From the NCBI RefSeq assembly GCF_015207825.1, contig NZ_JADEWC010000005.1, positions 62,001 through 126,000 on the forward strand: a DNA stretch of 64,000 nucleotides, in the 5' to 3' direction. The number at the start of each line of letters is the position of its first letter. Within the stretch, counting starts at the first letter, position 1. The stretch comes from Cyanobacterium stanieri LEGE 03274. GTDB lineage: Bacteria; Cyanobacteriota; Cyanobacteriia; Cyanobacteriales; Cyanobacteriaceae. The position numbers were made by a program, and so were the translations under genes. This document shows positions 1 to 64,000 of the stretch, piece after piece. The notes under the pieces were generated by a model. The model saw only the letters and a program-made list of their open reading frames with translations. It made no database searches and was not told the DNA's origin.

Positions 1-845
1 CCAGCCATACCTTCATCCAAGGTTTTTTGGAACATTTCAACACCAGTTACAGTGGTGTTACGAGTATCACGAATACCAACTAACTCTACGGTTTCGCCAA
101 CTTTTACTCTACCACGCTCGATACGACCAGTAGCAACAGTACCACGACCAGTAATGGAGAATACATCTTCTACAGCCATCAAGAAAGGCTTATCAACATC
201 ACGCTCAGGGGTAGGAATGTAGCTATCTACTTCATCCATGAGAGTCCAGATTTTATCAGTCCACTCATTTTCACCTTTTTGAGTAGTAGGATTAGCAGTC
301 ATTTGTTCTACAGCTTTGAGGGCAGAACCAGAAACAATAGGAATATTGTCACCATCAAAACCATATTCGCTTAAGAGTTCACGAACTTCTAACTCAACCA
401 ACTCTAATAATTCTTCATCATCAACTTGGTCTTGCTTGTTTAAGAACACAGCGAGGTTAGGTACACCAACCTGTCTAGCTAAAAGGATGTGTTCACGGGT
501 TTGGGGCATAGGGCCATCAGCCGCAGACACTACTAAAATAGCTCCATCCATTTGAGCCGCACCAGTGATCATGTTTTTAACATAGTCAGCGTGTCCGGGG
601 CAGTCCACGTGAGCATAGTGACGACCAGGAGTTTCGTATTCTACGTGAGCAGTGTTGATGGTGATACCCCGTGCTTTTTCTTCAGGAGCAGCATCGATTT
701 CATCATATTTACGAGCCTTCGCCTGACCAGCTGCAGATAGAGTTAAAGTGATAGCTGCGGTTAAAGTAGTTTTACCGTGGTCAACGTGACCGATAGTACC
801 AATATTAACGTGAGGTTTCGTTCTTTCAAATTTTTCCCGTGCCAT
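1..845 (-). CDS. tuf: Elongation factor Tu, 5' part only
   Basis: GTPase that delivers aminoacyl-tRNA to the ribosome. The visible part is the first 281 codons of about 400; the 3' end lies outside the window. The protein starts [20 protein letters not shown] and carries the P-loop GHVDHGKT (residues about 18-25), DCPGH (about 81-85) and NKQD, and it runs into domain 2. The ATG is at 845-843. It is the last visible gene of the rpsL-rpsG-fusA-tuf operon, 33 bases after fusA. Confidence 0.98.
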
Positions 846-878
846 TTTCTTTGTCTTTTCCTAATTTAATTAATAAAT

Positions 879-2954
879 TTATACGTATCCTGTATTTTTG
901 GTAATAATACCTTGAGCTACATTTTCAGGAACTTCAGAGTATTTACTGAATTCCATGCTAAATATACCACGTCCTTGGGTCTTAGAACGAATATCTGTGG
1001 CATAACCGAACATTGCTTCTAGGGGAACTTTAGCCGACACTTTAGCCAGTGAGCTTTCCGTTTCCATGCCTTCGATAATGCCTCGACGAGAATTGAGATC
1101 TCCTATAATATCACCAACATAATTGTCAGGGACTTCCACCTCAACTTTCATCGTTGGTTCTAGTAAGACAGGTTGTGCTTTCTTCACGGCATCTCTAATT
1201 GCCATAGACCCTGCAATTTTAAACGCCATCTCGGAAGAATCCACGTCATGGTAAGAACCGTCAATCAAAGTAACTTTTACATCAATAAGAGGATAACCAG
1301 CTATGATACCAGATTCACAGGCTTCTTTAATACCCTGCTCCACCGAAGGAATATATTCTTTAGGAATTGCACCCCCAGTAATTTTGGAGACAAACTCAAA
1401 TCCACTTCCTTCTTTGGCTGGTTCAACGTCGATTACCACGTGACCATATTGCCCTTTACCCCCGCTTTGACGGACGAATTTACCCTCTGTTTGTACGGCT
1501 TTACGGATGGTTTCTCGGTAAGCTACTTGGGGTTGTCCCACATTAGCCCCTACCTTAAATTCCCGTAACATCCGATCTACCAGAATTTCTAAATGTAACT
1601 CTCCCATTCCTGCGATTACTGTTTGGTTAGTTTCGGGGTTTATACTAACTTTGAAAGTAGGATCTTCATCAGAAAGGGACTGCAAGGCTTTGGACAATTT
1701 ATCCATATCTTGCTGAGTTTTTGGTTCTACCGCCACTGAGATTACAGGCTCAGGCACATAGAGAGATTCGAGAATAATCGGCTCACTATCATCACATAGT
1801 GTATCACCTGTGGTGGTATTTTTCAAGCCGATCGCCGCTCCTAGATCTCCTGCTCTTAATTCTTCAACCTCAATCCTGTCATTGGATTTAAGAATAATTA
1901 ACCTTGAAATACGCTCCTTAATATCCTTGGTAGAGTTGTAAACATAGCTACCTTTTTTAAGAACTCCAGAATATATTCTCAGGAAAGTTAGTCTTCCAAA
2001 GGGATCAGAGGCAATTTTAAACGCTAAAGCCGAAAACGGTTCTTCGTCCCCTGCATGGCGTTCCCCTTCTTCTCCATCGGGTAAAACCCCTTTTATAGCG
2101 GGAACTTCGTTGGGAGCAGGAAGGTAGTCCACCACTGCATCTAGTAAAAGTTGAACTCCTTTATTTTTAAAGGCAGAACCACAGAGCATAGGCATTAAAG
2201 TTCCCTTTAAAGTACCTTGACGAATAGCTTGTCTTATTTCAGTTTCGCTGATTTCTTCTTCTGCTAAGTATTTCTCTAGTAAAGTCTCGTTTGACTCAGC
2301 GATCGCCTCTATGAGGTAACCCCGATATTCCTGTGCTAATTCTGCCACCTCATCAGGAATATCAACTTCCTTGATTTGTTGACCCAAATCATCTTCGTAA
2401 ATTTTAGCTTTCATTTTGACCAAATCCACGATGCCAGAAAATTGATCTTCACTGCCGATGGGAATTTGAATGGCTACAGCAGGGGCTTGGAGTCTTTCTT
2501 TCACCTGTTCATAAACACGGAAAAAATTAGCTCCCGTACGATCCATTTTATTGACAAAAGCAATACGAGGCACATGATAACGATTAGCCTGACGCCAAAC
2601 GGTTTCCGACTGAGGTTGAACCCCACCCACAGAGCAAAACACCGCAATTACCCCATCTAGCACCCGCATAGAGCGTTCTACTTCGATGGTAAAATCCACG
2701 TGACCAGGGGTATCAATAATATTGATATGATGTCCTAGCCAATCGGTGCTGATAGCCGCTGCAGTAATGGTGATTCCTCTTTCCCGTTCTTGTTCCATCC
2801 AGTCCGTAACAGCGTTGCCATCATGAACCTCCCCGATTTTATGAACAATACCGGAGTAGAATAAAATTCTCTCTGTTGTAGTAGTTTTTCCCGCATCAAT
2901 ATGGGCTGCAATCCCAATATTGCGGATTTTTTCAAGGGGAATGGAACGGGTCAC
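879..2954 (-). CDS. fusA: Elongation factor G
   Basis: Translocase GTPase of the ribosome, 691 residues, the normal full length. G motifs are visible: AHIDAGKTT (17-25), RGITIT, DTPGH and NKMD, followed by domains II-V. The start is GTG at 2954-2952, chosen because AGGAGG lies just upstream on the minus strand and the family's N-terminus begins here. Second last visible gene of the str operon, downstream of rpsG with a 143-base gap. Confidence 0.98.
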
Positions 2955-3097
2955 AGTTACCTCCTGTTGTCGAAATCTGCGCTAGAATTTTTTACTTAGT
3001 CTTTAACTATTTACAATTTTACACTTTTCTTAACATAACTTTTTATTTTTTAGCAATAAAATTGGCTATGTGGGAAAAAGTGACCGATAAATTGTAT

Positions 3098-3568
3098 TTA
3101 GTATCTGTAATGAGCAAATGCTTTGTTTGCTTCGGCCATCTTGTGGGTTTCTTCTCTTTTCTTGATAGCTCCCCCAGTTTCATTGGCGGCATCCATGATT
3201 TCGTTAGCCAATTTCATGGACATAGTTCTACCGCTTCTTTTACGGGAGAATTGAATTAACCAACGGAGGGCAAGACTGCTTCCGCGAGAAGGTCTGACTT
3301 CCATGGGTACTTGGTAAGTTGCACCACCTACCCTTCTGGCTTTAACTTCCACGAGGGGAGTTAAATTTTTAATGGCTTGTTCAAAAGTTTCCATGGGCTC
3401 TGCCCCAGTTCTTTCACCGATGATGGCCATGGCATCATAAAGAATTCTGGCGGCTAAGGATTTTTTGCCATCTTTCATGATGCGACGAATAGTCATGCTG
3501 ACTAAACGACTGTTATATACTGCATCGGGTGGAACGTCCACCACTTTAGCTTTACTTCTGCGAGACAT
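3098..3568 (-). CDS. rpsG: 30S ribosomal protein S7
   Basis: Primary 16S rRNA-binding protein of the small-subunit head, 156 residues, the usual length. It starts [20 protein letters not shown] and has the family's basic helices ending in KAFAHYRY. It lies 30 bases downstream of rpsL, which fits co-transcription. S7 is the translational repressor of the str operon in E. coli; whether that applies here cannot be read from sequence. Confidence 0.98.
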
Positions 3569-3598
3569 TTTCTATATCCTAAAATTTATTTACTTCAT

Positions 3599-3973
3599 TT
3601 ATGCTTTAGGACGTTTTGCCCCATATTTAGAGCGTCCTTGTTTTCTGTCTTTTACACCAGTAGCATCTAGTGTTCCTCTAACGATGTGGTATCTTACCCC
3701 AGGTAAATCTTTCACCCTTCCGCCTCTGATTAATACTACAGAGTGTTCTTGGAGGTTGTGACCAATACCAGGAATGTAAGCGGTAACTTCAAACCCAGAG
3801 GTTAAACGAACCCTTGCTACCTTTCTGAGGGCAGAGTTAGGTTTTTTGGGGGTGGTGGTATATACCCTAGTACAAACACCACGACGCTGAGGACATTCTT
3901 TTAATGCTGGAGATTTTGTCTTTTTCTGGATGGAGGATCTTTCACTCCGAATTAATTGTTGAATAGTTGGCAT
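3599..3973 (-). CDS. rpsL: 30S ribosomal protein S12
   Basis: Decoding-centre protein, 124 residues. The conserved [18 protein letters not shown] segment and the [14 protein letters not shown] segment, which hold the residues classically linked to streptomycin response (KPNSA and GVRYH), are intact and wild type in appearance. It is the first gene of the str operon. The AT-rich leader upstream (3974-4050) contains TATATATAAATATAG, a plausible but unproven promoter region. Confidence 0.98.
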
Positions 3974-4160
3974 GAGGTATGCTTTTTATACACTATTTTA
4001 TGTATATATAAATATAGTTTGCCCTAGGATAATTTCTAGTGACAATCTCTGATCATACCCCACTTTTTCTTTTTTTGTCAATTGCTTGATTTTCTGATGA
4101 TTTATCTTGAGTTCGGAATAAAATTTTTAATCTTTTGCTGTTTGCCGAACTTCCTTAAGC

Positions 4161-4850
4161 CTAATTACGATAACCGTTGACGATGAAGGAAACTCTTTGG
4201 GCTATGTTGGTGGAATGATCCGCCATTCTCTCTAAGTAACGAATAACAAGAATTAGAAGTACGATGGGTTCAACTATGCCTGGGACGTTTTCTTGGTGAG
4301 CTAGTCTTGCGTAAAGGTTATCATAGGCGTCGTCAATGGTGTCATCGAGAAATTTGATTTTTGCTCCTGCTTCTGCGTCTAATTCGGTAAGGGCGACAAT
4401 ACTTTTGGCCAGCATTAGTTGGGCTTGTTGAGACATGGTGGCGATTTCCTTCATGCAAGGATGAGGGGGGTAGAGGATGAGTTTTTGGGCGATTTCCCCT
4501 AAGTCTTGGGCATAGTCTCCGATGCGCTCTAAATCTCTGACTAATTGCATAAAGGCGCTGAGGATGCGTAAGTTTTTAGGGGAGGGGCTTTGGCTGGTGA
4601 GAATATTGGAGCAGTCTAGTTCTATTTGACGGTAATATTTATCTATTTCTTGATCTTGGATGATGATTTTTTGGACGGCTTCTAATTCTTGTTCAAATAG
4701 GGCTCTGTGGCTATAGCGAAAGGATTCTTCGACTAATGCACCCATTCGGAGTACGTCTTGGGCTACTTGGCTAGTTTTTTTTTGTAGCCTGATGTTGTCT
4801 CCTACTCTTATTTGTTCTGATAATGCTATTTGTTGTTGTAATGATACCAC
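4161..4850 (-). CDS. phoU: Phosphate signalling protein PhoU
   Basis: 229-residue all-helical protein with two PhoU repeats. Each repeat has the metal-binding E/DxxxD-type pattern, for example RDLERIGDYAQDLG and RYLERMADHSTNIAQR. In the known family PhoU dampens the PstSCAB/histidine kinase phosphate response. No pst or kinase gene is adjacent, so the operon link seen in enterics is absent here. The start is GTG at 4850-4848; the downstream choices are weaker. Cytoplasmic. Confidence 0.93.
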   Translation of the reverse strand: MVSLQQQIALSEQIRVGDNIRLQKKTSQVAQDVLRMGALVEESFRYSHRALFEQELEAVQKIIIQDQEIDKYYRQIELDCSNILTSQSPSPKNLRILSAFMQLVRDLERIGDYAQDLGEIAQKLILYPPHPCMKEIATMSQQAQLMLAKSIVALTELDAEAGAKIKFLDDTIDDAYDNLYARLAHQENVPGIVEPIVLLILVIRYLERMADHSTNIAQRVSFIVNGYRN

Positions 4851-4928
4851 TTTGTCTATGCTCCGATATTTTTCGCCCTATTACAATTAATAGCAGGAAA
4901 AAGTTAAAGTGATATTAAGGGGTTATGG

Positions 4929-5894
4929 TTATTTTATTTTAAGGGCGATCGCACTGGCACTCAAAAAAGCACCTTCAACCTTACCCGATAAACACCAATC
5001 TCCACAAACGCCCAATCCCATATCCTCATCATAGTAATAACCTTGCTGACGAGATTTTTTTGGTAAGGCATAACGCCATAAATGTAGAGATTGGTAATGA
5101 AAAGAGGAAAATTTAAGATCGAAAACTGCTTGGGTTTGTGTCAACAAATCTTGACTTATTTTATCTCGATCATCTTCGAGATGTTCTGTGGCATAGGTAA
5201 AATTGGATTGAATGACGATAGCCCCGCCATCCCCACGACTAGGCTTAGTGTCATTAGAACTTACCCAACCGAGTATGGGATGATCAAATTGTACACCTTC
5301 AAAGGGTAGATTGACTTTTTCTTGGGGAATAAGCATCAAAGAAAAACAAGGAAGCATTTCAATATGACTAATTTCTTGTTTAAAAACACAATCATCGGGT
5401 AATAAATCCGCTGTCTGGCTCGGAGGTGCGGTGATAACTACCGTATCATAATCACCGTAGCTATGATTTTTTTCATCTATTAATGTCCAAGAATTTTGAT
5501 TTTTTGAGAGAGAAACAATTCTTGTTTTCAGTTTAACGGTGGTATCGTTACTTAAATATTTACAAAGACGATTCATCGCTTCATGGGGTACGTATCTAAT
5601 TTTTGAGGACATATCTTCTTGAAAGTTACCCTGTTTCCAAGAGGCAAATTTACCTTGCCATGGTTGCATTACATCACCATAGATACTAATAAACTCCTCA
5701 AATTGAGGATTACTTAAACTAAAATATTGAGTACCATGATCAATGTAACCCCAGTCGGTGCGACGACTAGACATTCTACCCCCTACCCCTCGTCCTTTAT
5801 CAAATACTTGAACATCTACTCCTTTTTCTTGCAATTTTGTGGCTAGGGTTAGCCCGGATATTCCAGCACCAATGATAGCTATTTTGTTACTCAT
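4929..5894 (-). CDS. FAD-dependent amine oxidase/renalase-like protein
   Basis: 321-residue flavoprotein with an N-terminal Rossmann dinucleotide motif (IAIIGAGISGL, residues 5-15), then FDKGRGVGGRMSSRR, which is typical of renalase-like NAD(P)/FAD oxidoreductases. The C-terminal GLGVCGDWCLSGKVEGAFLS is the second FAD contact. Renalases oxidise aberrant dihydro-NAD(P) isomers, but the substrate of the cyanobacterial members is not known to me. It is a single gene with no obvious partner. Confidence 0.85.
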   Translation of the reverse strand: MSNKIAIIGAGISGLTLATKLQEKGVDVQVFDKGRGVGGRMSSRRTDWGYIDHGTQYFSLSNPQFEEFISIYGDVMQPWQGKFASWKQGNFQEDMSSKIRYVPHEAMNRLCKYLSNDTTVKLKTRIVSLSKNQNSWTLIDEKNHSYGDYDTVVITAPPSQTADLLPDDCVFKQEISHIEMLPCFSLMLIPQEKVNLPFEGVQFDHPILGWVSSNDTKPSRGDGGAIVIQSNFTYATEHLEDDRDKISQDLLTQTQAVFDLKFSSFHYQSLHLWRYALPKKSRQQGYYYDEDMGLGVCGDWCLSGKVEGAFLSASAIALKIK

Positions 5895-6280
5895 CGTATT
5901 TTATTAAATTTGGAAAACTATTTTTGACGGTGTACATTTATTTATTGTATTGCTCATTTAAGGGAGGAATCATTTAACTATTTTCATCAACCATGATTCA
6001 AATAGGCTCATCAACTACGGGAAAGGGCGATAATATTTTGATGTCTCAACTTTTAGGGTTATTCAATGGTATTTTATGGAATAATTAAGCAACCCTAAAA
6101 ATAAATTTTAGTAGGTAATTTTACCTTTTTTTGTGTGAAGTAATGCGAATAAATTCAAATAAATATTAAGGATCTCTAATAATGGGGGTATTGATCATTA
6201 ATAATAAGAGTATAAGGATTAAGATAAAAGAAGAAAATTATCTTTCAATTCTTATTTATGAACTTAGGAGGAATTGTCCT
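5895..6280. other. Intergenic region, 386 bases
   Basis: Gene-poor stretch. It contains a 31-codon open frame at 5993-6088 (MIQIGSSTTGK...) with no ribosome binding site at the right distance, and I do not call it a gene. An AT-rich leader precedes the small gene at 6281. An upstream in-frame ATG at 6182 would lengthen that gene, but the AGGAGG at 6266-6271 points to the later start. Confidence 0.6.
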
Positions 6281-6430
6281 ATGAATATTTTGAGAATGTT
6301 AGAAGCAATGACCAATTATTTAACTGAAGGTTTTGCAACGATTTTTAGTTCTCAGGAAGAAGAATTACCAGAAATCGGATTCCAGCCTTTTGAATGTATG
6401 CCTTATGCTCAGGAAAAGCCTGTTTATTGA
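6281..6430 (+). CDS. Small conserved-type cyanobacterial protein (49 aa)
   Basis: Starts MNILRMLEAMTNYLTEGFAT and ends ...QPFECMPYAQEKPVY: an amphipathic N-terminal helix followed by an acidic linker (SSQEEELPE) and a short GFQPFE segment. The start is the ATG at 6281 because AGGAGG sits about 10 bases upstream. The frame could extend back to 6182, but that extension has no binding site. Length and layout recall the small cyanobacterial ATP-synthase regulator AtpTheta (Norf1, about 48 aa); this is a weak memory-based resemblance. A hairpin terminator follows directly. Confidence 0.65.
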   Translation: MNILRMLEAMTNYLTEGFATIFSSQEEELPEIGFQPFECMPYAQEKPVY

Positions 6431-6441
6431 TAATAATATAA

Positions 6442-6464
6442 AGGGGGTGAAAAACCCCTATTTT
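6442..6464. terminator. Hairpin terminator between convergent genes
   Basis: AGGGG (6442-6446) pairs with CCCCT (6455-6459), followed by ATTTT. It lies between the stop of the 49-aa gene on plus and the stop of the 129-aa gene on minus, so it may serve both. Confidence 0.6.
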
Positions 6465-6468
6465 GAGA

Positions 6469-6858
6469 TTAATTTTCGGTAAAAAAAATAGGTCGCAAAT
6501 TAGGATCAACTTTGTAGGTATTTTCTTTCATAACTCTTCTGGAGGATTTAGGATCAAACGTGGTAGCAAAGTTTTCTTCTAATCTTTCTACTCTGGGGGC
6601 AATTTCGTTGATTTCTTGTTCAATTTGATTAAGTTGGGATTGCTGAATCTCGTTATATGGTAGAAGGTTTTTGACGCTGGTTATGGATAGTGCCATGATA
6701 CCTAAGTTTAAACTTATTTTAAAAATGTTTTCAAGGCTACGGTGGAAGCAGTATTGTTTGAGACGTTTTTGGGCTTCTCTTTCTTGTCTTTGGAGGGAAA
6801 CGGTGTCAATGGTGTTGGAGGAGTTTTGATTTTTGATAAATGGTTTGATGTTATTCAT
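6469..6858 (-). CDS. Conserved cyanobacterial membrane-anchored hypothetical protein
   Basis: 129 residues from the ATG at 6858-6856 (MNNIKPFIKN), which has GGAAGAG upstream. A longer reading would need a TTG at 6900. There is one hydrophobic segment near the middle (IFKISLNLGIMALSITSV), then a coiled-coil-like stretch (QLNQIEQEINEIAPRVERLEENF) and a conserved-looking tail with VMKENTYKVDPNLRPIFF. I recognise the pattern (single membrane span, short coiled coil, VDPNxRxI tail) from widespread cyanobacterial proteins of unknown function. I assign no function. Confidence 0.7.
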   Translation of the reverse strand: MNNIKPFIKNQNSSNTIDTVSLQRQEREAQKRLKQYCFHRSLENIFKISLNLGIMALSITSVKNLLPYNEIQQSQLNQIEQEINEIAPRVERLEENFATTFDPKSSRRVMKENTYKVDPNLRPIFFTEN

Positions 6859-7184
6859 GGGATAGTCTCTTCCGTAGGATTGATTTATTTTAACTTTCAA
6901 TTTTAGTGTTGATTTCTGAAAAGGGATCTTTTTTTAGTCAAAAATTTTTGAGATAAGATAGTATCAGACGAAAAGTAATTGTATTTGAGGTGATTGGTAT
7001 TTTTGTTGATCTAAGTTTTTAGTGGTGATTAGAAAATGGCTTGAAAGAATTACTTGTTAAGCTAATCTTTGATAATAATTATTTAGATTGATAATTGTAT
7101 GGAGGAGTTGATGGAAATTTTGTAGTTTTTGACAGTTACTTTTTTGGTTATAAGTTTTTTGGAAATATATATATAAATAACATT
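6859..7184. other. Intergenic region, 326 bases
   Basis: AT-rich divergent spacer between the minus-strand gene ending at 6858 and the plus-strand GNAT gene. It probably holds both promoters. I see no repeat, RNA or convincing small gene. The open frame of the downstream gene extends back to a TTG at 7095, but that part encodes an atypical aromatic-rich stretch. Confidence 0.5.
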
Positions 7185-8381
7185 ATGAATACATCTACAT
7201 TACCTAAGTCTAGTCTCAAAATTAGAGGAGTTCAATATCGAGATTTAAGTGCGATCGCCTCTTTGCTCCAAGAAAGACTATCATTAGAAAATAACTACCG
7301 TTTCGCTTCTCTTTTAGAACAAGTACAAAAGTATCAAAGCTGTTATGGTTTGTTGCAATTTTCGCAAATGTTACCCTCTAGTTGGAATAGGGATTTTTAT
7401 GTATATGTGGCGGAAAAAGATGGACAAATTCAAGGATTAATTCAGGTTGCCCCGTTTAATCAAAATCGTAGCACATGGAAAGTTGAGTTAGTAATAATCA
7501 ATCATAATACTTCCCTGAGCCATTTACTAATCGGTAATTGTAGCATTGGCTCTCAATTGTTACGTTATTGTTTTGAAAAAATTTGGGAAGCTAGAACATG
7601 GATACTAGAGGTAAATATTAATGAAAAGAGTACCTTAGGATTATATCGGGAAAATGGATTTAGTCCTTTGGCTCAAATTACCAATTGGCAATGTGATGGG
7701 GAGGTTTTAGCAAAATTAGCACAAAAAGAGCCTAGTTTGCCAAATCTCTTACCTGTGAGTAATGCGGATTCTCGTTTGTTGTATCAGTTAGATTGTGTTT
7801 CTTTACCTCCTACCATTCGACAGGTTTTTGATTTACATTTAGAGGATTTTAAAACTAGCTTTTTGGCGTATGTGTCTCAGGCGATTAAGTCTTTTTGGAG
7901 TAAGGAAGAAACCATTAAGGCTTATGTTTTTGAGCCTCAGAGAAAGGCTGCGATTGGCTATTTTCAGTTAACCCTTTCCCAGAATGGTGCAAAACCCCAT
8001 GAGGCTAATTTAACGGTGCATCCTGCCTATACATGGTTATATCCTAAACTTTTAACGCAAATGGCATCGGTGATTGAGCGTTTTCCTAGTCAGTGTTTGT
8101 TGGTTTCTTCGGGAGATTATCAACCGGAAAGGGAGGAGTATTTAGAAAAAATTGGGGCGACTAGAGTTGAGCAAAATTTGCTTATGTCTCGCTCGGTATG
8201 GCATAAGTTAAGGGAATCTAAACCTTTGGAGTCTTTGAATTTGCAGGAGGTTTTACAAGGTTTAAAACCCTCTCGCCCTGCTATTCCTACCCATTGGCAA
8301 CCTTCACCCATTGAAAATCCGATTTATCCTTCTTCTCCTTTACATCATCAAAGTGATGAGCAAAAAAAGGGGGAAAAGTAA
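7185..8381 (+). CDS. GNAT-fold acetyltransferase-like protein, probably two-domain
   Basis: 398 residues from the ATG at 7185 (MNTSTLPKSSLKIRGVQYRD). The N-terminal half reads as a GNAT domain: IRGVQYRDLSAIASLL, then FYVYVAEKDGQIQGLIQV and TLGLYRENGFSPLAQITNW, the latter matching the usual Y..nGF motif. The C-terminal half (IKAYVFEPQRKAAIGYFQL...) has a second similar strand pattern and ends in a proline-rich tail. The substrate is unknown. No Shine-Dalgarno is obvious. Confidence 0.7.
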   Translation: MNTSTLPKSSLKIRGVQYRDLSAIASLLQERLSLENNYRFASLLEQVQKYQSCYGLLQFSQMLPSSWNRDFYVYVAEKDGQIQGLIQVAPFNQNRSTWKVELVIINHNTSLSHLLIGNCSIGSQLLRYCFEKIWEARTWILEVNINEKSTLGLYRENGFSPLAQITNWQCDGEVLAKLAQKEPSLPNLLPVSNADSRLLYQLDCVSLPPTIRQVFDLHLEDFKTSFLAYVSQAIKSFWSKEETIKAYVFEPQRKAAIGYFQLTLSQNGAKPHEANLTVHPAYTWLYPKLLTQMASVIERFPSQCLLVSSGDYQPEREEYLEKIGATRVEQNLLMSRSVWHKLRESKPLESLNLQEVLQGLKPSRPAIPTHWQPSPIENPIYPSSPLHHQSDEQKKGEK

Positions 8382-8699
8382 TAATCATTGGGGTTTCGGG
8401 CTGAAGCCCTCACTACGAGGCGATTTTCATGATTTATCCCAAGTTCATCTAATAAGGATTCATTATCAATTATCAAAAAAAATGGGTCTAAAACCCCGGC
8501 ATTCATGACGGCTTTATATTTCTTGATTTTTAGTATAATGCGCTATAATACTAATGCAGTAATGTGCGTAAGATATTGGGGGATTGGCTTCCCTTCTCTC
8601 AGTACGTCGAGACAAATATCACCCTAGAAATTGTAATGGTGACGCGACTGGATATTAGAGTTAGCTTCAGAGGCACAGCCACAATAAAATAAAATATTT
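8382..8699. other. Intergenic region with palindromic motifs
   Basis: No gene found. GGGCTGAAGCCC (about 8399-8410) is a perfect short palindrome. TAGTATAATGCGCTATAATACTA (around 8531-8553) is an imperfect inverted repeat that could be the left-end hairpin of a transposable element. The 43-codon open frame from a GTG near 8565 does not resemble any protein I know. Confidence 0.4.
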
Positions 8700-8830
8700 A
8701 AATCACCTCACGCGGCCGGTACGCTCGTGGAAGTAAAAGAAACAGCCCAGTAATGGCGTTCTGACGGGGACTACGGTCTAGTTAAGAGTCTATATGGGAA
8801 TCCACTCGCCTTCAGGCAGTGGAGGTTCAA
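8700..8830 (+). ncRNA. Relic of an IS200/IS605 right end with omega-RNA-like 3' hairpin
   Basis: The last part reads GGGAATC, then stem CCACT-GCC, loop TTCA, stem GGC-AGTGG (8802-8822), then GAGGTTCAA. This layout (GAATC, hairpin with a TTYA loop, GAGGTTCAA) is that of the 3' end of TnpB guide RNAs such as ISDra2, where the scaffold ends in GTTCAA and the next bases act as guide. A second hairpin (GACTAC...GAGTC, 8769-8790) lies upstream. No transposase frame is recognisable nearby, so this is probably a decayed or non-autonomous element. The left boundary is a guess. Confidence 0.5.
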
Positions 8831-8833
8831 CAA

Positions 8834-10108
8834 TTAATTAGTGCTATTGCCCCAGTTTAATTTGTAGTTTAGCCAAAAATTCCAAAGGGTGGTAAGGGCG
8901 ATCGCACCTAAATTGGCAATATAAGGATTAGGGATGATGAATTTAACCATGAGGTTAAGAATAATGACATTGATAAATAATCCTGCAAAACAGATAAGAT
9001 TAAATTTTAAAAATCTTTTTAAGGTGTCTTTTTTGCTCAAATGAGAATGGGAAAAGTCTCTAAATGTCCAACGGTCATTCCAAATAAAATTGTTAATGAT
9101 CGCCACTTGAGCCGCTATAATTTTACTTAGGGTTAAATCCCATTGTAGGGCGTTGGGGTCACTTAATAGATACAATAAAGCCATATCCACAAACACTCCC
9201 GAAAAACCAACAATACCAAAACGGATAAAACGATTAAAAGGCCATAGGGCGAGTCTTAATCGTAATAGATGGTGAATATAATCTCGATATTGTTTCCATG
9301 TGACTTTGCTTTCTCCTTGGACTCTTTCTTGGAATACGTAACCCACTTCGGTGATGTTGCGGAAATATCCTCGGGCAACTACTTCTATTAGAATTTTATA
9401 ACCCACTGGGGATAACATACAATGGGCGATCGCCCTTCTTTGTAGTACAAAATAACCACTCATGGGATCTGAGATTCGACCAATGGTATGGGGTAAAATA
9501 ATTAAACCGATAATTTGAGCGCCCCGAGACAAAAAACGGCGCCCGACACTCCAATCACTTACGCCACCATTTTTGGTATGACGACTAGCTACGGCTAAAT
9601 CAGCCCCATCACAAATAGCGCCTAATAGTTGTAAAAGAATATCGGGGGGGTGTTGTAAATCTGCATCAATTACCCCTAAAATTTCTCCTTTTGCCCCTTG
9701 CCATCCTCTGATGACGGCGGTAGATAAAGAGCGCTCATTTTTTCTTCGCATTACCCTTAGTTGAGGATAATTTTTTGTTAATTTTAATGCTTTTTCCCAA
9801 GTGCGATCGGGGCTATCATCATCTACTACAATTAATTCATAACGGCAAGGAATCAGATTATCTAGGATGCAACATATTTTACTAACAATATCCTCAATAT
9901 TATTAGCCTCTTGATAAGTAGGTAATACTAGGGAAAACCAGATAGGATAATCAGAAGCACAAGCCACAGTATAAATTTTTTCTTCTAAAGATAAATCATA
10001 TTTTTGGAGTAACTCAAGGCAATCTATTTTTAATAAACCCGATGGCACGGGCAATAGTTTATTATCCTTAGGGATTAAATCTTGATTTTTTCCAGACAAA
10101 TTTTCCAT
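8834..10108 (-). CDS. Family 2 glycosyltransferase (polyprenol-phosphate sugar synthase type) with GtrA domain
   Basis: 424 residues. Residues about 58-290 are a GT2 domain like dolichol-phosphate mannose synthase: LVLPTYQEANN, VVDDDSPD (94-101), and a DxD-containing GVIDADLQHPPD (146-155). From about 295 a GtrA-like membrane domain with four hydrophobic segments follows (RFGIVGFSGVFVDMALLYLL...). The family moves a sugar onto a polyprenyl phosphate carrier at the inner face and the GtrA part is thought to help flipping. The stop lies only four bases from the omega-RNA-like end at 8830. Confidence 0.9.
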   Translation of the reverse strand: MENLSGKNQDLIPKDNKLLPVPSGLLKIDCLELLQKYDLSLEEKIYTVACASDYPIWFSLVLPTYQEANNIEDIVSKICCILDNLIPCRYELIVVDDDSPDRTWEKALKLTKNYPQLRVMRRKNERSLSTAVIRGWQGAKGEILGVIDADLQHPPDILLQLLGAICDGADLAVASRHTKNGGVSDWSVGRRFLSRGAQIIGLIILPHTIGRISDPMSGYFVLQRRAIAHCMLSPVGYKILIEVVARGYFRNITEVGYVFQERVQGESKVTWKQYRDYIHHLLRLRLALWPFNRFIRFGIVGFSGVFVDMALLYLLSDPNALQWDLTLSKIIAAQVAIINNFIWNDRWTFRDFSHSHLSKKDTLKRFLKFNLICFAGLFINVIILNLMVKFIIPNPYIANLGAIALTTLWNFWLNYKLNWGNSTN

Positions 10109-10441
10109 AAAGTATCATAAGTTTTTAGGGAATCAATATACACATTATTGAAAATAACCCAAAATTATTATTATTAGTTAGCAAAGATAAATGAATTTAG
10201 ACCATAATTTTAAACTCTTTATCGACAAAATAATCAGTAGAGTAATAACTATTATTTATTTTATAAATTTACTTAAAATATAATACATAATTGATTATGG
10301 TTAAAACATCATTTTAAAATAAATATATTAATTAGAGCAAAGATTGAATATTATTTATTATTACCATAAAATAGATTATTTTTAACCATAATGCTATTTT
10401 TTCATAGTTTAATCTAAGAATAACTAATTATGATATATTAA
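10109..10441. other. AT-rich intergenic region, 333 bases
   Basis: Very AT-rich spacer between two minus-strand genes; it should hold the promoter of the glycosyltransferase. No gene, repeat or hairpin stands out. Confidence 0.6.
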
Positions 10442-11284
10442 TTATTTAGTTTTTTTCTTTTCTTCTTCTATGACAATAAAAGGGCATTTATGAAAAGGTC
10501 TAATGAGATTCATTTTGGCTTTAATAGGGTCAAAATTAAGAGGAAACTGAGTAAAAATATTGTAGCAACTATTGGTTAAGATAACATTATTAAGATTAGC
10601 TTGTTCTAAATTAGTTCCAGTTAAATCCGCATTTATTAAACTACTATCCTCCAAGTTAGTTCTTAATAAATTTGCTTGATGAAAATTAGCATGATTTAAA
10701 TTAGATTTCCTTAAGTTCGTATTACTCAAATTAACAAAAGATAAGTCCAAATCATTTAATTTAGCTTCTTCTAAATTGGCATTTTCTAAAAGATTACTAG
10801 AACGATGGTTATTATTAAAAGTCAATAAATGGTTATCTTTGAGGAATATAATAATATAACGTTTTCTCTCTCCATCAAGTTCCTTGAGTGCTGATTGTGT
10901 ATTAGCCCTAAGAAGATTATAATTTTGCTGTAATTGCCAAAGAGGATAATTGAGAGTTAATTGAGTGGTTTGATTTAAATAGTTAGTTAAAATAGTCTGA
11001 CGATAGGTTTCTAATTGTAGGGTGTAACTGGCATTGTTATCTTGAATTTGTAAAGGACGATATAGAAATTGTTCACTAAATATATTAGAAATTGTTAAAA
11101 AGCCAATAATTAAAGTTGTCGCTGAAGTAATTAAAGAACCTATAATAGGTCCAATGGCAATTTCAGGTATATGGACTGAGGTTGTAATGGTTTCAGCGAT
11201 CGCATTTATAAATGAAGATAAAGTTTTTTGAAAACGTCGAAAAATTTTGGGCAAAAAAGCAGGTTTTTTCTTTGATTCTGACAT
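10442..11284 (-). CDS. Membrane-anchored pentapeptide repeat protein
   Basis: 280 residues. A hydrophobic region at about 42-70 (IAIGPIIGSLITSATTLIIGF) anchors the protein. Residues about 165-245 are tandem A(N/D)LXX repeats (ANLEEAKLNDLDLSFVNLSN and on) that fold as a right-handed quadrilateral beta helix in the family. The C-terminal 35 residues are non-repetitive and contain two cysteines. Function of such proteins in cyanobacteria is mostly unknown. No partner gene is evident. Confidence 0.85.
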   Translation of the reverse strand: MSESKKKPAFLPKIFRRFQKTLSSFINAIAETITTSVHIPEIAIGPIIGSLITSATTLIIGFLTISNIFSEQFLYRPLQIQDNNASYTLQLETYRQTILTNYLNQTTQLTLNYPLWQLQQNYNLLRANTQSALKELDGERKRYIIIFLKDNHLLTFNNNHRSSNLLENANLEEAKLNDLDLSFVNLSNTNLRKSNLNHANFHQANLLRTNLEDSSLINADLTGTNLEQANLNNVILTNSCYNIFTQFPLNFDPIKAKMNLIRPFHKCPFIVIEEEKKKTK

Positions 11285-11417
11285 AAATAAAAATCAAAAG
11301 ATAGAATTCCATCATTGATCATAAATCATCCAATCCATCTATGAAAATTTGATACAAATACCAAATTTTATCAGTAGAGGTGATGGGGGGTAGGGGTGAT
11401 AATAGTTTGATTATTTA

Positions 11418-11442
11418 TTGTTCATTGTCAATTGTTCATTGT
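11418..11442. repeat. Heptanucleotide tandem repeat (TTGTTCA/TTGTCAA type)
   Basis: TTGTTCA, TTGTCAA, TTGTTCA, TTGT in tandem. Same family as the copies at 26716, 28832, 29095, 61119 and 62324. Matches the STRR heptamer type described from filamentous cyanobacteria (TTGTCAA). Confidence 0.75.
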
Positions 11443-11452
11443 TTACAGGGAG

Positions 11453-11502
11453 AGGCGGCGAAGATACAGTCTATTTATAACTAATTATCCAAACTTAAGA
11501 TT
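11453..11502. repeat. Dispersed element, copy 1 (partial)
   Basis: Contains GAAGATAC.GTCTATTTATAA followed by AATTATCCAAACTT, the core shared with 19971-20071 and 57856-57947. Only the 3' half of the element is present here. Confidence 0.75.
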
Positions 11503-11656
11503 ATTCCTATTCTATATATTCATTCAATTCATGTCCTTAGTGCATATAACCTCTGTGTTGGTATTCAGCAATACAAAAATAGTTTTTAAGAATTCGTTAC
11601 ACTTCCGTTGTCAGTTCTTAACCATTTCTTAAATAAATAAATGTTGTGAGGTTTTA

Positions 11657-13300
11657 ATGTCCAAAAAATTGAACAAATTATCATTGAAAACTATAAGTGC
11701 GATCGCCCTTAAATCTAGTCTAAAAAGCACCAAATATCAACTAATAGCAGCCCTAAGTATCTTAGTCGCAACCAACCCGGCCCATGCAGAAACCAACTTC
11801 ATAGACATAGACAACCAAAATTCTATGGGGCAAGTCACCTCCGTAAACCAACTCAGTGACGTATCACCCACAGACTGGGCCTATGAAGCCCTAAGAAGTC
11901 TAGTAGAGCGCTATGGTTGTATAGTCGGTTATCCCGATCGCACCTTCCGAGGAAATCGAGCCTTAAGCCGTTATGAATTCGCAGCGGGTTTAAACGCCTG
12001 TATGCAATCCATTGAAAGACTAATCGGCACAGGAGGAGTAAGCGAAGAAGACATTGCCGCCCTGAGAAGGTTAATTGCTGAATTTGAAACCGAACTAGCA
12101 GCCCTTGGTGCTAGAGTTGACAACCTAGAAGGTAGAGTCGCCTTTTTAGAAGACAATCAATTTTCCACCACCACCAAACTAGCAGGAGAAGTCGCCTTTA
12201 CCCTAGCCGATGCATTCGGAGGAGATGTCACCAACCCCACCACAGGATTAAGGGAAGACTTTAGCGCCCAAACTACCTTTACTTCCCGAGTAAGGCTACA
12301 AATGTCCACCAGTTTCACAGGCAACGACGTATTATACACCCGCCTAACCGCAGGTAACCTTGAAAATTCCTTCGCCAGTCAAACCTTCACCAATGAAGGA
12401 CGTTTCGCCTACGATGGACAAGCAGGAAATAACCTCACCCTAGATCGTCTTCACTACTACTTTTCCCCCACCCGTAACTTGCGAGTATTTACCATGGCAA
12501 GTTTAGGAGGACATCACTTCTATGCCGATACCTTTAATTCAGGTTTAGAAGCAGGGGGAGGCGCAGGGGGTGCATTATCCCGATTTGGCGAACGAAATCC
12601 CATCTATCGTCTAGGTTTAGGAGGACAAGGTTTAGGATTGAGAACCCAACTAGGCGACAAATTTGAGCTTTCCGCAGGTTATTTAGCTAGAGGAGGTAAC
12701 AACCCCGCCGAAGGTAGAGGCTTACTCAATGGTAACTATTCAGCCATGGGACAATTAGTCTTTAAACCTAGTAATCGATTTAAACTTGGTTTAACCTACA
12801 TTAACAGTTATGACCCCAATGGCGCAGGTTCAGCCTTTAACTTTGGTGGCACTGGCACTAGATTTGGTAACCTACAAGGGTTAGGATTGGATGGAATTCC
12901 CGTAGCCAGTAACTCCTATGGAGTTCAAGGTCAATTTGATATTAGTCCTAAATTCAGTCTTCGTGCTTGGGGAGGTTATACCAACGCCAGACTAATAGAA
13001 ACAGGCAGTGCAGAAATTTGGAACTATGCCGTCGCCCTCGCATTTCCCGATTTGGGTAAAGAAGGCAGTTTAGGAGCGATTATTGTCGGTGCTGAACCCT
13101 ATTTAACGGGTTTGAGTGTACCTAATGCCGTTGATTTTGCCAAAGATACTCCTTTACACGTCGAAGTTTCCTATAAATATCCCATCAACGATCGCATCAG
13201 CCTCACCCCAGGATTAATTGTCTTAACTGCACCTAATCAAAATAGTGGAGCTAACGATCCTATTTATATCGGTACTTTGAGAACTACTTTTAGTTTCTAA
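11657..13300 (+). CDS. Iron-uptake-type porin with SLH domain
   Basis: 547 residues. A signal peptide ends near NPAHA-ET (about residue 45). Residues about 63-125 are an SLH domain (VSPTDWAYEALRSLVERYGC, GYPDRTFRGNRALSRYEFAA) that holds the outer membrane to the cell wall. A coiled coil (ALRRLIAEFETELAALGARV) follows, then an OprB-type beta barrel ending in phenylalanine (TTFSF). Cyanobacterial SLH-porins of this family admit small solutes and inorganic iron. The upstream region is repeat-rich. Monocistronic in appearance. Confidence 0.93.
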   Translation: MSKKLNKLSLKTISAIALKSSLKSTKYQLIAALSILVATNPAHAETNFIDIDNQNSMGQVTSVNQLSDVSPTDWAYEALRSLVERYGCIVGYPDRTFRGNRALSRYEFAAGLNACMQSIERLIGTGGVSEEDIAALRRLIAEFETELAALGARVDNLEGRVAFLEDNQFSTTTKLAGEVAFTLADAFGGDVTNPTTGLREDFSAQTTFTSRVRLQMSTSFTGNDVLYTRLTAGNLENSFASQTFTNEGRFAYDGQAGNNLTLDRLHYYFSPTRNLRVFTMASLGGHHFYADTFNSGLEAGGGAGGALSRFGERNPIYRLGLGGQGLGLRTQLGDKFELSAGYLARGGNNPAEGRGLLNGNYSAMGQLVFKPSNRFKLGLTYINSYDPNGAGSAFNFGGTGTRFGNLQGLGLDGIPVASNSYGVQGQFDISPKFSLRAWGGYTNARLIETGSAEIWNYAVALAFPDLGKEGSLGAIIVGAEPYLTGLSVPNAVDFAKDTPLHVEVSYKYPINDRISLTPGLIVLTAPNQNSGANDPIYIGTLRTTFSF

Positions 13301-13324
13301 TCTTGGTTTTTGATTCCATGGGCG

Positions 13325-13340
13325 AGGGGTTCAAACCCCT
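13325..13340. terminator. GGGGTTCAAACCCC palindrome, likely bidirectional terminator
   Basis: AGGGGT-TCAA-ACCCCT lies between the convergent porin and TM2 genes and is followed by TGTTTATT. The same sequence context recurs at 45207-45226, so it is also a member of a dispersed palindrome family. Confidence 0.55.
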
Positions 13341-13343
13341 TGT

Positions 13344-13745
13344 TTATTCTAGTAAACCACGGCGTTTCTGCTCAAACTCAAACTCCGAAATTAACCCTTC
13401 CTGCCTCAAACTCTCCAATTCTCGAATGGCAGATACCACATCCACTGTATTTTGTGCCACCAAAGATTTTTGTTGCAAACTAGCACCTTGAGCATCTTCC
13501 TTGCTAGAATTAAAAGAGAACATATCCTGAGATTGCAAAAGATACAACACCACATCCACCGCACAAGCAATTTTCACCAAAGGACTATTCCAACCCAACA
13601 CTAAGTATAAAACTCCCCAAATAGGTTGTCCTAAATAGAATTTATGTAAACCACCAAGGGGGGAAATTGTACCAAGAAAAGCAAGAATGATACTGATAAT
13701 TTTCTTCTTAGAAAAACTGTCAACAGGATTGGTAGAAGATTGCAT
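13344..13745 (-). CDS. TM2-like membrane protein with SHOCT-like tail
   Basis: 133 residues. The N-terminal half has two hydrophobic helices with a LGGLHKFYLGQPIWGVLYLV turn, the TM2 (NINE) pattern. The C-terminal 30 residues (AIRELESLRQEGLISEFEFE) match the SHOCT oligomerisation motif, in which a short amphipathic helix carries the LxxGxIxxxEFexkK pattern. The molecular role of the family is unknown. Located in the membrane by prediction. Confidence 0.8.
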   Translation of the reverse strand: MQSSTNPVDSFSKKKIISIILAFLGTISPLGGLHKFYLGQPIWGVLYLVLGWNSPLVKIACAVDVVLYLLQSQDMFSFNSSKEDAQGASLQQKSLVAQNTVDVVSAIRELESLRQEGLISEFEFEQKRRGLLE

Positions 13746-13870
13746 AATTAAAGTGTAATACGGAAATCCGTATAAAAAAACTTATCTATCTAATCATATA
13801 ATTAAAATAAAGAAATCGCAGAACTTTATTCACCGTAGCAGATATAGTATCCTATAGGAGAGCTAAAAAC

Positions 13871-14182
13871 ATGAGTTTTTTTGATTCAGAAGTAGTCCAA
13901 CAAGAAGCTAAACAATTATTTGAAGATTACCAATCTTTGAGTAAATTAGGCTCAGAATTCGGCAAATTTGACAGGGAAGGAAAAAAAATCTTTATCGAAA
14001 GAATGGAAGATATGATGGAACGTTATCGTATTTTCATGAAAAGATTTGAACTCTCGGAAGACTTTATGGCAAAAATGACCATCGAACAATTAAAAACCCA
14101 ACTTAGTCAATTTGGTACAACCCCCGATCAAATGTTTATGCAAATGAATCAAACCCTAGAAAGAATGAAAAAGGAAATATAG
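13871..14182 (+). CDS. DUF1825 family protein
   Basis: 103-residue, soluble, helical protein starting MSFFDSEVVQQEAKQLFEDY. The methionine-rich centre (MEDMMERYRIFMKRFELSED) and the C-terminal MTIEQLKTQLSQFG segment are hallmarks of the DUF1825 family, found throughout cyanobacteria with unknown function. ATAGGAGAGC precedes the ATG at a good distance. Confidence 0.9.
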   Translation: MSFFDSEVVQQEAKQLFEDYQSLSKLGSEFGKFDREGKKIFIERMEDMMERYRIFMKRFELSEDFMAKMTIEQLKTQLSQFGTTPDQMFMQMNQTLERMKKEI

Positions 14183-14337
14183 TTTTCTATACCGTGATAT
14201 TAACACTTTTTTGGATCGGTTTTATCTAATCTCATCATTTAAAAAAAAGTAAATTAAAACTATACATAGTAATTTCTATATTAAAAGTTAGTCAATTTAA
14301 AAGTTAAAAAATAAAATAACTATTGAGGAGACAAATA

Positions 14338-14676
14338 ATGAATCAATCATTTAATCGCCAATCTAATTATTTTGATGGACAAGATAGAGATAATAACTTG
14401 TTAAAATATCTCCAGTCTTTAAGCCCTGAAACTATTGCTAATTTATCACAACCCAAATCATCAGAAGTGTTTCAGGTGATGGAAAAAAATATTGTGGGTT
14501 TACTCGGTAATTTACCCGCAGAAGGCTTCGGAGTAATGGTCAGCACTAGCCGAGAAAATTTGGGCAAACTACTGGCTTCAGCGATGATGAGTGGCTATTT
14601 GTTACGTAATGCAGAACAGAGAATGGATTTTGAAAAGGCTTTATCTGGTGCGGATGATTCTTTTGACGATGAATAG
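14338..14676 (+). CDS. DUF760 family protein
   Basis: 112 residues from the ATG at 14338, preceded by GAGGAG. The core LLKYLQSLSPETIANLSQP and GLLGNLPAEGFGVMVSTSRE is typical of DUF760, a family of cyanobacteria and plastids without assigned biochemical role. The acidic tail GADDSFDDE is short. It sits 155 bases after the DUF1825 gene, also on plus, so co-transcription is possible but not shown. Confidence 0.88.
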   Translation: MNQSFNRQSNYFDGQDRDNNLLKYLQSLSPETIANLSQPKSSEVFQVMEKNIVGLLGNLPAEGFGVMVSTSRENLGKLLASAMMSGYLLRNAEQRMDFEKALSGADDSFDDE

Positions 14677-14896
14677 TTACGCTTAAATTGCTGATTTTAA
14701 AGATGATTTTTTATTTAAACGAGGAATGATCAACCTATATGAATCAAGCATAGGGAAAAAAACAGGCCATGACAATTAATATTTTATTTTAAGGTTTTTC
14801 TCCTTGATTCCTTGTGTTTAATTTTATTTTATCGATTGTATAAGTTTATGAAGGGTTAAACTATGTTTAAACCCCATTATTTTAGTATTTTTTATT

Positions 14897-16168
14897 GTGA
14901 GAATTAAACAAAATTTTCTTGTCTTTCTAAGTGTTTTATTTCTGTTTATCCCCTTACTGACAGGTTGTCAAAATCCTACGGGGGGAACTTCTGCCGATGG
15001 TGTTACCAAGATTACTTTTTGGCATGGTATTAATCCCCCTGAGAATCGGGAAATTTTTAATCAGTTACTGAATCAGTTTAATGAAAATAATCCCGATATA
15101 GAAGTAGAAAGTTTATATGTGGGGCAGCCCGATGAGCAGTTACCAAAAATTATTGCTTCGGTGGTGGGTAATCAACCCCCTGATATATTATGGTATGTTC
15201 CCCAATTAACAGGAAAGCTAGTGGATTTGGGGGCTATTAAGCCTTTAACCCAATGGTTTGATAGTTTGACCATAAAGAATGAAATTGAACCCGCTATGGT
15301 TGCTACCATGAGCTTAGGGGATGAAATTTGGTCTGTACCTTTTGCCACTAATAATACGGCGATGTTTTATCGACCTAGTTTATTTGAGGAAGCGGGAATT
15401 GATGAGTTACCTTCTAGTTGGGATGAGTTTGTAGAGGTGGCAGGTCGTCTAACAAAAGATGATAATAGTCAACATGGGATGTTGTTATCATCAGGCAAAG
15501 GGGAATTTACGGTTTTTGTCTGGTTGCCTTTTATTTACGGGGCTGATGGTTTTATTGTGGAAAATGATCAACCTAATTTGGTAAATGAGGGGGCGCAAAG
15601 GGCGTTAAGTTTAGGGGCTGATTTGGTTAATAGTAATTATGCGGTATTATCTGCTCCTGATCGTGGTTATGAGTTAGACGATTTTATTAGTGGTAGAGTG
15701 GCAATGCAAATTACTGGGCCTTGGACTTTGGCTCAGTTGAAACAAAGTGCGATCGATTATGGTGTTTTTCCTCTACCTATTGTTGATAAACCTGCCACGG
15801 TGTTGGGGGGAGAAAATTTGTTTGTGTTTAAGACTAATCCTGAGAGGGAGGAGGCTTCTTTACGATTTTTAGAGTATATTTTAGGGGAAGAGTTTCAACG
15901 GCAATGGGCTTTACAGACTGGTTATTTACCCATTAATCGCTTAGTGAAAGATAGTGCTGAGTATCAAAGTTTTGTGGCGGAAAATCCTGTTTTAGAAGTG
16001 TTTTTGTCACAGATGGACAATGCTTATACTCGTCCTATTATTGCTGATTATCCTACTATTTCTGAAAATTTGGGAAGGGCGATCGAATCTACTTTGTTAG
16101 GTCAAAAATCGGCCGCAGATGCCCTCGAGGAATCTCAGAAAAGAATTAATTTATCTATCGGAAATTAA
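14897..16168 (+). CDS. ABC-type sugar-binding lipoprotein (family 1 solute-binding protein)
   Basis: 423 residues from a GTG. A lipoprotein signal peptide ends at LLTG-C24. The mature part begins with VTKITFWHGINPPE and contains the solute-binding signature LPSSWDEFVEVAGRLTKDD, like maltose and glycerol-phosphate binding proteins. It would capture an oligosaccharide or polyol in the periplasm for an ABC importer. No permease or ATPase gene is adjacent, so the partner must be encoded elsewhere. The ligand cannot be read from sequence. Confidence 0.88.
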   Translation: MRIKQNFLVFLSVLFLFIPLLTGCQNPTGGTSADGVTKITFWHGINPPENREIFNQLLNQFNENNPDIEVESLYVGQPDEQLPKIIASVVGNQPPDILWYVPQLTGKLVDLGAIKPLTQWFDSLTIKNEIEPAMVATMSLGDEIWSVPFATNNTAMFYRPSLFEEAGIDELPSSWDEFVEVAGRLTKDDNSQHGMLLSSGKGEFTVFVWLPFIYGADGFIVENDQPNLVNEGAQRALSLGADLVNSNYAVLSAPDRGYELDDFISGRVAMQITGPWTLAQLKQSAIDYGVFPLPIVDKPATVLGGENLFVFKTNPEREEASLRFLEYILGEEFQRQWALQTGYLPINRLVKDSAEYQSFVAENPVLEVFLSQMDNAYTRPIIADYPTISENLGRAIESTLLGQKSAADALEESQKRINLSIGN

Positions 16169-16178
16169 CAACTTGGGA

Positions 16179-16207
16179 GGGACTTTATAATATAAAGTCC
16201 CCTTGTT
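16179..16207. terminator. Strong inverted repeat terminator
   Basis: GGGACTTTATA (16179-16189), one base, TATAAAGTCCC (16191-16201), then CTTGTTT. It separates the convergent solute-binding protein and psaK genes. Confidence 0.75.
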
Positions 16208-16217
16208 TAGAGTGGAA

Positions 16218-16484
16218 TTATAATGCACCTAGATTCGCTAATCCTAAGATTACTCCCACACCGATAAGATGTCCTAAGCTAGTGGTAGCTAATAATGCAG
16301 GAAAACCCATTCCCCCAAAAAGAGCAGGGGAGGGGAGTTGAGGCCCTTCGCTAGGATATTTAATGGTAAATTTACCAATGGCGATCGCAACGATATTGCA
16401 AACAATCATGGTAAAAGCAACATTAGGACTCCATTCAATGGTAGTAGGGATTGCAGTGGCAATGATAGAAGTAAATTGAAACAT
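16218..16484 (-). CDS. psaK: Photosystem I reaction centre subunit PsaK
   Basis: 88 residues with two membrane helices: TIEWSPNVAFTMIVCNIVAI near the N-terminus and ATTSLGHLIGVGVILGLANL at the C-terminus, joined by the stromal loop KFTIKYPSEGPQLPSP. PsaK binds chlorophyll at the edge of photosystem I and affects phycobilisome energy transfer in the known family. It lies 121 bases downstream of rpsA; a weak hairpin with a T run between them suggests separate transcripts. Confidence 0.96.
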   Translation of the reverse strand: MFQFTSIIATAIPTTIEWSPNVAFTMIVCNIVAIAIGKFTIKYPSEGPQLPSPALFGGMGFPALLATTSLGHLIGVGVILGLANLGAL

Positions 16485-16605
16485 TTAATACTTTTCCTAA
16501 AATATTTAAAACGGTTTTCAAAGTCTTCATTTTAAACGCAACGGAAGAAAAACAACCTTTTTTGTTGCAATACTTTGCAATTAAATTAAAATCACGACAA
16601 TTAAT

Positions 16606-17520
16606 TTAGTTTTCCTCTTTTTTAGCACTATGATTGGCCCATCTTTCCTCCGCATTTTCCATCACAGCTTCTCTTTTCTCCAAAAATTCTCCAGGATAAG
16701 TCTCTAAAACCTTCGTAGAAAGAGAAATACGATTCTTTACTGTGTCAATTTCCATTACCACCACCTTAATATCTTCCCCCACCTTAAACACATGATTAAT
16801 AGAATCAATATGCCCCGCACTAATTTGTTTGACGTGCAACAATCCAGCCACACCACCAAAATCCACAAAAACCCCGTAAGGCTGAAGTTTAACTACCTTG
16901 CCTTGTACTACCTGATTTTCTTGTAACTGAGCCATGGCAGAGGATTTAGCAATATTTCTTTGACTTAAAACAATCTTATTTTGTCCCCTATCCAACTGTA
17001 AAATATTAGCGGGAATAGTTTGATTTAACAAATCATCTAAACTTTCCTTCTCAATCAAATGAGATTTCGGAATAAAAGCCCGTAAACCATCAATTTGCCC
17101 AGTGACACCACCACGATTCACCCCCGTCACCAACATTTGCACTAATTTACCCTTTTCTTCAATTTCTGTTAAATTATCCCAAGCCTGATCGATGTATAAT
17201 TGACGACGAGATAACTTAACTTGCCCCTCAGAATCCTGCTCTTTAATGATTAGAAATTCAAACTCTCCATCCAAGGGTAAAACCTCACTGACATCATGAA
17301 AGGATTGCCACGCAGCTTCACTTAAAGGCACAAAACCAGGAGATTTACCGCCAATATCCACATAAACACCACTAGAGTCGTGCTGAAAGACTTTCCCTTT
17401 TACCACTTCTCCTTTATTAAAATGATAATCATATTGCTCCTGCTCTAAGGCTTTAGCGAAATCATCCATAGAGAAGTCATTGGTGTTTTGCCCTTGAGGG
17501 GGGTTAGAATTAGCGGTCAT
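16606..17520 (-). CDS. rpsA: 30S ribosomal protein S1, short cyanobacterial form
   Basis: 304 residues from the ATG at 17520-17518 (a TTG two codons upstream is less likely). There are three S1 RNA-binding domains: FNKGEVVKGKVFQHDSSGVY, a degenerate second domain around VTGVNRGGVTGQIDGLRAFI, and QGKVVKLQPYGVFVDFGGVA. Cyanobacterial S1 has three to four domains rather than the six of E. coli. Cyanobacteria often carry two S1 genes; which paralogue this is cannot be decided here. Confidence 0.92.
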   Translation of the reverse strand: MTANSNPPQGQNTNDFSMDDFAKALEQEQYDYHFNKGEVVKGKVFQHDSSGVYVDIGGKSPGFVPLSEAAWQSFHDVSEVLPLDGEFEFLIIKEQDSEGQVKLSRRQLYIDQAWDNLTEIEEKGKLVQMLVTGVNRGGVTGQIDGLRAFIPKSHLIEKESLDDLLNQTIPANILQLDRGQNKIVLSQRNIAKSSAMAQLQENQVVQGKVVKLQPYGVFVDFGGVAGLLHVKQISAGHIDSINHVFKVGEDIKVVVMEIDTVKNRISLSTKVLETYPGEFLEKREAVMENAEERWANHSAKKEEN

Positions 17521-17598
17521 AATCAAAAAATTAATTCAGTTATCAAACAAATACCTCTAATTATAAAGGTTTCTGAGTATGATTGAGAGAAAAAAATT

Positions 17599-18552
17599 CT
17601 AAATATCTGCAGAAACATCTAACAACTCATTTTCTAAAACTATTCTATTCCTGCCATGGTTTTTCGCTCGATATAATGCTCTATCAGCCCTTGAGACAAT
17701 TTGATCTATATTTTGATCGGTATCTTGATATTGAGCAATGCCCACACTAACCGTTATTTTAAATTGTTCATCATCTATGGGTAAAGCTATCTCGGCTATT
17801 TTTTCCCGAATTCGATTCGCCACGTGCTTCGCTTCATCAATAAGGGCGTCATAAACTACCACAATAAATTCTTCCCCACCCCAACGGGCGCATAAATCTT
17901 CCCCTCGAATAGACTGTTGACATTTTTGGGCCACTAACTTAATGGCAATATCACCGACGGGATGACCATAACTATCATTAATATTTTTAAAATAATCTAT
18001 GTCAAGGATAATCATGGAGAAAAAGATGTTTTGTCTTTTGGCTCGATTGAATTCTCGATTGGCGAGATTGAGGAAGTGACGACGGTTGGATATTTGGGTT
18101 AATTCATCGGTGGTGGCTAATTTTTCTAAATCTACGAGGGCTTTTTTAAGTTGATCCCTTGTAAACTTAAGTTCGATATGGGTTTGTATTCTGGCTAACA
18201 ATTCTTCATTATTGAAAGGTTTGGTAACGTAATCTACTGCCCCTGAGCGAAAGGCTTCAATAACGTTTTCTTTGGCGTCACTGGCGGTTAAAAAGATGAT
18301 GGGAATTTCTTGATAGTGCTTTTTTGCTTTTATTAATCGACATAATTCTAAACCGTCAATTTTGGGCATCATCAAGTCTAGCAACATCAAATCTGGCTTA
18401 ATGTTATTAATTAAATTTAAAAATTCTTCACTATCTCCAAGTACCTTAATTTGATACCCAGCTTTAGTGAGTATTTTTTCTAGCATGATACGATTTATCG
18501 AGTTATCATCCACTGCTAGAATTAAAAAATTTTTTGGATTATATTCAGCCAT
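17599..18552 (-). CDS. Response regulator with GGDEF domain (diguanylate cyclase)
   Basis: 317 residues. The receiver domain (about 10-125) has the phosphoacceptor Asp59 in LMLLDLMMP and Lys111 in YVTKPF. The GGDEF domain (about 145-305) carries an intact GGEEF at 225-229 and an intact inhibitory-site RGED at 216-219, five residues upstream. It should therefore make cyclic di-GMP and be feedback-inhibited. This is the PleD-like architecture with one receiver. No cognate kinase is adjacent. Confidence 0.93.
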   Translation of the reverse strand: MAEYNPKNFLILAVDDNSINRIMLEKILTKAGYQIKVLGDSEEFLNLINNIKPDLMLLDLMMPKIDGLELCRLIKAKKHYQEIPIIFLTASDAKENVIEAFRSGAVDYVTKPFNNEELLARIQTHIELKFTRDQLKKALVDLEKLATTDELTQISNRRHFLNLANREFNRAKRQNIFFSMIILDIDYFKNINDSYGHPVGDIAIKLVAQKCQQSIRGEDLCARWGGEEFIVVVYDALIDEAKHVANRIREKIAEIALPIDDEQFKITVSVGIAQYQDTDQNIDQIVSRADRALYRAKNHGRNRIVLENELLDVSADI

Positions 18553-18671
18553 TAATGATAATTAGAGCTAAACTATTATTTTTATTTGAATTACTCTTGT
18601 TTGTCAAAATTTAACTATTTGACTTTGTGCGATAGGAGAAAAAGATTAGTTTGTGATCTTTACGCTTTGAG

Positions 18672-19811
18672 CTAAAAATATAGTTTTCCCCCCTGAACTT
18701 TAATAATTTGAGCTTGATTTAATAAATTAGTTTCAAAATAATTTAAGTGTGTTGTTGTTATTATAGTTTGAAAACGATCGCCCAGGGAATCTAATAATTG
18801 TCTTTGTCGGTTTAAATCTAATTCCGCCATGACATCGTCTAAAAGCAACAAGGGTGGTTCACCAACTATTTGTTCTATTAATTGTAATTCGGCTAACTTA
18901 AGGGCTAAAACCAAAGTTCTTTGCTGTCCTTGAGATCCATAATTTCTAGCTATATCACTATTTATTATAAACTCTATTTCATCTCGATGAGGTCCTACTA
19001 GGGTATTTCCTAAGTTAATTTCAGCGGTTTTTTTTTGTTCTATTTCCGCTTTTATAGCGTTTTGTACACTTTCAGGACTATCATTTTCACTATAAATATT
19101 GGGGGCATATCTAATAATTAATTTTTCGGTTTTATTACTAATTTGATTATGCCAAAATTTGGCTAAAGGTTCTATTTTATTTAAAACTCTTGCCCTTCTT
19201 CTGCTAATTCTTGATCCTGCTTCGGCTAGTTTTTTATCCCACAATTCTAGCTCGATCGCCCTTAAATCTTGTTGTAAATGTTCGGCGGTGTTAATACCCA
19301 TTTTTTTAATTTGTTTGAGTAGGGCATTTCTTTGTTTTAAAATATGATAATAATTTTTAATTAATTGATAATAAATAGGCTCTAGTTGAATTAATAAATT
19401 ATCAACCCAATTTCTTCTATATTCTGGAGCTCCCCGAACTAAGTCTATATCGAGACTGGAAAAAAGTACGGTATTTATCAAACCTAAGAAATCAAAATTT
19501 CGCTTAACTTTTTCTTGATTTATTTTTAGTTCTTTTTTACCTTTAGTGGGAATAGTAATACTTAAATCATAATCTGCATACTTAGTTTGAACTGTTGCTT
19601 TTATTTGCCCAAAAAAACGATCTTTATAAACTAATTCTAGGTCTTTGGTACTGCGATGACTTTTAAGGGTTGAAAGGAGTTCAACGGATTCAAGAATATT
19701 AGATTTTCCTTGAGCATTATCCCCCAATAAAATAATTTTGTTATTAGTAAATTTTATTTCTTCTTGAATATAATTTCTAAAATGTTGAAGATTTAACTGC
19801 TCTAAAAACAT
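18672..19811 (-). CDS. recF: DNA replication and repair protein RecF
   Basis: 379 residues, slightly longer than the usual 360-370. Walker A is GDNAQGKSN (30-38) after LQHFRNYIQ. The ABC-type signature GSQGQQRTLVLALKLAEL and Walker B PLLLLDDVMAELD are intact. RecF loads RecA at single-strand gaps with RecO and RecR. It is not next to dnaA, dnaN or gyrB, as is usual in cyanobacteria. The poly-lysine and AT-rich composition matches its neighbours. Confidence 0.96.
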   Translation of the reverse strand: MFLEQLNLQHFRNYIQEEIKFTNNKIILLGDNAQGKSNILESVELLSTLKSHRSTKDLELVYKDRFFGQIKATVQTKYADYDLSITIPTKGKKELKINQEKVKRNFDFLGLINTVLFSSLDIDLVRGAPEYRRNWVDNLLIQLEPIYYQLIKNYYHILKQRNALLKQIKKMGINTAEHLQQDLRAIELELWDKKLAEAGSRISRRRARVLNKIEPLAKFWHNQISNKTEKLIIRYAPNIYSENDSPESVQNAIKAEIEQKKTAEINLGNTLVGPHRDEIEFIINSDIARNYGSQGQQRTLVLALKLAELQLIEQIVGEPPLLLLDDVMAELDLNRQRQLLDSLGDRFQTIITTTHLNYFETNLLNQAQIIKVQGGKLYF

Positions 19812-19970
19812 GAAAAATAAAAGATTTTATCTAATAAAAAATAGGGTGCGCCCAAACAATATTTAAGGTCTAATAAAAAAGTAGGTGAATTAAGGCAAAC
19901 AAAGGAGAAGAATAAAACATCTTCTTAATATCAAGTCCACTTGATCACTTACCAATTAGTAATATCAATC

Positions 19971-20071
19971 AGTTCAATTTATTGAACGAACCACCGTTAG
20001 CCGTGTAATGAATTACACGGTGGGGTTACGAAGATACAATCTATTGATAACGAATTATCCAAACTCGATAT
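19971..20071. repeat. Dispersed element, copy 2 (full length), with perfect hairpin
   Basis: Begins AGTTCAATTTATTGAACGAA, has TTAGCCGTGTAAT with the perfect inverted repeat CCGTGTAAT-GA-ATTACACGG (20001-20020), then GAAGATACAATCTA and AATTATCCAAACTCGATAT. It aligns along nearly its whole length with 57856-57947 and over its 3' half with 11453-11502. It occupies most of the 317-base gap between recF and the radical SAM gene. The rest of that gap (19812-19970) shows nothing. Confidence 0.8.
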
Positions 20072-20128
20072 AAATACCAATTCTAGGGCGCACCCTAGAA
20101 ATTTTCTTTAGTGCAAAGATAAATTATG

Positions 20129-21709
20129 TTAAGCCACTAATTGTTTTTCATCGCCCACAACATCATCAGGAGAACGATAATTATTTAAATATTCTTGTAA
20201 TTGAGCATTAATATCATTTTTGACGATTTCTCGATACTCCAAAAAATGTTCATTGTGGGCGCACAGAGTTAAATAGTGTTCCCAAACACCGGGGTTATTT
20301 TTGATAACACTAAAGAGATGATGCCAAAATTTCCAGCGAGTATCCCTTTTAATACCTTGTCGCCATAATACAATACCCAGGGCTTTTAAATCTACCCAAG
20401 TGGGTAATTTTGCTGGGGGATGGGCTTTAGGTGCTCCTAATTTGAGGAAACAACGATAGGTTCGATCTAAGTAGGCATGGGGATCATAAAGTCGCCAAAA
20501 AGCATCTACATATTCATTGGCGATGTCTTCTACGGGGCGAGTGGGTACAAAATTCATCAGGGTAGTTTGGTTGATGTTACCATATTTCCCTGTATTCAAA
20601 CGACCTTCTTTTTCTAAACGGTGCCATAATGCAGTATTGGGGAGAGCTTGTAACATGGCAAAGGTGGTGGTAGGAATTCCTACTTGTTCTGCAAATCTTA
20701 CGATGCGATCGCCCGCACCCTTTTCCTCGCCATCAAAACCGATAATAAAACCAGCCATGGGGCGTAATCCCGTACGGATAATTTTATCCACCGCCTCAGC
20801 TAGAGAACTACGGGTATTTTGAAACTTCTTGGTCATGGCCAAACTTTCCTCGTCAGGGGTTTCAATGCCCAAAAATACCGCATCAAAATAACAATCTACC
20901 ATCAATTCCATCAACTCAGGATCATCGGCTAAATCCACGGAAGCCTCGGTATTAAAACGGAAAGGATATTGATGCTCCTGTTGCCATTCCTTGAGGGCTT
21001 TTAATAACAATTTCACATTACGCTTATTACCGATAAAATTATCATCCACCATAAACACACTACGACGCCAACCCAACTCATAGAGATAATCTAACTCTTG
21101 TAACAACTGTTCAGGGGTTTTTGTCCGTGGTTTACGACCATATAAAACAATAATGTCACAAAATTCGCATTGGAAAGGGCAACCCCTCGAAAATTGTACC
21201 GACATGGAATCATAGGCATCTAATTCCAATAAATCAAAACGGGGAATAGGAGTAACGGTAACATCGGGTTTTTCTGTGGTGCGGAAAACACCTGCAGTGT
21301 CTCCCCTCTCGATGGCCTCGACAAACATGGGCAAAGTGATTTCCCCTTCATCCAAAACAAAAAAGTCTGCCCCTGCTTCTTCTAATTCATGGGGTACAGA
21401 GGTAGGATAAGGGCCACCCACAGCTACTAATTTATTTCTTTTTTTCGCTTCCTTAATTTGCTCGATTAGGTCATCTTTTTGGACGATCATGGCTGACATA
21501 ATCACCACATCAGCCCATGCCCATTCTTCTTCCGTAACCGCTCTAATATTGCGATCTACCAGCTTAAATTCCCATTCTTGGGGTAAGATACCCGCTACGG
21601 TAATTAAGCCCAAAGGAGGCAATAATACCTTACGGTTAACTAATTCGAGGATTTTTTCATAGGACCAAAAGGTTGGCGGAAAAATGGGATAAATTAAAAG
21701 AGCTTTCAT
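20129..21709 (-). CDS. B12-binding-domain radical SAM protein (DUF4070 type)
   Basis: 526 residues from MKALLIYPIF at 21709; a start 14 codons upstream is possible. The N-terminal 150 residues form a cobalamin-binding Rossmann-like domain (VVIMSAMIVQKDDLIEQIKE, VGGPYPTSVP). The radical SAM cluster motif is CPFQCEFC (Cys177, Cys181, Cys184). The C-terminus matches the DUF4070 extension. The closest family I can name includes HpnP-type methylases and Mg-protoporphyrin cyclase BchE; the actual substrate is unclear. It lies 76 bases after ftsH on the same strand. Confidence 0.85.
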   Translation of the reverse strand: MKALLIYPIFPPTFWSYEKILELVNRKVLLPPLGLITVAGILPQEWEFKLVDRNIRAVTEEEWAWADVVIMSAMIVQKDDLIEQIKEAKKRNKLVAVGGPYPTSVPHELEEAGADFFVLDEGEITLPMFVEAIERGDTAGVFRTTEKPDVTVTPIPRFDLLELDAYDSMSVQFSRGCPFQCEFCDIIVLYGRKPRTKTPEQLLQELDYLYELGWRRSVFMVDDNFIGNKRNVKLLLKALKEWQQEHQYPFRFNTEASVDLADDPELMELMVDCYFDAVFLGIETPDEESLAMTKKFQNTRSSLAEAVDKIIRTGLRPMAGFIIGFDGEEKGAGDRIVRFAEQVGIPTTTFAMLQALPNTALWHRLEKEGRLNTGKYGNINQTTLMNFVPTRPVEDIANEYVDAFWRLYDPHAYLDRTYRCFLKLGAPKAHPPAKLPTWVDLKALGIVLWRQGIKRDTRWKFWHHLFSVIKNNPGVWEHYLTLCAHNEHFLEYREIVKNDINAQLQEYLNNYRSPDDVVGDEKQLVA

Positions 21710-21785
21710 TATGGGGTTAGATATTATTAAAATGTTTGTTATTGATCTCAAATCTAACCCATATTCCCCGAATTAGGTATTGAGA

Positions 21786-23624
21786 TTATTCTACATTTAC
21801 CCCTAAAGCCTTTTCAAAGGTATGACGATCAAGGGTTTCATTTTCAATTAATAAATCAACTAAAGAATCAATGACGGGTCGATATTCGTTAATAATGGTC
21901 TTGGCGTTTTCGTGACACTGATTAATAATGGCTCTAATTTGTAAATCAATTTTTTGGGCTATGTCCTGAGAATATTCCGTACGACTCATGGAATCATTGC
22001 CTAGGAAAACGGGTTGTTCGTCTCCTTCAAGGGCGATCGGGCCTAAATCTGACATACCGAATTTAGTGACAATTTGACGGGCTAAACTGGTGACACGCTC
22101 AATATCATTACTCGCTCCCGTGGTTACTTCATCTTCTCCAAAAATCATTTCTTCGGCGGCTCTACCCCCTAATAATCCTGTAATACGGGCAAATAATTGA
22201 TTTCGGGATATTAAGCCCTGTTCTTCATCGGGGGTAAACCAAGTTAAGCCTCTGGCTTGTCCACGGGGAATGAGGGTAATTTTTTCTACGGGATCATGAC
22301 CTGGGGTAAGGGTGGCAACCACGGCATGACCTACTTCATGGTAGGCGATGAGTCGTTTACTTTTACTATCTACTAGGGGAGTGCCTTCCATCCCTGCAAT
22401 TACCCTGTCTATGGCTTGATCAATTTCTGCCATGGTGATGGCGTCTTTACGTTTACGGGCGGTTAGGATGGCTGCTTCGTTGAGTAGATTGGCAAGATCT
22501 GCACCAGAAAATCCGGGGGTGCGCTGGGCGATCGCCTTTAAATCCACTTGAGTATCAATTTTTTTATTAGCCCCATGGACATCTAAAATACCCAAACGTC
22601 CTTCTAAATCGGGATAATCAACAATTACCTGACGATCAAAACGCCCTGGGCGTAACAAAGCACTATCAAGGACATCGGGGCGGTTGGTGGCCGCAATTAC
22701 AATAATTCCTGAATTGCCCTCAAAACCGTCCATTTCCGTCAACAATTGATTAAGGGTTTGTTCCCGCTCATCGTTACCCCCACCAATGCCACTGCCTCGC
22801 TGTCTGCCCACCGCATCAATTTCATCGATAAACACTAAACAAGGTGCATTTTCCTTGGCTTTACGGAATAAATCTCTAACCCTCGAAGCTCCAACCCCTA
22901 CAAACATTTCCACAAATTCTGAGCCTGAAATACTAAAAAAAGGTACTTCGGCTTCCCCTGCGATCGCCTTTGCCAACAAGGTTTTACCTGTACCGGGGGG
23001 GCCTACTAATAATAAACCCCGAGGAATTCTTGCCCCAATCGCTGTAAATTTATCGGGGGTTTTCAGGAAGGTTACTACTTCTTGTAATTCTTCCTTGGCT
23101 TCTTCTACCCCAGCCACGTCCCTAAATTCCACTCCTGTTTGGGATTCCATTTGAAATTTTGCCTTAGATTTTCCAAAGTTCATTGCCCCTGCGGCCGAAT
23201 TAGCTGATTTACGAATTAAGATGAATAAACCAATGATCAAAAATAACAACAATGCTAACTGTACACTGCTAATCACCGCCGAAGCCGAAGCCCCTGAAGA
23301 CTGGACAGAAAAATCTATTTCTTTATCTCGGATAAGACTAATTAATTCTCGATTATCGTTGAATAAATAAACAATTTCAGGGTTATTTTCTTCTCCTCCC
23401 ACTAAAAATACTCTTGCTACATTGGTTTCTGGATCTATTTGAATTCTTTCTACTTCCCCCGTATCAATTTTGCTCAATAATTGACTATAGCTAAATTGTT
23501 GGTTTTCTTCTCTGTTTTGAGCAACGGCAACCCCAGTGCCTGTGATCAGGGTTTGTCCCCACAAAAGACTACTAATGATTAGGGTAAGGATTTGATTTCT
23601 TTTACGGGAGTTATTATTTAGCAT
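21786..23624 (-). CDS. ftsH: ATP-dependent zinc metalloprotease FtsH
   Basis: 612 residues. An N-terminal hydrophobic segment (about 10-32) is followed by a lumenal/periplasmic domain and a second membrane helix (121-138). The AAA domain has Walker A GPPGTGKT (208-215), Walker [10 protein letters not shown] and the second region of homology. The zinc site is HEVGH (429-433). Cyanobacteria carry four FtsH proteins that form complexes for photosystem II repair and quality control; I cannot say with certainty which paralogue this is. It begins an apparent unit with the radical SAM gene. Confidence 0.95.
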
Positions 23625-23749
23625 TTCGATTTCTTTGACTAAGGCTTAATTCGTTTATTAGATCGTTATTTCTATTATAGGCAAGGGTTGGTTTTATATT
23701 GCCAAGGGGTTAGGGAGATAGGGTTTATTTTGATTGGGGATTTTCAGGG

Positions 23750-24277
23750 TTAATCGCTTAATGATTTGAGGGCGGTAAGGGCAGCCCAACGGCTATCAGC
23801 GATGGTTGCTGAGTCATCTATGGTGGGTGGTTCACAGTCTTCATTATGGCACAATTGCCTTAGGGGTAAGGCTAGGGATAGTTGTTCATAAACCCACTCT
23901 TGTACTTCAAAATAACCGTCGGGGGGTAAACTTTCGCATAAGTCGTCCCCTGAGATTTCTCTTTCTAGGGGTAAATTATTGGGATCTTCAAATTGATCGC
24001 TGAGCCAGATAATTTCTGATGTATCGACTTCTAAACGATGATTAAAGGTTTTTAAGCAGCGATCGCACTTTAGAGTCAAAATAGTATCAGCGGTTAATTC
24101 TATTTCTAAAAATCCCCCTCGATGATAGACTGCTAAACTACCTTTGATGGGAGTTAGGGTTTTAAAACCTTTTATATTTTCTTTAAAGGTAAATTTATCC
24201 ATTTGCTGAGGCATTTTTAGCAATTGGGGAATGTATATTCTTTCCATCCTTTTAACCGTCATTGATTCATCAATCAT
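23750..24277 (-). CDS. YceD/DUF177 family protein
   Basis: 175 residues. The core LTLKCDRCLKTFNHRLEVDTS with its CxxC, and the later cysteine pair (CHNEDCEPP), match the DUF177 family, whose bacterial members are linked to 23S rRNA maturation and to rpmF. The true start may be the inner ATG at 24247 (MERIYIPQLLKMPQQ), where relatives begin; none of the three candidate starts has a good binding site. rpmF is not next to it here. Confidence 0.85.
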   Translation of the reverse strand: MIDESMTVKRMERIYIPQLLKMPQQMDKFTFKENIKGFKTLTPIKGSLAVYHRGGFLEIELTADTILTLKCDRCLKTFNHRLEVDTSEIIWLSDQFEDPNNLPLEREISGDDLCESLPPDGYFEVQEWVYEQLSLALPLRQLCHNEDCEPPTIDDSATIADSRWAALTALKSLSD

Positions 24278-24342
24278 TAATTTAGCAGATTTGGGTTAAT
24301 TCTTTAGACATCTTCAAAAATAGACCATAACCCCTTGTTAAG

Positions 24343-24355
24343 TGTATAATATACA
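24343..24355. promoter_or_regulatory. Palindrome upstream of vapBC, candidate operator
   Basis: TGTATA-A-TATACA is a perfect palindrome that also contains the promoter-like TATAAT. It lies 26 bases before the vapB ATG at 24382. VapB antitoxins autorepress by binding such palindromes, so this is a natural operator candidate; that is inference. Confidence 0.55.
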
Positions 24356-24381
24356 AAAAATTACACATTATGTTTTTTGTT

Positions 24382-24573
24382 ATGAGAACAAACATTGATC
24401 TCGATGATAAATTAGTAGAGGAAGCGTTTAGCTTGACCAGTGTTAGAACTAAAAAAGAGTTAGTAAATCTAGCGTTACAGGAATTGATTAAGAATAAAAA
24501 AAAGTTAAATTTACTAGATCTGAGCGGAAAAATTGATTTTGCAGAGGACTATAACTATAAAGAATTTAGATAA
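24382..24573 (+). CDS. vapB: Type II antitoxin VapB
   Basis: 63 residues from MRTNIDLDDKLVEEAFSLTS; an ATG four codons upstream (24370) is an alternative. The N-terminus is the beta strand plus helices of a DNA-binding domain of the VapB/MazE-like type (RTNIDLDDxLVxEA, KKELVNLALQELI). The C-terminal DLSGKIDFAEDYNYKEFR would wrap the toxin. It ends three bases before the toxin start, the typical tight coupling. Confidence 0.9.
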   Translation: MRTNIDLDDKLVEEAFSLTSVRTKKELVNLALQELIKNKKKLNLLDLSGKIDFAEDYNYKEFR

Positions 24574-24576
24574 AAA

Positions 24577-24972
24577 ATGTATTTAATTGATACTTCTATT
24601 TTGATCAATATTTTTAGAGATAAAAGTAATCTATTAAGAACCAAGTTAGAAGGTCATATTAAAGATGAGGCAATTTTCTTAACCAACTTTACACAGATGG
24701 AATTGTTACAGGGAGCTAAGAATGAAAAAGAATGGCAACTTTTAAAGTTATATTTGAGTCACCAAGATTATATTTTAGCAACTCCTGATAATTTTATAAA
24801 TTCAGCTCGTATCTTTTACGAATTAAGGAGAAAAGGATTTACTGTAAGAAGTGTTATTGATTGCTGTATTGCCCAATTAGCTTTAAATTATGACCTAGTT
24901 TTAATCCATAATGATCGGGATTTTGAAACCATTAAAAATGTCCGCCCTTTAAAAACCTTTATTTTTGAATAG
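24577..24972 (+). CDS. vapC: Type II toxin VapC, PIN-domain ribonuclease
   Basis: 131 residues. PIN fold with the acidic residues of the active site in place: Asp5 in MYLIDTSILI, Glu in TQMELLQGA, Asp in SVIDCCIAQ and Asp in HNDRDFE. VapC toxins cleave RNA, often tRNA or rRNA, when released from VapB. The pair appears intact and is flanked by unrelated core genes, consistent with horizontal gain. A strong hairpin follows. Confidence 0.92.
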   Translation: MYLIDTSILINIFRDKSNLLRTKLEGHIKDEAIFLTNFTQMELLQGAKNEKEWQLLKLYLSHQDYILATPDNFINSARIFYELRRKGFTVRSVIDCCIAQLALNYDLVLIHNDRDFETIKNVRPLKTFIFE

Positions 24973-24978
24973 AAAAAA

Positions 24979-24994
24979 ACGGGCAAAAGCCCGT
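24979..24994. terminator. Intrinsic terminator between vapC and jag
   Basis: ACGGGC-AAAA-GCCCGT, a perfect six-pair stem. On the minus strand it is followed by TTTTTTT, so it fits best as the terminator of the rpmH-jag unit; on plus it has only CTTC. Confidence 0.85.
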
Positions 24995-25005
24995 CTTCAT
25001 CTAAA

Positions 25006-25494
25006 TTAACGTAATTTAACAATTAATCGTCGTTCGGGTTCGTTACCCTGGCTTTCGGTGGTTAAATCTTCGGAAGATTCAAGGATACTGTGAATTTGCC
25101 GTCTTTCTACGGAGGATAAATATTTAATTTCCTCTGGTGTGCCTGTTTCTCTAACTTTAGCGGCCGCACTTTGGGCGATCGCCATTAATTCCGCTTGACG
25201 ACGAATGCGATAACCATTCAACTCCACGGTAAAAAAGCAAGGGGAATTATCACCCAAGCCGATATTTAACAAAGAATTAGCTAAATATTGAATGGCATCG
25301 ATGGTGTCACCTTTCTTACCGATTAAAGCATTAATCTGATTTTGATCTAAATTAGTCTCATCAATGGTTAACCAACAGGAAATGCCTTGTTGTCCATTTT
25401 CTTCCACCCTACCCGTTTGTACATCCGCAGGAATGTTCATTAATTTGAGTAGAGTTTCTAACCACTGTTTGCCCCGTTGGACTTGTTCATCCAT
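25006..25494 (-). CDS. RNA-binding protein Jag/KhpB (KH and R3H domains)
   Basis: 162 residues. A KH domain with the loop GKKGDTIDAIQYLANSLL follows about 55 residues of N-terminal sequence. The C-terminal R3H domain includes ERRQIHSIL. The Jag N-terminal domain of Firmicutes is absent, as in other cyanobacteria. It is the last gene of the rpmH-rnpA-PH-yidC-jag block, 19 bases after yidC. Confidence 0.9.
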   Translation of the reverse strand: MDEQVQRGKQWLETLLKLMNIPADVQTGRVEENGQQGISCWLTIDETNLDQNQINALIGKKGDTIDAIQYLANSLLNIGLGDNSPCFFTVELNGYRIRRQAELMAIAQSAAAKVRETGTPEEIKYLSSVERRQIHSILESSEDLTTESQGNEPERRLIVKLR

Positions 25495-25513
25495 AATCTA
25501 TATGTAATCTAAT

Positions 25514-26662
25514 TTAACCTGAAGTTTTTTCTTTCTTTTTACTTTTTTTCTCAAATGGAATTGCTTCCCTGCCTTTGTTTGCTTTGATTTGATCATCAAG
25601 AATTTTTTGGATATTCTCGGGCAAAGGTTCGCGCATTAAAATCAAAGTTTGGATGGTTTGAAAAACGTTAGCCAAGACAATGTACATTAACACCCCGGCA
25701 GGAAGGGGGAAAAATAAAAACATTCCTGAAAAGATAACAGGGGTGATTTTGTTAATGCTTTTTTGTTGATCATTACCTGTGTTGGGTTGGGCTGCCCCTG
25801 ATAATTCTTGGTTAAGGTAAATACTAACTCCAAAAAAGATAATCATACCTAGAATATCCCAATGGATTTTACCATTTTCCCCAGTCACCCCAATGCGTCC
25901 TAAGGCTTCAATGAATAAAAAGCCCTTGTCAGCAGCGATACCGGGTAAAGTTACCTGAATGGTGGCATCTCCTGTGGCGAGGGCGGTAATGTTTCCATTT
26001 TCGTCTATGGAAATTCTTTCTTGTCCTTTAGTTATTTCCCAACGGGGTAATATGTCTTCATCGTTAGGATATTGAGCAATTAATTCTTGGAGGGATTTAC
26101 CTTCGGGGGTTTGAAATTCAATTTTTTCTGTTTCACCCACTACCAGTTTATTACCCGTAGGAAGAATAGCGGCAATTTTGTTATGTACTCCATCACTGAC
26201 AAAAACGTTTTGAGTTTTGGTGCTGTAGGGTTGAGGTACGATGCGTTCTACTTGTTCTTGAGGAAAAACTTGCACATCAACATTATAATTTATGTTGGCA
26301 AATGGTGATCCTCTGAGGGTTGCAAACAGGGCAAAAAGGATAGGCATTTGCAATAGAAGGGGTAAACATCCTGCGAGGGGATTACCAAATTCTTGCATAA
26401 TTTTCCCCATTTCTTCTTGTTGTTTTTGGGGATTGTCTTTATATTTTTTTCTAATTTCGTCTTGTTTTTGCTTCATCAGGGGTTGGGTGATGCGCATTTT
26501 TCTCATGTTGCGGATTTGCCCGGCACTGAGGGGATATACAGCGAAACGCACCACAAGGGTGAGGGCAATAATTCCAAAACCATAGCTTGGCACAATTCCA
26601 TAGAAAAAATCTAGGATTGGCAACATGATGTTTGTTGATATAAAACCTATACCAAAATCCAT
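25514..26662 (-). CDS. yidC: Membrane protein insertase YidC
   Basis: 382 residues. Hydrophobic helices at the N-terminus ([20 protein letters not shown]) are followed by the conserved basic cytoplasmic loop ([20 protein letters not shown]) and [21 protein letters not shown] lumen/periplasm-facing insert at about 120-260 separates this from the last two helices ([20 protein letters not shown]). The tail is lysine-rich ([11 protein letters not shown]), suited to ribosome contact. In cyanobacteria YidC helps insert thylakoid proteins. Confidence 0.95.
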
Positions 26663-26715
26663 TTTTATTTTATTTCCTTACTATATGCTAATAATTTACA
26701 GTGTGCGGTGGATAA

Positions 26716-26745
26716 TTGACAATGGACAATTGACAATGGACAATG
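26716..26745. repeat. Heptanucleotide tandem repeat
   Basis: Four units TTGACAA, TGGACAA, TTGACAA, TGGACAA in exact seven-base phase. The spacer between the yidC and PH-domain genes (26663-26823) holds nothing else that I recognise. Confidence 0.8.
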
Positions 26746-26823
26746 ATTAAAGAATGTTTAATTATCTTTATGGTTATTGTGATTGAGTAAATACTTGAAT
26801 GTCAATTGCTCATTCTTAATTAT

Positions 26824-27216
26824 TTAAGGTGCGATCGCCTCTACGGATCTACCAGTTTTATCGGCGGCTTTCTGAGCGATATAATCAGAAACATCTCTGA
26901 AATTGGGCATAGCTCTTAATTCTAAACGACTTCTATCTTTAAGAGTCACGACAATATCACCCCAAAAACCTAAACCCCTAGGGATTTTTGCCACTTTGAT
27001 CACTTCAGAATAAATAATATCGGTGCGATCGCGCCCTTGCCATCCCCCAGTTACAGAGATTCGACGATCAGTAATACGATAACGCAACCAAATAGCTCGA
27101 GCAATAGCCCCCACTGTCAAAGGTAAACAAATTACGGTAAAAGCAAGTAACACATTAAAGATCAAATCTCCAATATGAGGACCACCTTCATAATAAACTT
27201 CTTCTTTAATTCCCAT
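26824..27216 (-). CDS. PH-domain (bPH_2) membrane protein
   Basis: 130 residues. Two hydrophobic stretches at about 18-48 (LIFNVLLAFTVICLPLTVGA) are followed by a bacterial PH-like domain: YRITDRRISVTGGWQGRDR, then SEVIKVAKIPRGLGFWGDIV and VTLKDRSRLELRAMPN. Its frame overlaps the end of rnpA by 11 bases, so it is translationally coupled. The family has no assigned activity; position between rnpA and yidC is conserved in cyanobacteria to my knowledge. Confidence 0.85.
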   Translation of the reverse strand: MGIKEEVYYEGGPHIGDLIFNVLLAFTVICLPLTVGAIARAIWLRYRITDRRISVTGGWQGRDRTDIIYSEVIKVAKIPRGLGFWGDIVVTLKDRSRLELRAMPNFRDVSDYIAQKAADKTGRSVEAIAP

Positions 27217-27574
27217 AAATAATATCTGTTTTAATTAGTAACTCTTTTAATTCTCTCAAAAAATGCTCATAATTGCATTCCCTGGCATCAGATTTAACGG
27301 TAATCACGATTAGCCAGTTATAGGAAACATCGGGAAGTAAAGACCTGAAGGCAGATTTTATCTGTCTTTTAATACGGTTACGCACAACGGCTTTTTTACT
27401 AACTTTACGACTAATAGAAATTCCCAGCTTTGTAGAAACGGGACATACTAAAGAGTCTGAAACAATGGGCAAGGCTCTAATAATTAGATGACGACTATAG
27501 CGGCGAATACCCTGCTGGTAAACAGTTTGAAAATCCGACCGCTTTGTAAGTCGATGTCGTGACGGTAATCCCAC
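27206..27574 (-). CDS. rnpA: Ribonuclease P protein component
   Basis: 122 residues from a GTG (MGLPSRHRLTKRSDFQTVYQ). It contains the RNR motif region GISISRKVSKKAVVRNRIKR that binds the RNA subunit. It assists 5' maturation of tRNA. Upstream lies rpmH with a 54-base gap; downstream it overlaps the PH-domain gene. Confidence 0.95.
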   Translation of the reverse strand: MGLPSRHRLTKRSDFQTVYQQGIRRYSRHLIIRALPIVSDSLVCPVSTKLGISISRKVSKKAVVRNRIKRQIKSAFRSLLPDVSYNWLIVITVKSDARECNYEHFLRELKELLIKTDIIYGN

Positions 27575-27628
27575 TTGAATTTAGAGGATAAATGGATTGG
27601 ACGAATGAAAAAAAAATCAATTATTTTC

Positions 27629-27766
27629 TTATACAGCTAATCTTTGTCTGCCTTTACGACGACGAGCCTGAATCACTTTGCGTCCATCTTTGGTTCTCAT
27701 ACGGGCGCGAAAACCTGAAGTTCTTTTTTGTTTACGTCTAGTTCCGTTTAAAGTATGCTTACTCAA
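27629..27766 (-). CDS. rpmH: 50S ribosomal protein L34, TTG start
   Basis: 45 residues reading (M)[19 protein letters not shown], then [20 protein letters not shown] and QRLAV, a full L34. The only suitable start is TTG at 27766-27764, with GGAGG five bases upstream. First gene of the rpmH-rnpA-PH-yidC-jag unit. Confidence 0.97.
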
Positions 27767-27860
27767 TTTTTCCTCCTGATAATCCTTAGTAAAAAAAACA
27801 GCATCTTACATTATAAGGCACAATGTTATTTCCCGTCCATAGACGATTGACTGAGATTAA

Positions 27861-27878
27861 TTTACAAAACTTTACGGA
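27861..27878 (+). promoter_or_regulatory. HLR1-like motif upstream of crtR
   Basis: TTTACAAA, two bases, TTTACGGA. The known HLR1 element bound by the response regulator RpaB is two copies of (G/T)TTACA(T/A)(T/A) two bases apart; the first copy fits fully and the second in five of eight positions. It lies 67 bases before the crtR ATG. High-light control of crtR would make sense; this is inference. Confidence 0.4.
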
Positions 27879-27944
27879 ATAGGCAAAAATATTGTAAACT
27901 ACCACAAGAAAATAAATTACTAAAGGAAGGAGAAAACAATAGCA

Positions 27945-28829
27945 ATGCAGTCGTCCGCATCTGTATTGAGAACAACAATACCAAAAGAATATTTAAAAGC
28001 TCCCGATGGCCTTAATCCTAATGTCATCATGTTCATCAGCGCAATATTATTAATTACTCTCTCCACTTGTGGTTATTTTTTATGGGGATTACCTGGTTGG
28101 GTTTGTTTTTGTGCCAACGTTTTAGCGTTGCATCTCTCAGGCACGGTAATTCATGATGCTTCCCACAATAGTGGACACCGCAATCGTATTATAAATGCAA
28201 TTTTGGGTCATGGCAGCGCTTTGATGTTGGGCTTTGCTTTTCCTGTGTTTACAAGGGTACATTTACAACACCATGCTAATGTTAATGATCCTGAGAATGA
28301 TCCTGATCATTTTGTTTCCACAGGGGGACCTTTGTGGATGATTGCCGCTAGGTTTTTCTACCATGAGATATTTTTCTTCAAACGCAGATTATGGCGTAAA
28401 TATGAGCTTCTGGAGTGGTTTTTAAGTCGTTTATTTTTATTTACTATTGTTTTCCTCGGAATTCACTATGGTTTTATTGGCTATGTGATGAATTTTTGGT
28501 TTGTACCTGCTTTGGTGGTAGGTATTGCATTGGGGTTATTTTTTGATTATTTACCTCATCGCCCTTTTAAGGAAACCAATCGATGGAAAAATGCAAGGGT
28601 GTATCCTGGCAAGATATTAAATATTTTGATTTTAGGGCAGAATTATCATTTAATTCATCATCTTTGGCCTTCTATTCCTTGGTATAAATATCAATCTGCT
28701 TATTATGCGGCGAAACCTATTTTAGATGCAAAAGGTTGTGATCAATCTTTGGATTTGATGAATGGGAAGAATTTTGGCAGTTTCCTTTATGATATTTTCC
28801 TTGGTATTCGTTTTCACGGGAAACACTAA
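27945..28829 (+). CDS. crtR: Beta-carotene hydroxylase CrtR
   Basis: 294 residues, a membrane di-iron hydroxylase of the desaturase type. Histidine boxes are HDASH (70-74), HLQHH (106-110) and HLIHH near 236-240, with four or so hydrophobic helices between. CrtR adds 3-hydroxyl groups to beta-carotene to form zeaxanthin and also serves myxoxanthophyll synthesis. GGAGAA precedes the ATG. The gene stands alone, divergent from rpmH, with an HLR1-like motif upstream. Confidence 0.95.
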   Translation: MQSSASVLRTTIPKEYLKAPDGLNPNVIMFISAILLITLSTCGYFLWGLPGWVCFCANVLALHLSGTVIHDASHNSGHRNRIINAILGHGSALMLGFAFPVFTRVHLQHHANVNDPENDPDHFVSTGGPLWMIAARFFYHEIFFFKRRLWRKYELLEWFLSRLFLFTIVFLGIHYGFIGYVMNFWFVPALVVGIALGLFFDYLPHRPFKETNRWKNARVYPGKILNILILGQNYHLIHHLWPSIPWYKYQSAYYAAKPILDAKGCDQSLDLMNGKNFGSFLYDIFLGIRFHGKH

Positions 28830-29161
28830 ATAATTGACAATGAACAATGGACAATGGACAATTAAGAGATCTTCAATCTCAGTTTTTTATCTGAAATTAA
28901 CAAAAATCTCAATAATAAAAATTGACCATTTATCAAACTCTTAGATGATAGTAAATTTTGCTATTTCTCGCTTTTAAGTAATCTCCGTTGATGACTATAG
29001 TTAAAAGTATGGTTGGTTTTTGGTTTACAGGTTGTAAGTATTAAATTGATAAGGGCTAAGGGAGATGGGGAGTGATCATTTATCTAGTAAAGGATAATTG
29101 TTCATTGTCAATTATCTCCCGTGTTAACCTTAGAAGGTTATCTCAAACTCAAGTTATTTAT
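28830..29161. other. Intergenic region with repeats and hairpins
   Basis: 332 bases between convergent crtR and the copper ATPase. A heptanucleotide repeat occupies 28832-28864 and a short one 29095-29114. GAGAT-CTTCA-ATCTC followed by AGTTTTTT (28866-28888) is a probable crtR terminator. GGGAGAT (29060-29066) and ATCTCCC (29114-29120) form a longer-range inverted repeat. No gene seen. Confidence 0.6.
28832..28864. repeat. Heptanucleotide tandem repeat
   Basis: TTGACAA, TGAACAA, TGGACAA, TGGACAA, TT in exact seven-base phase, just after the crtR stop. Confidence 0.8.
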
Positions 29162-31420
29162 TTAACTAAAAACTTTGGTTTTACGGAGTCTGAGGGCGTT
29201 TGTGACTACAGAAACTGAACTAAATGCCATGGCAGCCCCTGCGATGATGGGGTTTAAAAGTAGTCCGAAGAAGGGATAAAATACCCCTGCGGCTACGGGA
29301 ATCCCAATCACGTTATAGATGTAGGCAAAAAAGAGATTTTGTTTGATGTTATTCATAGTTGCTCGACTAAGGGCGATCGCCTTTACAATGGTTTTTAGAT
29401 CTCCTGAGATTAAAGTTATATCGCTAGAGGCGATCGCCACATCTGTTCCCGTACCAATGGCAAAGCCTACATCTGCTTGAGCTAGGGCAGGAGCATCATT
29501 GATGCCATCCCCCACCATCGCCACCAGATGCCCTGTATTTTGCTGTATTTCCCGAATTTTGTCAGTTTTTTCCTCAGGACGCACTTGGGCAAAGAAACGA
29601 CGAATACCCACCTCTGAGGCAATGTTTTCTGCGGTGCGTTGATTGTCCCCCGTCAACATAATCACCTCCAAACCCTGCCTTTGTAGTTGTTGCACCGCCT
29701 CCCGAGAACTTTCTTTCAGGGCATCAGAGAGCGCCATTAACCCTTCAATTTCTTGATCAACCACTATCCAAGCATTGGTTTTCGTAAATACTTCCTCAGG
29801 GATAATATTTTCTAACTTCACGGTATCAATGCCCAACTTCTCAAACCATTTTTGCGTACCCACTTGCACAAAATGACCATCAATAAAACCTTGCACTCCG
29901 CATCCTGACACCGCTTCAAAATCAGTCACCCCATCATCAAGACTAATTTCTTGTTTTTTGGCATATGCGACGATGGCTTCTGCCAAAGGATGTTCCGAAT
30001 TTTTTTCGAGGGTTGCCACCAAACGCAATATATTTTGTTCAAAAGCACTACCCTTGAGGGTGATAAAATCGGTGACAACGGGCTTTCCTTCGGTTAAAGT
30101 ACCTGTTTTATCAAGGACAATGGTTTTGATACGGTGGGCTAACTCCAAACTACCTGCATCCTTAATCAAGATACCCTGTTTTGCTCCCAATCCTGTGCCA
30201 ACCATGATAGATGTGGGAGTGGCTAAACCAAGGGCGCAGGGACAAGCGATAATTAATACAGTAACCGAGGCGATGAGGGCAAAGGTGAAGTTACCTCCTA
30301 TCAACCACCATGCTAGAAAGGTAACCATGGCAATGACAATCACCACTGGCACAAACCATGAGGTAATTTGATCAGCTAATTTTTGGATGGGTGCTTTACT
30401 GCCTTGGGCTTGTTTTACCAGTTCGACAATTTGAGCTAAAACGGTGTCTTTGCCCACCCTTGTAGCTTGGAATTGAAAACTACCTGTTTTGTTGATGGTG
30501 GCGCCGATGACTTCTTGCCCTACGTTACGGCGTACGGGTTCGGATTCCCCTGTCACCATGCTTTCATCGATGGAGGATTCTCCTTGGGTGATGATGCCAT
30601 CTACGGGGATTTTTTCTCCCGGACGTACGAGGATAATATCGTTTAGTTGTACGTCCTCGATGGGAATGTCTTGCTCTTTTCCGTCTTTGATTACCCGAGC
30701 GGTTTTTGCTCCCAGTTGCAATAGTTGGGTAATGGCTTCGGATGTTTGTCTTTTGGCTCGATGTTCGAGCAGTCTGCCGAGTAATAATAGGGTGATAATG
30801 ACGGCGGCGGTTTCGTAGTAAACCATGGCATGGATTCCTTCTCTTTCGATTATTTCTGGAAAGAAGGTGATGAAGAGGGAATAAAAATAGGCGGCACCTG
30901 TACCAAGGGATACAAGGGTGTCCATGGTGGCGCTACCGTGGCGGATAGAGGCGATCGCCCCTTGCCAAAAGGATTGTCCACACAGGAATAACACGGGAGT
31001 GGCTAAAACTAACTGTAATAAGGGGCTTTGAAACCACATGGGGATAAATGGTATTTCTAACCCTGTCATCATGGGTAAGGATGAAATCATCAGCAAAACG
31101 CTGAGAATTATCCCGATAATTAATCTATTTAATAGTATCTTTTCGTGACGTTTATGGGCGATCGCCTCTTGTTCTGGATTTATGCCTTCGGGGGGCAAGG
31201 CAAACGCTTGATAACCTGCATCTTGCACCGCTTTGATAATATTTTTCACGGTGGTTTGTTGAGGGTTATATTTAACCGTCGCTTCCGCAATGGCAAAATT
31301 TACCATACATTCCTCTACCCCTACCACCTTATTAATAGAATTTTCAATTTTCCCAGCACAGGCGGCGCACCCCATGCCCTCTAATTTCAGAGTTTCTTTT
31401 TCCTGTGTATTCCTAACCAT
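29162..31420 (-). CDS. Copper-translocating P1B-type ATPase
   Basis: 752 residues. One N-terminal heavy-metal domain with GMGCAAC (16-22), eight membrane helices, TGES (290-293), the metal-passage CPC (393-395), the phosphorylation site DKTGT (437-441), the HP motif in SEHPLAEA and [11 protein letters not shown] plus a C-terminal [15 protein letters not shown] are typical of Cu(I) pumps. Cyanobacteria have two, CtaA (cytoplasmic membrane) and PacS (thylakoid), which feed plastocyanin and cytochrome oxidase; I cannot separate them here. petE lies 21 kb away. Confidence 0.95.
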
Positions 31421-31614
31421 TATTTATGCTCATTTTTGCTCACTAATATCAGCATAAAGTCTCTAGTTAACTGTAAGGTTTAGTTTTTTTTACAAAACTT
31501 AATTTTTAGAAAGTAGCGATACCCCCCCATTAGCTAATTAAGAAAACTCAGACTTCCATGGCTAGTGCTATACAATGAAAAATATAGATTAGAAATAATA
31601 GGAGTAAACGAGTT

Positions 31615-32454
31615 TTGAATCGTCAAACAACCAATATATCTTCACTAATAGCAGCTATAGTAACCGCTTTTATTGTATTTATTGGACTTAATTCTTTCGT
31701 CATCATTAACCCTGGGCAAACAGGAGTTTTAAGCATCCTTGGTAAAGCCCAAGATCAACCATTGTTAGAGGGTATCCACTTTAAACCTCCCGTTATCTCA
31801 GCGGTGGATGTTTATGATGTCACGGTACAAAAATTTGAAGTACCTGCCCAAAGTTCTACCAAAGATTTACAAGATTTATCGGCTAGTTTTGCCATTAACT
31901 TCCGTCTTGATCCTGTTAAAGTAGTGGAAATTAGAAGAACTCAGGGAACTCTACAAAATATTGTAGCTAAAATTATTGCTCCTCAAACCCAAGAATCTTT
32001 TAAAATTGCGGCGGCTAAGCGCACCGTGGAAGAAGCAATCACCAAGCGAAGTGAGTTAAAGGAGGATTTTGATAATGCCCTTAATTCTCGTCTGGATAAA
32101 TACGGTATCATTGTTTTGGATACCAGTGTAGTTGATCTTGCTTTTTCTCCCGAGTTTGCTAAGGCGGTGGAAGATAAACAAATCGCTGAACAACGTTCTC
32201 AAAGGGCTGTTTATATTGCCAAAGAAGCCGAACAAGAAGCCCAAGCCGACATCAACCGTGCTAAAGGTAGAGCCGAAGCTCAAAGGTTATTAGCTGAAAC
32301 CCTTAAGGCACAAGGAGGCGACCTAGTGTTACAAAAAGAGGCGATCGAAGCATGGCGCAACGGTGGTTCTCAGATGCCTAAAGTATTGGTTATGGGTGGA
32401 GACTCTAAAAATAGTGTTCCTTTCTTATTCAATCTCAATGATGTAGCTAATTAA
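31615..32454 (+). CDS. Prohibitin-family (SPFH/band 7) membrane protein
   Basis: 279 residues from a TTG at 31615 with AGGAG upstream; no ATG fits. An N-terminal membrane anchor (ISSLIAAIVTAFIVFIGLNS) is followed by an SPFH domain (NPGQTGVLSILGKAQDQPLL to about 180) and a long alanine/glutamate-rich coiled coil (KAVEDKQIAEQRSQRAVYIA). Prohibitins form large ring or cage assemblies in the membrane and in some bacteria bind FtsH. The Synechocystis relative is a prohibitin of uncertain function. Confidence 0.9.
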   Translation: MNRQTTNISSLIAAIVTAFIVFIGLNSFVIINPGQTGVLSILGKAQDQPLLEGIHFKPPVISAVDVYDVTVQKFEVPAQSSTKDLQDLSASFAINFRLDPVKVVEIRRTQGTLQNIVAKIIAPQTQESFKIAAAKRTVEEAITKRSELKEDFDNALNSRLDKYGIIVLDTSVVDLAFSPEFAKAVEDKQIAEQRSQRAVYIAKEAEQEAQADINRAKGRAEAQRLLAETLKAQGGDLVLQKEAIEAWRNGGSQMPKVLVMGGDSKNSVPFLFNLNDVAN

Positions 32455-32476
32455 TCTTAATATATAGATCAAAAAA

Positions 32477-32494
32477 GGTGGGTATTGCCCCACC
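32477..32494. terminator. Hairpin terminator and recurring palindrome
   Basis: GGTGGG-TATTGC-CCCACC-type hairpin between the convergent prohibitin and GmrSD-like genes. On the minus strand it is followed by TTTTTT. The same sequence type occurs at 50241-50262. Confidence 0.65.
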
Positions 32495-32501
32495 CTACAG
32501 A

Positions 32502-34547
32502 TTACTTGGCATATTTAATAATTAATTCTTCTTCTAAATCAAATAATTTTAGAGCATATTTAATTTTTTCAAATTTACTATTACTATCTAAATTTCCCTC
32601 TATATAAAAATTATTGCTAATAGGTACACTTTGCCTTAAACTATTTTTGTTTTTTTCATCTTTTAAAATAATTTTTTGCCCTAAATCGGAATTAAAAAAT
32701 ATTTCTGAATTTTGCTCAAATAATTTTTTAAATACTTCTGCATATAGTTTAGCTACTTCTTTAATTTGTAATTTCTCATCACAAAAAATTGCATACTCAA
32801 GTTTTTTACCCTTTGGCTCATCGGCATCAAAAATATTAACTTCCTCTGTTTCTTTATCGTTAATATCAATATCAGGATAACACCAGATTTTTAAAAAGTT
32901 TTTAGCCAAATCATTAAAACGTTTCTGAATCTCACTTTTATCCCATTTATCAAGATCCTCTAAATACTTATTAAGGTTTAAATTGCTGTGTTTATATCCA
33001 TAGTCTTTTAAGTCTCTTTTTTCAAGAAAAGACTTATTTTTTAACTGAGCATTTACCCCAGATAAGGTTAAATTTGCTAATGTATGTAAATAATTATTTT
33101 TAATATCATCAAATTCCTCTTTACCTAAATCTTTTAACCATTGTGGATCTGGATTTTGAGGAAAAATATGTTCTATAGTAATTTTATTATCTAATATTAC
33201 GGGTTCAAAGTTTTGGTAATATTCTAATTTTTCTAATAAATAAGTCCTATTTTTAGATTTTATATTATAAACATCTTTAAATTTGAGAGCGTCTAAAACC
33301 TCTTTGTTGTTGGGAAATCTTTGACTTCCTTTTTTTTGTAATAGGGCTTTTTGTAGAGAAAATAAATAATTATTTGTATCTATTTTTTCATACAAATTCA
33401 TAAAAATTTTATTTAAGCTATTGGTACTTAAGCCGATGATAAATCTTCTCCACACAAAAGATTGAACCACAAGAAGAATCTGAATAAAAGTATGTTTGTC
33501 TATTATTGTTTCTTCAAAATCAAAATAAACCTGCATTAGAAAAGGATAAGCTACATTTATTTCAAGGCGATTTATATACTCTAAGTCTTTTCTGATGTCT
33601 GTATCTTTTTCATTTTTAGGGTTGATTAATTTATTATAGTATTTAGCAAACCTTTTGATGGTTTTTAAAACTTCTTCTAAATTAACTTTATCTGGATATT
33701 TATTTTTAAATTCCTCATAAACTTTTGACTTATTGGAAATATTTTTATGGATTAAGGTTAAATAATCTCGAATAAAATCAGATACTTTACTAATATTTTT
33801 TACCTCATCCCTAGCTAAGTTTTCAATAATTAGCCAATAATCCTGATAAACTCTTTGTTGCTCATCAAGGTTTAAATCCATTAAAATATAATTTCTAATT
33901 AAATCAGCTTGAGACAAATCTAATCCTGTAGAATTGAGGCTTTCAAAGATTCTTTGAGGATCATCTTTTCCCCTTTCCAAAGATATTTCTACAAATATTA
34001 GTTTCTCTAAACCTTTTAAAACTACTTTATAATTATCTTCAATAATATTTTTTTCAAAGTAGTTAAAGTTGTCAATTATTTTAGAATAACTTGTAATTTC
34101 TTCTGTGCGATCGCCCCGAATCAAATATTTTAAAGCTCCGTCATTATCTGAAGTTAATTTTAACTTTACTTTTTGTTCATCTTGTTTAACATATTGATTA
34201 ACAATGTAAGTATTAAGAATCTCATTTGCAGTTTCTTCAATACCTAACTTTTTCGCTAAATGATAAATAGCTAAATAAACTAAAGTAATAGTCGTTAAAC
34301 GTTGTTGCCCATCAATTATAGTTAACTCTCTGACAGTAGCAACAGTATGTAAATCATCATGAATAAAAACAATTCCCCCAATAAAATGGGTATTAATATT
34401 ATCATTATTTCCTATGTCTAGGATGTCATTTAAAAGTTGCTCACATTGAGGAATAGACCAATCATAATTTCGTTGATAAACGGGGATAACAAACTGAGTT
34501 TTATACTGCTCTAAAAATTGAATTATTTTTGTTTCGTTTGCTTTCAT
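32502..34547 (-). CDS. DUF262/DUF1524 protein, GmrSD-like putative defence nuclease
   Basis: 681 residues. The N-terminal DUF262 domain shows VYQRNYDW (23-30) and the IDGQQRLTT motif (about 78-86), as in the nucleotide-driven GmrS half. The C-terminal DUF1524 domain has the HNH-like ITIEHIFPQNPDPQW and a downstream asparagine (LTLSGVNAQLKNKSF), as in the GmrD half. Fused GmrSD proteins cleave modified DNA in some bacteria. The last 110 residues form an extra domain I do not recognise. The gene stands alone and is more AT-rich than its neighbours, suggesting acquisition. Confidence 0.85.
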   Translation of the reverse strand: MKANETKIIQFLEQYKTQFVIPVYQRNYDWSIPQCEQLLNDILDIGNNDNINTHFIGGIVFIHDDLHTVATVRELTIIDGQQRLTTITLVYLAIYHLAKKLGIEETANEILNTYIVNQYVKQDEQKVKLKLTSDNDGALKYLIRGDRTEEITSYSKIIDNFNYFEKNIIEDNYKVVLKGLEKLIFVEISLERGKDDPQRIFESLNSTGLDLSQADLIRNYILMDLNLDEQQRVYQDYWLIIENLARDEVKNISKVSDFIRDYLTLIHKNISNKSKVYEEFKNKYPDKVNLEEVLKTIKRFAKYYNKLINPKNEKDTDIRKDLEYINRLEINVAYPFLMQVYFDFEETIIDKHTFIQILLVVQSFVWRRFIIGLSTNSLNKIFMNLYEKIDTNNYLFSLQKALLQKKGSQRFPNNKEVLDALKFKDVYNIKSKNRTYLLEKLEYYQNFEPVILDNKITIEHIFPQNPDPQWLKDLGKEEFDDIKNNYLHTLANLTLSGVNAQLKNKSFLEKRDLKDYGYKHSNLNLNKYLEDLDKWDKSEIQKRFNDLAKNFLKIWCYPDIDINDKETEEVNIFDADEPKGKKLEYAIFCDEKLQIKEVAKLYAEVFKKLFEQNSEIFFNSDLGQKIILKDEKNKNSLRQSVPISNNFYIEGNLDSNSKFEKIKYALKLFDLEEELIIKYAK

Positions 34548-34601
34548 TCCTACAACGTTTATACTTGCTTAATATCAAATCTAAATTATAGTATGCACCG
34601 C

Positions 34602-34630
34602 GGGGGTTCAATATCATATGTTCAACCCCC
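34602..34630. terminator. GGGGGTT/AACCCCC hairpin
   Basis: GGGGGTT (34602-34608) pairs with AACCCCC (34624-34630) over a 15-base loop that is itself partly palindromic (ATATCATAT). It lies 24 bases downstream of the minus-strand gene ending at 34655. There is no T run, so a repeat rather than a terminator is possible. Confidence 0.4.
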
Positions 34631-34654
34631 ATCCTCTTTCAGGAAATATTGACG

Positions 34655-35206
34655 TTATCTATCTTCAGGCACTAACTCACTATTAAACTCATTGAAAGTT
34701 TTTCTTTTTAGTTGCACAGATTCCGAGCGAGGTAAAAGATTAAATAAATCTCTTAAAACATCGTCCACTTCTTCAAACTCGATGATACCTTTGCCGTTAT
34801 AAATCTCTTTTTTATTCTGGTCTAAAATTACTGTCTGAGGGATAACACCTTCGTAGTAGTACCCCACCTCATCGGGGCTATAACTTTTTTTCATGGGAAT
34901 AGTATCGACATTGACAGGGATGATACTTGCCGCCCGTCCATAGAATTCTTGAAAACGAGAAACAATAAAAGCAAATTCCTTGGAGTCGCTATTGTCATCC
35001 AAATAATAAACCAAGATGGCTGGTAATTGCCGTTCAAAAGATTGTTTGAGAGTAAGACGGGGGGGTACTAATGAGCCATTTCCAGCATATACCACAAAAA
35101 TATTACCATCGTAGCGATCGCTATCTATCTCTGCCATACTACTTAAAGGATAACTAGCCCATAAACAAAGACAGGACAAAAAAATTAAAATAACTCTTTT
35201 TAACAT
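34655..35206 (-). CDS. Thioredoxin-like photosystem I accumulation factor
   Basis: 183 residues from the ATG at 35206-35204; a TTG 15 codons upstream is less likely. A signal or membrane segment (LKRVILIFLSCLCLWASYPL) is followed by a thioredoxin-like fold (NIFVVYAGNGSLVPPRLTL, LPAILVYYLDDNSDSKEF, VIPQTVILDQNKKEIYNGKG) without a CxxC. This matches cyanobacterial proteins named thylakoid photosystem I accumulation factor (Slr1796 type, from memory). Likely thylakoid-associated. Confidence 0.75.
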   Translation of the reverse strand: MLKRVILIFLSCLCLWASYPLSSMAEIDSDRYDGNIFVVYAGNGSLVPPRLTLKQSFERQLPAILVYYLDDNSDSKEFAFIVSRFQEFYGRAASIIPVNVDTIPMKKSYSPDEVGYYYEGVIPQTVILDQNKKEIYNGKGIIEFEEVDDVLRDLFNLLPRSESVQLKRKTFNEFNSELVPEDR

Positions 35207-35354
35207 CAGAATAATCAAAAAATTAATAACTATATTTTTTTCAACAAACAATTATCTTATCACTCTCGCTCTATTTAGGGATTTTTGAAAAAGTGTTTGA
35301 GATAGGCAATGGGGGAATTGTTAACATTGTGACATTGCCATAATTAGTTATTAG

Positions 35355-38006
35355 TTACTCTGCTTTGGCAAAAACTAACTCCTCATCCTCATACTTAACC
35401 AAAACCGTATCCCCTTCAGAGAAAGTAAGATCAAGAATTTTAGTAGCAAGGGGATTTTCCAATTCCTTTTGAATTGCCCGTTTGAGAGGACGAGCTCCAT
35501 AATTAGGATCATAACCCACATTAACAATATAGTCCTGAGCCTCTGGGGTTAATTCAATTTTAATTTGTTGCTCACCCAAAAGACTTTGTAAACGGGCTAA
35601 TTGTAAAGTAACAATATGGCGTAACTCCTCTTTCTTGAGACTGTGGAAGATAATTAAATCATCGATACGGTTCAAAAATTCGGGGCGAAAATGTTTACGC
35701 AAGGAGGTTAAAACTTTACTGCGCATTTGCTCATAATTGCCATCGTTTTCTCCTAAATTCAAAATATACTCACTACCGATATTAGAAGTCATCACGATAA
35801 TAGTGTTACGAAAATCCACCAATCGCCCTTGACTGTCGGTAATTCTGCCATCATCTAACACTTGCAAGAGAATGTTAAATACATCACGGTGAGCTTTTTC
35901 TACCTCATCCAGTAGCACCACAGAATAAGGGCGACGGCGAATGGCCTCGGAAAGTTGTCCTCCTTCTTCATAGCCGACATACCCTGGGGGCGCTCCTAAC
36001 AACCGAGATACGGAATGTTTTTCCATGTATTCCGACATATCAATTCTGACCATGGCATCTTCCGAATCAAAGAGAAAGGCAGCCAGCGCCCTTGCTAATT
36101 CAGTTTTTCCGACCCCTGTGGGTCCCATAAACAGGAATGAACCGATGGGACGACTAGGATCTTTCATTCCAGCTCTTGCCCTTCTGATGGCCGCAGAAAC
36201 GATCGCCACGGCTTCCCCTTGCCCAATAACTCGTTCATGGAGATGGGATTCTAATTCAAGTAACTTTTGACGCTCGGTTTCTAAAAGGCGATTCATGGGA
36301 ATTCCCGTCCAATTAGCAACGATTTCGGCAATATCTGATTCAGAAACTTGTTCTCTTAGTAATCCAGTTCCTTCTGACTGAATTTCCAGTAGTTTTGCTT
36401 CCTTTGCTTCTAAATTGCGCTGCACACTTTCTAATTTACCGTACTTAATTTGAGCCGCTTTTTCATGGTCATAGGCTCTTTCTGCCTTGTCCAATTCTAG
36501 GCGTTTCTGTTCTTCTTCGGTTTTTAAGGCTTTGATTTCGTCTAATAATTCCTTTTCTTCCAGCCATTGAGAAGATAATTCTTTTTGTTTGTCTTGTAAC
36601 TCATTAATTTCTGTTTGAATACGCTCTAGTCTTTCGTTTGATCCTCGACCAACTACCAACATTCCAGAGCGTTGACTTTCTCCTTCTAAAGACAGTTTCT
36701 CCATTTGTAACTGCATTATGCGTCTATCTAAAGCCTCTAATTCCAAAGGTTTGGAGGTAATTTCCATTTTCAACCTTGCGGCGGCTTCATCCACCAAATC
36801 GATGGCTTTGTCGGGCAAAAAACGATCCGTGATATATCTGTGGGAAAGGGTAGCCGCAGCAACAAGTGCTGAATCAGTAATTTTAACCCCGTGATGGACT
36901 TCATAACGCTCTTTTAAACCCCGTAGGATGGAAATAGTATCTTCTACGGTGGGTTGTTTGATATATACCTGTTGAAAACGACGCTCTAGGGCGGGATCTT
37001 TTTCTATATGCTTACGATATTCATCTAGGGTGGTGGCACCGATACACCTTAATTCGCCCCTTGCCAACATGGGTTTAAGAAGGTTTCCTGCGTCCATGGC
37101 ACCCCCTTCCCGTGAACCAGCACCGACGACGGTATGCACTTCATCGATAAAAAGAATGATTTGCCCATCGGATTCGATTACTTCTTTTAATACCGATCGC
37201 AACCTCTCCTCAAATTGTCCTCTATATTTTGCCCCTGCAATGAGACTTCCCATATCAAGGGAAATCAGTTGACGATTTTTTAAAGATTCTGGTACATCTC
37301 CATTGACAATTCTTTGGGCTAAACCCTCGGCGATCGCCGTTTTACCCACCCCAGGCTCACCGATCAACACAGGATTATTTTTCGTACGACGGGATAACAC
37401 CTGAATTACTCGCCTAATTTCATCATCCCTACCAATGACGGGGTCAAGTTTTCCTGCTTTGGCTTGTTCGGTCAAATCCCTACCATATTTTTCTAGGGGA
37501 GCGCCTTCTTTTTCTTCTCCTTCCTGATTTTCTTGCTCTTGGGTAGTTTCTTCTGCCTGTTCGATGCTGGTTTTAAAAGATTTTATTTGTAACTGAAAAT
37601 CTTGGGCATCGAGATTAAAAGTGCGTAGGGTGCGCTTGCCGATGCGTTCATCTTCTGAAAAAGCTGTTAAGATGTGGGATACGCCGATAATGTCATCCTG
37701 CCAACTATCACGACAAGCCTCGGCTCTATCTAAGAGTAAATCTAAGCCCCGTCCTAGATACAGTTGATTGACACTGAACATTTTTGGCTGACGAGTGGCA
37801 AAGGTGCGTAATTGTTTTTCTAGGGTAGGTAAATCTATTTTAGCTTGGGTGAATATTTGCCCTGCGATGCTATTTTCTTCTAATAACGCCAAAATAAGGT
37901 GTTCTACTTCTAGGTTTTGATTTTTGAAGTTACGACATACTTCTTGAGATCGCACGATGGCATCCCAAGCACTCTCAGTAAATTTATTCGGATCAGTTGG
38001 CTGCAT
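35355..38006 (-). CDS. clpB: ATP-dependent chaperone ClpB
   Basis: 883 residues. Two N-terminal Clp repeats, AAA-1 ([18 protein letters not shown]), the middle coiled-coil domain (about 410-540), and AAA-2 ([18 protein letters not shown]) ending in [20 protein letters not shown]. It lacks the ClpP-contacting loop, so it is a disaggregase working with DnaK. An acidic insert ([12 protein letters not shown] type) lies before AAA-1. The N-terminus ([17 protein letters not shown]) looks like the constitutive ClpB2 paralogue of cyanobacteria; that is a judgement from memory. Confidence 0.95.
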
Positions 38007-38103
38007 TATCTATCAGTTATGGGTGACTTGATATTAATTATTAACTTTTTTTAACCAAATGTCACCTTATGGGGCAATAGTCTGCCCAATTTTTTGGGGA
38101 AAT

Positions 38104-38343
38104 TTATTCTTCTAGGTTCAGGTTTTTAATACTGTTTTTCAACTCTTTCCATAAAACCCTAATTTGTTGATAGGCTTGATTGGAGGATATTTTACCGTTG
38201 GTTTCGAGGTTACAGATATAACTTACTTTTTGGGCAAATTCTTGTAAGTTAGCGTTAAAAACTAAGTTTTCTGGGGTAAATTCTCCATGGTAGGGACTAC
38301 GAGGATAGAGCATATCATTTTTATCAGCTTTGTTGTTATCCAC
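38104..38343 (-). CDS. Small conserved cyanobacterial protein
   Basis: 79 residues from a GTG; an inner ATG (MLYPRSPYHGEF) is the alternative start. The core YPRSPYHGEFTPENLVFNAN and FAQKVSYICNLETNGKIS is well conserved in cyanobacteria as I remember it (DUF7219-type). Soluble, helical, function unknown. It lies 97 bases upstream of clpB on the same strand. Confidence 0.75.
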   Translation of the reverse strand: MDNNKADKNDMLYPRSPYHGEFTPENLVFNANLQEFAQKVSYICNLETNGKISSNQAYQQIRVLWKELKNSIKNLNLEE

Positions 38344-38503
38344 GATTTTTAGTTAGTTTTTTATAATATAAGCTATCAACAGTTTAGCTTAAAAAACTAA
38401 TTTTATGGATGGTCGTTGAACTTAATTTTAAATATTAGATAAATTACCACTTTTAAGATTTGGTATTCTAGTTTTTTTGATTATTTCTGTTAATATTAAA
38501 AAT

Positions 38504-38974
38504 CTATTCTGCCCCTGAACCGCTATAGGGAATACCGTAATCAAAGACATTTACATGGGAAGATGAACTACCCGTGTTGCTATTTTCAGAGGATGGTAAA
38601 TCATATTCATAAATATCCTCATTTACACTATTTATGTCTGATTGTTCCCTAAATTCTACCATGGTAGAATAAATGAGTCTGTCTCTAATTTTAATTTGTT
38701 CACTCCTTGGCAATTGATGAAAATTAGGGGGTAACTCATCATAAAACATTTGCCGTCTTTCGGCAGTATTGGTGGGACGTTTTATGTTATTTCTTTTTTC
38801 ATTTTCTATGATGCTAAAAATATCGGTGGGTATTTCGTCCTCTGGAGAATTGTTGGCGGCGTAGGAGGTTTGTTGTTGATTGGCTAGGGAGTTTTGTTTA
38901 ATATTCTCGATGGGATAGCAACCACTAACGAATATGGTGGCAACAACAATAGGATAAACAACAGCCTTGGTCAT
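38504..38974 (-). CDS. Putative lipoprotein of unknown function
   Basis: 156 residues. The signal peptide ends in the lipobox FVSG-C19. The mature part is asparagine-, serine- and glutamate-rich and of low complexity, with one ordered-looking helical stretch (RRQMFYDELPPNFHQLPRSE). I recognise no domain. It is divergent from rsmH. Confidence 0.6.
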   Translation of the reverse strand: MTKAVVYPIVVATIFVSGCYPIENIKQNSLANQQQTSYAANNSPEDEIPTDIFSIIENEKRNNIKRPTNTAERRQMFYDELPPNFHQLPRSEQIKIRDRLIYSTMVEFREQSDINSVNEDIYEYDLPSSENSNTGSSSSHVNVFDYGIPYSGSGAE

Positions 38975-39072
38975 GACTTTAGAATGTGTTCTGCATTTTT
39001 ATATTAACAATTAAATGTTGACAAGGAATGACAAAAATCGAACAATGTAATTAATATTTACTATGCTGTTTT

Positions 39073-39945
39073 ATGACTTCATCTCCCGCTGATTTTTTCC
39101 ATGTTTCTGTTTTCGCTCAAGAGTTGGTGGAGGCCATTAATCCTAAGCCCCATGGTCATTATCTTGATGCTACTTTAGGGGGGGGAGGACATACGGAAAT
39201 TTTATTGGGTTATGATGATACTATTACAATGACGGTGATTGATCTGGATGAAAATGCGATCGCCTCTGTCCGTGATAGATTACCGACTTCTTATTTAGAA
39301 AGAATCACTTTTTTTCATGGTAATTTTGCCGATTTTCAAGGGCAAAAAAATCAATTTGATGGCGTTATGGCTGATTTGGGGGTTAGTTCTCCTCAATTTG
39401 ATCATCCCGAGCGGGGTTTTAGTTTCCGCCATGAAGGGGCTTTAGATATGAGGATGAATCAAAACCAGTCTTTGACGGCACAAAAAATAGTTAACCATTG
39501 GCAAGAAAAGGAAATTGCTGATTTAATTTATCAGTATGGGGAGGAAAGGTTATCCCGTCGCATTGCTCGAAAAATTGTCGAAAAACGCCCTTTTACCACT
39601 ACCACTCAGTTAGCCAGTGCGATCGCCCTTTGTTACCCCCCCAAGGCTCGTTATGGTAGAATACACCCCGCCACGAGAACTTTTCAAGCCTTACGCATTG
39701 CGGTTAATCAAGAATTAGATTCCCTCACCACTTTTTTGGGCAACGCCCCCAGATGGCTTAAACCAGAAGGCAGAATCGCTATTATTAGTTTTCATAGTCT
39801 CGAAGATAGAATCGTTAAATATCAATTTCGGGATAACGATGCCCTCAAAATTATTACCAAAAAGCCCCTCACCCCCAGTAAACAAGAGCAAGAGGTTAAT
39901 GGGCGATCGCGCTCTGCTAAACTAAGGATTGCCGAAAAACAATGA
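39073..39945 (+). CDS. rsmH: 16S rRNA m4C1402 methyltransferase RsmH
   Basis: 290 residues. SAM-binding motif [17 protein letters not shown] is followed by [50 protein letters not shown] and the helical insert. The C-terminus has [20 protein letters not shown]. It methylates N4 of C1402 of 16S rRNA. Often the first gene of the division/cell-wall cluster in other bacteria, but here it stands alone. Confidence 0.96.
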
Positions 39946-39983
39946 TCGGGCTTTAAAAAAAAAGACAATCATTAGTAATTGCC

Positions 39984-40373
39984 CTATTTATCTTTTGTTT
40001 GAATCAATTCCACCTTATAACCCGTAGGATCTTCCACAAAAGCAATTACTGTAGTACCATGTTTCATAGGTCCTGGTTCTCTGATTACCTTACCCCCAAG
40101 GGATTTAATTTTGTCGCAGGTAGTATAAATATCATCTACCCCAAGGGCAATATGTCCATAACCATCCCCAATATCATAACTATCTTTACCCCAATTGTAG
40201 GTTAATTCAATGACGGAATTATCGGCCTCATCCCCATAGCCCACAAAAGCAAGGGTAAATTCTCCTCCAGGATAGTCTTTTTGTCTTAACAACTTCATTC
40301 CTAAAACATCGCAATAGAATTTGATGGATTCTTCTAAATTACCTACCCTTAACATGGTGTGTAAAAGACGCAT
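39984..40373 (-). CDS. gloA: Lactoylglutathione lyase (glyoxalase I)
   Basis: 129 residues from the ATG at 40373-40371 ([20 protein letters not shown]); eight extra upstream codons are possible. Two glyoxalase repeats carry the metal ligands: His5, Glu in VIELTYNWG, His in [11 protein letters not shown] and Glu in YKVELIQ. It isomerises the methylglyoxal-glutathione adduct. Convergent with rsmH. Confidence 0.94.
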
Positions 40374-42395
<2,022 letters not shown>

Positions 42396-42733
42396 GGTTT
42401 AATAAGAAAGTGGGATAATTAGGAAAATAAATAATTATGAAATTTTTCCGATTTCCCACTCTATAATTAATCACAGGGCTAATGAATTTACCCCGTTAAT
42501 AATATTTAACTGTTTTTTCTATTTTGATTTTTGCAGGTTGATTTAAAAAAAATACCTATTCTCTTTTATTTTTCAACCAATTATGGTTTGTTCATTTCAG
42601 AAGACTATAAAAATAATTGATGTCTATTTATTAATAGTAAAAAATATTTTTTATTAAGATAAATATTATTATGATAACTTTTTACATTTCCTGATTAAAA
42701 TAAAAATACCAGCGCCCTTAACCCTAGTTTTTT
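42396..42733. other. Intergenic region with long hairpin after pyrG
   Basis: 338 bases. AGTGGGA (42409-42415) pairs with TCCCACT (42454-42460), with further AT pairing inside; it is a probable terminator of pyrG. The remainder is extremely AT-rich and should contain the promoter of the vWA-domain lipoprotein gene. No small gene recognised. Confidence 0.55.
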
Positions 42734-44437
42734 ATGCTTAGGAAAAAAAGAATTATCAGTTTTCTTTGTATTTCATCTCTCATAGGCCTTATCAGCTGTG
42801 AGTCTATGCCCAACGAAGTCAACAACAATCAGGGTATTCCCATCAGATTTTTAGCAGGAAGCGACTTAAAACAATTTTGCGAAGTATCCGCCGAAAAACT
42901 TAACGCCACCAAACCCCAATTGAGTAGCGGAGAAAGATATTATCTAGTGTGCGACATTAAAGGAAGCGGAGATGTATTTCAAGAAGTAGTATCACTTTCT
43001 CAACAACTAGCCAACGGCTCTACTTCGCCCGATGATGAGAGATTTCCTAGCCTTATTTCCTTCGACGGCCCTATCTATCAAAATCAACTAATTTACGAAA
43101 TCGATAAAATATTTCCAGGACAAAACTACATTCCCCCCATTACCGATTCTCCCCTGTTGGTGTATAGCCCCATGGTGTTTATGACCACCACCGAATTAGC
43201 ACCAGCCTTGGCCAAAGCTCCAAATTTATATACCGTATTACAACAATATGATAACTATCAGCAACTAGACTCGAGCGCCCTTCCCCTACCCATACACTTT
43301 GTACAAACCGCCCCCACCCGCTCTAATTCAGGACTACAAACCCTTGTGGCACAATTTGCTTCCGTTGCCAACAAACCCCCCGAAGATTTAACCATCGCCG
43401 ACATAGAAGCCCATCAAGAGGAAGTGAGGGAGATTCAGCAAAAAGTTACCCGTTACGGAATTTCCACTGGCTCTCTCGCTCAATCCATGGTGGAAAATGG
43501 CGTATTTTGGGCTTCCGTTGGTTCGGTTTATGAGTCTTTGGTTATTGCCGCCAACAGTCAAGGGGATAACAGCCAAAAATATCAAGCGGTATATCCCCAA
43601 TCCACTTTCAGTTCTGATATTCGCTCCATTTTGCCCAATGCCCCTTGGGTTACGCCCCAAGAAAAAGAAGCTAGTGAAGCCATCATCGAATTTATGCGTC
43701 AACCAGAGATTCAGGCGATCGCCGTTAGCCTAGGATTACGCCCTGGGGTGCCTGGAGTACCATTGGGAAACAAATTTAGTGCCGAATTTGGAGTAAATCC
43801 AAACCCCACCTACGAATCCTATCGTCCTCCTCAGCCCGAAGTGGTAGAAGTGATGTTAGAAAGTTGGCAAAACTATGCCAAAAAACCCTCCCTAGTGGCG
43901 GTGGTGGTAGATATTTCTGGCTCCATGCAGGGAACTAAATTTAGTTCTGTTCAAAATACCTTACTTAGTTATATCAACAATCTGGGTAGCAAAGAAGAAA
44001 TCGTAATCATCCCCTTTAATAGTGAAATAGGGCAACCCTTGCGAGTTAGTAGCTCACCAGAAGATAAATTCAGAGCCATTAACTATATTTCTTCCTTACA
44101 GGCAGGGGGAGGTACAAGACTATACGACAGCGCCCTTTTTGCTCGTAATTGGTTGAGAGAAAATCTCAAAGATGAAGCCATTAACGCAGTGTTAATTTTA
44201 ACCGATGGGGAAGATTCAGGCTCACAGGTGAACCTATCACAATTAGAACAGGAATTACAAAAAAGCGGTTTTAATAGTGATGAAAGGATTGCTTTTTTTA
44301 CCATTGGTTATGGTAATGAAGGAGAATTTAGCCCTGATATTCTACAAGAAATTGCCCAGATAAATGGCGGTTATTATCGTAAAGGAGATCCCGAAACCAT
44401 TGCCCAAGTTATGGAAAATTTACAAGTAGAATTTTAA
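42734..44437 (+). CDS. Lipoprotein fusing a substrate-binding domain to a von Willebrand A domain
   Basis: 567 residues. Lipobox ending at Cys22 (GLISC). Residues about 35-350 form a type 2 periplasmic-binding fold with the ligand-loop-like PTRSNSG (194-200). Residues about 385-565 are a vWA domain with an intact MIDAS: DISGS (393-397), Thr461 in GGGTRLYDS and Asp491 in LILTDGEDSG. Such proteins are annotated elsewhere as substrate-binding and VWA domain proteins; function unknown. It would face the periplasm. It heads a three-gene plus-strand set (to 46492). Confidence 0.85.
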   Translation: MLRKKRIISFLCISSLIGLISCESMPNEVNNNQGIPIRFLAGSDLKQFCEVSAEKLNATKPQLSSGERYYLVCDIKGSGDVFQEVVSLSQQLANGSTSPDDERFPSLISFDGPIYQNQLIYEIDKIFPGQNYIPPITDSPLLVYSPMVFMTTTELAPALAKAPNLYTVLQQYDNYQQLDSSALPLPIHFVQTAPTRSNSGLQTLVAQFASVANKPPEDLTIADIEAHQEEVREIQQKVTRYGISTGSLAQSMVENGVFWASVGSVYESLVIAANSQGDNSQKYQAVYPQSTFSSDIRSILPNAPWVTPQEKEASEAIIEFMRQPEIQAIAVSLGLRPGVPGVPLGNKFSAEFGVNPNPTYESYRPPQPEVVEVMLESWQNYAKKPSLVAVVVDISGSMQGTKFSSVQNTLLSYINNLGSKEEIVIIPFNSEIGQPLRVSSSPEDKFRAINYISSLQAGGGTRLYDSALFARNWLRENLKDEAINAVLILTDGEDSGSQVNLSQLEQELQKSGFNSDERIAFFTIGYGNEGEFSPDILQEIAQINGGYYRKGDPETIAQVMENLQVEF

Positions 44438-44460
44438 TACTTTTATCTATCTAAAAATCT

Positions 44461-45177
44461 ATGAAAATAGTTAATCCTCTTAATTATCCTTTGGCAGTTT
44501 TATTTGCTTGTATTTGTTTAGTTTTTGGGGCAAGGGCGATAAAACTTTCTCCTTGGTTAATGTTGCCCATCACGGGAGCTATTTCTTTTGTCGGGGCTGA
44601 TTATCTAGCCAAAAAAGAACCACCCAAAGTTAATTTAAATAACCCTATTTTAGAACAAGAATTAAATAATGCTAAAATCCAAGCAAAATTATTAATTAGT
44701 AAGGCAGAACATTTAAGAATTGAAGCCCAAAAACTATTACAACATTCTTCCCAAATGGAATTATTAACCGCCGTAGAATATACTTGCCAGCGCACCTTAG
44801 AACTACCAGAAAAAATAAATCATTTAACCCAAAAATTAGCGGGGGGAGATTCTTTATTATCTAGGGAAGAATTAAATAAACAACTTCAACAAGTAAAAAG
44901 CCAACAAAAAAATAGTAAAGGAAGGGCTTTAATACAATTACAACAATTAGAAAATACCCTAAAAAATAATTTACAGTTGGTAGAAGAAGGACAAGACGCA
45001 AGGGAAGCTCAAGTTTTTTCTATCGTCACTATTATTACTGAATTTGCAGGGGTTTTACAGCAATTACAAAATAAATTAAGGTCTGCTAATTTAGATAATT
45101 CGGAAGAAATACAAGAATTAAAAGATTTAAATAATGAATTAAATAATTTTCAAGAAAGTATGGATGTATTGGTATAA
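44461..45177 (+). CDS. Membrane-anchored coiled-coil protein
   Basis: 238 residues, 23 bases after the vWA gene. Two short hydrophobic helices at the N-terminus (YPLAVLFACICLVFGARAIK and SPWLMLPITGAISFVGADYL) form a hairpin in the membrane. The rest is almost entirely heptad-rich helix (IQAKLLISKAEHLRIEAQKL, QQLKQ-type repeats to the end) and probably cytoplasmic. No enzyme motif. Co-transcription with the vWA gene suggests a structural or signalling partner. Confidence 0.7.
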   Translation: MKIVNPLNYPLAVLFACICLVFGARAIKLSPWLMLPITGAISFVGADYLAKKEPPKVNLNNPILEQELNNAKIQAKLLISKAEHLRIEAQKLLQHSSQMELLTAVEYTCQRTLELPEKINHLTQKLAGGDSLLSREELNKQLQQVKSQQKNSKGRALIQLQQLENTLKNNLQLVEEGQDAREAQVFSIVTIITEFAGVLQQLQNKLRSANLDNSEEIQELKDLNNELNNFQESMDVLV

Positions 45178-45206
45178 GTAAGTAGACATAATTAAATGGA
45201 TTTAGG

Positions 45207-45226
45207 CAAGGGGTTTAAACCCCTTG
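45207..45226. repeat. 20-base perfect palindrome, dispersed family
   Basis: CAAGGGGTTTAAACCCCTTG, followed by TTCATAAG. The same context with one change in the centre occurs at 13321-13345. It may act as terminator of the two upstream genes. Downstream (45312-45350) a GCCCTTAGCCCCCTTTAAAA fragment is another familiar cyanobacterial intergenic repeat. Confidence 0.6.
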
Positions 45227-45406
45227 TTCATAAGAGTCTTAATAAAATAAGAGCTATAATTAATTTCGCCAATTTACTTAAATTTTTTTGATTAAATTTT
45301 GAGTCATGAAAATACGATCGCCCTTAGCCCCCTTTAAAAAGGGATAACTTAATTTAACAATCTGACAAATAATTCAGGACTGCTATATATAATTAGGTAA
45401 AAAGTT

Positions 45407-46492
45407 ATGAATAAAAAGATTATTTCCAGCGCCCTTATAACCATATCTACCATCATCGCCTATGCACCATTACCCAATCAAAATAAAACTTTAAATGTGA
45501 TCATTGGTTCAGAATTACAAGAACCTTTAGCAGAAATAGAACAAACTTTTGAGCAAAATTATCCCGATATTCAAATAAACTTAAAAATTCAAGGATCTCA
45601 AGATATTATTAATAATATTATTAATCAAAAAAATGATTTTCAACCAGCTATTATTATTCCTGCTAGTGATGAATTAATTAGTGAATTAGAGACAAGATTA
45701 AGGGCGATCGGGCAAGAAAAACCATTTTATAATAATCCTCAACCCATTGCTAAAACTCTCTTAGTGGCGATCGCATGGCAAGAAAGGGGAAACATTTTAT
45801 TTCCTAACGATCAATTTAATTGGCGACAACTAGAACAAGCATTAATAAGCAAAAATTGGCAAGATATAGGAGGTAATAATGACTGGGGAAGTTTTGATCT
45901 TCTTATGACAGATCCCACCCGTTCTAATAGTGGACAATTAACCCTTAATTTATGGGCAGAAAATAAACTAAATCAGAATAATTTAGGCATTAATAATCTT
46001 ACTAATACTGAAGTAGAGCAACTTTTTTCTTTACTTAAAAACTCCGTATATCAACCACCAAGATCCACTGATATTTTACTACAAGAATTTATTGTCAGAG
46101 GGGAAAATGATGCTGATGTTGGTCTAGTTTACGAAAGCATTGCCTTATATCGCTGGTCACAAACAAATCAAAATAAAGTGTATCAAATTTATTATCCCAA
46201 TCCAACCATCGAAACTTTTTCCACCGCCGTAATTCTGAATAATAACTTAAACAAAACTGAACAAAAATCAGCAGAAAAATTTATAGATTATCTATTAGCG
46301 GAAAATCAACAAATTATTCTAGCAAAATATGGTTTTAGACCCATAAATGATAACATTAATTTAACAACCATTAATGATACCCCTTGGAGTAATAATATTC
46401 TTGGTATGGAAATAAATCCCCCCGTAGAAATTAAACCTTCCCCTTCCCCTGAAATTATTAATGAAATTCAAAAAGTATGGCTCAGAAACTAA
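45407..46492 (+). CDS. Periplasmic substrate-binding-like protein, partner of the vWA lipoprotein
   Basis: 361 residues. An N-terminal hydrophobic signal (IISSALITISTIIAYAPLP) is followed by a type 2 periplasmic-binding fold: TLNVIIGSELQEPLAEIEQT, the shared PTRSNSG (170-176) and VGLVYESIALYRW, which parallels VGSVYESLVIAAN of the vWA protein. It thus looks like a stand-alone paralogue of the vWA protein's N-terminal domain. No ABC permease is nearby, so transport is unlikely to be its only role. The ligand is unknown. Confidence 0.75.
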   Translation: MNKKIISSALITISTIIAYAPLPNQNKTLNVIIGSELQEPLAEIEQTFEQNYPDIQINLKIQGSQDIINNIINQKNDFQPAIIIPASDELISELETRLRAIGQEKPFYNNPQPIAKTLLVAIAWQERGNILFPNDQFNWRQLEQALISKNWQDIGGNNDWGSFDLLMTDPTRSNSGQLTLNLWAENKLNQNNLGINNLTNTEVEQLFSLLKNSVYQPPRSTDILLQEFIVRGENDADVGLVYESIALYRWSQTNQNKVYQIYYPNPTIETFSTAVILNNNLNKTEQKSAEKFIDYLLAENQQIILAKYGFRPINDNINLTTINDTPWSNNILGMEINPPVEIKPSPSPEIINEIQKVWLRN

Positions 46493-46815
46493 AACGAACT
46501 AATTGGGAAAAACTAACCAAACTGTAACTAGGGATAATCTATAAGGTGTCAGGTATCGGGTATCAGGTTAAGAAGTTGACAAAAACTATATGTTAACTCG
46601 AGTTAGGAATAAGATTTTTAGCTTTTTAAAGGTGTGAAGAATTCGCCATGGACAATGAATCATTAACAAACTATGACTTACCACCTGCAACCAAAAGCCT
46701 GTACGGACGTACCATGGTACATCCCCTACCATACAACACAACTATTATCCCGAACTGAGGTTATTTATTTTATAATTTTGATGATTTAATAATTTTGGTG
46801 TAGAGGTCAACTCTG
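46493..46815. other. Intergenic region with heptamer repeat and a doubtful 36-codon frame
   Basis: 323 bases. GGTGTCA-GGTATCG-GGTATCA (46545-46565) are three tandem heptamers. A 36-codon frame at 46648-46758 (MDNESLTNYDLPPATKSLYG...) overlaps GTACCATGGTAC, a perfect 12-base palindrome at about 46711-46722. The frame has no ribosome binding site and I do not call it. Confidence 0.5.
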
Positions 46816-47982
46816 ATGTTGAAAAAAAGTCTGTGGCAATGTTCTTGGTTTGTTGCTCCGATAATAGTGGTTAGTGCTTCTGCTTCTCAAGCCTTGGAGA
46901 CGCAGATTAATTTTTCAGAGTCTGATAGTAATAATTACACTTTGATGATTACCAATCTATTAGATAATAATTTTACTTTTGATGTTGATCAACCGTTAAT
47001 CCAATCAAAAACTTTGCCGACTCTTAATCCCGTTATTTTGGGAGAGTATAACCATAACCACATTACTGTTATCCAAAGGGTAGATAATTCTAGTTTTGGT
47101 CATGGGGAATTGATGATGGATCAAGATTTTTTAGGGAATGATAATAAACTTGTGGCTCAGAGTGCATCGGATTTGGAGATGGAAGAAGTTAGGCCGTCTA
47201 ACAACTCTTGGCATTTTTTAATTCAACCTTCTATTTATGTCCCTTTTACTATTTATGGTGATGCCGCGGCGGGGAGCGTGAGTGGGGATTTTTCTTTAGA
47301 TGCGAGTCAAATTAGAAGAAGTATTAAGGATGATCTGAATTTTGCTTTTTTTGGAAGAATGAAGGCTTGGAATCCCGAATATCGTTGGGGAGTTTTCGCA
47401 GATTTTGATTATTTATCCTTGGATAGTAGGGCTTCTATAAGTCGTAGGTTGCCCCCCTCCTTAGGTTCTATTCCTGTGCGGTTGGATGCTTCAGCGGATA
47501 GCAAGTTATGGTCTTTGTCTTTGGGGGGGGCTTATCGTTTTTACGATCGCTCTAAGGTTAATCCTGATGGGGTTGAAACGGAATTTGACCTGGGGCGATC
47601 GGTTTTTGATGTTTTTGGGGGAGTTAATATTACAGGGGTTGATTTAGGTTTAAATTTTAGTAGTCCGGGGCTAGGACAAGCTCGTTTTAATGGTAATACT
47701 ACGGTGGTATCTCCGATTATCGGTGCGAGGGCGAGGGTTAATCTTTCTCCTCAGTGGGCATGGGTTACGGGGGGTTCTTTTTCGGGTTTTGGCATTGATG
47801 GATTAAATCAATGGAATTTAGGCACGGGGCTTGATTGGAAGTTTTCTGAGGGTAAGACTTCCTTGGGTTTTGGTTACCGTTTTGGTTACACGAGTTATGG
47901 TTCTAATTTGACTAGGGCGACAGATTTTGAGGTAAATGTTAATCAGAATGGGCCTTATGTCAATGTTTCTTTTCGCTTTTAA
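46816..47982 (+). CDS. Outer-membrane beta-barrel protein
   Basis: 388 residues. The signal peptide ends near SASQA-LE. About 100 residues of unstructured asparagine-rich sequence precede an eight-strand-like barrel with alternating hydrophobic residues (WHFLIQPSIYVPFTIYGDAA, KLWSLSLGGAYRFYDRSK, KTSLGFGYRFGYTSYGSN) and a C-terminal phenylalanine (YVNVSFRF), the BAM recognition signal. No specific family recognised. It is followed 47 bases later by an MlaE-type permease, which suggests a role in the envelope. Confidence 0.75.
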   Translation: MLKKSLWQCSWFVAPIIVVSASASQALETQINFSESDSNNYTLMITNLLDNNFTFDVDQPLIQSKTLPTLNPVILGEYNHNHITVIQRVDNSSFGHGELMMDQDFLGNDNKLVAQSASDLEMEEVRPSNNSWHFLIQPSIYVPFTIYGDAAAGSVSGDFSLDASQIRRSIKDDLNFAFFGRMKAWNPEYRWGVFADFDYLSLDSRASISRRLPPSLGSIPVRLDASADSKLWSLSLGGAYRFYDRSKVNPDGVETEFDLGRSVFDVFGGVNITGVDLGLNFSSPGLGQARFNGNTTVVSPIIGARARVNLSPQWAWVTGGSFSGFGIDGLNQWNLGTGLDWKFSEGKTSLGFGYRFGYTSYGSNLTRATDFEVNVNQNGPYVNVSFRF

Positions 47983-48029
47983 TGTTGATTAGGATATAAT
48001 TAACAACTGCCCTCATTGCTCATACAATA

Positions 48030-48794
48030 ATGAATAAACTGTTTCAGCGTATATCTTCGGCACTTTTTTTGACAGGACAGATTTTTATTCATCTGCTTCA
48101 ATTTAAGGTTTATCGTTTTAATACCATTGAGCAAATGTCTTTTGTCGGGCCTGCTTCTTTGCCTATTGCTTTGATTACGGCGGCTTTTGTGGGTATGGTA
48201 TTCACTATTCAGGTGGCGAGGGAGTTTATTTATTTTGGGGCTACGAGTGCTGTGGGGGGGGTACTGGCGATCGCCCTTACCCGTGAATTAGCCCCCGTAT
48301 TAACGGCGGTAGTATTAGCAGGAAGGGTAGGCAGTGCTTTTGCGGCGGAAATAGGTACGATGAAGGTAACAGAACAAATTGACGCTTTACAAATCTTAAA
48401 AACAGACCCAGTGGATTATCTAGTAACTCCCCGGGTTATATCTTGTTTTTTAATGCTTCCCATTTTGACCATTTCTTCTCTGGTGGTGGGTGTAACGGCG
48501 GGGTTAGTCATTGCTGATTCTGTGTATGATATTCCTAGTCGGGTTTTCCTTGATTCTATTCGTAATTTTTTAGGCACTTGGGATGTAATCGCTTGTATCA
48601 TTAAATCAGCTATCTTTGGAGCGGTAGTGGCGATTATTGGTTGTAATTGGGGCTTAACCACTAGCGGAGGGGCAAAAGGAGTTGGACAATCTACCACCGC
48701 AGCGGTAGTTATTTCTTTGATTACTATTTTTATGTTTAATTTTATTCTCTCTTGGCTGATGTTTCAAGGCACGGGAAGTGCTGTAATTAGTTAA
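48030..48794 (+). CDS. MlaE-family lipid ABC transporter permease
   Basis: 254 residues, five to six membrane helices. Signature segments are MSFVGPASLPIALITAAFVG, ALTRELAPVLTAVVLAGRVG and FAAEIGTMKVTEQIDALQIL, all diagnostic of the MlaE/YrbE (Ycf63, TGD1) family. In plastids and bacteria these proteins move lipids between outer and inner membranes with an MCE protein and an ATPase. Neither the MCE nor the ATPase gene is in this window; in cyanobacteria they are often separate. Confidence 0.92.
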   Translation: MNKLFQRISSALFLTGQIFIHLLQFKVYRFNTIEQMSFVGPASLPIALITAAFVGMVFTIQVAREFIYFGATSAVGGVLAIALTRELAPVLTAVVLAGRVGSAFAAEIGTMKVTEQIDALQILKTDPVDYLVTPRVISCFLMLPILTISSLVVGVTAGLVIADSVYDIPSRVFLDSIRNFLGTWDVIACIIKSAIFGAVVAIIGCNWGLTTSGGAKGVGQSTTAAVVISLITIFMFNFILSWLMFQGTGSAVIS

Positions 48795-48880
48795 CCTGAG
48801 TTCGATATAACATTTTCTGGAATCGGCAGGGAATGGGCAATAGTAATAATAATTTTAATACTATACATTTACTGTAATTC

Positions 48881-48908
48881 AATAATGTTTCATACTCAAA
48901 ATTAGCAA
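48881..48908. repeat. Dispersed element C, copy 1
   Basis: AATAATGTTTCATACTCAAA followed by ATTAGCAA. The first 22 bases are identical to 54389-54410. It lies 135 bases upstream of the transaldolase ATG. Confidence 0.7.
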
Positions 48909-49042
48909 CACCCAAAAATCATAAAATAACCTTTAAGTATGAATAAATCTTTTTGTTGCTAAGATCAAAGGGATAAGCCAGAAATAGACACTCAAGTTTT
49001 GTGAGTAGTAATATTTGGTAAAAAAATTCCCAAGGAGGACAA

Positions 49043-50218
49043 ATGACTAATTTATTAGAACAATTACGTCAATATACTATCGTGGTAGCTGATACTGGTG
49101 ATATAGGGGCGATCGAAAAATTTACCCCCCGAGATACCACCACCAATCCTTCTCTGATTACCACTGCTGCCCAGATGCCAGAATATCAAAGCATCGTTGA
49201 TGATACCCTCGTCGAAGCCAGACAGGAATTAGGGGAAAAAGCCCCTGTCGAAGAAGTTGTTAAACTAGCCATCGATTGGTTAGCCGTATCCTTCGGAACA
49301 AAAATTTTAGAAATTGTACCCGGTAGAGTCTCCACGGAAGTTGACGCCCGTTTATCCTATGATACTGAAGCCACCATTGCTAAAGCCCGTTACCTTATTT
49401 CCTTATATGAAAAGGCTGGAATTGATAGGGAGCGAGTATTGATTAAAATTGCCTCTACCTGGGAAGGAATTAGAGCCGCGGAAATCCTCGAAAAAGAAGG
49501 GATTCATTGTAATTTAACCTTGTTGTTTGGTTTCCATCAAGCGGTGGCCTGTGCAGAAGCTGGAGTTACTTTGATTTCTCCTTTTGTGGGTAGGATTCTG
49601 GATTGGTATAAAAAAAATACAGGTAAAGACTATACAGGGGCAGATGATCCGGGGGTACAGTCTGTTACTCAAATATATAACTATTATAAAAAATTTGGTT
49701 ATAAAACCGAGGTAATGGGTGCTAGTTTTCGTAATATAGGACAAATTACTGAGTTAGCAGGGTGTGATTTATTGACAATTTCCCCTCAACTGTTGCAAAA
49801 TCTGAAAAACACGGAGCAAGAATTACCTAGAAAGTTATGTCCTGAAACGGCTTCTTCTATGGAAATAGAAAAAATTACCGTGGATAAAGGGACTTTTGAT
49901 GAGATGCACGATAAAGACATCATGGCTAATGATAAGTTAGATGAAGGTATTAAAGGATTTACTAAAGCCCTAGAAACCCTTGAAAATTTACTTAGCGCCC
50001 GTTTAGCAAAAATAGAGGGTAATGATACCTTAAACCATGCGATCGAAGATATATTCCATGTTTATGATTTAGATGGCGATGGCTTTATCAGTAGAGAAGA
50101 ATGGGCTGGGGCTGACGCTGTATTTGATGCCATGGATGTTAACCATGATGGTAAAATTTCCCCTGAGGAGATGGCCTCAAGTCTGGGCGCTGTAGTTTAT
50201 CTTGCCAAAGCTAGTTAA
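49043..50218 (+). CDS. tal: Transaldolase with C-terminal EF-hand pair
   Basis: 391 residues. Residues 1-325 are a transaldolase of the TalB type, with the Schiff-base lysine at 135 ([10 protein letters not shown]) and the DTTTNPSLI motif (31-39). Residues 342-353 ([12 protein letters not shown]) and 365-376 ([12 protein letters not shown]) are two canonical EF-hand loops with all calcium ligands. The fusion is known from other cyanobacteria. It works in the oxidative pentose-phosphate pathway; calcium control is inference. GGAGGA lies nine bases before the ATG. Confidence 0.95.
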
Positions 50219-50240
50219 TGTGCTAGTTGGTTAAAAAAAA

Positions 50241-50262
50241 TAGGGGGGCATTGCCCACCCTA
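50241..50262. terminator. Hairpin terminator and recurring palindrome
   Basis: TAGGG-GGGC-ATT-GCCC-ACCCTA between the convergent transaldolase and glutaredoxin genes. On the minus strand it is followed by ATTTTTTTT, fitting a terminator for the glutaredoxin gene. Same family as 32477-32494. Confidence 0.65.
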
Positions 50263-50323
50263 GTAAATTTCCAGAATTTTTACGTAACCCCTATTGCCTT
50301 AGGGAATCTTAAAACAATGAATC

Positions 50324-50647
50324 TTAAGAAGCTAAGGCAACCTCAACCATTTGTTGTAATTCACCATTTTGGTAAAGTTCAATTAAAATATCACTGCCCC
50401 CGACAAACTCGCCATTAACATACACTTGGGGAATAGTGGGCCAGTTGGAATACTCTTTAATTCCTTGACGAACATCATAATCAGCCAAAACATCAAAAGT
50501 TTCAAAGGGTACACCCAAAGTATTTAAAATTTGTACCACATTATTAGAAAAACCACATTGGGGCATGAGTTTATTTCCTTTCATAAAAACCACAATGGGA
50601 GAACTTTGGATGATTTCGTCGATACGTTGCTTTAGTTCAGGTGTCAT
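50324..50647 (-). CDS. grxD: Monothiol glutaredoxin (Grx4/GrxD type)
   Basis: 107 residues with the CGFS active site (Cys31-Ser34) in [14 protein letters not shown], the [18 protein letters not shown] glutathione site and a normal length. CGFS glutaredoxins hold a bridging iron-sulphur cluster and pair with BolA proteins. A bolA gene lies directly upstream on the same strand, 76 bases away, which supports a functional pair. Confidence 0.96.
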
Positions 50648-50723
50648 ATTATTTTATTGAATAGTGGATAGAGTAAAAGTTAGTTTTATTCTCTCAAACA
50701 GAAAAAGTTAAAACAAGTAATAC

Positions 50724-50978
50724 TTACTTACTGGCGGTGGCCCAAGTTTCGGGGGTAAAGGTTTTGAGAGCGAGGGCATGAATTGCTTCGGATTTTAGGT
50801 GGGTGTTTAAAGCTCCATAAACTAACTGATGCTGTTTAACTTTTGTTTTGCCCTCAAATTCTTTGGAAACAACGATCGCCTCTAAATGATCCCCTCCTCC
50901 TGTCAAATCTCTAACCACAACCTCTGCATCGGGAAGTTGAGATTGAATCATTTGTTTTACTTGTTCCAAGCTGACCAT
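50724..50978 (-). CDS. bolA: BolA family protein
   Basis: 84 residues, full length for the family. [18 protein letters not shown]-like start, then [20 protein letters not shown] and the histidine-bearing [20 protein letters not shown], which can act as a cluster ligand together with the glutaredoxin. The family acts in iron-sulphur trafficking and iron sensing. First gene of the bolA-grxD pair. Confidence 0.94.
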
Positions 50979-51129
50979 AAATTCTACTGTGATTTAATGA
51001 GTATGCAAAAGACAAATGGTGAAAAAATTTCACCACTAAAACTGATTATATCATCGACCCTTGCCAAGATTGGTGGGTGATTATTTTTACCTAGGGTTGA
51101 GATTAATTCAACCTATACAGATAAAGACT

Positions 51130-51681
51130 TTAGCGACGACGACCTTCAAAGGGGGTTTGTACAAAGCCAATTTCGTATAATTGTTGATAAGATTTTTGTC
51201 CTAATTCACTGGTGGGATTTTGAGAGCGGATAATTTGAATTAATAAAGGTACGGATAATTCGGGTTTATTTTGGGCGCGATGAACTAAGGCTAATTGATA
51301 GGTTGCTTCATCCCTTAAACTGGCGGTACGTAAAGCCCCAGAACGTTGGGAGCTAGTAATATCATTATCAATACCCGAAAAACTGTCGGCTATTTGTAAA
51401 TAAAAGTTTGATAGTTGATTAAATACCCTGCGCGCCTGTTGTAATTTGGTTTCGGCTAGGTCATAATTACCTTGGTTAATGGCTTGTTCGGCTTCGGCCA
51501 TTAATTTTTCCCCTCCTTCAAGACTTAAAAGATTATCTGTTTGACTGATGGGGGCAATGATGTTTTCTTCTGTTTCCATGGTGTTTTGAGCTACCGCAGG
51601 ATTAATGGAGCTAACCCAAAGGGCAGAACAGGCTAAAATTAGATATTTACAGGTTTTGGTAGTTAATAGTTTTTGAAACAT
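51130..51681 (-). CDS. Exported TPR-like protein of unknown function
   Basis: 183 residues. The signal peptide ends at NPAVA-QN. A helical core reads like one and a half TPR units (GGEKLMAEAEQAINQGNYDL, AETKLQQARRVFNQLSNFYL and ATYQLALVHRAQNKPELSVP). The C-terminus is PFEGRRR. Secreted to the periplasm by prediction; no partner gene suggests a role. Confidence 0.65.
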   Translation of the reverse strand: MFQKLLTTKTCKYLILACSALWVSSINPAVAQNTMETEENIIAPISQTDNLLSLEGGEKLMAEAEQAINQGNYDLAETKLQQARRVFNQLSNFYLQIADSFSGIDNDITSSQRSGALRTASLRDEATYQLALVHRAQNKPELSVPLLIQIIRSQNPTSELGQKSYQQLYEIGFVQTPFEGRRR

Positions 51682-51858
51682 AAAAGTAACTATAGGTTAA
51701 GGTTGGGACTATTTTAGAAATAGAAATTAAATTTTAAAGTATCTTAGCACTTTATTTTGACACAGCTAGTGAGTGTTGGCAGATTAGGCGGGATGATTTT
51801 TTGTTTTTGAATATTAAAATTAATTGTAGCTGTTTGAATTTTTTGTTGATAATTGATC

Positions 51859-52563
51859 ATGGAAATCTTAATTGTGGAAGATGAAAAGGAAATTGCTCAG
51901 TTAATCAACTCCTGTTTAACTAGGGAAGGATTTAATTGTAGTGTGGTTTATGATGGTTTATCGGCTTTAACAAAGGCAAAGGAGGTTAAACCTGATTTAA
52001 TTGTTTTGGATTTGATGTTGCCTAAATTAGATGGCTTAGAAGTATGTAATCGTTTACGCAATCAACCCTTAGAAAAAGATCCTTATATTTTGATGTTGAC
52101 GGCGAAGGGGGAGGAAATCGATCGCATCGTAGGACTTTCTACGGGCGCTGATGATTATTTAGTAAAACCTTTTAGCACCCGAGAGTTAGTGGCAAGGGTA
52201 AGGGCGCTGTTGAGGCGCAGTTTACGCCATGGGGCGATGCAACAGGCTCAAATCTATCAAACAACTCATTTTTGTGTCAATTTAGACGAACACAGTGCCA
52301 CTAGACAACTAGAAGGAGAACTTATGGAGGAGTTAGATTTAACGGCCCTTGAGTTTAATTTACTTTCTACTTTTGTCAGTTATCCCCATAAGGTATGGAG
52401 TCGTACCCAATTGATTGATAAACTTTGGGGGGCTGATTTTTTTGGCGATGAAAGGGTTGTCGATACCCATATTCGTCGTTTACGCAAAAAGATAGAAATA
52501 AATCCTGCTCAGCCTAACTTTTTAAAAACAGTGGTGGGGGTAGGCTATAAATTTGAGGACTAA
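51859..52563 (+). CDS. OmpR/PhoB-family response regulator
   Basis: 234 residues from the ATG at 51859; a TTG two codons upstream is weaker. The receiver domain has Asp8, phosphoacceptor Asp51 (IVLDLMLP), Thr and Lys in MLTAKG and YLVKPF. The C-terminal winged helix is typical (DLTALEFNLLSTFVSYPHKV, VDTHIRRLRKKIE, VVGVGYKFED). No histidine kinase is adjacent, so it is an orphan here. I cannot assign it to a named regulator. Confidence 0.92.
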   Translation: MEILIVEDEKEIAQLINSCLTREGFNCSVVYDGLSALTKAKEVKPDLIVLDLMLPKLDGLEVCNRLRNQPLEKDPYILMLTAKGEEIDRIVGLSTGADDYLVKPFSTRELVARVRALLRRSLRHGAMQQAQIYQTTHFCVNLDEHSATRQLEGELMEELDLTALEFNLLSTFVSYPHKVWSRTQLIDKLWGADFFGDERVVDTHIRRLRKKIEINPAQPNFLKTVVGVGYKFED

Positions 52564-52567
52564 AAAA

Positions 52568-52603
52568 CCCCCATGGATGTGGGGGCGAAAATATTTTTTT
52601 TTG
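52568..52603. terminator. Bidirectional terminator between response regulator and petE
   Basis: CCCCCA (52568-52573), loop TGGATG, TGGGGG (52580-52585), then a run of T after CGAAAATA. On the minus strand it is followed by TTTTTTA. It serves the two convergent genes. Confidence 0.85.
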
Positions 52604-52610
52604 GTTAAAA

Positions 52611-52982
52611 CTATTCAACAATAATTTTTCCGTTCATTCCAGCACCACGGTGAGGCTCACAGTAGTAGTTATATTGCCCTGGCTCGGAGAAGGTTACTTC
52701 AAAGGATTCTCCGGGAGAGAAGGCTAAACCTTTATGGCTTAAGGATTCTGCATTAGGGGCTGAACTATCAAAAACTACGTTGTGGGGGGCTAGTTTGTTG
52801 TTTACCCATTTTACGGTGTCCCCTGCTTTGATGGTTACTTCAGAGGGTTGGAAAGCTAACATTCCACTGTCTGCACCCATTTTTACTTCTACGGTGTCAG
52901 CATTAGCGGGGGCAGTTGCGGAGATTACTACCATCATTGCTAATACTAAGGAAGATAAGAATAATCCTAGTTTTTTTAACAT
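52611..52982 (-). CDS. petE: Plastocyanin
   Basis: 123-residue precursor. The signal peptide ends at ANA-DT (about residue 28), exporting it to the thylakoid lumen. Copper ligands are His in APHNVVF, Cys and His in [10 protein letters not shown], and Met in GAGMNGK. It carries electrons from cytochrome b6f to photosystem I or oxidase. Copper is supplied by P1B ATPases such as the one at 29162. Single gene with an AT-rich upstream region. Confidence 0.97.
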
Positions 52983-53047
52983 TGTTGTTTTATTTTTTTA
53001 AATGATTCTTTATTTACTACGATCATAATATGAAGTTTGACTTGTTG

Positions 53048-53563
53048 TCAATTATCGTCTTTAGTTTTTTCTTCTACATAAAATCTTTTTTTATCGGTAT
53101 CGAAGAATATATGGTAGTTTTCTAGTTCTTGGGGAGTGGCTTTAAGGAAGTTATCGTAGCCTGAATGTTGCACGAAGCTAGTTTTTTTGAGGATTTGCCA
53201 TACTTGATGACGGGGTAAATATTTTCTTTTTTCTTCGGGTATTATTTTACTGGGTTTGAGGTTTTTTATCTCTTTTAATTTGGTTTTTTCTGGGGGGGGA
53301 TTTGAGTTATTTTCTAAGGTTTCTATTCTTGTGATTAACGGTGCGATCGCCCTTTGTACTATTTCATTAATTTTTTGTTCAGATAAATTTAACCGTTGAA
53401 AATTTTCAGAAGTATTATTATTGTTATTTAAAAAATCATTAACAATCTCGTTTAAAAGTGAATTGAGACTTACTTTTTGTTGTTGCGAAAGACTATTTAA
53501 TTTATCTAAATAACTAGATTTTATTTTTAATAAAATTTCGACTTCTTCGGAGTAATTATTCAT
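53048..53563 (-). CDS. Hypothetical protein with possible N-terminal ribbon-helix-helix-like segment
   Basis: 171 residues. The first 45 residues (VEILLKIKSSYLDKLNSLSQ, VSLNSLLNEIVNDFL) have the strand-helix-helix spacing of RHH-like DNA-binding domains. A proline/lysine-rich linker follows, then a C-terminal segment (LPRHQVWQILKKTSFVQHSG) that is probably a small folded domain. I do not recognise the family. It lies 26 bases downstream of the DnaJ-domain gene on the same strand. Confidence 0.55.
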   Translation of the reverse strand: MNNYSEEVEILLKIKSSYLDKLNSLSQQQKVSLNSLLNEIVNDFLNNNNNTSENFQRLNLSEQKINEIVQRAIAPLITRIETLENNSNPPPEKTKLKEIKNLKPSKIIPEEKRKYLPRHQVWQILKKTSFVQHSGYDNFLKATPQELENYHIFFDTDKKRFYVEEKTKDDN

Positions 53564-53589
53564 AAAAAAATAGGCTTATATTTTAAAGA

Positions 53590-54282
53590 TTAATAACTGG
53601 TTTGATTAACCATATAACGGGCTTCTTCATTAACTTCTAAAGCAAGTCTGAATAACTCTTGGGCAGTATGTAAACAGTCATAATCATAACTCATAGTAAA
53701 TCTTTGTAATTCTTCTATGCCATCACTAATATGATTTAAACAATAGTAACAATTAGCTGCCACCCCAGCATATCGAGGGGGATTAGGTTGGGATTTTAAA
53801 ATTTTTTTTCCTTTTTCATAATAATCCTGACAATTATCTAAATATTCACAAAAAATAGACATTAAATCATCATCAAAAGGATCACCTGATAACTCCTCTA
53901 ATTCTTCTTCTAAAGAAAAAATAATCTTTTCCACCAATAAATTTAAAGGAGCATAAACATTTTTTAACCACTCAAATTGAGAAACATCTTCCGCTTGGTG
54001 CGATCGCCTTTCAGCGTGATAATATTGAGAAGCAGACTCACTCTTAGACTGACGATAATTCAGTGAATTATATTGTTGATTAGCTAAAGTGCGATCGTAA
54101 TTTAAGCGATTTTTAGCGTCTCCCAACACCTCATAAGCCGCATTAATTTTAATAATTTCCTCATGGTTTGCCGTTGTCTCGTGACTATCAGGGTGATACT
54201 TCTTCACCAAACGACGATAAGCCCGTTTAACCTCTTGGGCAGTGGCAGAAGATGATATTTCTAAAATTTGGTAATAATCCAT
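53590..54282 (-). CDS. DnaJ-domain protein
   Basis: 230 residues. An N-terminal J domain (MDYYQILEISSSATAQEVKR, with HPD in KKYHPDSHE) is followed by about 130 residues of helical sequence with several cysteines and tyrosines and no zinc-finger or substrate-binding DnaJ domain. It is therefore a type III J protein that would recruit DnaK to a specific client. Upstream and close to the hypothetical gene at 53048, possibly as one transcript. Confidence 0.85.
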   Translation of the reverse strand: MDYYQILEISSSATAQEVKRAYRRLVKKYHPDSHETTANHEEIIKINAAYEVLGDAKNRLNYDRTLANQQYNSLNYRQSKSESASQYYHAERRSHQAEDVSQFEWLKNVYAPLNLLVEKIIFSLEEELEELSGDPFDDDLMSIFCEYLDNCQDYYEKGKKILKSQPNPPRYAGVAANCYYCLNHISDGIEELQRFTMSYDYDCLHTAQELFRLALEVNEEARYMVNQTSY

Positions 54283-54322
54283 AGGGCGTTGGTGAATTAA
54301 GGTATAATTTCTTGTTGAGGAA

Positions 54323-54350
54323 GGGAACAGGGAACGGGGAATAGGGAACA
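54323..54350. repeat. Heptanucleotide tandem repeat (GGGAACA type)
   Basis: Four exact-phase units: GGGAACA, GGGAACG, GGGAATA, GGGAACA. Confidence 0.85.
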
Positions 54351-54388
54351 GTTATAATATTTAGAAGTCTCAGTTTTTTGTGTACTTT

Positions 54389-54417
54389 AATAATGTTTCA
54401 TACTCAAAATCAGCAAT
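54389..54417. repeat. Dispersed element C, copy 2
   Basis: AATAATGTTTCATACTCAAA followed by ATCAGCAA. Its first 22 bases are identical to 48881-48902; the two copies differ at one base over 28. Confidence 0.7.
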
Positions 54418-54622
54418 GCCATCCATAGAAAACTATCAAAAATAAATTTGACTATATCTTTTATTCAAAAGCACTACCCTTGAGTATTGCATCATTATAT
54501 TTTCTTGCATCCATAGATAAATCCTAGTTCGACTTATCCAAAGACAAAACCTTGCAACCCGTGGCACAGCGGGACAAAAATTGAAACATTATCCTTTTAT
54601 AACAGATAACCCGAAGCTAATA

Positions 54623-55558
54623 TTAAAAATCTTGAAACAAAGGAGTGCTAAGATAACGCTCACCAAAACTCGGTTGAATCATCACAATCATTTTACCGTC
54701 ATTCTCAGGTCTTTGAGCCAACTTTATGGCAGCCGCCAAAGCCGCCCCCGTAGAAATTCCCGATAAAATACCTTCTTCCCGTGCCAACCTTCTTCCATAA
54801 CTAATCGCCTCATCATCAGAAACTGTAATCACCTCATCAATTAAATCAACCCTTAAAACCTCAGGAATAAAACCAGCCCCAATACCCTGTATTTTATGTG
54901 AACCAGGCTTATTACCTGATATTACAGCACTATTAACAGGCTCAACCGCAATAGTTTTAAACTCAGGCTTCTTACTCTTAATAACCTCACTAATACCCGT
55001 AATAGTACCCCCAGTACCAACCCCAGCTACTAAAAAATCTACCTGCCCATCGGTATCCTCCCAAATCTCCACGGCAGTAGAAAGACGATGAATTTCAGGA
55101 TTAGCAGGGTTGTTAAACTGCTGCAACATATAAGCATGGGGCATGGTTTCTACAATTTCTTGCGCCCTTTCAATACAGCCACGCATCCCCAAACTACCGG
55201 GGGTTAACTCTAATTTTGCCCCAAAAGCCCTTAACATTGCCCTTCTTTCCTCGCTCATGGTTTCGGGCATGGTTAAAATTAACTGATAACCTTTGGCGGC
55301 GGCCGCCATAGCTAAAGCGATACCTGTATTACCAGAAGTCGGTTCAACCAAAACGGTTTTATGGGGGGTAATAACCCCAGCTTTTTGGGCTGCATCAATC
55401 ATATTTACCCCAATCCTATCCTTTACCGAAGCCGATGGATTCATGCCCTCTAGTTTTACTAAAATTTCTGCCCCACAGCCTTCGGTTTGGGGAATACGAT
55501 TTAATCTCACTAGGGGGGTTTTACCAATTAATTCGGTTATATTATCAGCAATTTTCAT
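54623..55558 (-). CDS. cysK: Cysteine synthase A (O-acetylserine sulfhydrylase)
   Basis: 311 residues. The PLP lysine is Lys46 in [11 protein letters not shown]. The phosphate-binding loop [10 protein letters not shown] and the substrate loop TSGNTGIAL are intact. The C-terminus is [19 protein letters not shown]. It forms cysteine from O-acetylserine and sulphide. cysE is not adjacent. Confidence 0.95.
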
Positions 55559-55751
55559 TCTATTTTATTATTGGTTACGTATCCTATATATTATTGATCA
55601 TAACCACAACCAAAGAAAAAGATAACTAGATATAATTTCTTTTAAAATATCTCCCTAAAATTACGTAACTTAACGGAGAATTCAACAAAAAGTTAAAATT
55701 TAGACTAAGATATTCTCTTGATCATTATAAAATTTGGGAGCTAATAATAAA

Positions 55752-56792
55752 ATGGGGTTTTTTGATCGCTTTTCTGAATCTCAAGATATGGGCATTGACT
55801 TAGGCACAGCCAATACTCTTATTTATGTGCCTGGTAAAGATATTGTCTTAAATGAGCCTTCGGTGATTGCGGTGGATATAGAAAAACAAATCACCGTTGC
55901 TGTGGGGGAGAGTGCAAGGAATATGTTAGGGCGTACCCCCGCATCTATTAAAACTATTCGCCCCCTCAAGGATGGGGTTATTACTGATGTTAAAGTTACA
56001 GAAATGATGCTGAGGGAATTTATTAGAAAGGTTAAGGGTAATAATTCTTTGAGCCGTTCTCGCATTATTATAGGTGTACCCAGTGGTATTACTTCTGTGG
56101 AAAGAAAAGCGGTAGAGGAGGCCATGGAAAGTTCTGGCTCTGGGGGCATTGAGAATATAGAATTTATTGATGAGCCTATCGCAGCGGCCATTGGGGCTGG
56201 TTTGCCCGTAGAGGAGGCGGTGGGAAGTATGATTGTAGATATTGGTGGCGGTACGACAGAAGTGGCAGTATTGAGCTATCAGGGCATTGTTTATAGTGAT
56301 TCTGTGCGGGTTGCTGGGGATGAAATTAGCGATTCGATAGCCCGTCATCTAAAGAAGGTTTATAACTTGATTATTGGCGAGCGCACCGCAGAACAAATTA
56401 AGATAGAATTAGGTTCAGCCTACCCTGGGGATCATGATCAACAGGAGATGGAAATTAGAGGTTTATATATGGTCAGTGGTTTACCGAAAACTGTTACCAT
56501 TACTTCTGAGGAAATCAGGGGTTGTATTTCTGAGCCTGTGGGAGTTATTGTTGAGGCTATTAAGAAGACTTTGGAAAGGACTCCTCCTGAGTTGGCTGGA
56601 GATATTATTGATCGAGGAATCATGCTCGCAGGGGGTGGCGCTTTGTTGCGTGGTATTGATAGTTTAATTACTAATGAAACGGGTATTGTTACCCATATTG
56701 CTCCTAATCCTTTACAGTGTGTTGTTTATGGTACTGGTAAGGTTTTGGAAGATTATGAAAGATTAGCTAGGGCTAGTCGTAAAAAGTCTTAA
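55752..56792 (+). CDS. mreB: Rod-shape-determining protein MreB
   Basis: 346 residues from the ATG at 55752 (MGFFDRFSESQDMGIDLGTA), with GGGAG upstream. Actin-fold phosphate loops DLGTANTLIYV and IVDIGGGTTEVAV and the adenosine loop GIMLAGGGALLRGID are intact. MreB polymers guide wall synthesis in the elongasome. It is followed by mreC after 227 bases of AT-rich sequence. Confidence 0.97.
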   Translation: MGFFDRFSESQDMGIDLGTANTLIYVPGKDIVLNEPSVIAVDIEKQITVAVGESARNMLGRTPASIKTIRPLKDGVITDVKVTEMMLREFIRKVKGNNSLSRSRIIIGVPSGITSVERKAVEEAMESSGSGGIENIEFIDEPIAAAIGAGLPVEEAVGSMIVDIGGGTTEVAVLSYQGIVYSDSVRVAGDEISDSIARHLKKVYNLIIGERTAEQIKIELGSAYPGDHDQQEMEIRGLYMVSGLPKTVTITSEEIRGCISEPVGVIVEAIKKTLERTPPELAGDIIDRGIMLAGGGALLRGIDSLITNETGIVTHIAPNPLQCVVYGTGKVLEDYERLARASRKKS

Positions 56793-57019
56793 TTTGTTTA
56801 TTTTAAGCAATTATTGGGATTATTTGATGGTTTTATTTTTCATTTAATTAATGGTTTAAAAAAATGTAGTTTAATAGTTTTTGATTGTGTATTTTTATTT
56901 ATATTTTTAGTTTAAAACCAAGAAAAAACTATATATAAAAGCATATATAATCAGTTATGAATTAGCTTTTTTAAAATAGATAGTTTAGTTTTTCTTATTA
57001 TTATTAATTTAATTATACT

Positions 57020-57760
57020 GTGAGAACAATTCGGCGTTGGTGGTCAAAAAAAGGAAGTCAATTTATTTGGGGACTGGGTGCTTTGGCGATCGCATTTATC
57101 ATCTATAAAACCCAAGGGGCGTTAATAAATGAGATGTTGTATAGGGCATCTTCTATTTTTCGTTATGACATCAGTGTAGAACAAGAAAAGTTATATGGCG
57201 ATCGCACCATTCAACAATTAGAAAACCAAATCAATCAACTAGAAATTCAAAATCAGCAATTAAGAGAAATCCTCGATTACCAAAACCAAAATCCGGGCAA
57301 CACCGTAACCGCCAGAATAATTGGCAGAAGCCCAGACTCTTGGTGGCAAATAGTCACCATTGACGCAGGGGCAAATCAAGGAATAACAGAAAACAATCCT
57401 GTCATTGCCATTGGTGGGTTGGTGGGAAGAATAACCCAAGTTACCCCAAACACCAGCCGAGTATTACTAATCAGCGATTATAATAGCCGTGTGGGGGCAA
57501 CTCTCAACCGTACAGGTTATCAAGGGTTTATCAAAGGGCAATCTACCCAAATTGGCATCATGGAATTTTACGACAAAGTGACTGATGTCCAAGAAGGAGA
57601 CTTTATCACCACCTCTAATTTAAGTACCCTTTTCCCCCCAGATATTCCCATCGGGAAGGTGGTATCCATAAATCTTAACCGTAGCCCAGCCCCCGAAGCA
57701 CAAGTTGAGTTTACCGCCCCCATAGATTTTTTAAACTGGGTAATGGTGATGACGAATTAG
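57020..57760 (+). CDS. mreC: Rod-shape-determining protein MreC
   Basis: 246 residues from a GTG. One N-terminal membrane helix (FIWGLGALAIAFIIYKTQGA), a coiled coil (YGDRTIQQLENQINQLEIQN) and the periplasmic beta domains (VTARIIGRSPDSWWQIVTID, VIAIGGLVGRITQVTPNTSR). It links MreB with wall synthases. No mreD follows; the next 190 bases hold a repeat and then the opposite-strand ebsA. Confidence 0.93.
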   Translation: MRTIRRWWSKKGSQFIWGLGALAIAFIIYKTQGALINEMLYRASSIFRYDISVEQEKLYGDRTIQQLENQINQLEIQNQQLREILDYQNQNPGNTVTARIIGRSPDSWWQIVTIDAGANQGITENNPVIAIGGLVGRITQVTPNTSRVLLISDYNSRVGATLNRTGYQGFIKGQSTQIGIMEFYDKVTDVQEGDFITTSNLSTLFPPDIPIGKVVSINLNRSPAPEAQVEFTAPIDFLNWVMVMTN

Positions 57761-57855
57761 GGGAGTAGGGGTGACTAGGGAGTTAGGGTGATAATAGTTT
57801 ACTTGGGCCATAAGCAATGGGTATAACTCTAAATCTCTGAATCAAAATATATCTT

Positions 57856-57947
57856 AGTTCACTTTATTGGATGAACTACCATTAGCCGTGTAATTACAGG
57901 GTGGGCGAAGATACCATCTAATTTATAATAAATTATCCGAACTTGAG
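57856..57947. repeat. Dispersed element, copy 3 (near full length)
   Basis: AGTTCACTTTATTGGATGAA, then TTAGCCGTGTAAT, GAAGATACCATCTA and AATTATCCGAACTTGAGAT. It aligns with copy 2 (19971-20071) with short deletions of four bases each in the two hairpin regions. It abuts the 3' end of ebsA. A GGGGTGA/AGGG-rich heptamer-like stretch lies just upstream (57761-57795). Confidence 0.8.
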
Positions 57948-57948
57948 A

Positions 57949-58329
57949 TTAATCTTCATCAAGACGTAATAATTTACGGTAAAACCTTTGGGAAAAATCT
58001 GTTTTACGAGATGACTTAAAATCCTTAATTAAAAGAATCAAAAACTGAACAAATTCAGAATTAGGTAAATTAATTTCATAACTTAAATCGGCGCTACCAT
58101 CAAATTGTAAACGACATCGGGTTAACTCCGAAGGTAAACGGGAAACATACCAAATGGCTACAAAAGGAATACTATCTCCACCATCAATAACTCTTTCTCC
58201 CTCCAAATATCCCTGTTGATATAACCCCAAGGCGTAAGGTAAAATCTCATGTTGTTCTTTCGGATAATAGGGTTGATACATTAAAGTATCGGCTTTGGTG
58301 GCAGGTTGTAACTTTTCAATGGTAGCCAT
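57949..58329 (-). CDS. ebsA: Type IV pilus biogenesis/biofilm self-suppression protein EbsA
   Basis: 126 residues: MATIEKLQPATKADTLMYQP start, then FVAIWYVSRLPSELTRCRLQ, FDGSADLSYEINLPNSEFVQ and the C-terminal TDFSQRFYRKLLRLDE. This matches the cyanobacterial EbsA family as I recall it. In Synechococcus elongatus EbsA associates with PilB and Hfq and is needed for pilus assembly and repression of biofilm. No pil gene is adjacent. Confidence 0.85.
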   Translation of the reverse strand: MATIEKLQPATKADTLMYQPYYPKEQHEILPYALGLYQQGYLEGERVIDGGDSIPFVAIWYVSRLPSELTRCRLQFDGSADLSYEINLPNSEFVQFLILLIKDFKSSRKTDFSQRFYRKLLRLDED

Positions 58330-58431
58330 ACAATTTCTTTAGTAACAATATGATCATGGGAATTATCAATCATTAATTGTACCCCTTTCCCTGTGTCAAA
58401 CTAGCTTATTATTTTAGGTTTTCATTAAATT

Positions 58432-59421
58432 ATGGTCATTTCTTCCCTGCCTCGTTACCTTGTCAGTATTGCACCTATGATGGATTATAGCGATCGCCAT
58501 TTTCGCTATATTATGCGCCAAATGACCAAAAAAAGCCTACTTTATACAGAAATGATTAATACTCAAGCTATTATACATGGCGATCGCCCTAAACTATTAG
58601 ACTTTTCCCCCGAAGAAAAACCCGTCGCCCTACAACTAGGGGGAGATAATCCAAGTCAACTGGCAGAATGTGCCAAAATTGTCGAAGATTGGGGCTATGA
58701 CGAAGTTAACTTAAATGTGGGTTGCCCCAGTGCGAGGGTACAAAACGGTAATTTTGGGGCTTGTTTAATGGCACAACCGCAAAAGGTAGCAGAATGTATT
58801 GAGGCAATGCAAAAAGCGGTAAATATTCCTGTCACCGTGAAACATCGCATCGGTATTGATGAGCAAGATAGTTATGAACATATGGCAAATTTTGTTAAAG
58901 TGGTTGCCCAGGCAGGATGTCAAAAATTTGTTGTCCATGCGCGTAAGGCGTGGTTACAGGGGTTAAGCCCTAAGGAAAATAGAAATATTCCCCCTTTGCG
59001 TTATGAGGATGTATATCGTCTTAAGAGGGAATTTCCTCACCTCACCATCGAAATTAACGGCGGTATTACTACCCTAGAACAAATTAAGGCTCAATTACCC
59101 ATGGTTGATGGGGTGATGATAGGGCGGGTTGCCTGTGATAATCCCTATCTTTTGGCGAGGATTGACCAAGAAATTTATGGGGATGATACCCCCATTAGAA
59201 GCAGAGAGGAAATTGTTTACAGTGTATTAGATTATGTGGATTTTTGGGGCGATCGTCATGTAAAATTAAATACTATCATGCGCCACTTGTTGCAAATTTT
59301 TGCAGGGCAACCAGGAACAAAAATATGGAAACGTCACCTAACGGAAAATGGTTATAACCCCGATGCCAATTCTCAGTTGATTAGGGAAGCATTATCCTTA
59401 AGAGAATTAGTTAATTCATAG
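58432..59421 (+). CDS. dusA: tRNA-dihydrouridine(20/20a) synthase DusA
   Basis: 329 residues. FMN TIM barrel starting SIAPMMDYSDRHFRYIMRQM; the catalytic cysteine lies in VNLNVGCPSARVQNGNFGACL. The KHRIGIDEQDSYEH segment and the C-terminal helical domain are typical of DusA. It reduces uridines in the tRNA D-loop. The stop overlaps within two bases of the convergent cobS end. Confidence 0.95.
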   Translation: MVISSLPRYLVSIAPMMDYSDRHFRYIMRQMTKKSLLYTEMINTQAIIHGDRPKLLDFSPEEKPVALQLGGDNPSQLAECAKIVEDWGYDEVNLNVGCPSARVQNGNFGACLMAQPQKVAECIEAMQKAVNIPVTVKHRIGIDEQDSYEHMANFVKVVAQAGCQKFVVHARKAWLQGLSPKENRNIPPLRYEDVYRLKREFPHLTIEINGGITTLEQIKAQLPMVDGVMIGRVACDNPYLLARIDQEIYGDDTPIRSREEIVYSVLDYVDFWGDRHVKLNTIMRHLLQIFAGQPGTKIWKRHLTENGYNPDANSQLIREALSLRELVNS

Positions 59422-59422
59422 G

Positions 59423-60181
59423 TTAGGCAAAAAAAATGGTTAAGCAAGTTAATATGATAACCTCTGTCCATTCCACCGTGGCGCCATAGGTGTCTCCCGT
59501 ATGCCCTTTCAGTTGCCAGTTAAACCAACCTCCCACGGCTAAGGCAATGGTTAAACATAACAGGTTTAGGAATACGATTGTTTGCCATGGTTGATGATAG
59601 ATGATGGATTGTAGCAATATAAGGGCAATTATGAATAAACTACCCACTAACCAATCTTGGGGAAGGTATAAAGATTGTTTGAGAAATTTTCCTTTTCCGT
59701 TTTCTTTTAAGTAAGGGTAAAGGGCGATCGCACTTAACTGCGCCCAACGACCCCAAGAAGTAGCTAAAAGTATTGCTAAATAAGCCATAGAAGTTATTTC
59801 AACCAAAGCAAACACCTTCAAACCAAGCACAAAAAAACTAGCCATTACCCCATAAGCCCCCGTCACACTATCCGCCATCACCTCTAAACGCTTATCAGGG
59901 TTTTGGGTAGCCAAACCATCGGCCGTATCCATTACCCCATCAAGATGTAAGCCCCCCGTAATATATACCCAAATTCCTACCAAAAATCCTGCTTTAGTCA
60001 ACAGGGGCATCGATAAACTAGATAAACAAACATCCACTACTATCAGACAACCACCAATTAATAAACCAATCCAACCTAACCATAACGGTATTTTCTGAAA
60101 ATTTAAAATTAAACCCCTTGGCATCGGGATAATAGTGTAAAAGGCGATCGCACTTAGACAAGAATTAAGAATTATTTTCAT
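59423..60181 (-). CDS. cobS: Adenosylcobinamide-GDP ribazoletransferase (cobalamin synthase)
   Basis: 252 residues, polytopic inner-membrane enzyme. Signature GGLHLDGVMDTADGLATQN and VMADSVTGAYGVMASFFVL. It joins adenosylcobinamide-GDP and ribazole in the last steps of (pseudo)cobalamin synthesis. No cobalamin riboswitch motif is recognisable in the 461 bases upstream. Other cob genes are not in this window. Confidence 0.94.
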   Translation of the reverse strand: MKIILNSCLSAIAFYTIIPMPRGLILNFQKIPLWLGWIGLLIGGCLIVVDVCLSSLSMPLLTKAGFLVGIWVYITGGLHLDGVMDTADGLATQNPDKRLEVMADSVTGAYGVMASFFVLGLKVFALVEITSMAYLAILLATSWGRWAQLSAIALYPYLKENGKGKFLKQSLYLPQDWLVGSLFIIALILLQSIIYHQPWQTIVFLNLLCLTIALAVGGWFNWQLKGHTGDTYGATVEWTEVIILTCLTIFFA

Positions 60182-60642
60182 TAAGCGTTAATAATTTTAA
60201 GAAAACCGAAAAAAATCTTCAAAATAACTGAACAAAAATCAAATTTTAAGTTAAGATTGTGTCGTAGCATACCGTTAAAAATAAAAACATCTGATCTTAA
60301 GTAAGATCATAAAAAAAAATCTTAAGACGGTTGAAGATGAAAAATCAAGCTAATTGGTAAACCATAAAAATAAACAGACTATTAACTAATCTGTTTGAAC
60401 CAATATAGAAAAAATATCATGACCAAAGAAAATACCAACCGTAATAACAGATAACCCTGTTATAAAATCAAGTATCCATGGTCAACTCATCATCACCGTA
60501 ACACAATGGCAAAAAGAAAAAAAATTGTGTCAACTTAAGGAAGAAAAAACAAAATTAAGTCAGAGTTTTTATTTATGTGTTAAGACATAGATTAATTGAC
60601 TACCAAACAACATAGTAAGAGCGAAAAAAAGGGTTAACAATT
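60182..60642. other. 461-base intergenic region with several hairpins
   Basis: Divergent spacer between cobS and the gene at 60643. Perfect inverted repeat GATCTTA-AG-TAAGATC (60294-60309) is followed by ATAAAAAAAAA and by a second CTTAAG. AAACAGA...TCTGTTT is a further hairpin near 60371-60395. It could be a long leader or an unannotated small RNA; I can assign nothing. Confidence 0.5.
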
Positions 60643-61086
60643 ATGAAAAATCATCAGAATTATTGTTCATTACCAGCGCCATGTATCATTGAATCTGGCA
60701 TTCTCGTTAATAAAGAAGACATCAAAAGATTAATCAATGATTTAACCCAAGTTCGCTACATCCATACCCTAGATGGCAAAATACAAAACCAAGGAAAAGG
60801 ATGGATACTAGAAGTATTTAACGATGCCACCCAAGCTACCATGGTAGTTAATAGCAGTCTCTACATCAATATTCAAAGTTTCGACTACCTACAAATCAAT
60901 CAAGTATCACCCCAAGAAACTCATTTTAACCTTATCCAAGACAACCGCACCCTTACCCTCATTCCCCTAGTTGTCAGTAATCAAGATTCTCCCATGACAA
61001 AAGACTTGAGCTTTGAAAATTTAGAAGCCATGTTAAACGAAGTTTTAGCCGCTAAATTAGACGTACAACTAGACGAAGACTTTTAA
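60643..61086 (+). CDS. Conserved-type cyanobacterial hypothetical protein
   Basis: 147 residues, soluble. The core (VNKEDIKRLINDLTQVRYIH, GWILEVFNDATQATMVVNSS, LYINIQSFDYLQINQ) alternates strands and helices; the acidic C-terminus is LDVQLDEDF. I have seen similar cyanobacterial proteins without function. It lies 101 bases upstream of tgt, separated by a heptamer repeat. Confidence 0.65.
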   Translation: MKNHQNYCSLPAPCIIESGILVNKEDIKRLINDLTQVRYIHTLDGKIQNQGKGWILEVFNDATQATMVVNSSLYINIQSFDYLQINQVSPQETHFNLIQDNRTLTLIPLVVSNQDSPMTKDLSFENLEAMLNEVLAAKLDVQLDEDF

Positions 61087-61118
61087 GCAAAATGTACCAG
61101 AAAAGTAGCACAGGGAGA

Positions 61119-61150
61119 TAATTGACAATAAACCGTGGACAATTGACAAT
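61119..61150. repeat. Heptanucleotide-type repeat
   Basis: ATAATTGACAATAAACCGTG followed by GACAATTGACAAT: imperfect TTGACAA units, 38 bases before the tgt start. Confidence 0.6.
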
Positions 61151-61187
61151 AAAATAGAAATAATCTATTACCATCCCCAAACACATA

Positions 61188-62285
61188 GTGAACTTTTCTT
61201 ATACCTCCGTCGCCTCTTGCTCTCATACCAAAGCCCGTGCTGGGATATTCCACACCCCCCATGGCATCGTTGAAACCCCCAAATTTATGCCCGTGGGTAC
61301 GGTGGGTACAGTAAAAGGTATTACCCCCGCCCAACTAAAGGATGCCCATGCCCAAATGATTTTGGGTAATACTTATCATCTGCATATTCGCCCGGGTGAA
61401 GACATTGTTAGTAAAGCAGGGGGATTACATGGTTTTATGAATTGGGAACAACCCATCCTCACCGACTCAGGAGGTTTTCAAGTATTTAGTCTTGCCCAGA
61501 TGCGCAAGATTAGTGAAGAGGGGGTTAAATTTCGCTCCCCCAAGGATGGGAAAATTATTAATATGACTCCCGAACATTCTATTCAGATTCAAAATGCCCT
61601 CGGGGCAGATGTGATAATGGCCTTTGATGAATGCCCCCCCGCCACCGCCACTAGGGAGGAGGTAATCACCGCCACCGATAGGACTTACCGTTGGTTAAAG
61701 CGTTGTATGGATGCGCACCAGAAGCCCCATAGCCAAGCTCTTTTTGGCATTGTACAAGGGGGAATTTTTCAAGATTTACGTAACCAAGCGGCCCATGATT
61801 TGACTCAGTTGGATTTACCTGGTTACGCCATTGGGGGAGTGAGTGTGGGGGAAAAACCTGAGCTTATCCATGAAATTGTCCGTCAAACTACGCCCCTATT
61901 ACCTGCCCATAAACCCCGCTATCTGATGGGGGTGGGTACTTATAAGGAAATGGTAATTGCGATCGCCTCTGGGATTGATTTATTTGATTGTGTGATTCCC
62001 ACTAGGGTTGGCAGACATGGGGCGGCTTTGGTACAAGGGGAGCGCTGGAATATTAAAAACGCCCGATTCAAAGAAGATTTTACCCCCTTAGATGGGGAAT
62101 GTAGTTGTTATACTTGTCAAAATTTTAGCAGGGCATATCTTAACCATCTTTTACGCGCCCATGAAATGCTCGGTTATATCCTCATTTCTCTACACAATAT
62201 CCATGAAATGATTAACTTTACCAACAAAATCCGAAATTCTATCATTAATGATACTTTCCTTGATGATTTTGGTCACTGGCTGTAA
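61188..62285 (+). CDS. tgt: Queuine tRNA-ribosyltransferase
   Basis: 365 residues from a GTG at 61188. TIM barrel with [20 protein letters not shown], the [20 protein letters not shown] substrate region and [14 protein letters not shown]. The zinc site is [20 protein letters not shown]. It exchanges guanine 34 for queuine or preQ1 in tRNAs. psbK, which follows tgt in several cyanobacteria, is not found downstream. Confidence 0.95.
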
Positions 62286-62695
62286 ACGGGGTTTGATAGA
62301 TAAGGGTTATTGTTGAGGTGTAAACAATTAACAATGGACAATAAATAATCAAACTATTATTATCCATACTTCCCATCTCCCCCACTCCCCATCACCTTCA
62401 CTCCCATACTCCTCATCACCCATCGTGACAAATGCCAAATAGAGGTTAAATTATTACTTTGTACTGAAAGAATCGATAATTTTTTGATTAGATATAATTA
62501 TAATTAATTAATGGATAAAATAGTTTAAATTAATGAAGAAATAGGTAAAGATCAAGATTAACCAAGATATAAATGGACGAATATAGATAAAATCCAAGAA
62601 TAAAATTGTTCCAAATTAAAGAGAATGTTTTATCATGGCTTTAACGTTCTATAAACAAATCAGCAAACTGTAGCAATTTTTACTATTATAAAATT
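62286..62695. other. Intergenic region with low-complexity repeats
   Basis: 410 bases. TAAACAATTAACAATGGACA (62321-62340) belongs to the TTGACAA repeat family. 62365-62430 is a C/T-rich array of CCCATC- and CACTCC-like units, a degenerate heptamer array. The rest is AT-rich with no gene; the promoter of the gene at 62696 should be in the last 100 bases. Confidence 0.55.
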
Positions 62696-62986
62696 ATGAA
62701 TGAATCTTATAATAATGCCTTAGAAGAACAATCCCTAAGTCGTGATGAAAGGGTAAAACAGCTAAAAAATACCATTGACACTTTACACATTGCTGAACAA
62801 ATTTCCAGTAACGGTTATTTGATCACTAGCTCAGAGTTAGCTGATTTAATGGACATCAACGCCAGTGCCGTTACCAGTAGGGGAGAGGAGTGGGCATGGC
62901 GTAACTGGATTGTTTCTCGGGTTAGGCGCGAGGGCAATCAAATTTTGTGGCAGTTAGAAAGGGTAGAAAAGGTTTTGGATGATTAA
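62696..62986 (+). CDS. Small conserved-type cyanobacterial protein, possible winged helix
   Basis: 96 residues. The segment SNGYLITSSELADLMDINAS followed by VTSRGEEWAWRNWIVSRVRR has the helix-turn-helix spacing of a small DNA-binding domain, and the end (NQILWQLERVEKVL) would be the wing. I know no function. No partner gene. Confidence 0.6.
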   Translation: MNESYNNALEEQSLSRDERVKQLKNTIDTLHIAEQISSNGYLITSSELADLMDINASAVTSRGEEWAWRNWIVSRVRREGNQILWQLERVEKVLDD

Positions 62987-63033
62987 TCAATGGTTAAAAT
63001 TGATAGGGAAGAAAGTGATTTTTAGCTTCTTTT

Positions 63034-63804
63034 TTAACTTTTGAGTCGATTCGCTAAACGTAAGATTTGCCCTGCTAACATGGCGGCCCCAAAGCCATTA
63101 TCGATGTTAACTACTCCTATTCCTGTGGCGCAGGAGTTTAACATGGTTAGTAGGGGGGCTACTCCTCCAAAACTTGTACCATAACCAATGCTAGTGGGTA
63201 CGGCAATAACAGGGCCATTGGCCATCCCTGCCACCACGCTAGGCAATGCGCCTTCCATTCCTGCCACTACAATCAGCACGTCGGCGTTATCGATAATATG
63301 ACGATTGCTCAATAGTCGGTGGATTCCCGCAACTCCCACATCCCAAAGTCTTTCTACCTCAAAGCCACATAATTCGGCGGTGATGGCGGCTTCTTGGGCT
63401 ACGGATAAATCTGCTGTACCGGCGGTGAGGATGGATATTTTACCTTGGTATTTTTGTTCTAGTTGCCCGATCGCCCCTATTTTTGCCATGGGATAGTATC
63501 GTAGATTAGGGACTTCTAAGGCAATGAGATCGGCGATTTCTGGTTCTAGTCGGGTTGTCATAATCAATGGGCTACCGTGCGATCGCATGGCGTTCATAAT
63601 TTTAATAATTTGACTAGGGGTTTTACCCTGACTCCAAATAACCTCCGGGAAACCCGTACGCCATTGACGCTGGTGATCAATTTTGGCAAAATCTTCTAAG
63701 GGTTGAAAACTTAGATACTGTAACTTTTCCAATCCTGCTTGGGGAGATACTTCCCCTTGGGCTATAGCCTGTAATAATTGTTCCAAGGAAGTGCGATCGC
63801 TCAT
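63034..63804 (-). CDS. larB: Nickel pincer cofactor biosynthesis protein LarB
   Basis: 256 residues from the ATG at 63804-63802 (MSDRTSLEQLLQAIAQGEVS); 11 more codons are open upstream. The C-terminal half is a PurE-like domain (KISILTAGTADLSVAQEAAI, LIVVAGMEGALPSVVAGMAN, PVIAVPTSIGYGTSFGGVAP). LarB carboxylates nicotinic acid adenine dinucleotide and hydrolyses its anhydride to start synthesis of the cofactor of lactate racemase. larC, larE and larA are not in the window. Confidence 0.93.
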   Translation of the reverse strand: MSDRTSLEQLLQAIAQGEVSPQAGLEKLQYLSFQPLEDFAKIDHQRQWRTGFPEVIWSQGKTPSQIIKIMNAMRSHGSPLIMTTRLEPEIADLIALEVPNLRYYPMAKIGAIGQLEQKYQGKISILTAGTADLSVAQEAAITAELCGFEVERLWDVGVAGIHRLLSNRHIIDNADVLIVVAGMEGALPSVVAGMANGPVIAVPTSIGYGTSFGGVAPLLTMLNSCATGIGVVNIDNGFGAAMLAGQILRLANRLKS

Positions 63805-63864
63805 TATAGCCATTCTTAAAAATTTAACTACTCCCATTATCCACTATCAATTATCAATTATTAG

Positions 63865-64000
63865 ATGAATTTACCCGTCGTCTATCACCCCCATTATGTT
63901 ACCCCCATTCCCCAAGAGCATCGCTTTCCCATGCCCAAATTTAAATTACTCTATGAATTGCTGCTCAAAGATGGTATCACCACCCCAACCCTCACCCATG
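63865..64000 (+). CDS. Histone deacetylase-family protein, 5' part only
   Basis: 45 codons visible: MNLPVVYHPHYVTPIPQEHR, then FPMPKFKLLYELLLKDGITT. The phrase HRFPMPKFxLLYELL is the classic start of bacterial HDAC/acetoin-utilisation-type deacetylases. The catalytic part is outside the window. Divergent from larB. Confidence 0.85.
   Translation, partial: MNLPVVYHPHYVTPIPQEHRFPMPKFKLLYELLLKDGITTPTLTH

What the first reader, a model, noticed from the sequence alone, without database searches (positions are those of the whole stretch)
42734..46492. Three-gene envelope system: SBP-vWA lipoprotein, membrane coiled coil, and SBP paralogue
Seen: a lipoprotein with a periplasmic-binding fold fused to a vWA domain with complete MIDAS (DISGS, Thr461, Asp491), a membrane-hairpin coiled-coil protein 23 bases later, and a second binding protein sharing PTRSNSG and VYES motifs with the first. 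No permease or ATPase is present. Inference: a non-transport role, for example ligand sensing or envelope assembly in which ligand state in one domain gates metal-dependent adhesion of the other, with the coiled coil as cytoplasmic reader. I know of no described function for this set. Related SBP-vWA proteins are known in actinobacteria.
Basis: partly seen in the sequence, partly recalled or inferred. Interest (0 to 1): 0.72.

Follow-up and report, generated by a model that had tools for sequence, protein, structure and literature searches.

The report
Three-gene cyanobacterial envelope sensing cassette
Many cyanobacteria keep the same three neighbouring genes, two periplasmic ligand-binding proteins and one inner-membrane protein, with no transporter attached, and in a few species one of them is welded to a membrane quality-control protease, which suggests an undescribed system that watches over the cell envelope.

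Summary
In detail: a lipoprotein with a binding-protein domain plus a vWA domain (P1), a two-helix membrane protein with a helical tail (P2) and a membrane-anchored second binding protein (P3). They form a dedicated set. In 194 genomes of the class, all 44 with full P1 also have P2 and P3; in 33 of 44 all three are adjacent on one strand. Six genomes of one family have them scattered yet keep all three. P2 and P3 are one protein in three genomes of another family, and P3 is fused to an HtpX-type protease in Microcystis wesenbergii and Lyngbya aestuarii. Relatives of P1 and P3 in Nonomuraea, Variovorax and Sphaerotilus share an operon with TelA and another hairpin protein. No ABC ATPase was seen inside the cassette. 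I read it as an ABC-independent envelope module: periplasmic sensing by P3 and P1, coupled through P2 to membrane quality control. Partnership and topology rest on fusions; ligand, metal gating and stress role are inferred. TelA is missing in cyanobacteria, and P2 is not detectably related to the other hairpin proteins.

The parts
42734..44437 (+). P1: lipoprotein, class II solute-binding domain (about residues 34-385) followed by a vWA domain (about 386-567) with complete MIDAS
   Evidence: (model pLDDT 87.0, pTM 0.82)
44461..45177 (+). P2: inner-membrane hairpin (two helices) followed by a helical, probably cytoplasmic domain
   Evidence: orientation inferred from natural P2-P3 fusions
45407..46492 (+). 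P3: N-terminal membrane anchor followed by a periplasmic class II solute-binding domain, paralogue of the P1 binding domain
43310..43333 (+). codons of P1 residues 193-200 (APTRSNSG), at the start of a helix, presumed ligand site
   Evidence: S197, S199, G200 in 48 of 48 rows; helix from residue 198 in the model
45914..45934 (+). codons of P3 residues 170-176 (PTRSNSG)
   Evidence: R172 to G176 in 19 of 19 rows, P170 in 18 of 19

Best explanation
A dedicated, ABC-independent envelope module. P3 is held in the inner membrane by one N-terminal helix with its solute-binding domain in the periplasm; P2 is an inner-membrane hairpin whose helical domain lies in the cytoplasm; P2 and P3 work as one unit. 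P1 is the periplasmic lipoprotein partner, with a second binding domain of the same family and a metal-binding vWA domain. Most likely the two binding domains report a small, probably anionic, periplasmic ligand or envelope state; the vWA domain makes a metal-dependent contact with a partner; and the signal passes through P2 (through a fused HtpX protease in two species, and in other phyla alongside TelA and another hairpin protein) to membrane-protein quality control or envelope-stress protection. Shown by sequence: the three genes, their conservation as a set, the fusions, the TelA context of relatives. Inferred: topology, complex formation, ligand class, metal gating, stress role.
For: (1) Co-occurrence: of 194 class genomes, 44 have full P1 (best E 1e-90 or better), 46 P2 (E 1e-15 or better), 46 P3 (E 1e-40 or better); all 44 have all three (Fisher about 1e-41, not corrected for relatedness). 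(2) Order: all three adjacent on one strand in 33 of 44; 58 of 68 named loci with at least 3.6 kb downstream have P1-P2-P3; median gaps 18 and 59 bases in 61 loci. (3) Six genomes of family f26 have the genes scattered and still keep all three. (4) P2-P3 fusion in three genomes of family f23 (L068, L082, L083), two of which are the named loci L179 and L181; the fused protein keeps a charged and hydrophobic segment between the P2 tail and the binding domain, which puts the tail in the cytoplasm. (5) M48 peptidase fused to the N-terminus of P3 in L108 and L158 (E 2.7e-33, 2.3e-32; HtpX models E 5e-84 and 7e-90 but below their cut-offs); an HtpX-like piece follows P1-P2 in L116. (6) P1 and P3 relatives in an operon with TelA in Nonomuraea, Variovorax, Sphaerotilus; profile matches P1 E 3e-29, P3 E 7e-11. 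(7) XpaC-like and telA1 genes rise 10.3- and 3.4-fold on membrane-protein overproduction in Lactococcus, and growth of the double deletion is partially impaired under it (passages of PMC3139573). (8) Among the closest folds of the binding domains are sulfate-, thiamin- and sugar-phosphate-binding proteins.
Against: TelA is not found in cyanobacteria (0 of 194 over cut-off, two weak sub-threshold hits in genomes without the set). P2 is not detectably related to the TelA-linked hairpin proteins (probability 0.2%), to the Miltoncostaea one (3%) or to TelA (0.2%). So the stress link rests on the context of P1/P3 relatives and on three HtpX cases. HtpX-P3 fusions are rare: 2 in 80 named loci, none visible among the 46 class genomes with P3 (open-frame lengths). 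Polyamine- and iron-binding proteins match the fold nearly as well (Z about 23), so the ligand class is open. In the sister genome G157 an ABC-3 permease and an ABC ATPase lie just upstream on the same strand. I found no ligand, expression or phenotype data.
Confidence: 0.45

Rival explanations
1. Envelope assembly or tethering: the P1 vWA domain makes a metal-dependent contact across the periplasm with P3/P2 or the wall, and the binding domains recognise a wall or polysaccharide building block; the set builds or holds envelope structure rather than signalling stress.
For: vWA with complete MIDAS in nearly all rows; nearest vWA folds include extracellular matrix-type domains, the inter-alpha-inhibitor heavy chains; P3 lies beside an FtsW/RodA-type gene in genome G016.
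Against: HtpX fusions and the TelA context fit quality control better; few flanking gene families are shared between the 40 mapped loci (most flanking genes were not annotated).
Confidence: 0.22
2. Orphan uptake receptors: P1 and P3 deliver a solute to an ABC permease encoded elsewhere.
For: Both binding domains have the fold of ABC receptors; an ABC-3 permease and ATPase lie upstream in sister genome G157.
Against: ABC-ATPase motif scan: 1 of 80 named loci and 3 of 41 others (overlapping samples), none inside the cassette (permeases not scanned); P1 carries a vWA domain and P3 can be fused to P2 or to HtpX; ABC-3 permeases use another receptor class (recalled).
Confidence: 0.08
3. Part of a conflict or defence system.
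For: A related vWA protein in Streptomyces sp. CdTB01 follows a Trypco1 and an nSTAND1-WD40 gene.
Against: No PADLOC model matches P1 or P2; P3 has one 14-bit hit, E 0.006. P1 has no match in 50,697 phage records. The P1 tree roughly follows taxonomy by eye.
Confidence: 0.05
4. Unrelated genes that happen to be neighbours.
For: Flanking genes differ between genomes and the set is patchy: 44 of 194.
Against: 44 of 44 co-occurrence, scattered genes included, and two kinds of fusion.
Confidence: 0.01

Closest known systems
TelA/XpaC envelope-stress pair (Lactococcus llmg_1115/telA1, Listeria lmo1966-1967)
   Same: Relatives of P1 and P3 share an operon with TelA plus a hairpin protein in Nonomuraea, Variovorax and Sphaerotilus; P2 has the layout that I recall for XpaC-type proteins
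   Different: No TelA over cut-off in 194 cyanobacterial genomes; no sequence match of P2 to XpaC, to the TelA-linked hairpin proteins or to TelA; the published pairs, as recalled, lack the two binding proteins
'Substrate-binding and VWA domain-containing protein' (product name in Streptomyces and Variovorax records)
   Same: Same two-domain architecture; profile match E 3e-29 between the cyanobacterial set and three TelA-type or Deinococcus members
   Different: A product name; I found no described function; partners differ by phylum
Class II solute-binding proteins (sulfate 1sbp and 5um2, thiamin 2qry, sugar phosphate AfuA)
   Same: Fold of the P1 binding domain (Z 25-27) and of P3 (Foldseek E 4e-11 to 4e-10 for sulfate-binding proteins); VYESIAL aligned to AWENEAL of 1sbp (E 0.002)
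   Different: No cognate ABC genes in the cassette; fused to a vWA domain (P1), to P2 or to HtpX (P3)
FtsZl1/vWA membrane-remodelling system (PMC2875224)
   Same: vWA proteins, membrane association, found in cyanobacteria
   Different: PF13809 in 19 of 44 cassette genomes and 34 of 150 others, absent from the window genome; no such pair of binding proteins in the passages and section read

Membership tests
Substrate-binding and VWA domain lipoproteins (P1) | solute-binding domain followed by vWA domain in one exported protein | tested here: met
   Pfam SBP_bac_8 and VWA over cut-off, lipobox Cys in 48 of 48, profile match to TelA-type P1 E 3e-29
ABC uptake system | ABC ATPase encoded with the receptor | tested here: not met
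   motif scan: ATPase-like ORF in 1 of 80 named and 3 of 41 other loci (overlapping samples), none within the cassette; permeases not scanned; ABC-3 permease and ATPase upstream in sister genome G157
TelA/XpaC stress module | TelA (PF05816) present | tested here: not met
   0 of 194 class genomes over cut-off, 2 weak hits in genomes without the set; 3 of 14 control genomes ring
TelA/XpaC stress module | hairpin protein homologous to XpaC or to the TelA-linked hairpin proteins | tested here: inconclusive
   no PF10112 hit for P2; hhalign probability 0.2% and 3%; short helical proteins can diverge beyond detection; only the layout is shared
TelA-linked SBP/SBP-vWA operon | membrane-anchored second binding protein with SNS-like and YE(S/A) motifs | tested here: met
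   P3 against the four-member outside set, E 7.3e-11, probability 97%; could reflect general binding-protein kinship
FtsZl1/vWA system | Tubulin_2 (PF13809) present with the vWA gene | tested here: not met
   absent from G000 and from 25 of 44 cassette genomes
Known anti-phage defence systems | convincing match to a PADLOC model | tested here: not met
   none for P1 and P2; P3 one 14-bit hit, E 0.0064
Oxyanion-binding class II receptors | binding of an oxyanion | not testable with these tools
   fold and motif positions only

The most novel reading that the evidence does not exclude
A new class of transmembrane envelope sensor: two paralogous periplasmic ligand-binding domains, one on a metal-dependent vWA lipoprotein, joined to an inner-membrane hairpin protein that controls membrane proteolysis or repair, with interchangeable inner-side partners (P2 in cyanobacteria, fused HtpX in some, TelA plus another hairpin protein in other phyla).
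Probability: 0.3. Interest if true: 0.8.

Novelty: new variant of a known kind. Interest (0 to 1): 0.58.

Why it matters
It would give a function to a gene set found in 44 of 194 genomes of the class sampled, would help explain why some TelA operons in other phyla come with binding proteins, and would be a transporter-free use of solute-binding domains coupled to a membrane protease. It makes a testable prediction about what such TelA-linked systems sense.

Tried and rejected
TelA as a partner in cyanobacteria: no hit over cut-off in 194 genomes. Homology of P2 with the TelA-linked hairpin proteins, the Miltoncostaea hairpin protein or TelA: not detected. FtsZl1 as a partner: only weak enrichment, 19 of 44 against 34 of 150 (Fisher 0.01), and absent from the window genome. 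Phage origin: P1 has no match at E 1e-6 in 50,697 phage records. Known defence families: nothing convincing. Promoter and terminator scans over the cassette: counts below the shuffle means, so uninformative on one or two transcripts. Literature: searches listed no paper that I recognised as describing this set; I saw listings, and opened passages of PMC11237479, PMC2875224 (also section 6), PMC4390845 (no vWA protein named in it), PMC3139573 and PMC12791056 only; the library holds open-licence papers. Rows dropped: five of the 49 genomes as fragments or weak hits (G045, G049, G057, G113, G164). My ORF map missed P3 in G006, found. A phylum draw scored at most four candidates per genome and gave 21 of 292; its listing does not show how many genomes lie outside the class.
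Full report
What is there. P1 is a 567-residue lipoprotein with a solute-binding domain and a vWA domain. P2 is 238 residues, two hydrophobic helices and a helical tail, with no Pfam or NCBIfam match over cut-off. P3 is 361 residues with an N-terminal hydrophobic anchor and a solute-binding domain. The MIDAS of P1 (D393, S395, S397, T461, D491) is kept in 47, 48, 48, 47 and 48 of 48 aligned P1 proteins, the lipobox Cys and two more cysteines (C49, C73) in 48 of 48. The SNSG and YES residues are kept in P1 (47 or 48 of 48) and in P3 (19 of 19).

A dedicated set. In 194 genomes of the class, the P1 binding domain matched 49; I count 44 as full P1 (best E 1e-90 or better) and leave out five fragments or weak hits. 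P2 was found in 46 (E 1e-15 or better) and P3 in 46 (E 1e-40 or better). All 44 have P2 and P3, although P3 of G007 is split over two reading frames and that of G119 is matched over 314 of 370 positions. The extras are G113 (P1 in pieces, P2 and P3 present), G193 (P2 alone) and G045 (fragments of P1 and P3). The Fisher value of about 1e-41 ignores relatedness. All three are adjacent on one strand in 33 of 44, P1 and P2 in 38 of 44. In six genomes of family f26 the genes are scattered and all three are kept; in three of these (G016, G035, G063) they lie on one contig with every pair at least 120 kb apart, in the other three on different contigs. In G165 and in G003, G009 and G111 P3 is on another contig, for G111 because the contig ends inside P3; in G119 P3 is beside P1 but on the other strand.

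Named loci. The genome-contig scan found 141 relatives and kept the best 80; several of these are the same contigs as in the class sample, so the two are not independent. Of 68 with at least 3.6 kb downstream of P1, 58 have P1-P2-P3, 3 P1-P2 only, 3 P1-P3 only (with a small membrane protein in the place of P2) and 4 P1 alone; of the 12 shorter loci 8 have all three, 3 P1-P2 and 1 P1 only. Median gaps are 18 bases (P1-P2) and 59 (P2-P3) in 61 loci. Few flanking gene families are shared. In the window's own genus G157 has the set (P1 98% identical), G195 keeps only a 146-position piece of P3 and no P1, and neither G194 (63% complete) nor G196 shows it. The P1 tree of 80 rows roughly follows taxonomy by eye, with second copies in Moorena, Okeania and Calothrix; 20 of 77 inner branches are unsupported.

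Fusions. The P2 tail is followed by a charged stretch, a hydrophobic segment and the binding domain, so if the binding domain is periplasmic the tail is cytoplasmic. In Microcystis wesenbergii (L108) and Lyngbya aestuarii (L158) P3 carries an N-terminal M48 peptidase with HExxH; it matches HtpX models strongly though below their curated cut-offs. L159 keeps a short remnant, and in Coleofasciculus L116 a piece of the same protease follows P1-P2. That HtpX has its active site in the cytoplasm is recalled; it gives the same topology for P3. No such fusion is visible in the class sample: the long frames are the three P2-P3 fusions and one frame (G089) that overlaps P2.

Structure. P1 was modelled from 48 sequences (pLDDT 87.0, pTM 0.82). 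Its binding domain is nearest to thiamin-, sulfate- and sugar-phosphate-binding proteins (Z 25-27), with ferric- and polyamine-binding proteins close behind (Z about 23), and its vWA domain to inter-alpha-inhibitor heavy chains (Z about 24). The natural P2-P3 fusion of L181 was modelled from 76 sequences (pLDDT 88.3, pTM 0.62): hairpin 10-50, seven helices over 57-230, a presumed membrane helix 246-263, then the binding domain, whose best matches are sulfate-binding proteins, followed among others by ferric-binding ones. The P3 profile aligns VYESIAL to AWENEAL of 1sbp (E 0.002); that this segment and the Ser-Gly helix start touch the sulfate in 1sbp is recalled. An anionic ligand is therefore an inference.

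Relatives elsewhere. tblastn of P1 in 72,556 plasmid records found 7 records; searches with two of these hits added Nonomuraea, Deinococcus and another Streptomyces. In Sphaerotilus, Variovorax and Nonomuraea the order is anchored binding protein, TelA, P1, hairpin protein; in Deinococcus the same without TelA. In Miltoncostaea and Streptomyces NBC_00564 P1 is followed by a hairpin-type protein; in Thiodictyon by a binding protein and an apparently exported protein. Profile comparison supports kinship of P1 (E 3e-29) and P3 (E 7e-11) but not of P2 (0.2% and 3%), so the hairpin proteins are alike in layout only. TelA is missing in cyanobacteria (0 of 194 over cut-off, two weak hits in genomes without the set).

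Reading. Context points to envelope stress: XpaC-like and telA1 genes rise 10.3- and 3.4-fold in Lactococcus on membrane-protein overproduction, and growth of the double deletion is partially impaired (passages of PMC3139573); a Listeria TelA disruption mutant is reported as four-fold more susceptible to nisin (passage of PMC12791056 citing Collins 2010). With an HtpX-type protease fused to P3, the most economical reading is a module in which periplasmic binding domains report a ligand or envelope state and an inner-side partner acts on membrane quality. No ABC ATPase was seen inside the cassette (ATPase-like ORFs in 1 of 80 named and 3 of 41 other loci, by motif, permeases not scanned), although sister genome G157 has an ABC-3 permease and an ATPase just upstream on the same strand. 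I give the functional reading 0.45 and the existence of a dedicated set well above 0.9. The PSP survey PMC11237479 does not contain the words TelA, vWA or HtpX in its main text (term counts), and none of my ten literature searches listed a description of this set.

Noticed in passing
L158:8500-9033, L142:5369-5950, L127:7748-8260, L152:7715-8257 and others: A small membrane protein (about 160-210 aa, LSCxxLE...CQ) lies between P2 and P3 in several cyanobacteria or takes the place of P2 (ten loci in the BLAST, one of them as part of a P3 fusion); no Pfam family in the three members searched.
   Followed up: partly
L185:1131-6834 (Streptomyces sp. CdTB01 plasmid): A Trypco1 gene, an nSTAND1-WD40 gene and a related vWA protein in a row, as in conflict systems.
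   Followed up: partly
window 45207-45226: A perfect 20-base palindrome CAAGGGGTTTAAACCCCTTG in the P2-P3 gap, read from the sequence; the gap (229 bases) is longer here than the median of 59.
   Followed up: no
L063, L068, L069, L076, L080, L083 (P3 N-termini): Several P3 proteins have twin arginines just before the hydrophobic segment, as in Tat signals; the window P3 has lysines.
   Followed up: no
window 49043-50218: Transaldolase-like ORF with two EF-hand-like calcium loops at the C-terminus, named by eye.
   Followed up: no
G195:C9:6054-6491: A same-genus genome keeps only a 146-position piece of P3 and no P1, suggesting loss of the set.
   Followed up: partly
window 14897-16168: A lipoprotein-like ORF that looks like a sugar-type solute-binding protein, named by eye; its neighbours were not examined.
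   Followed up: no
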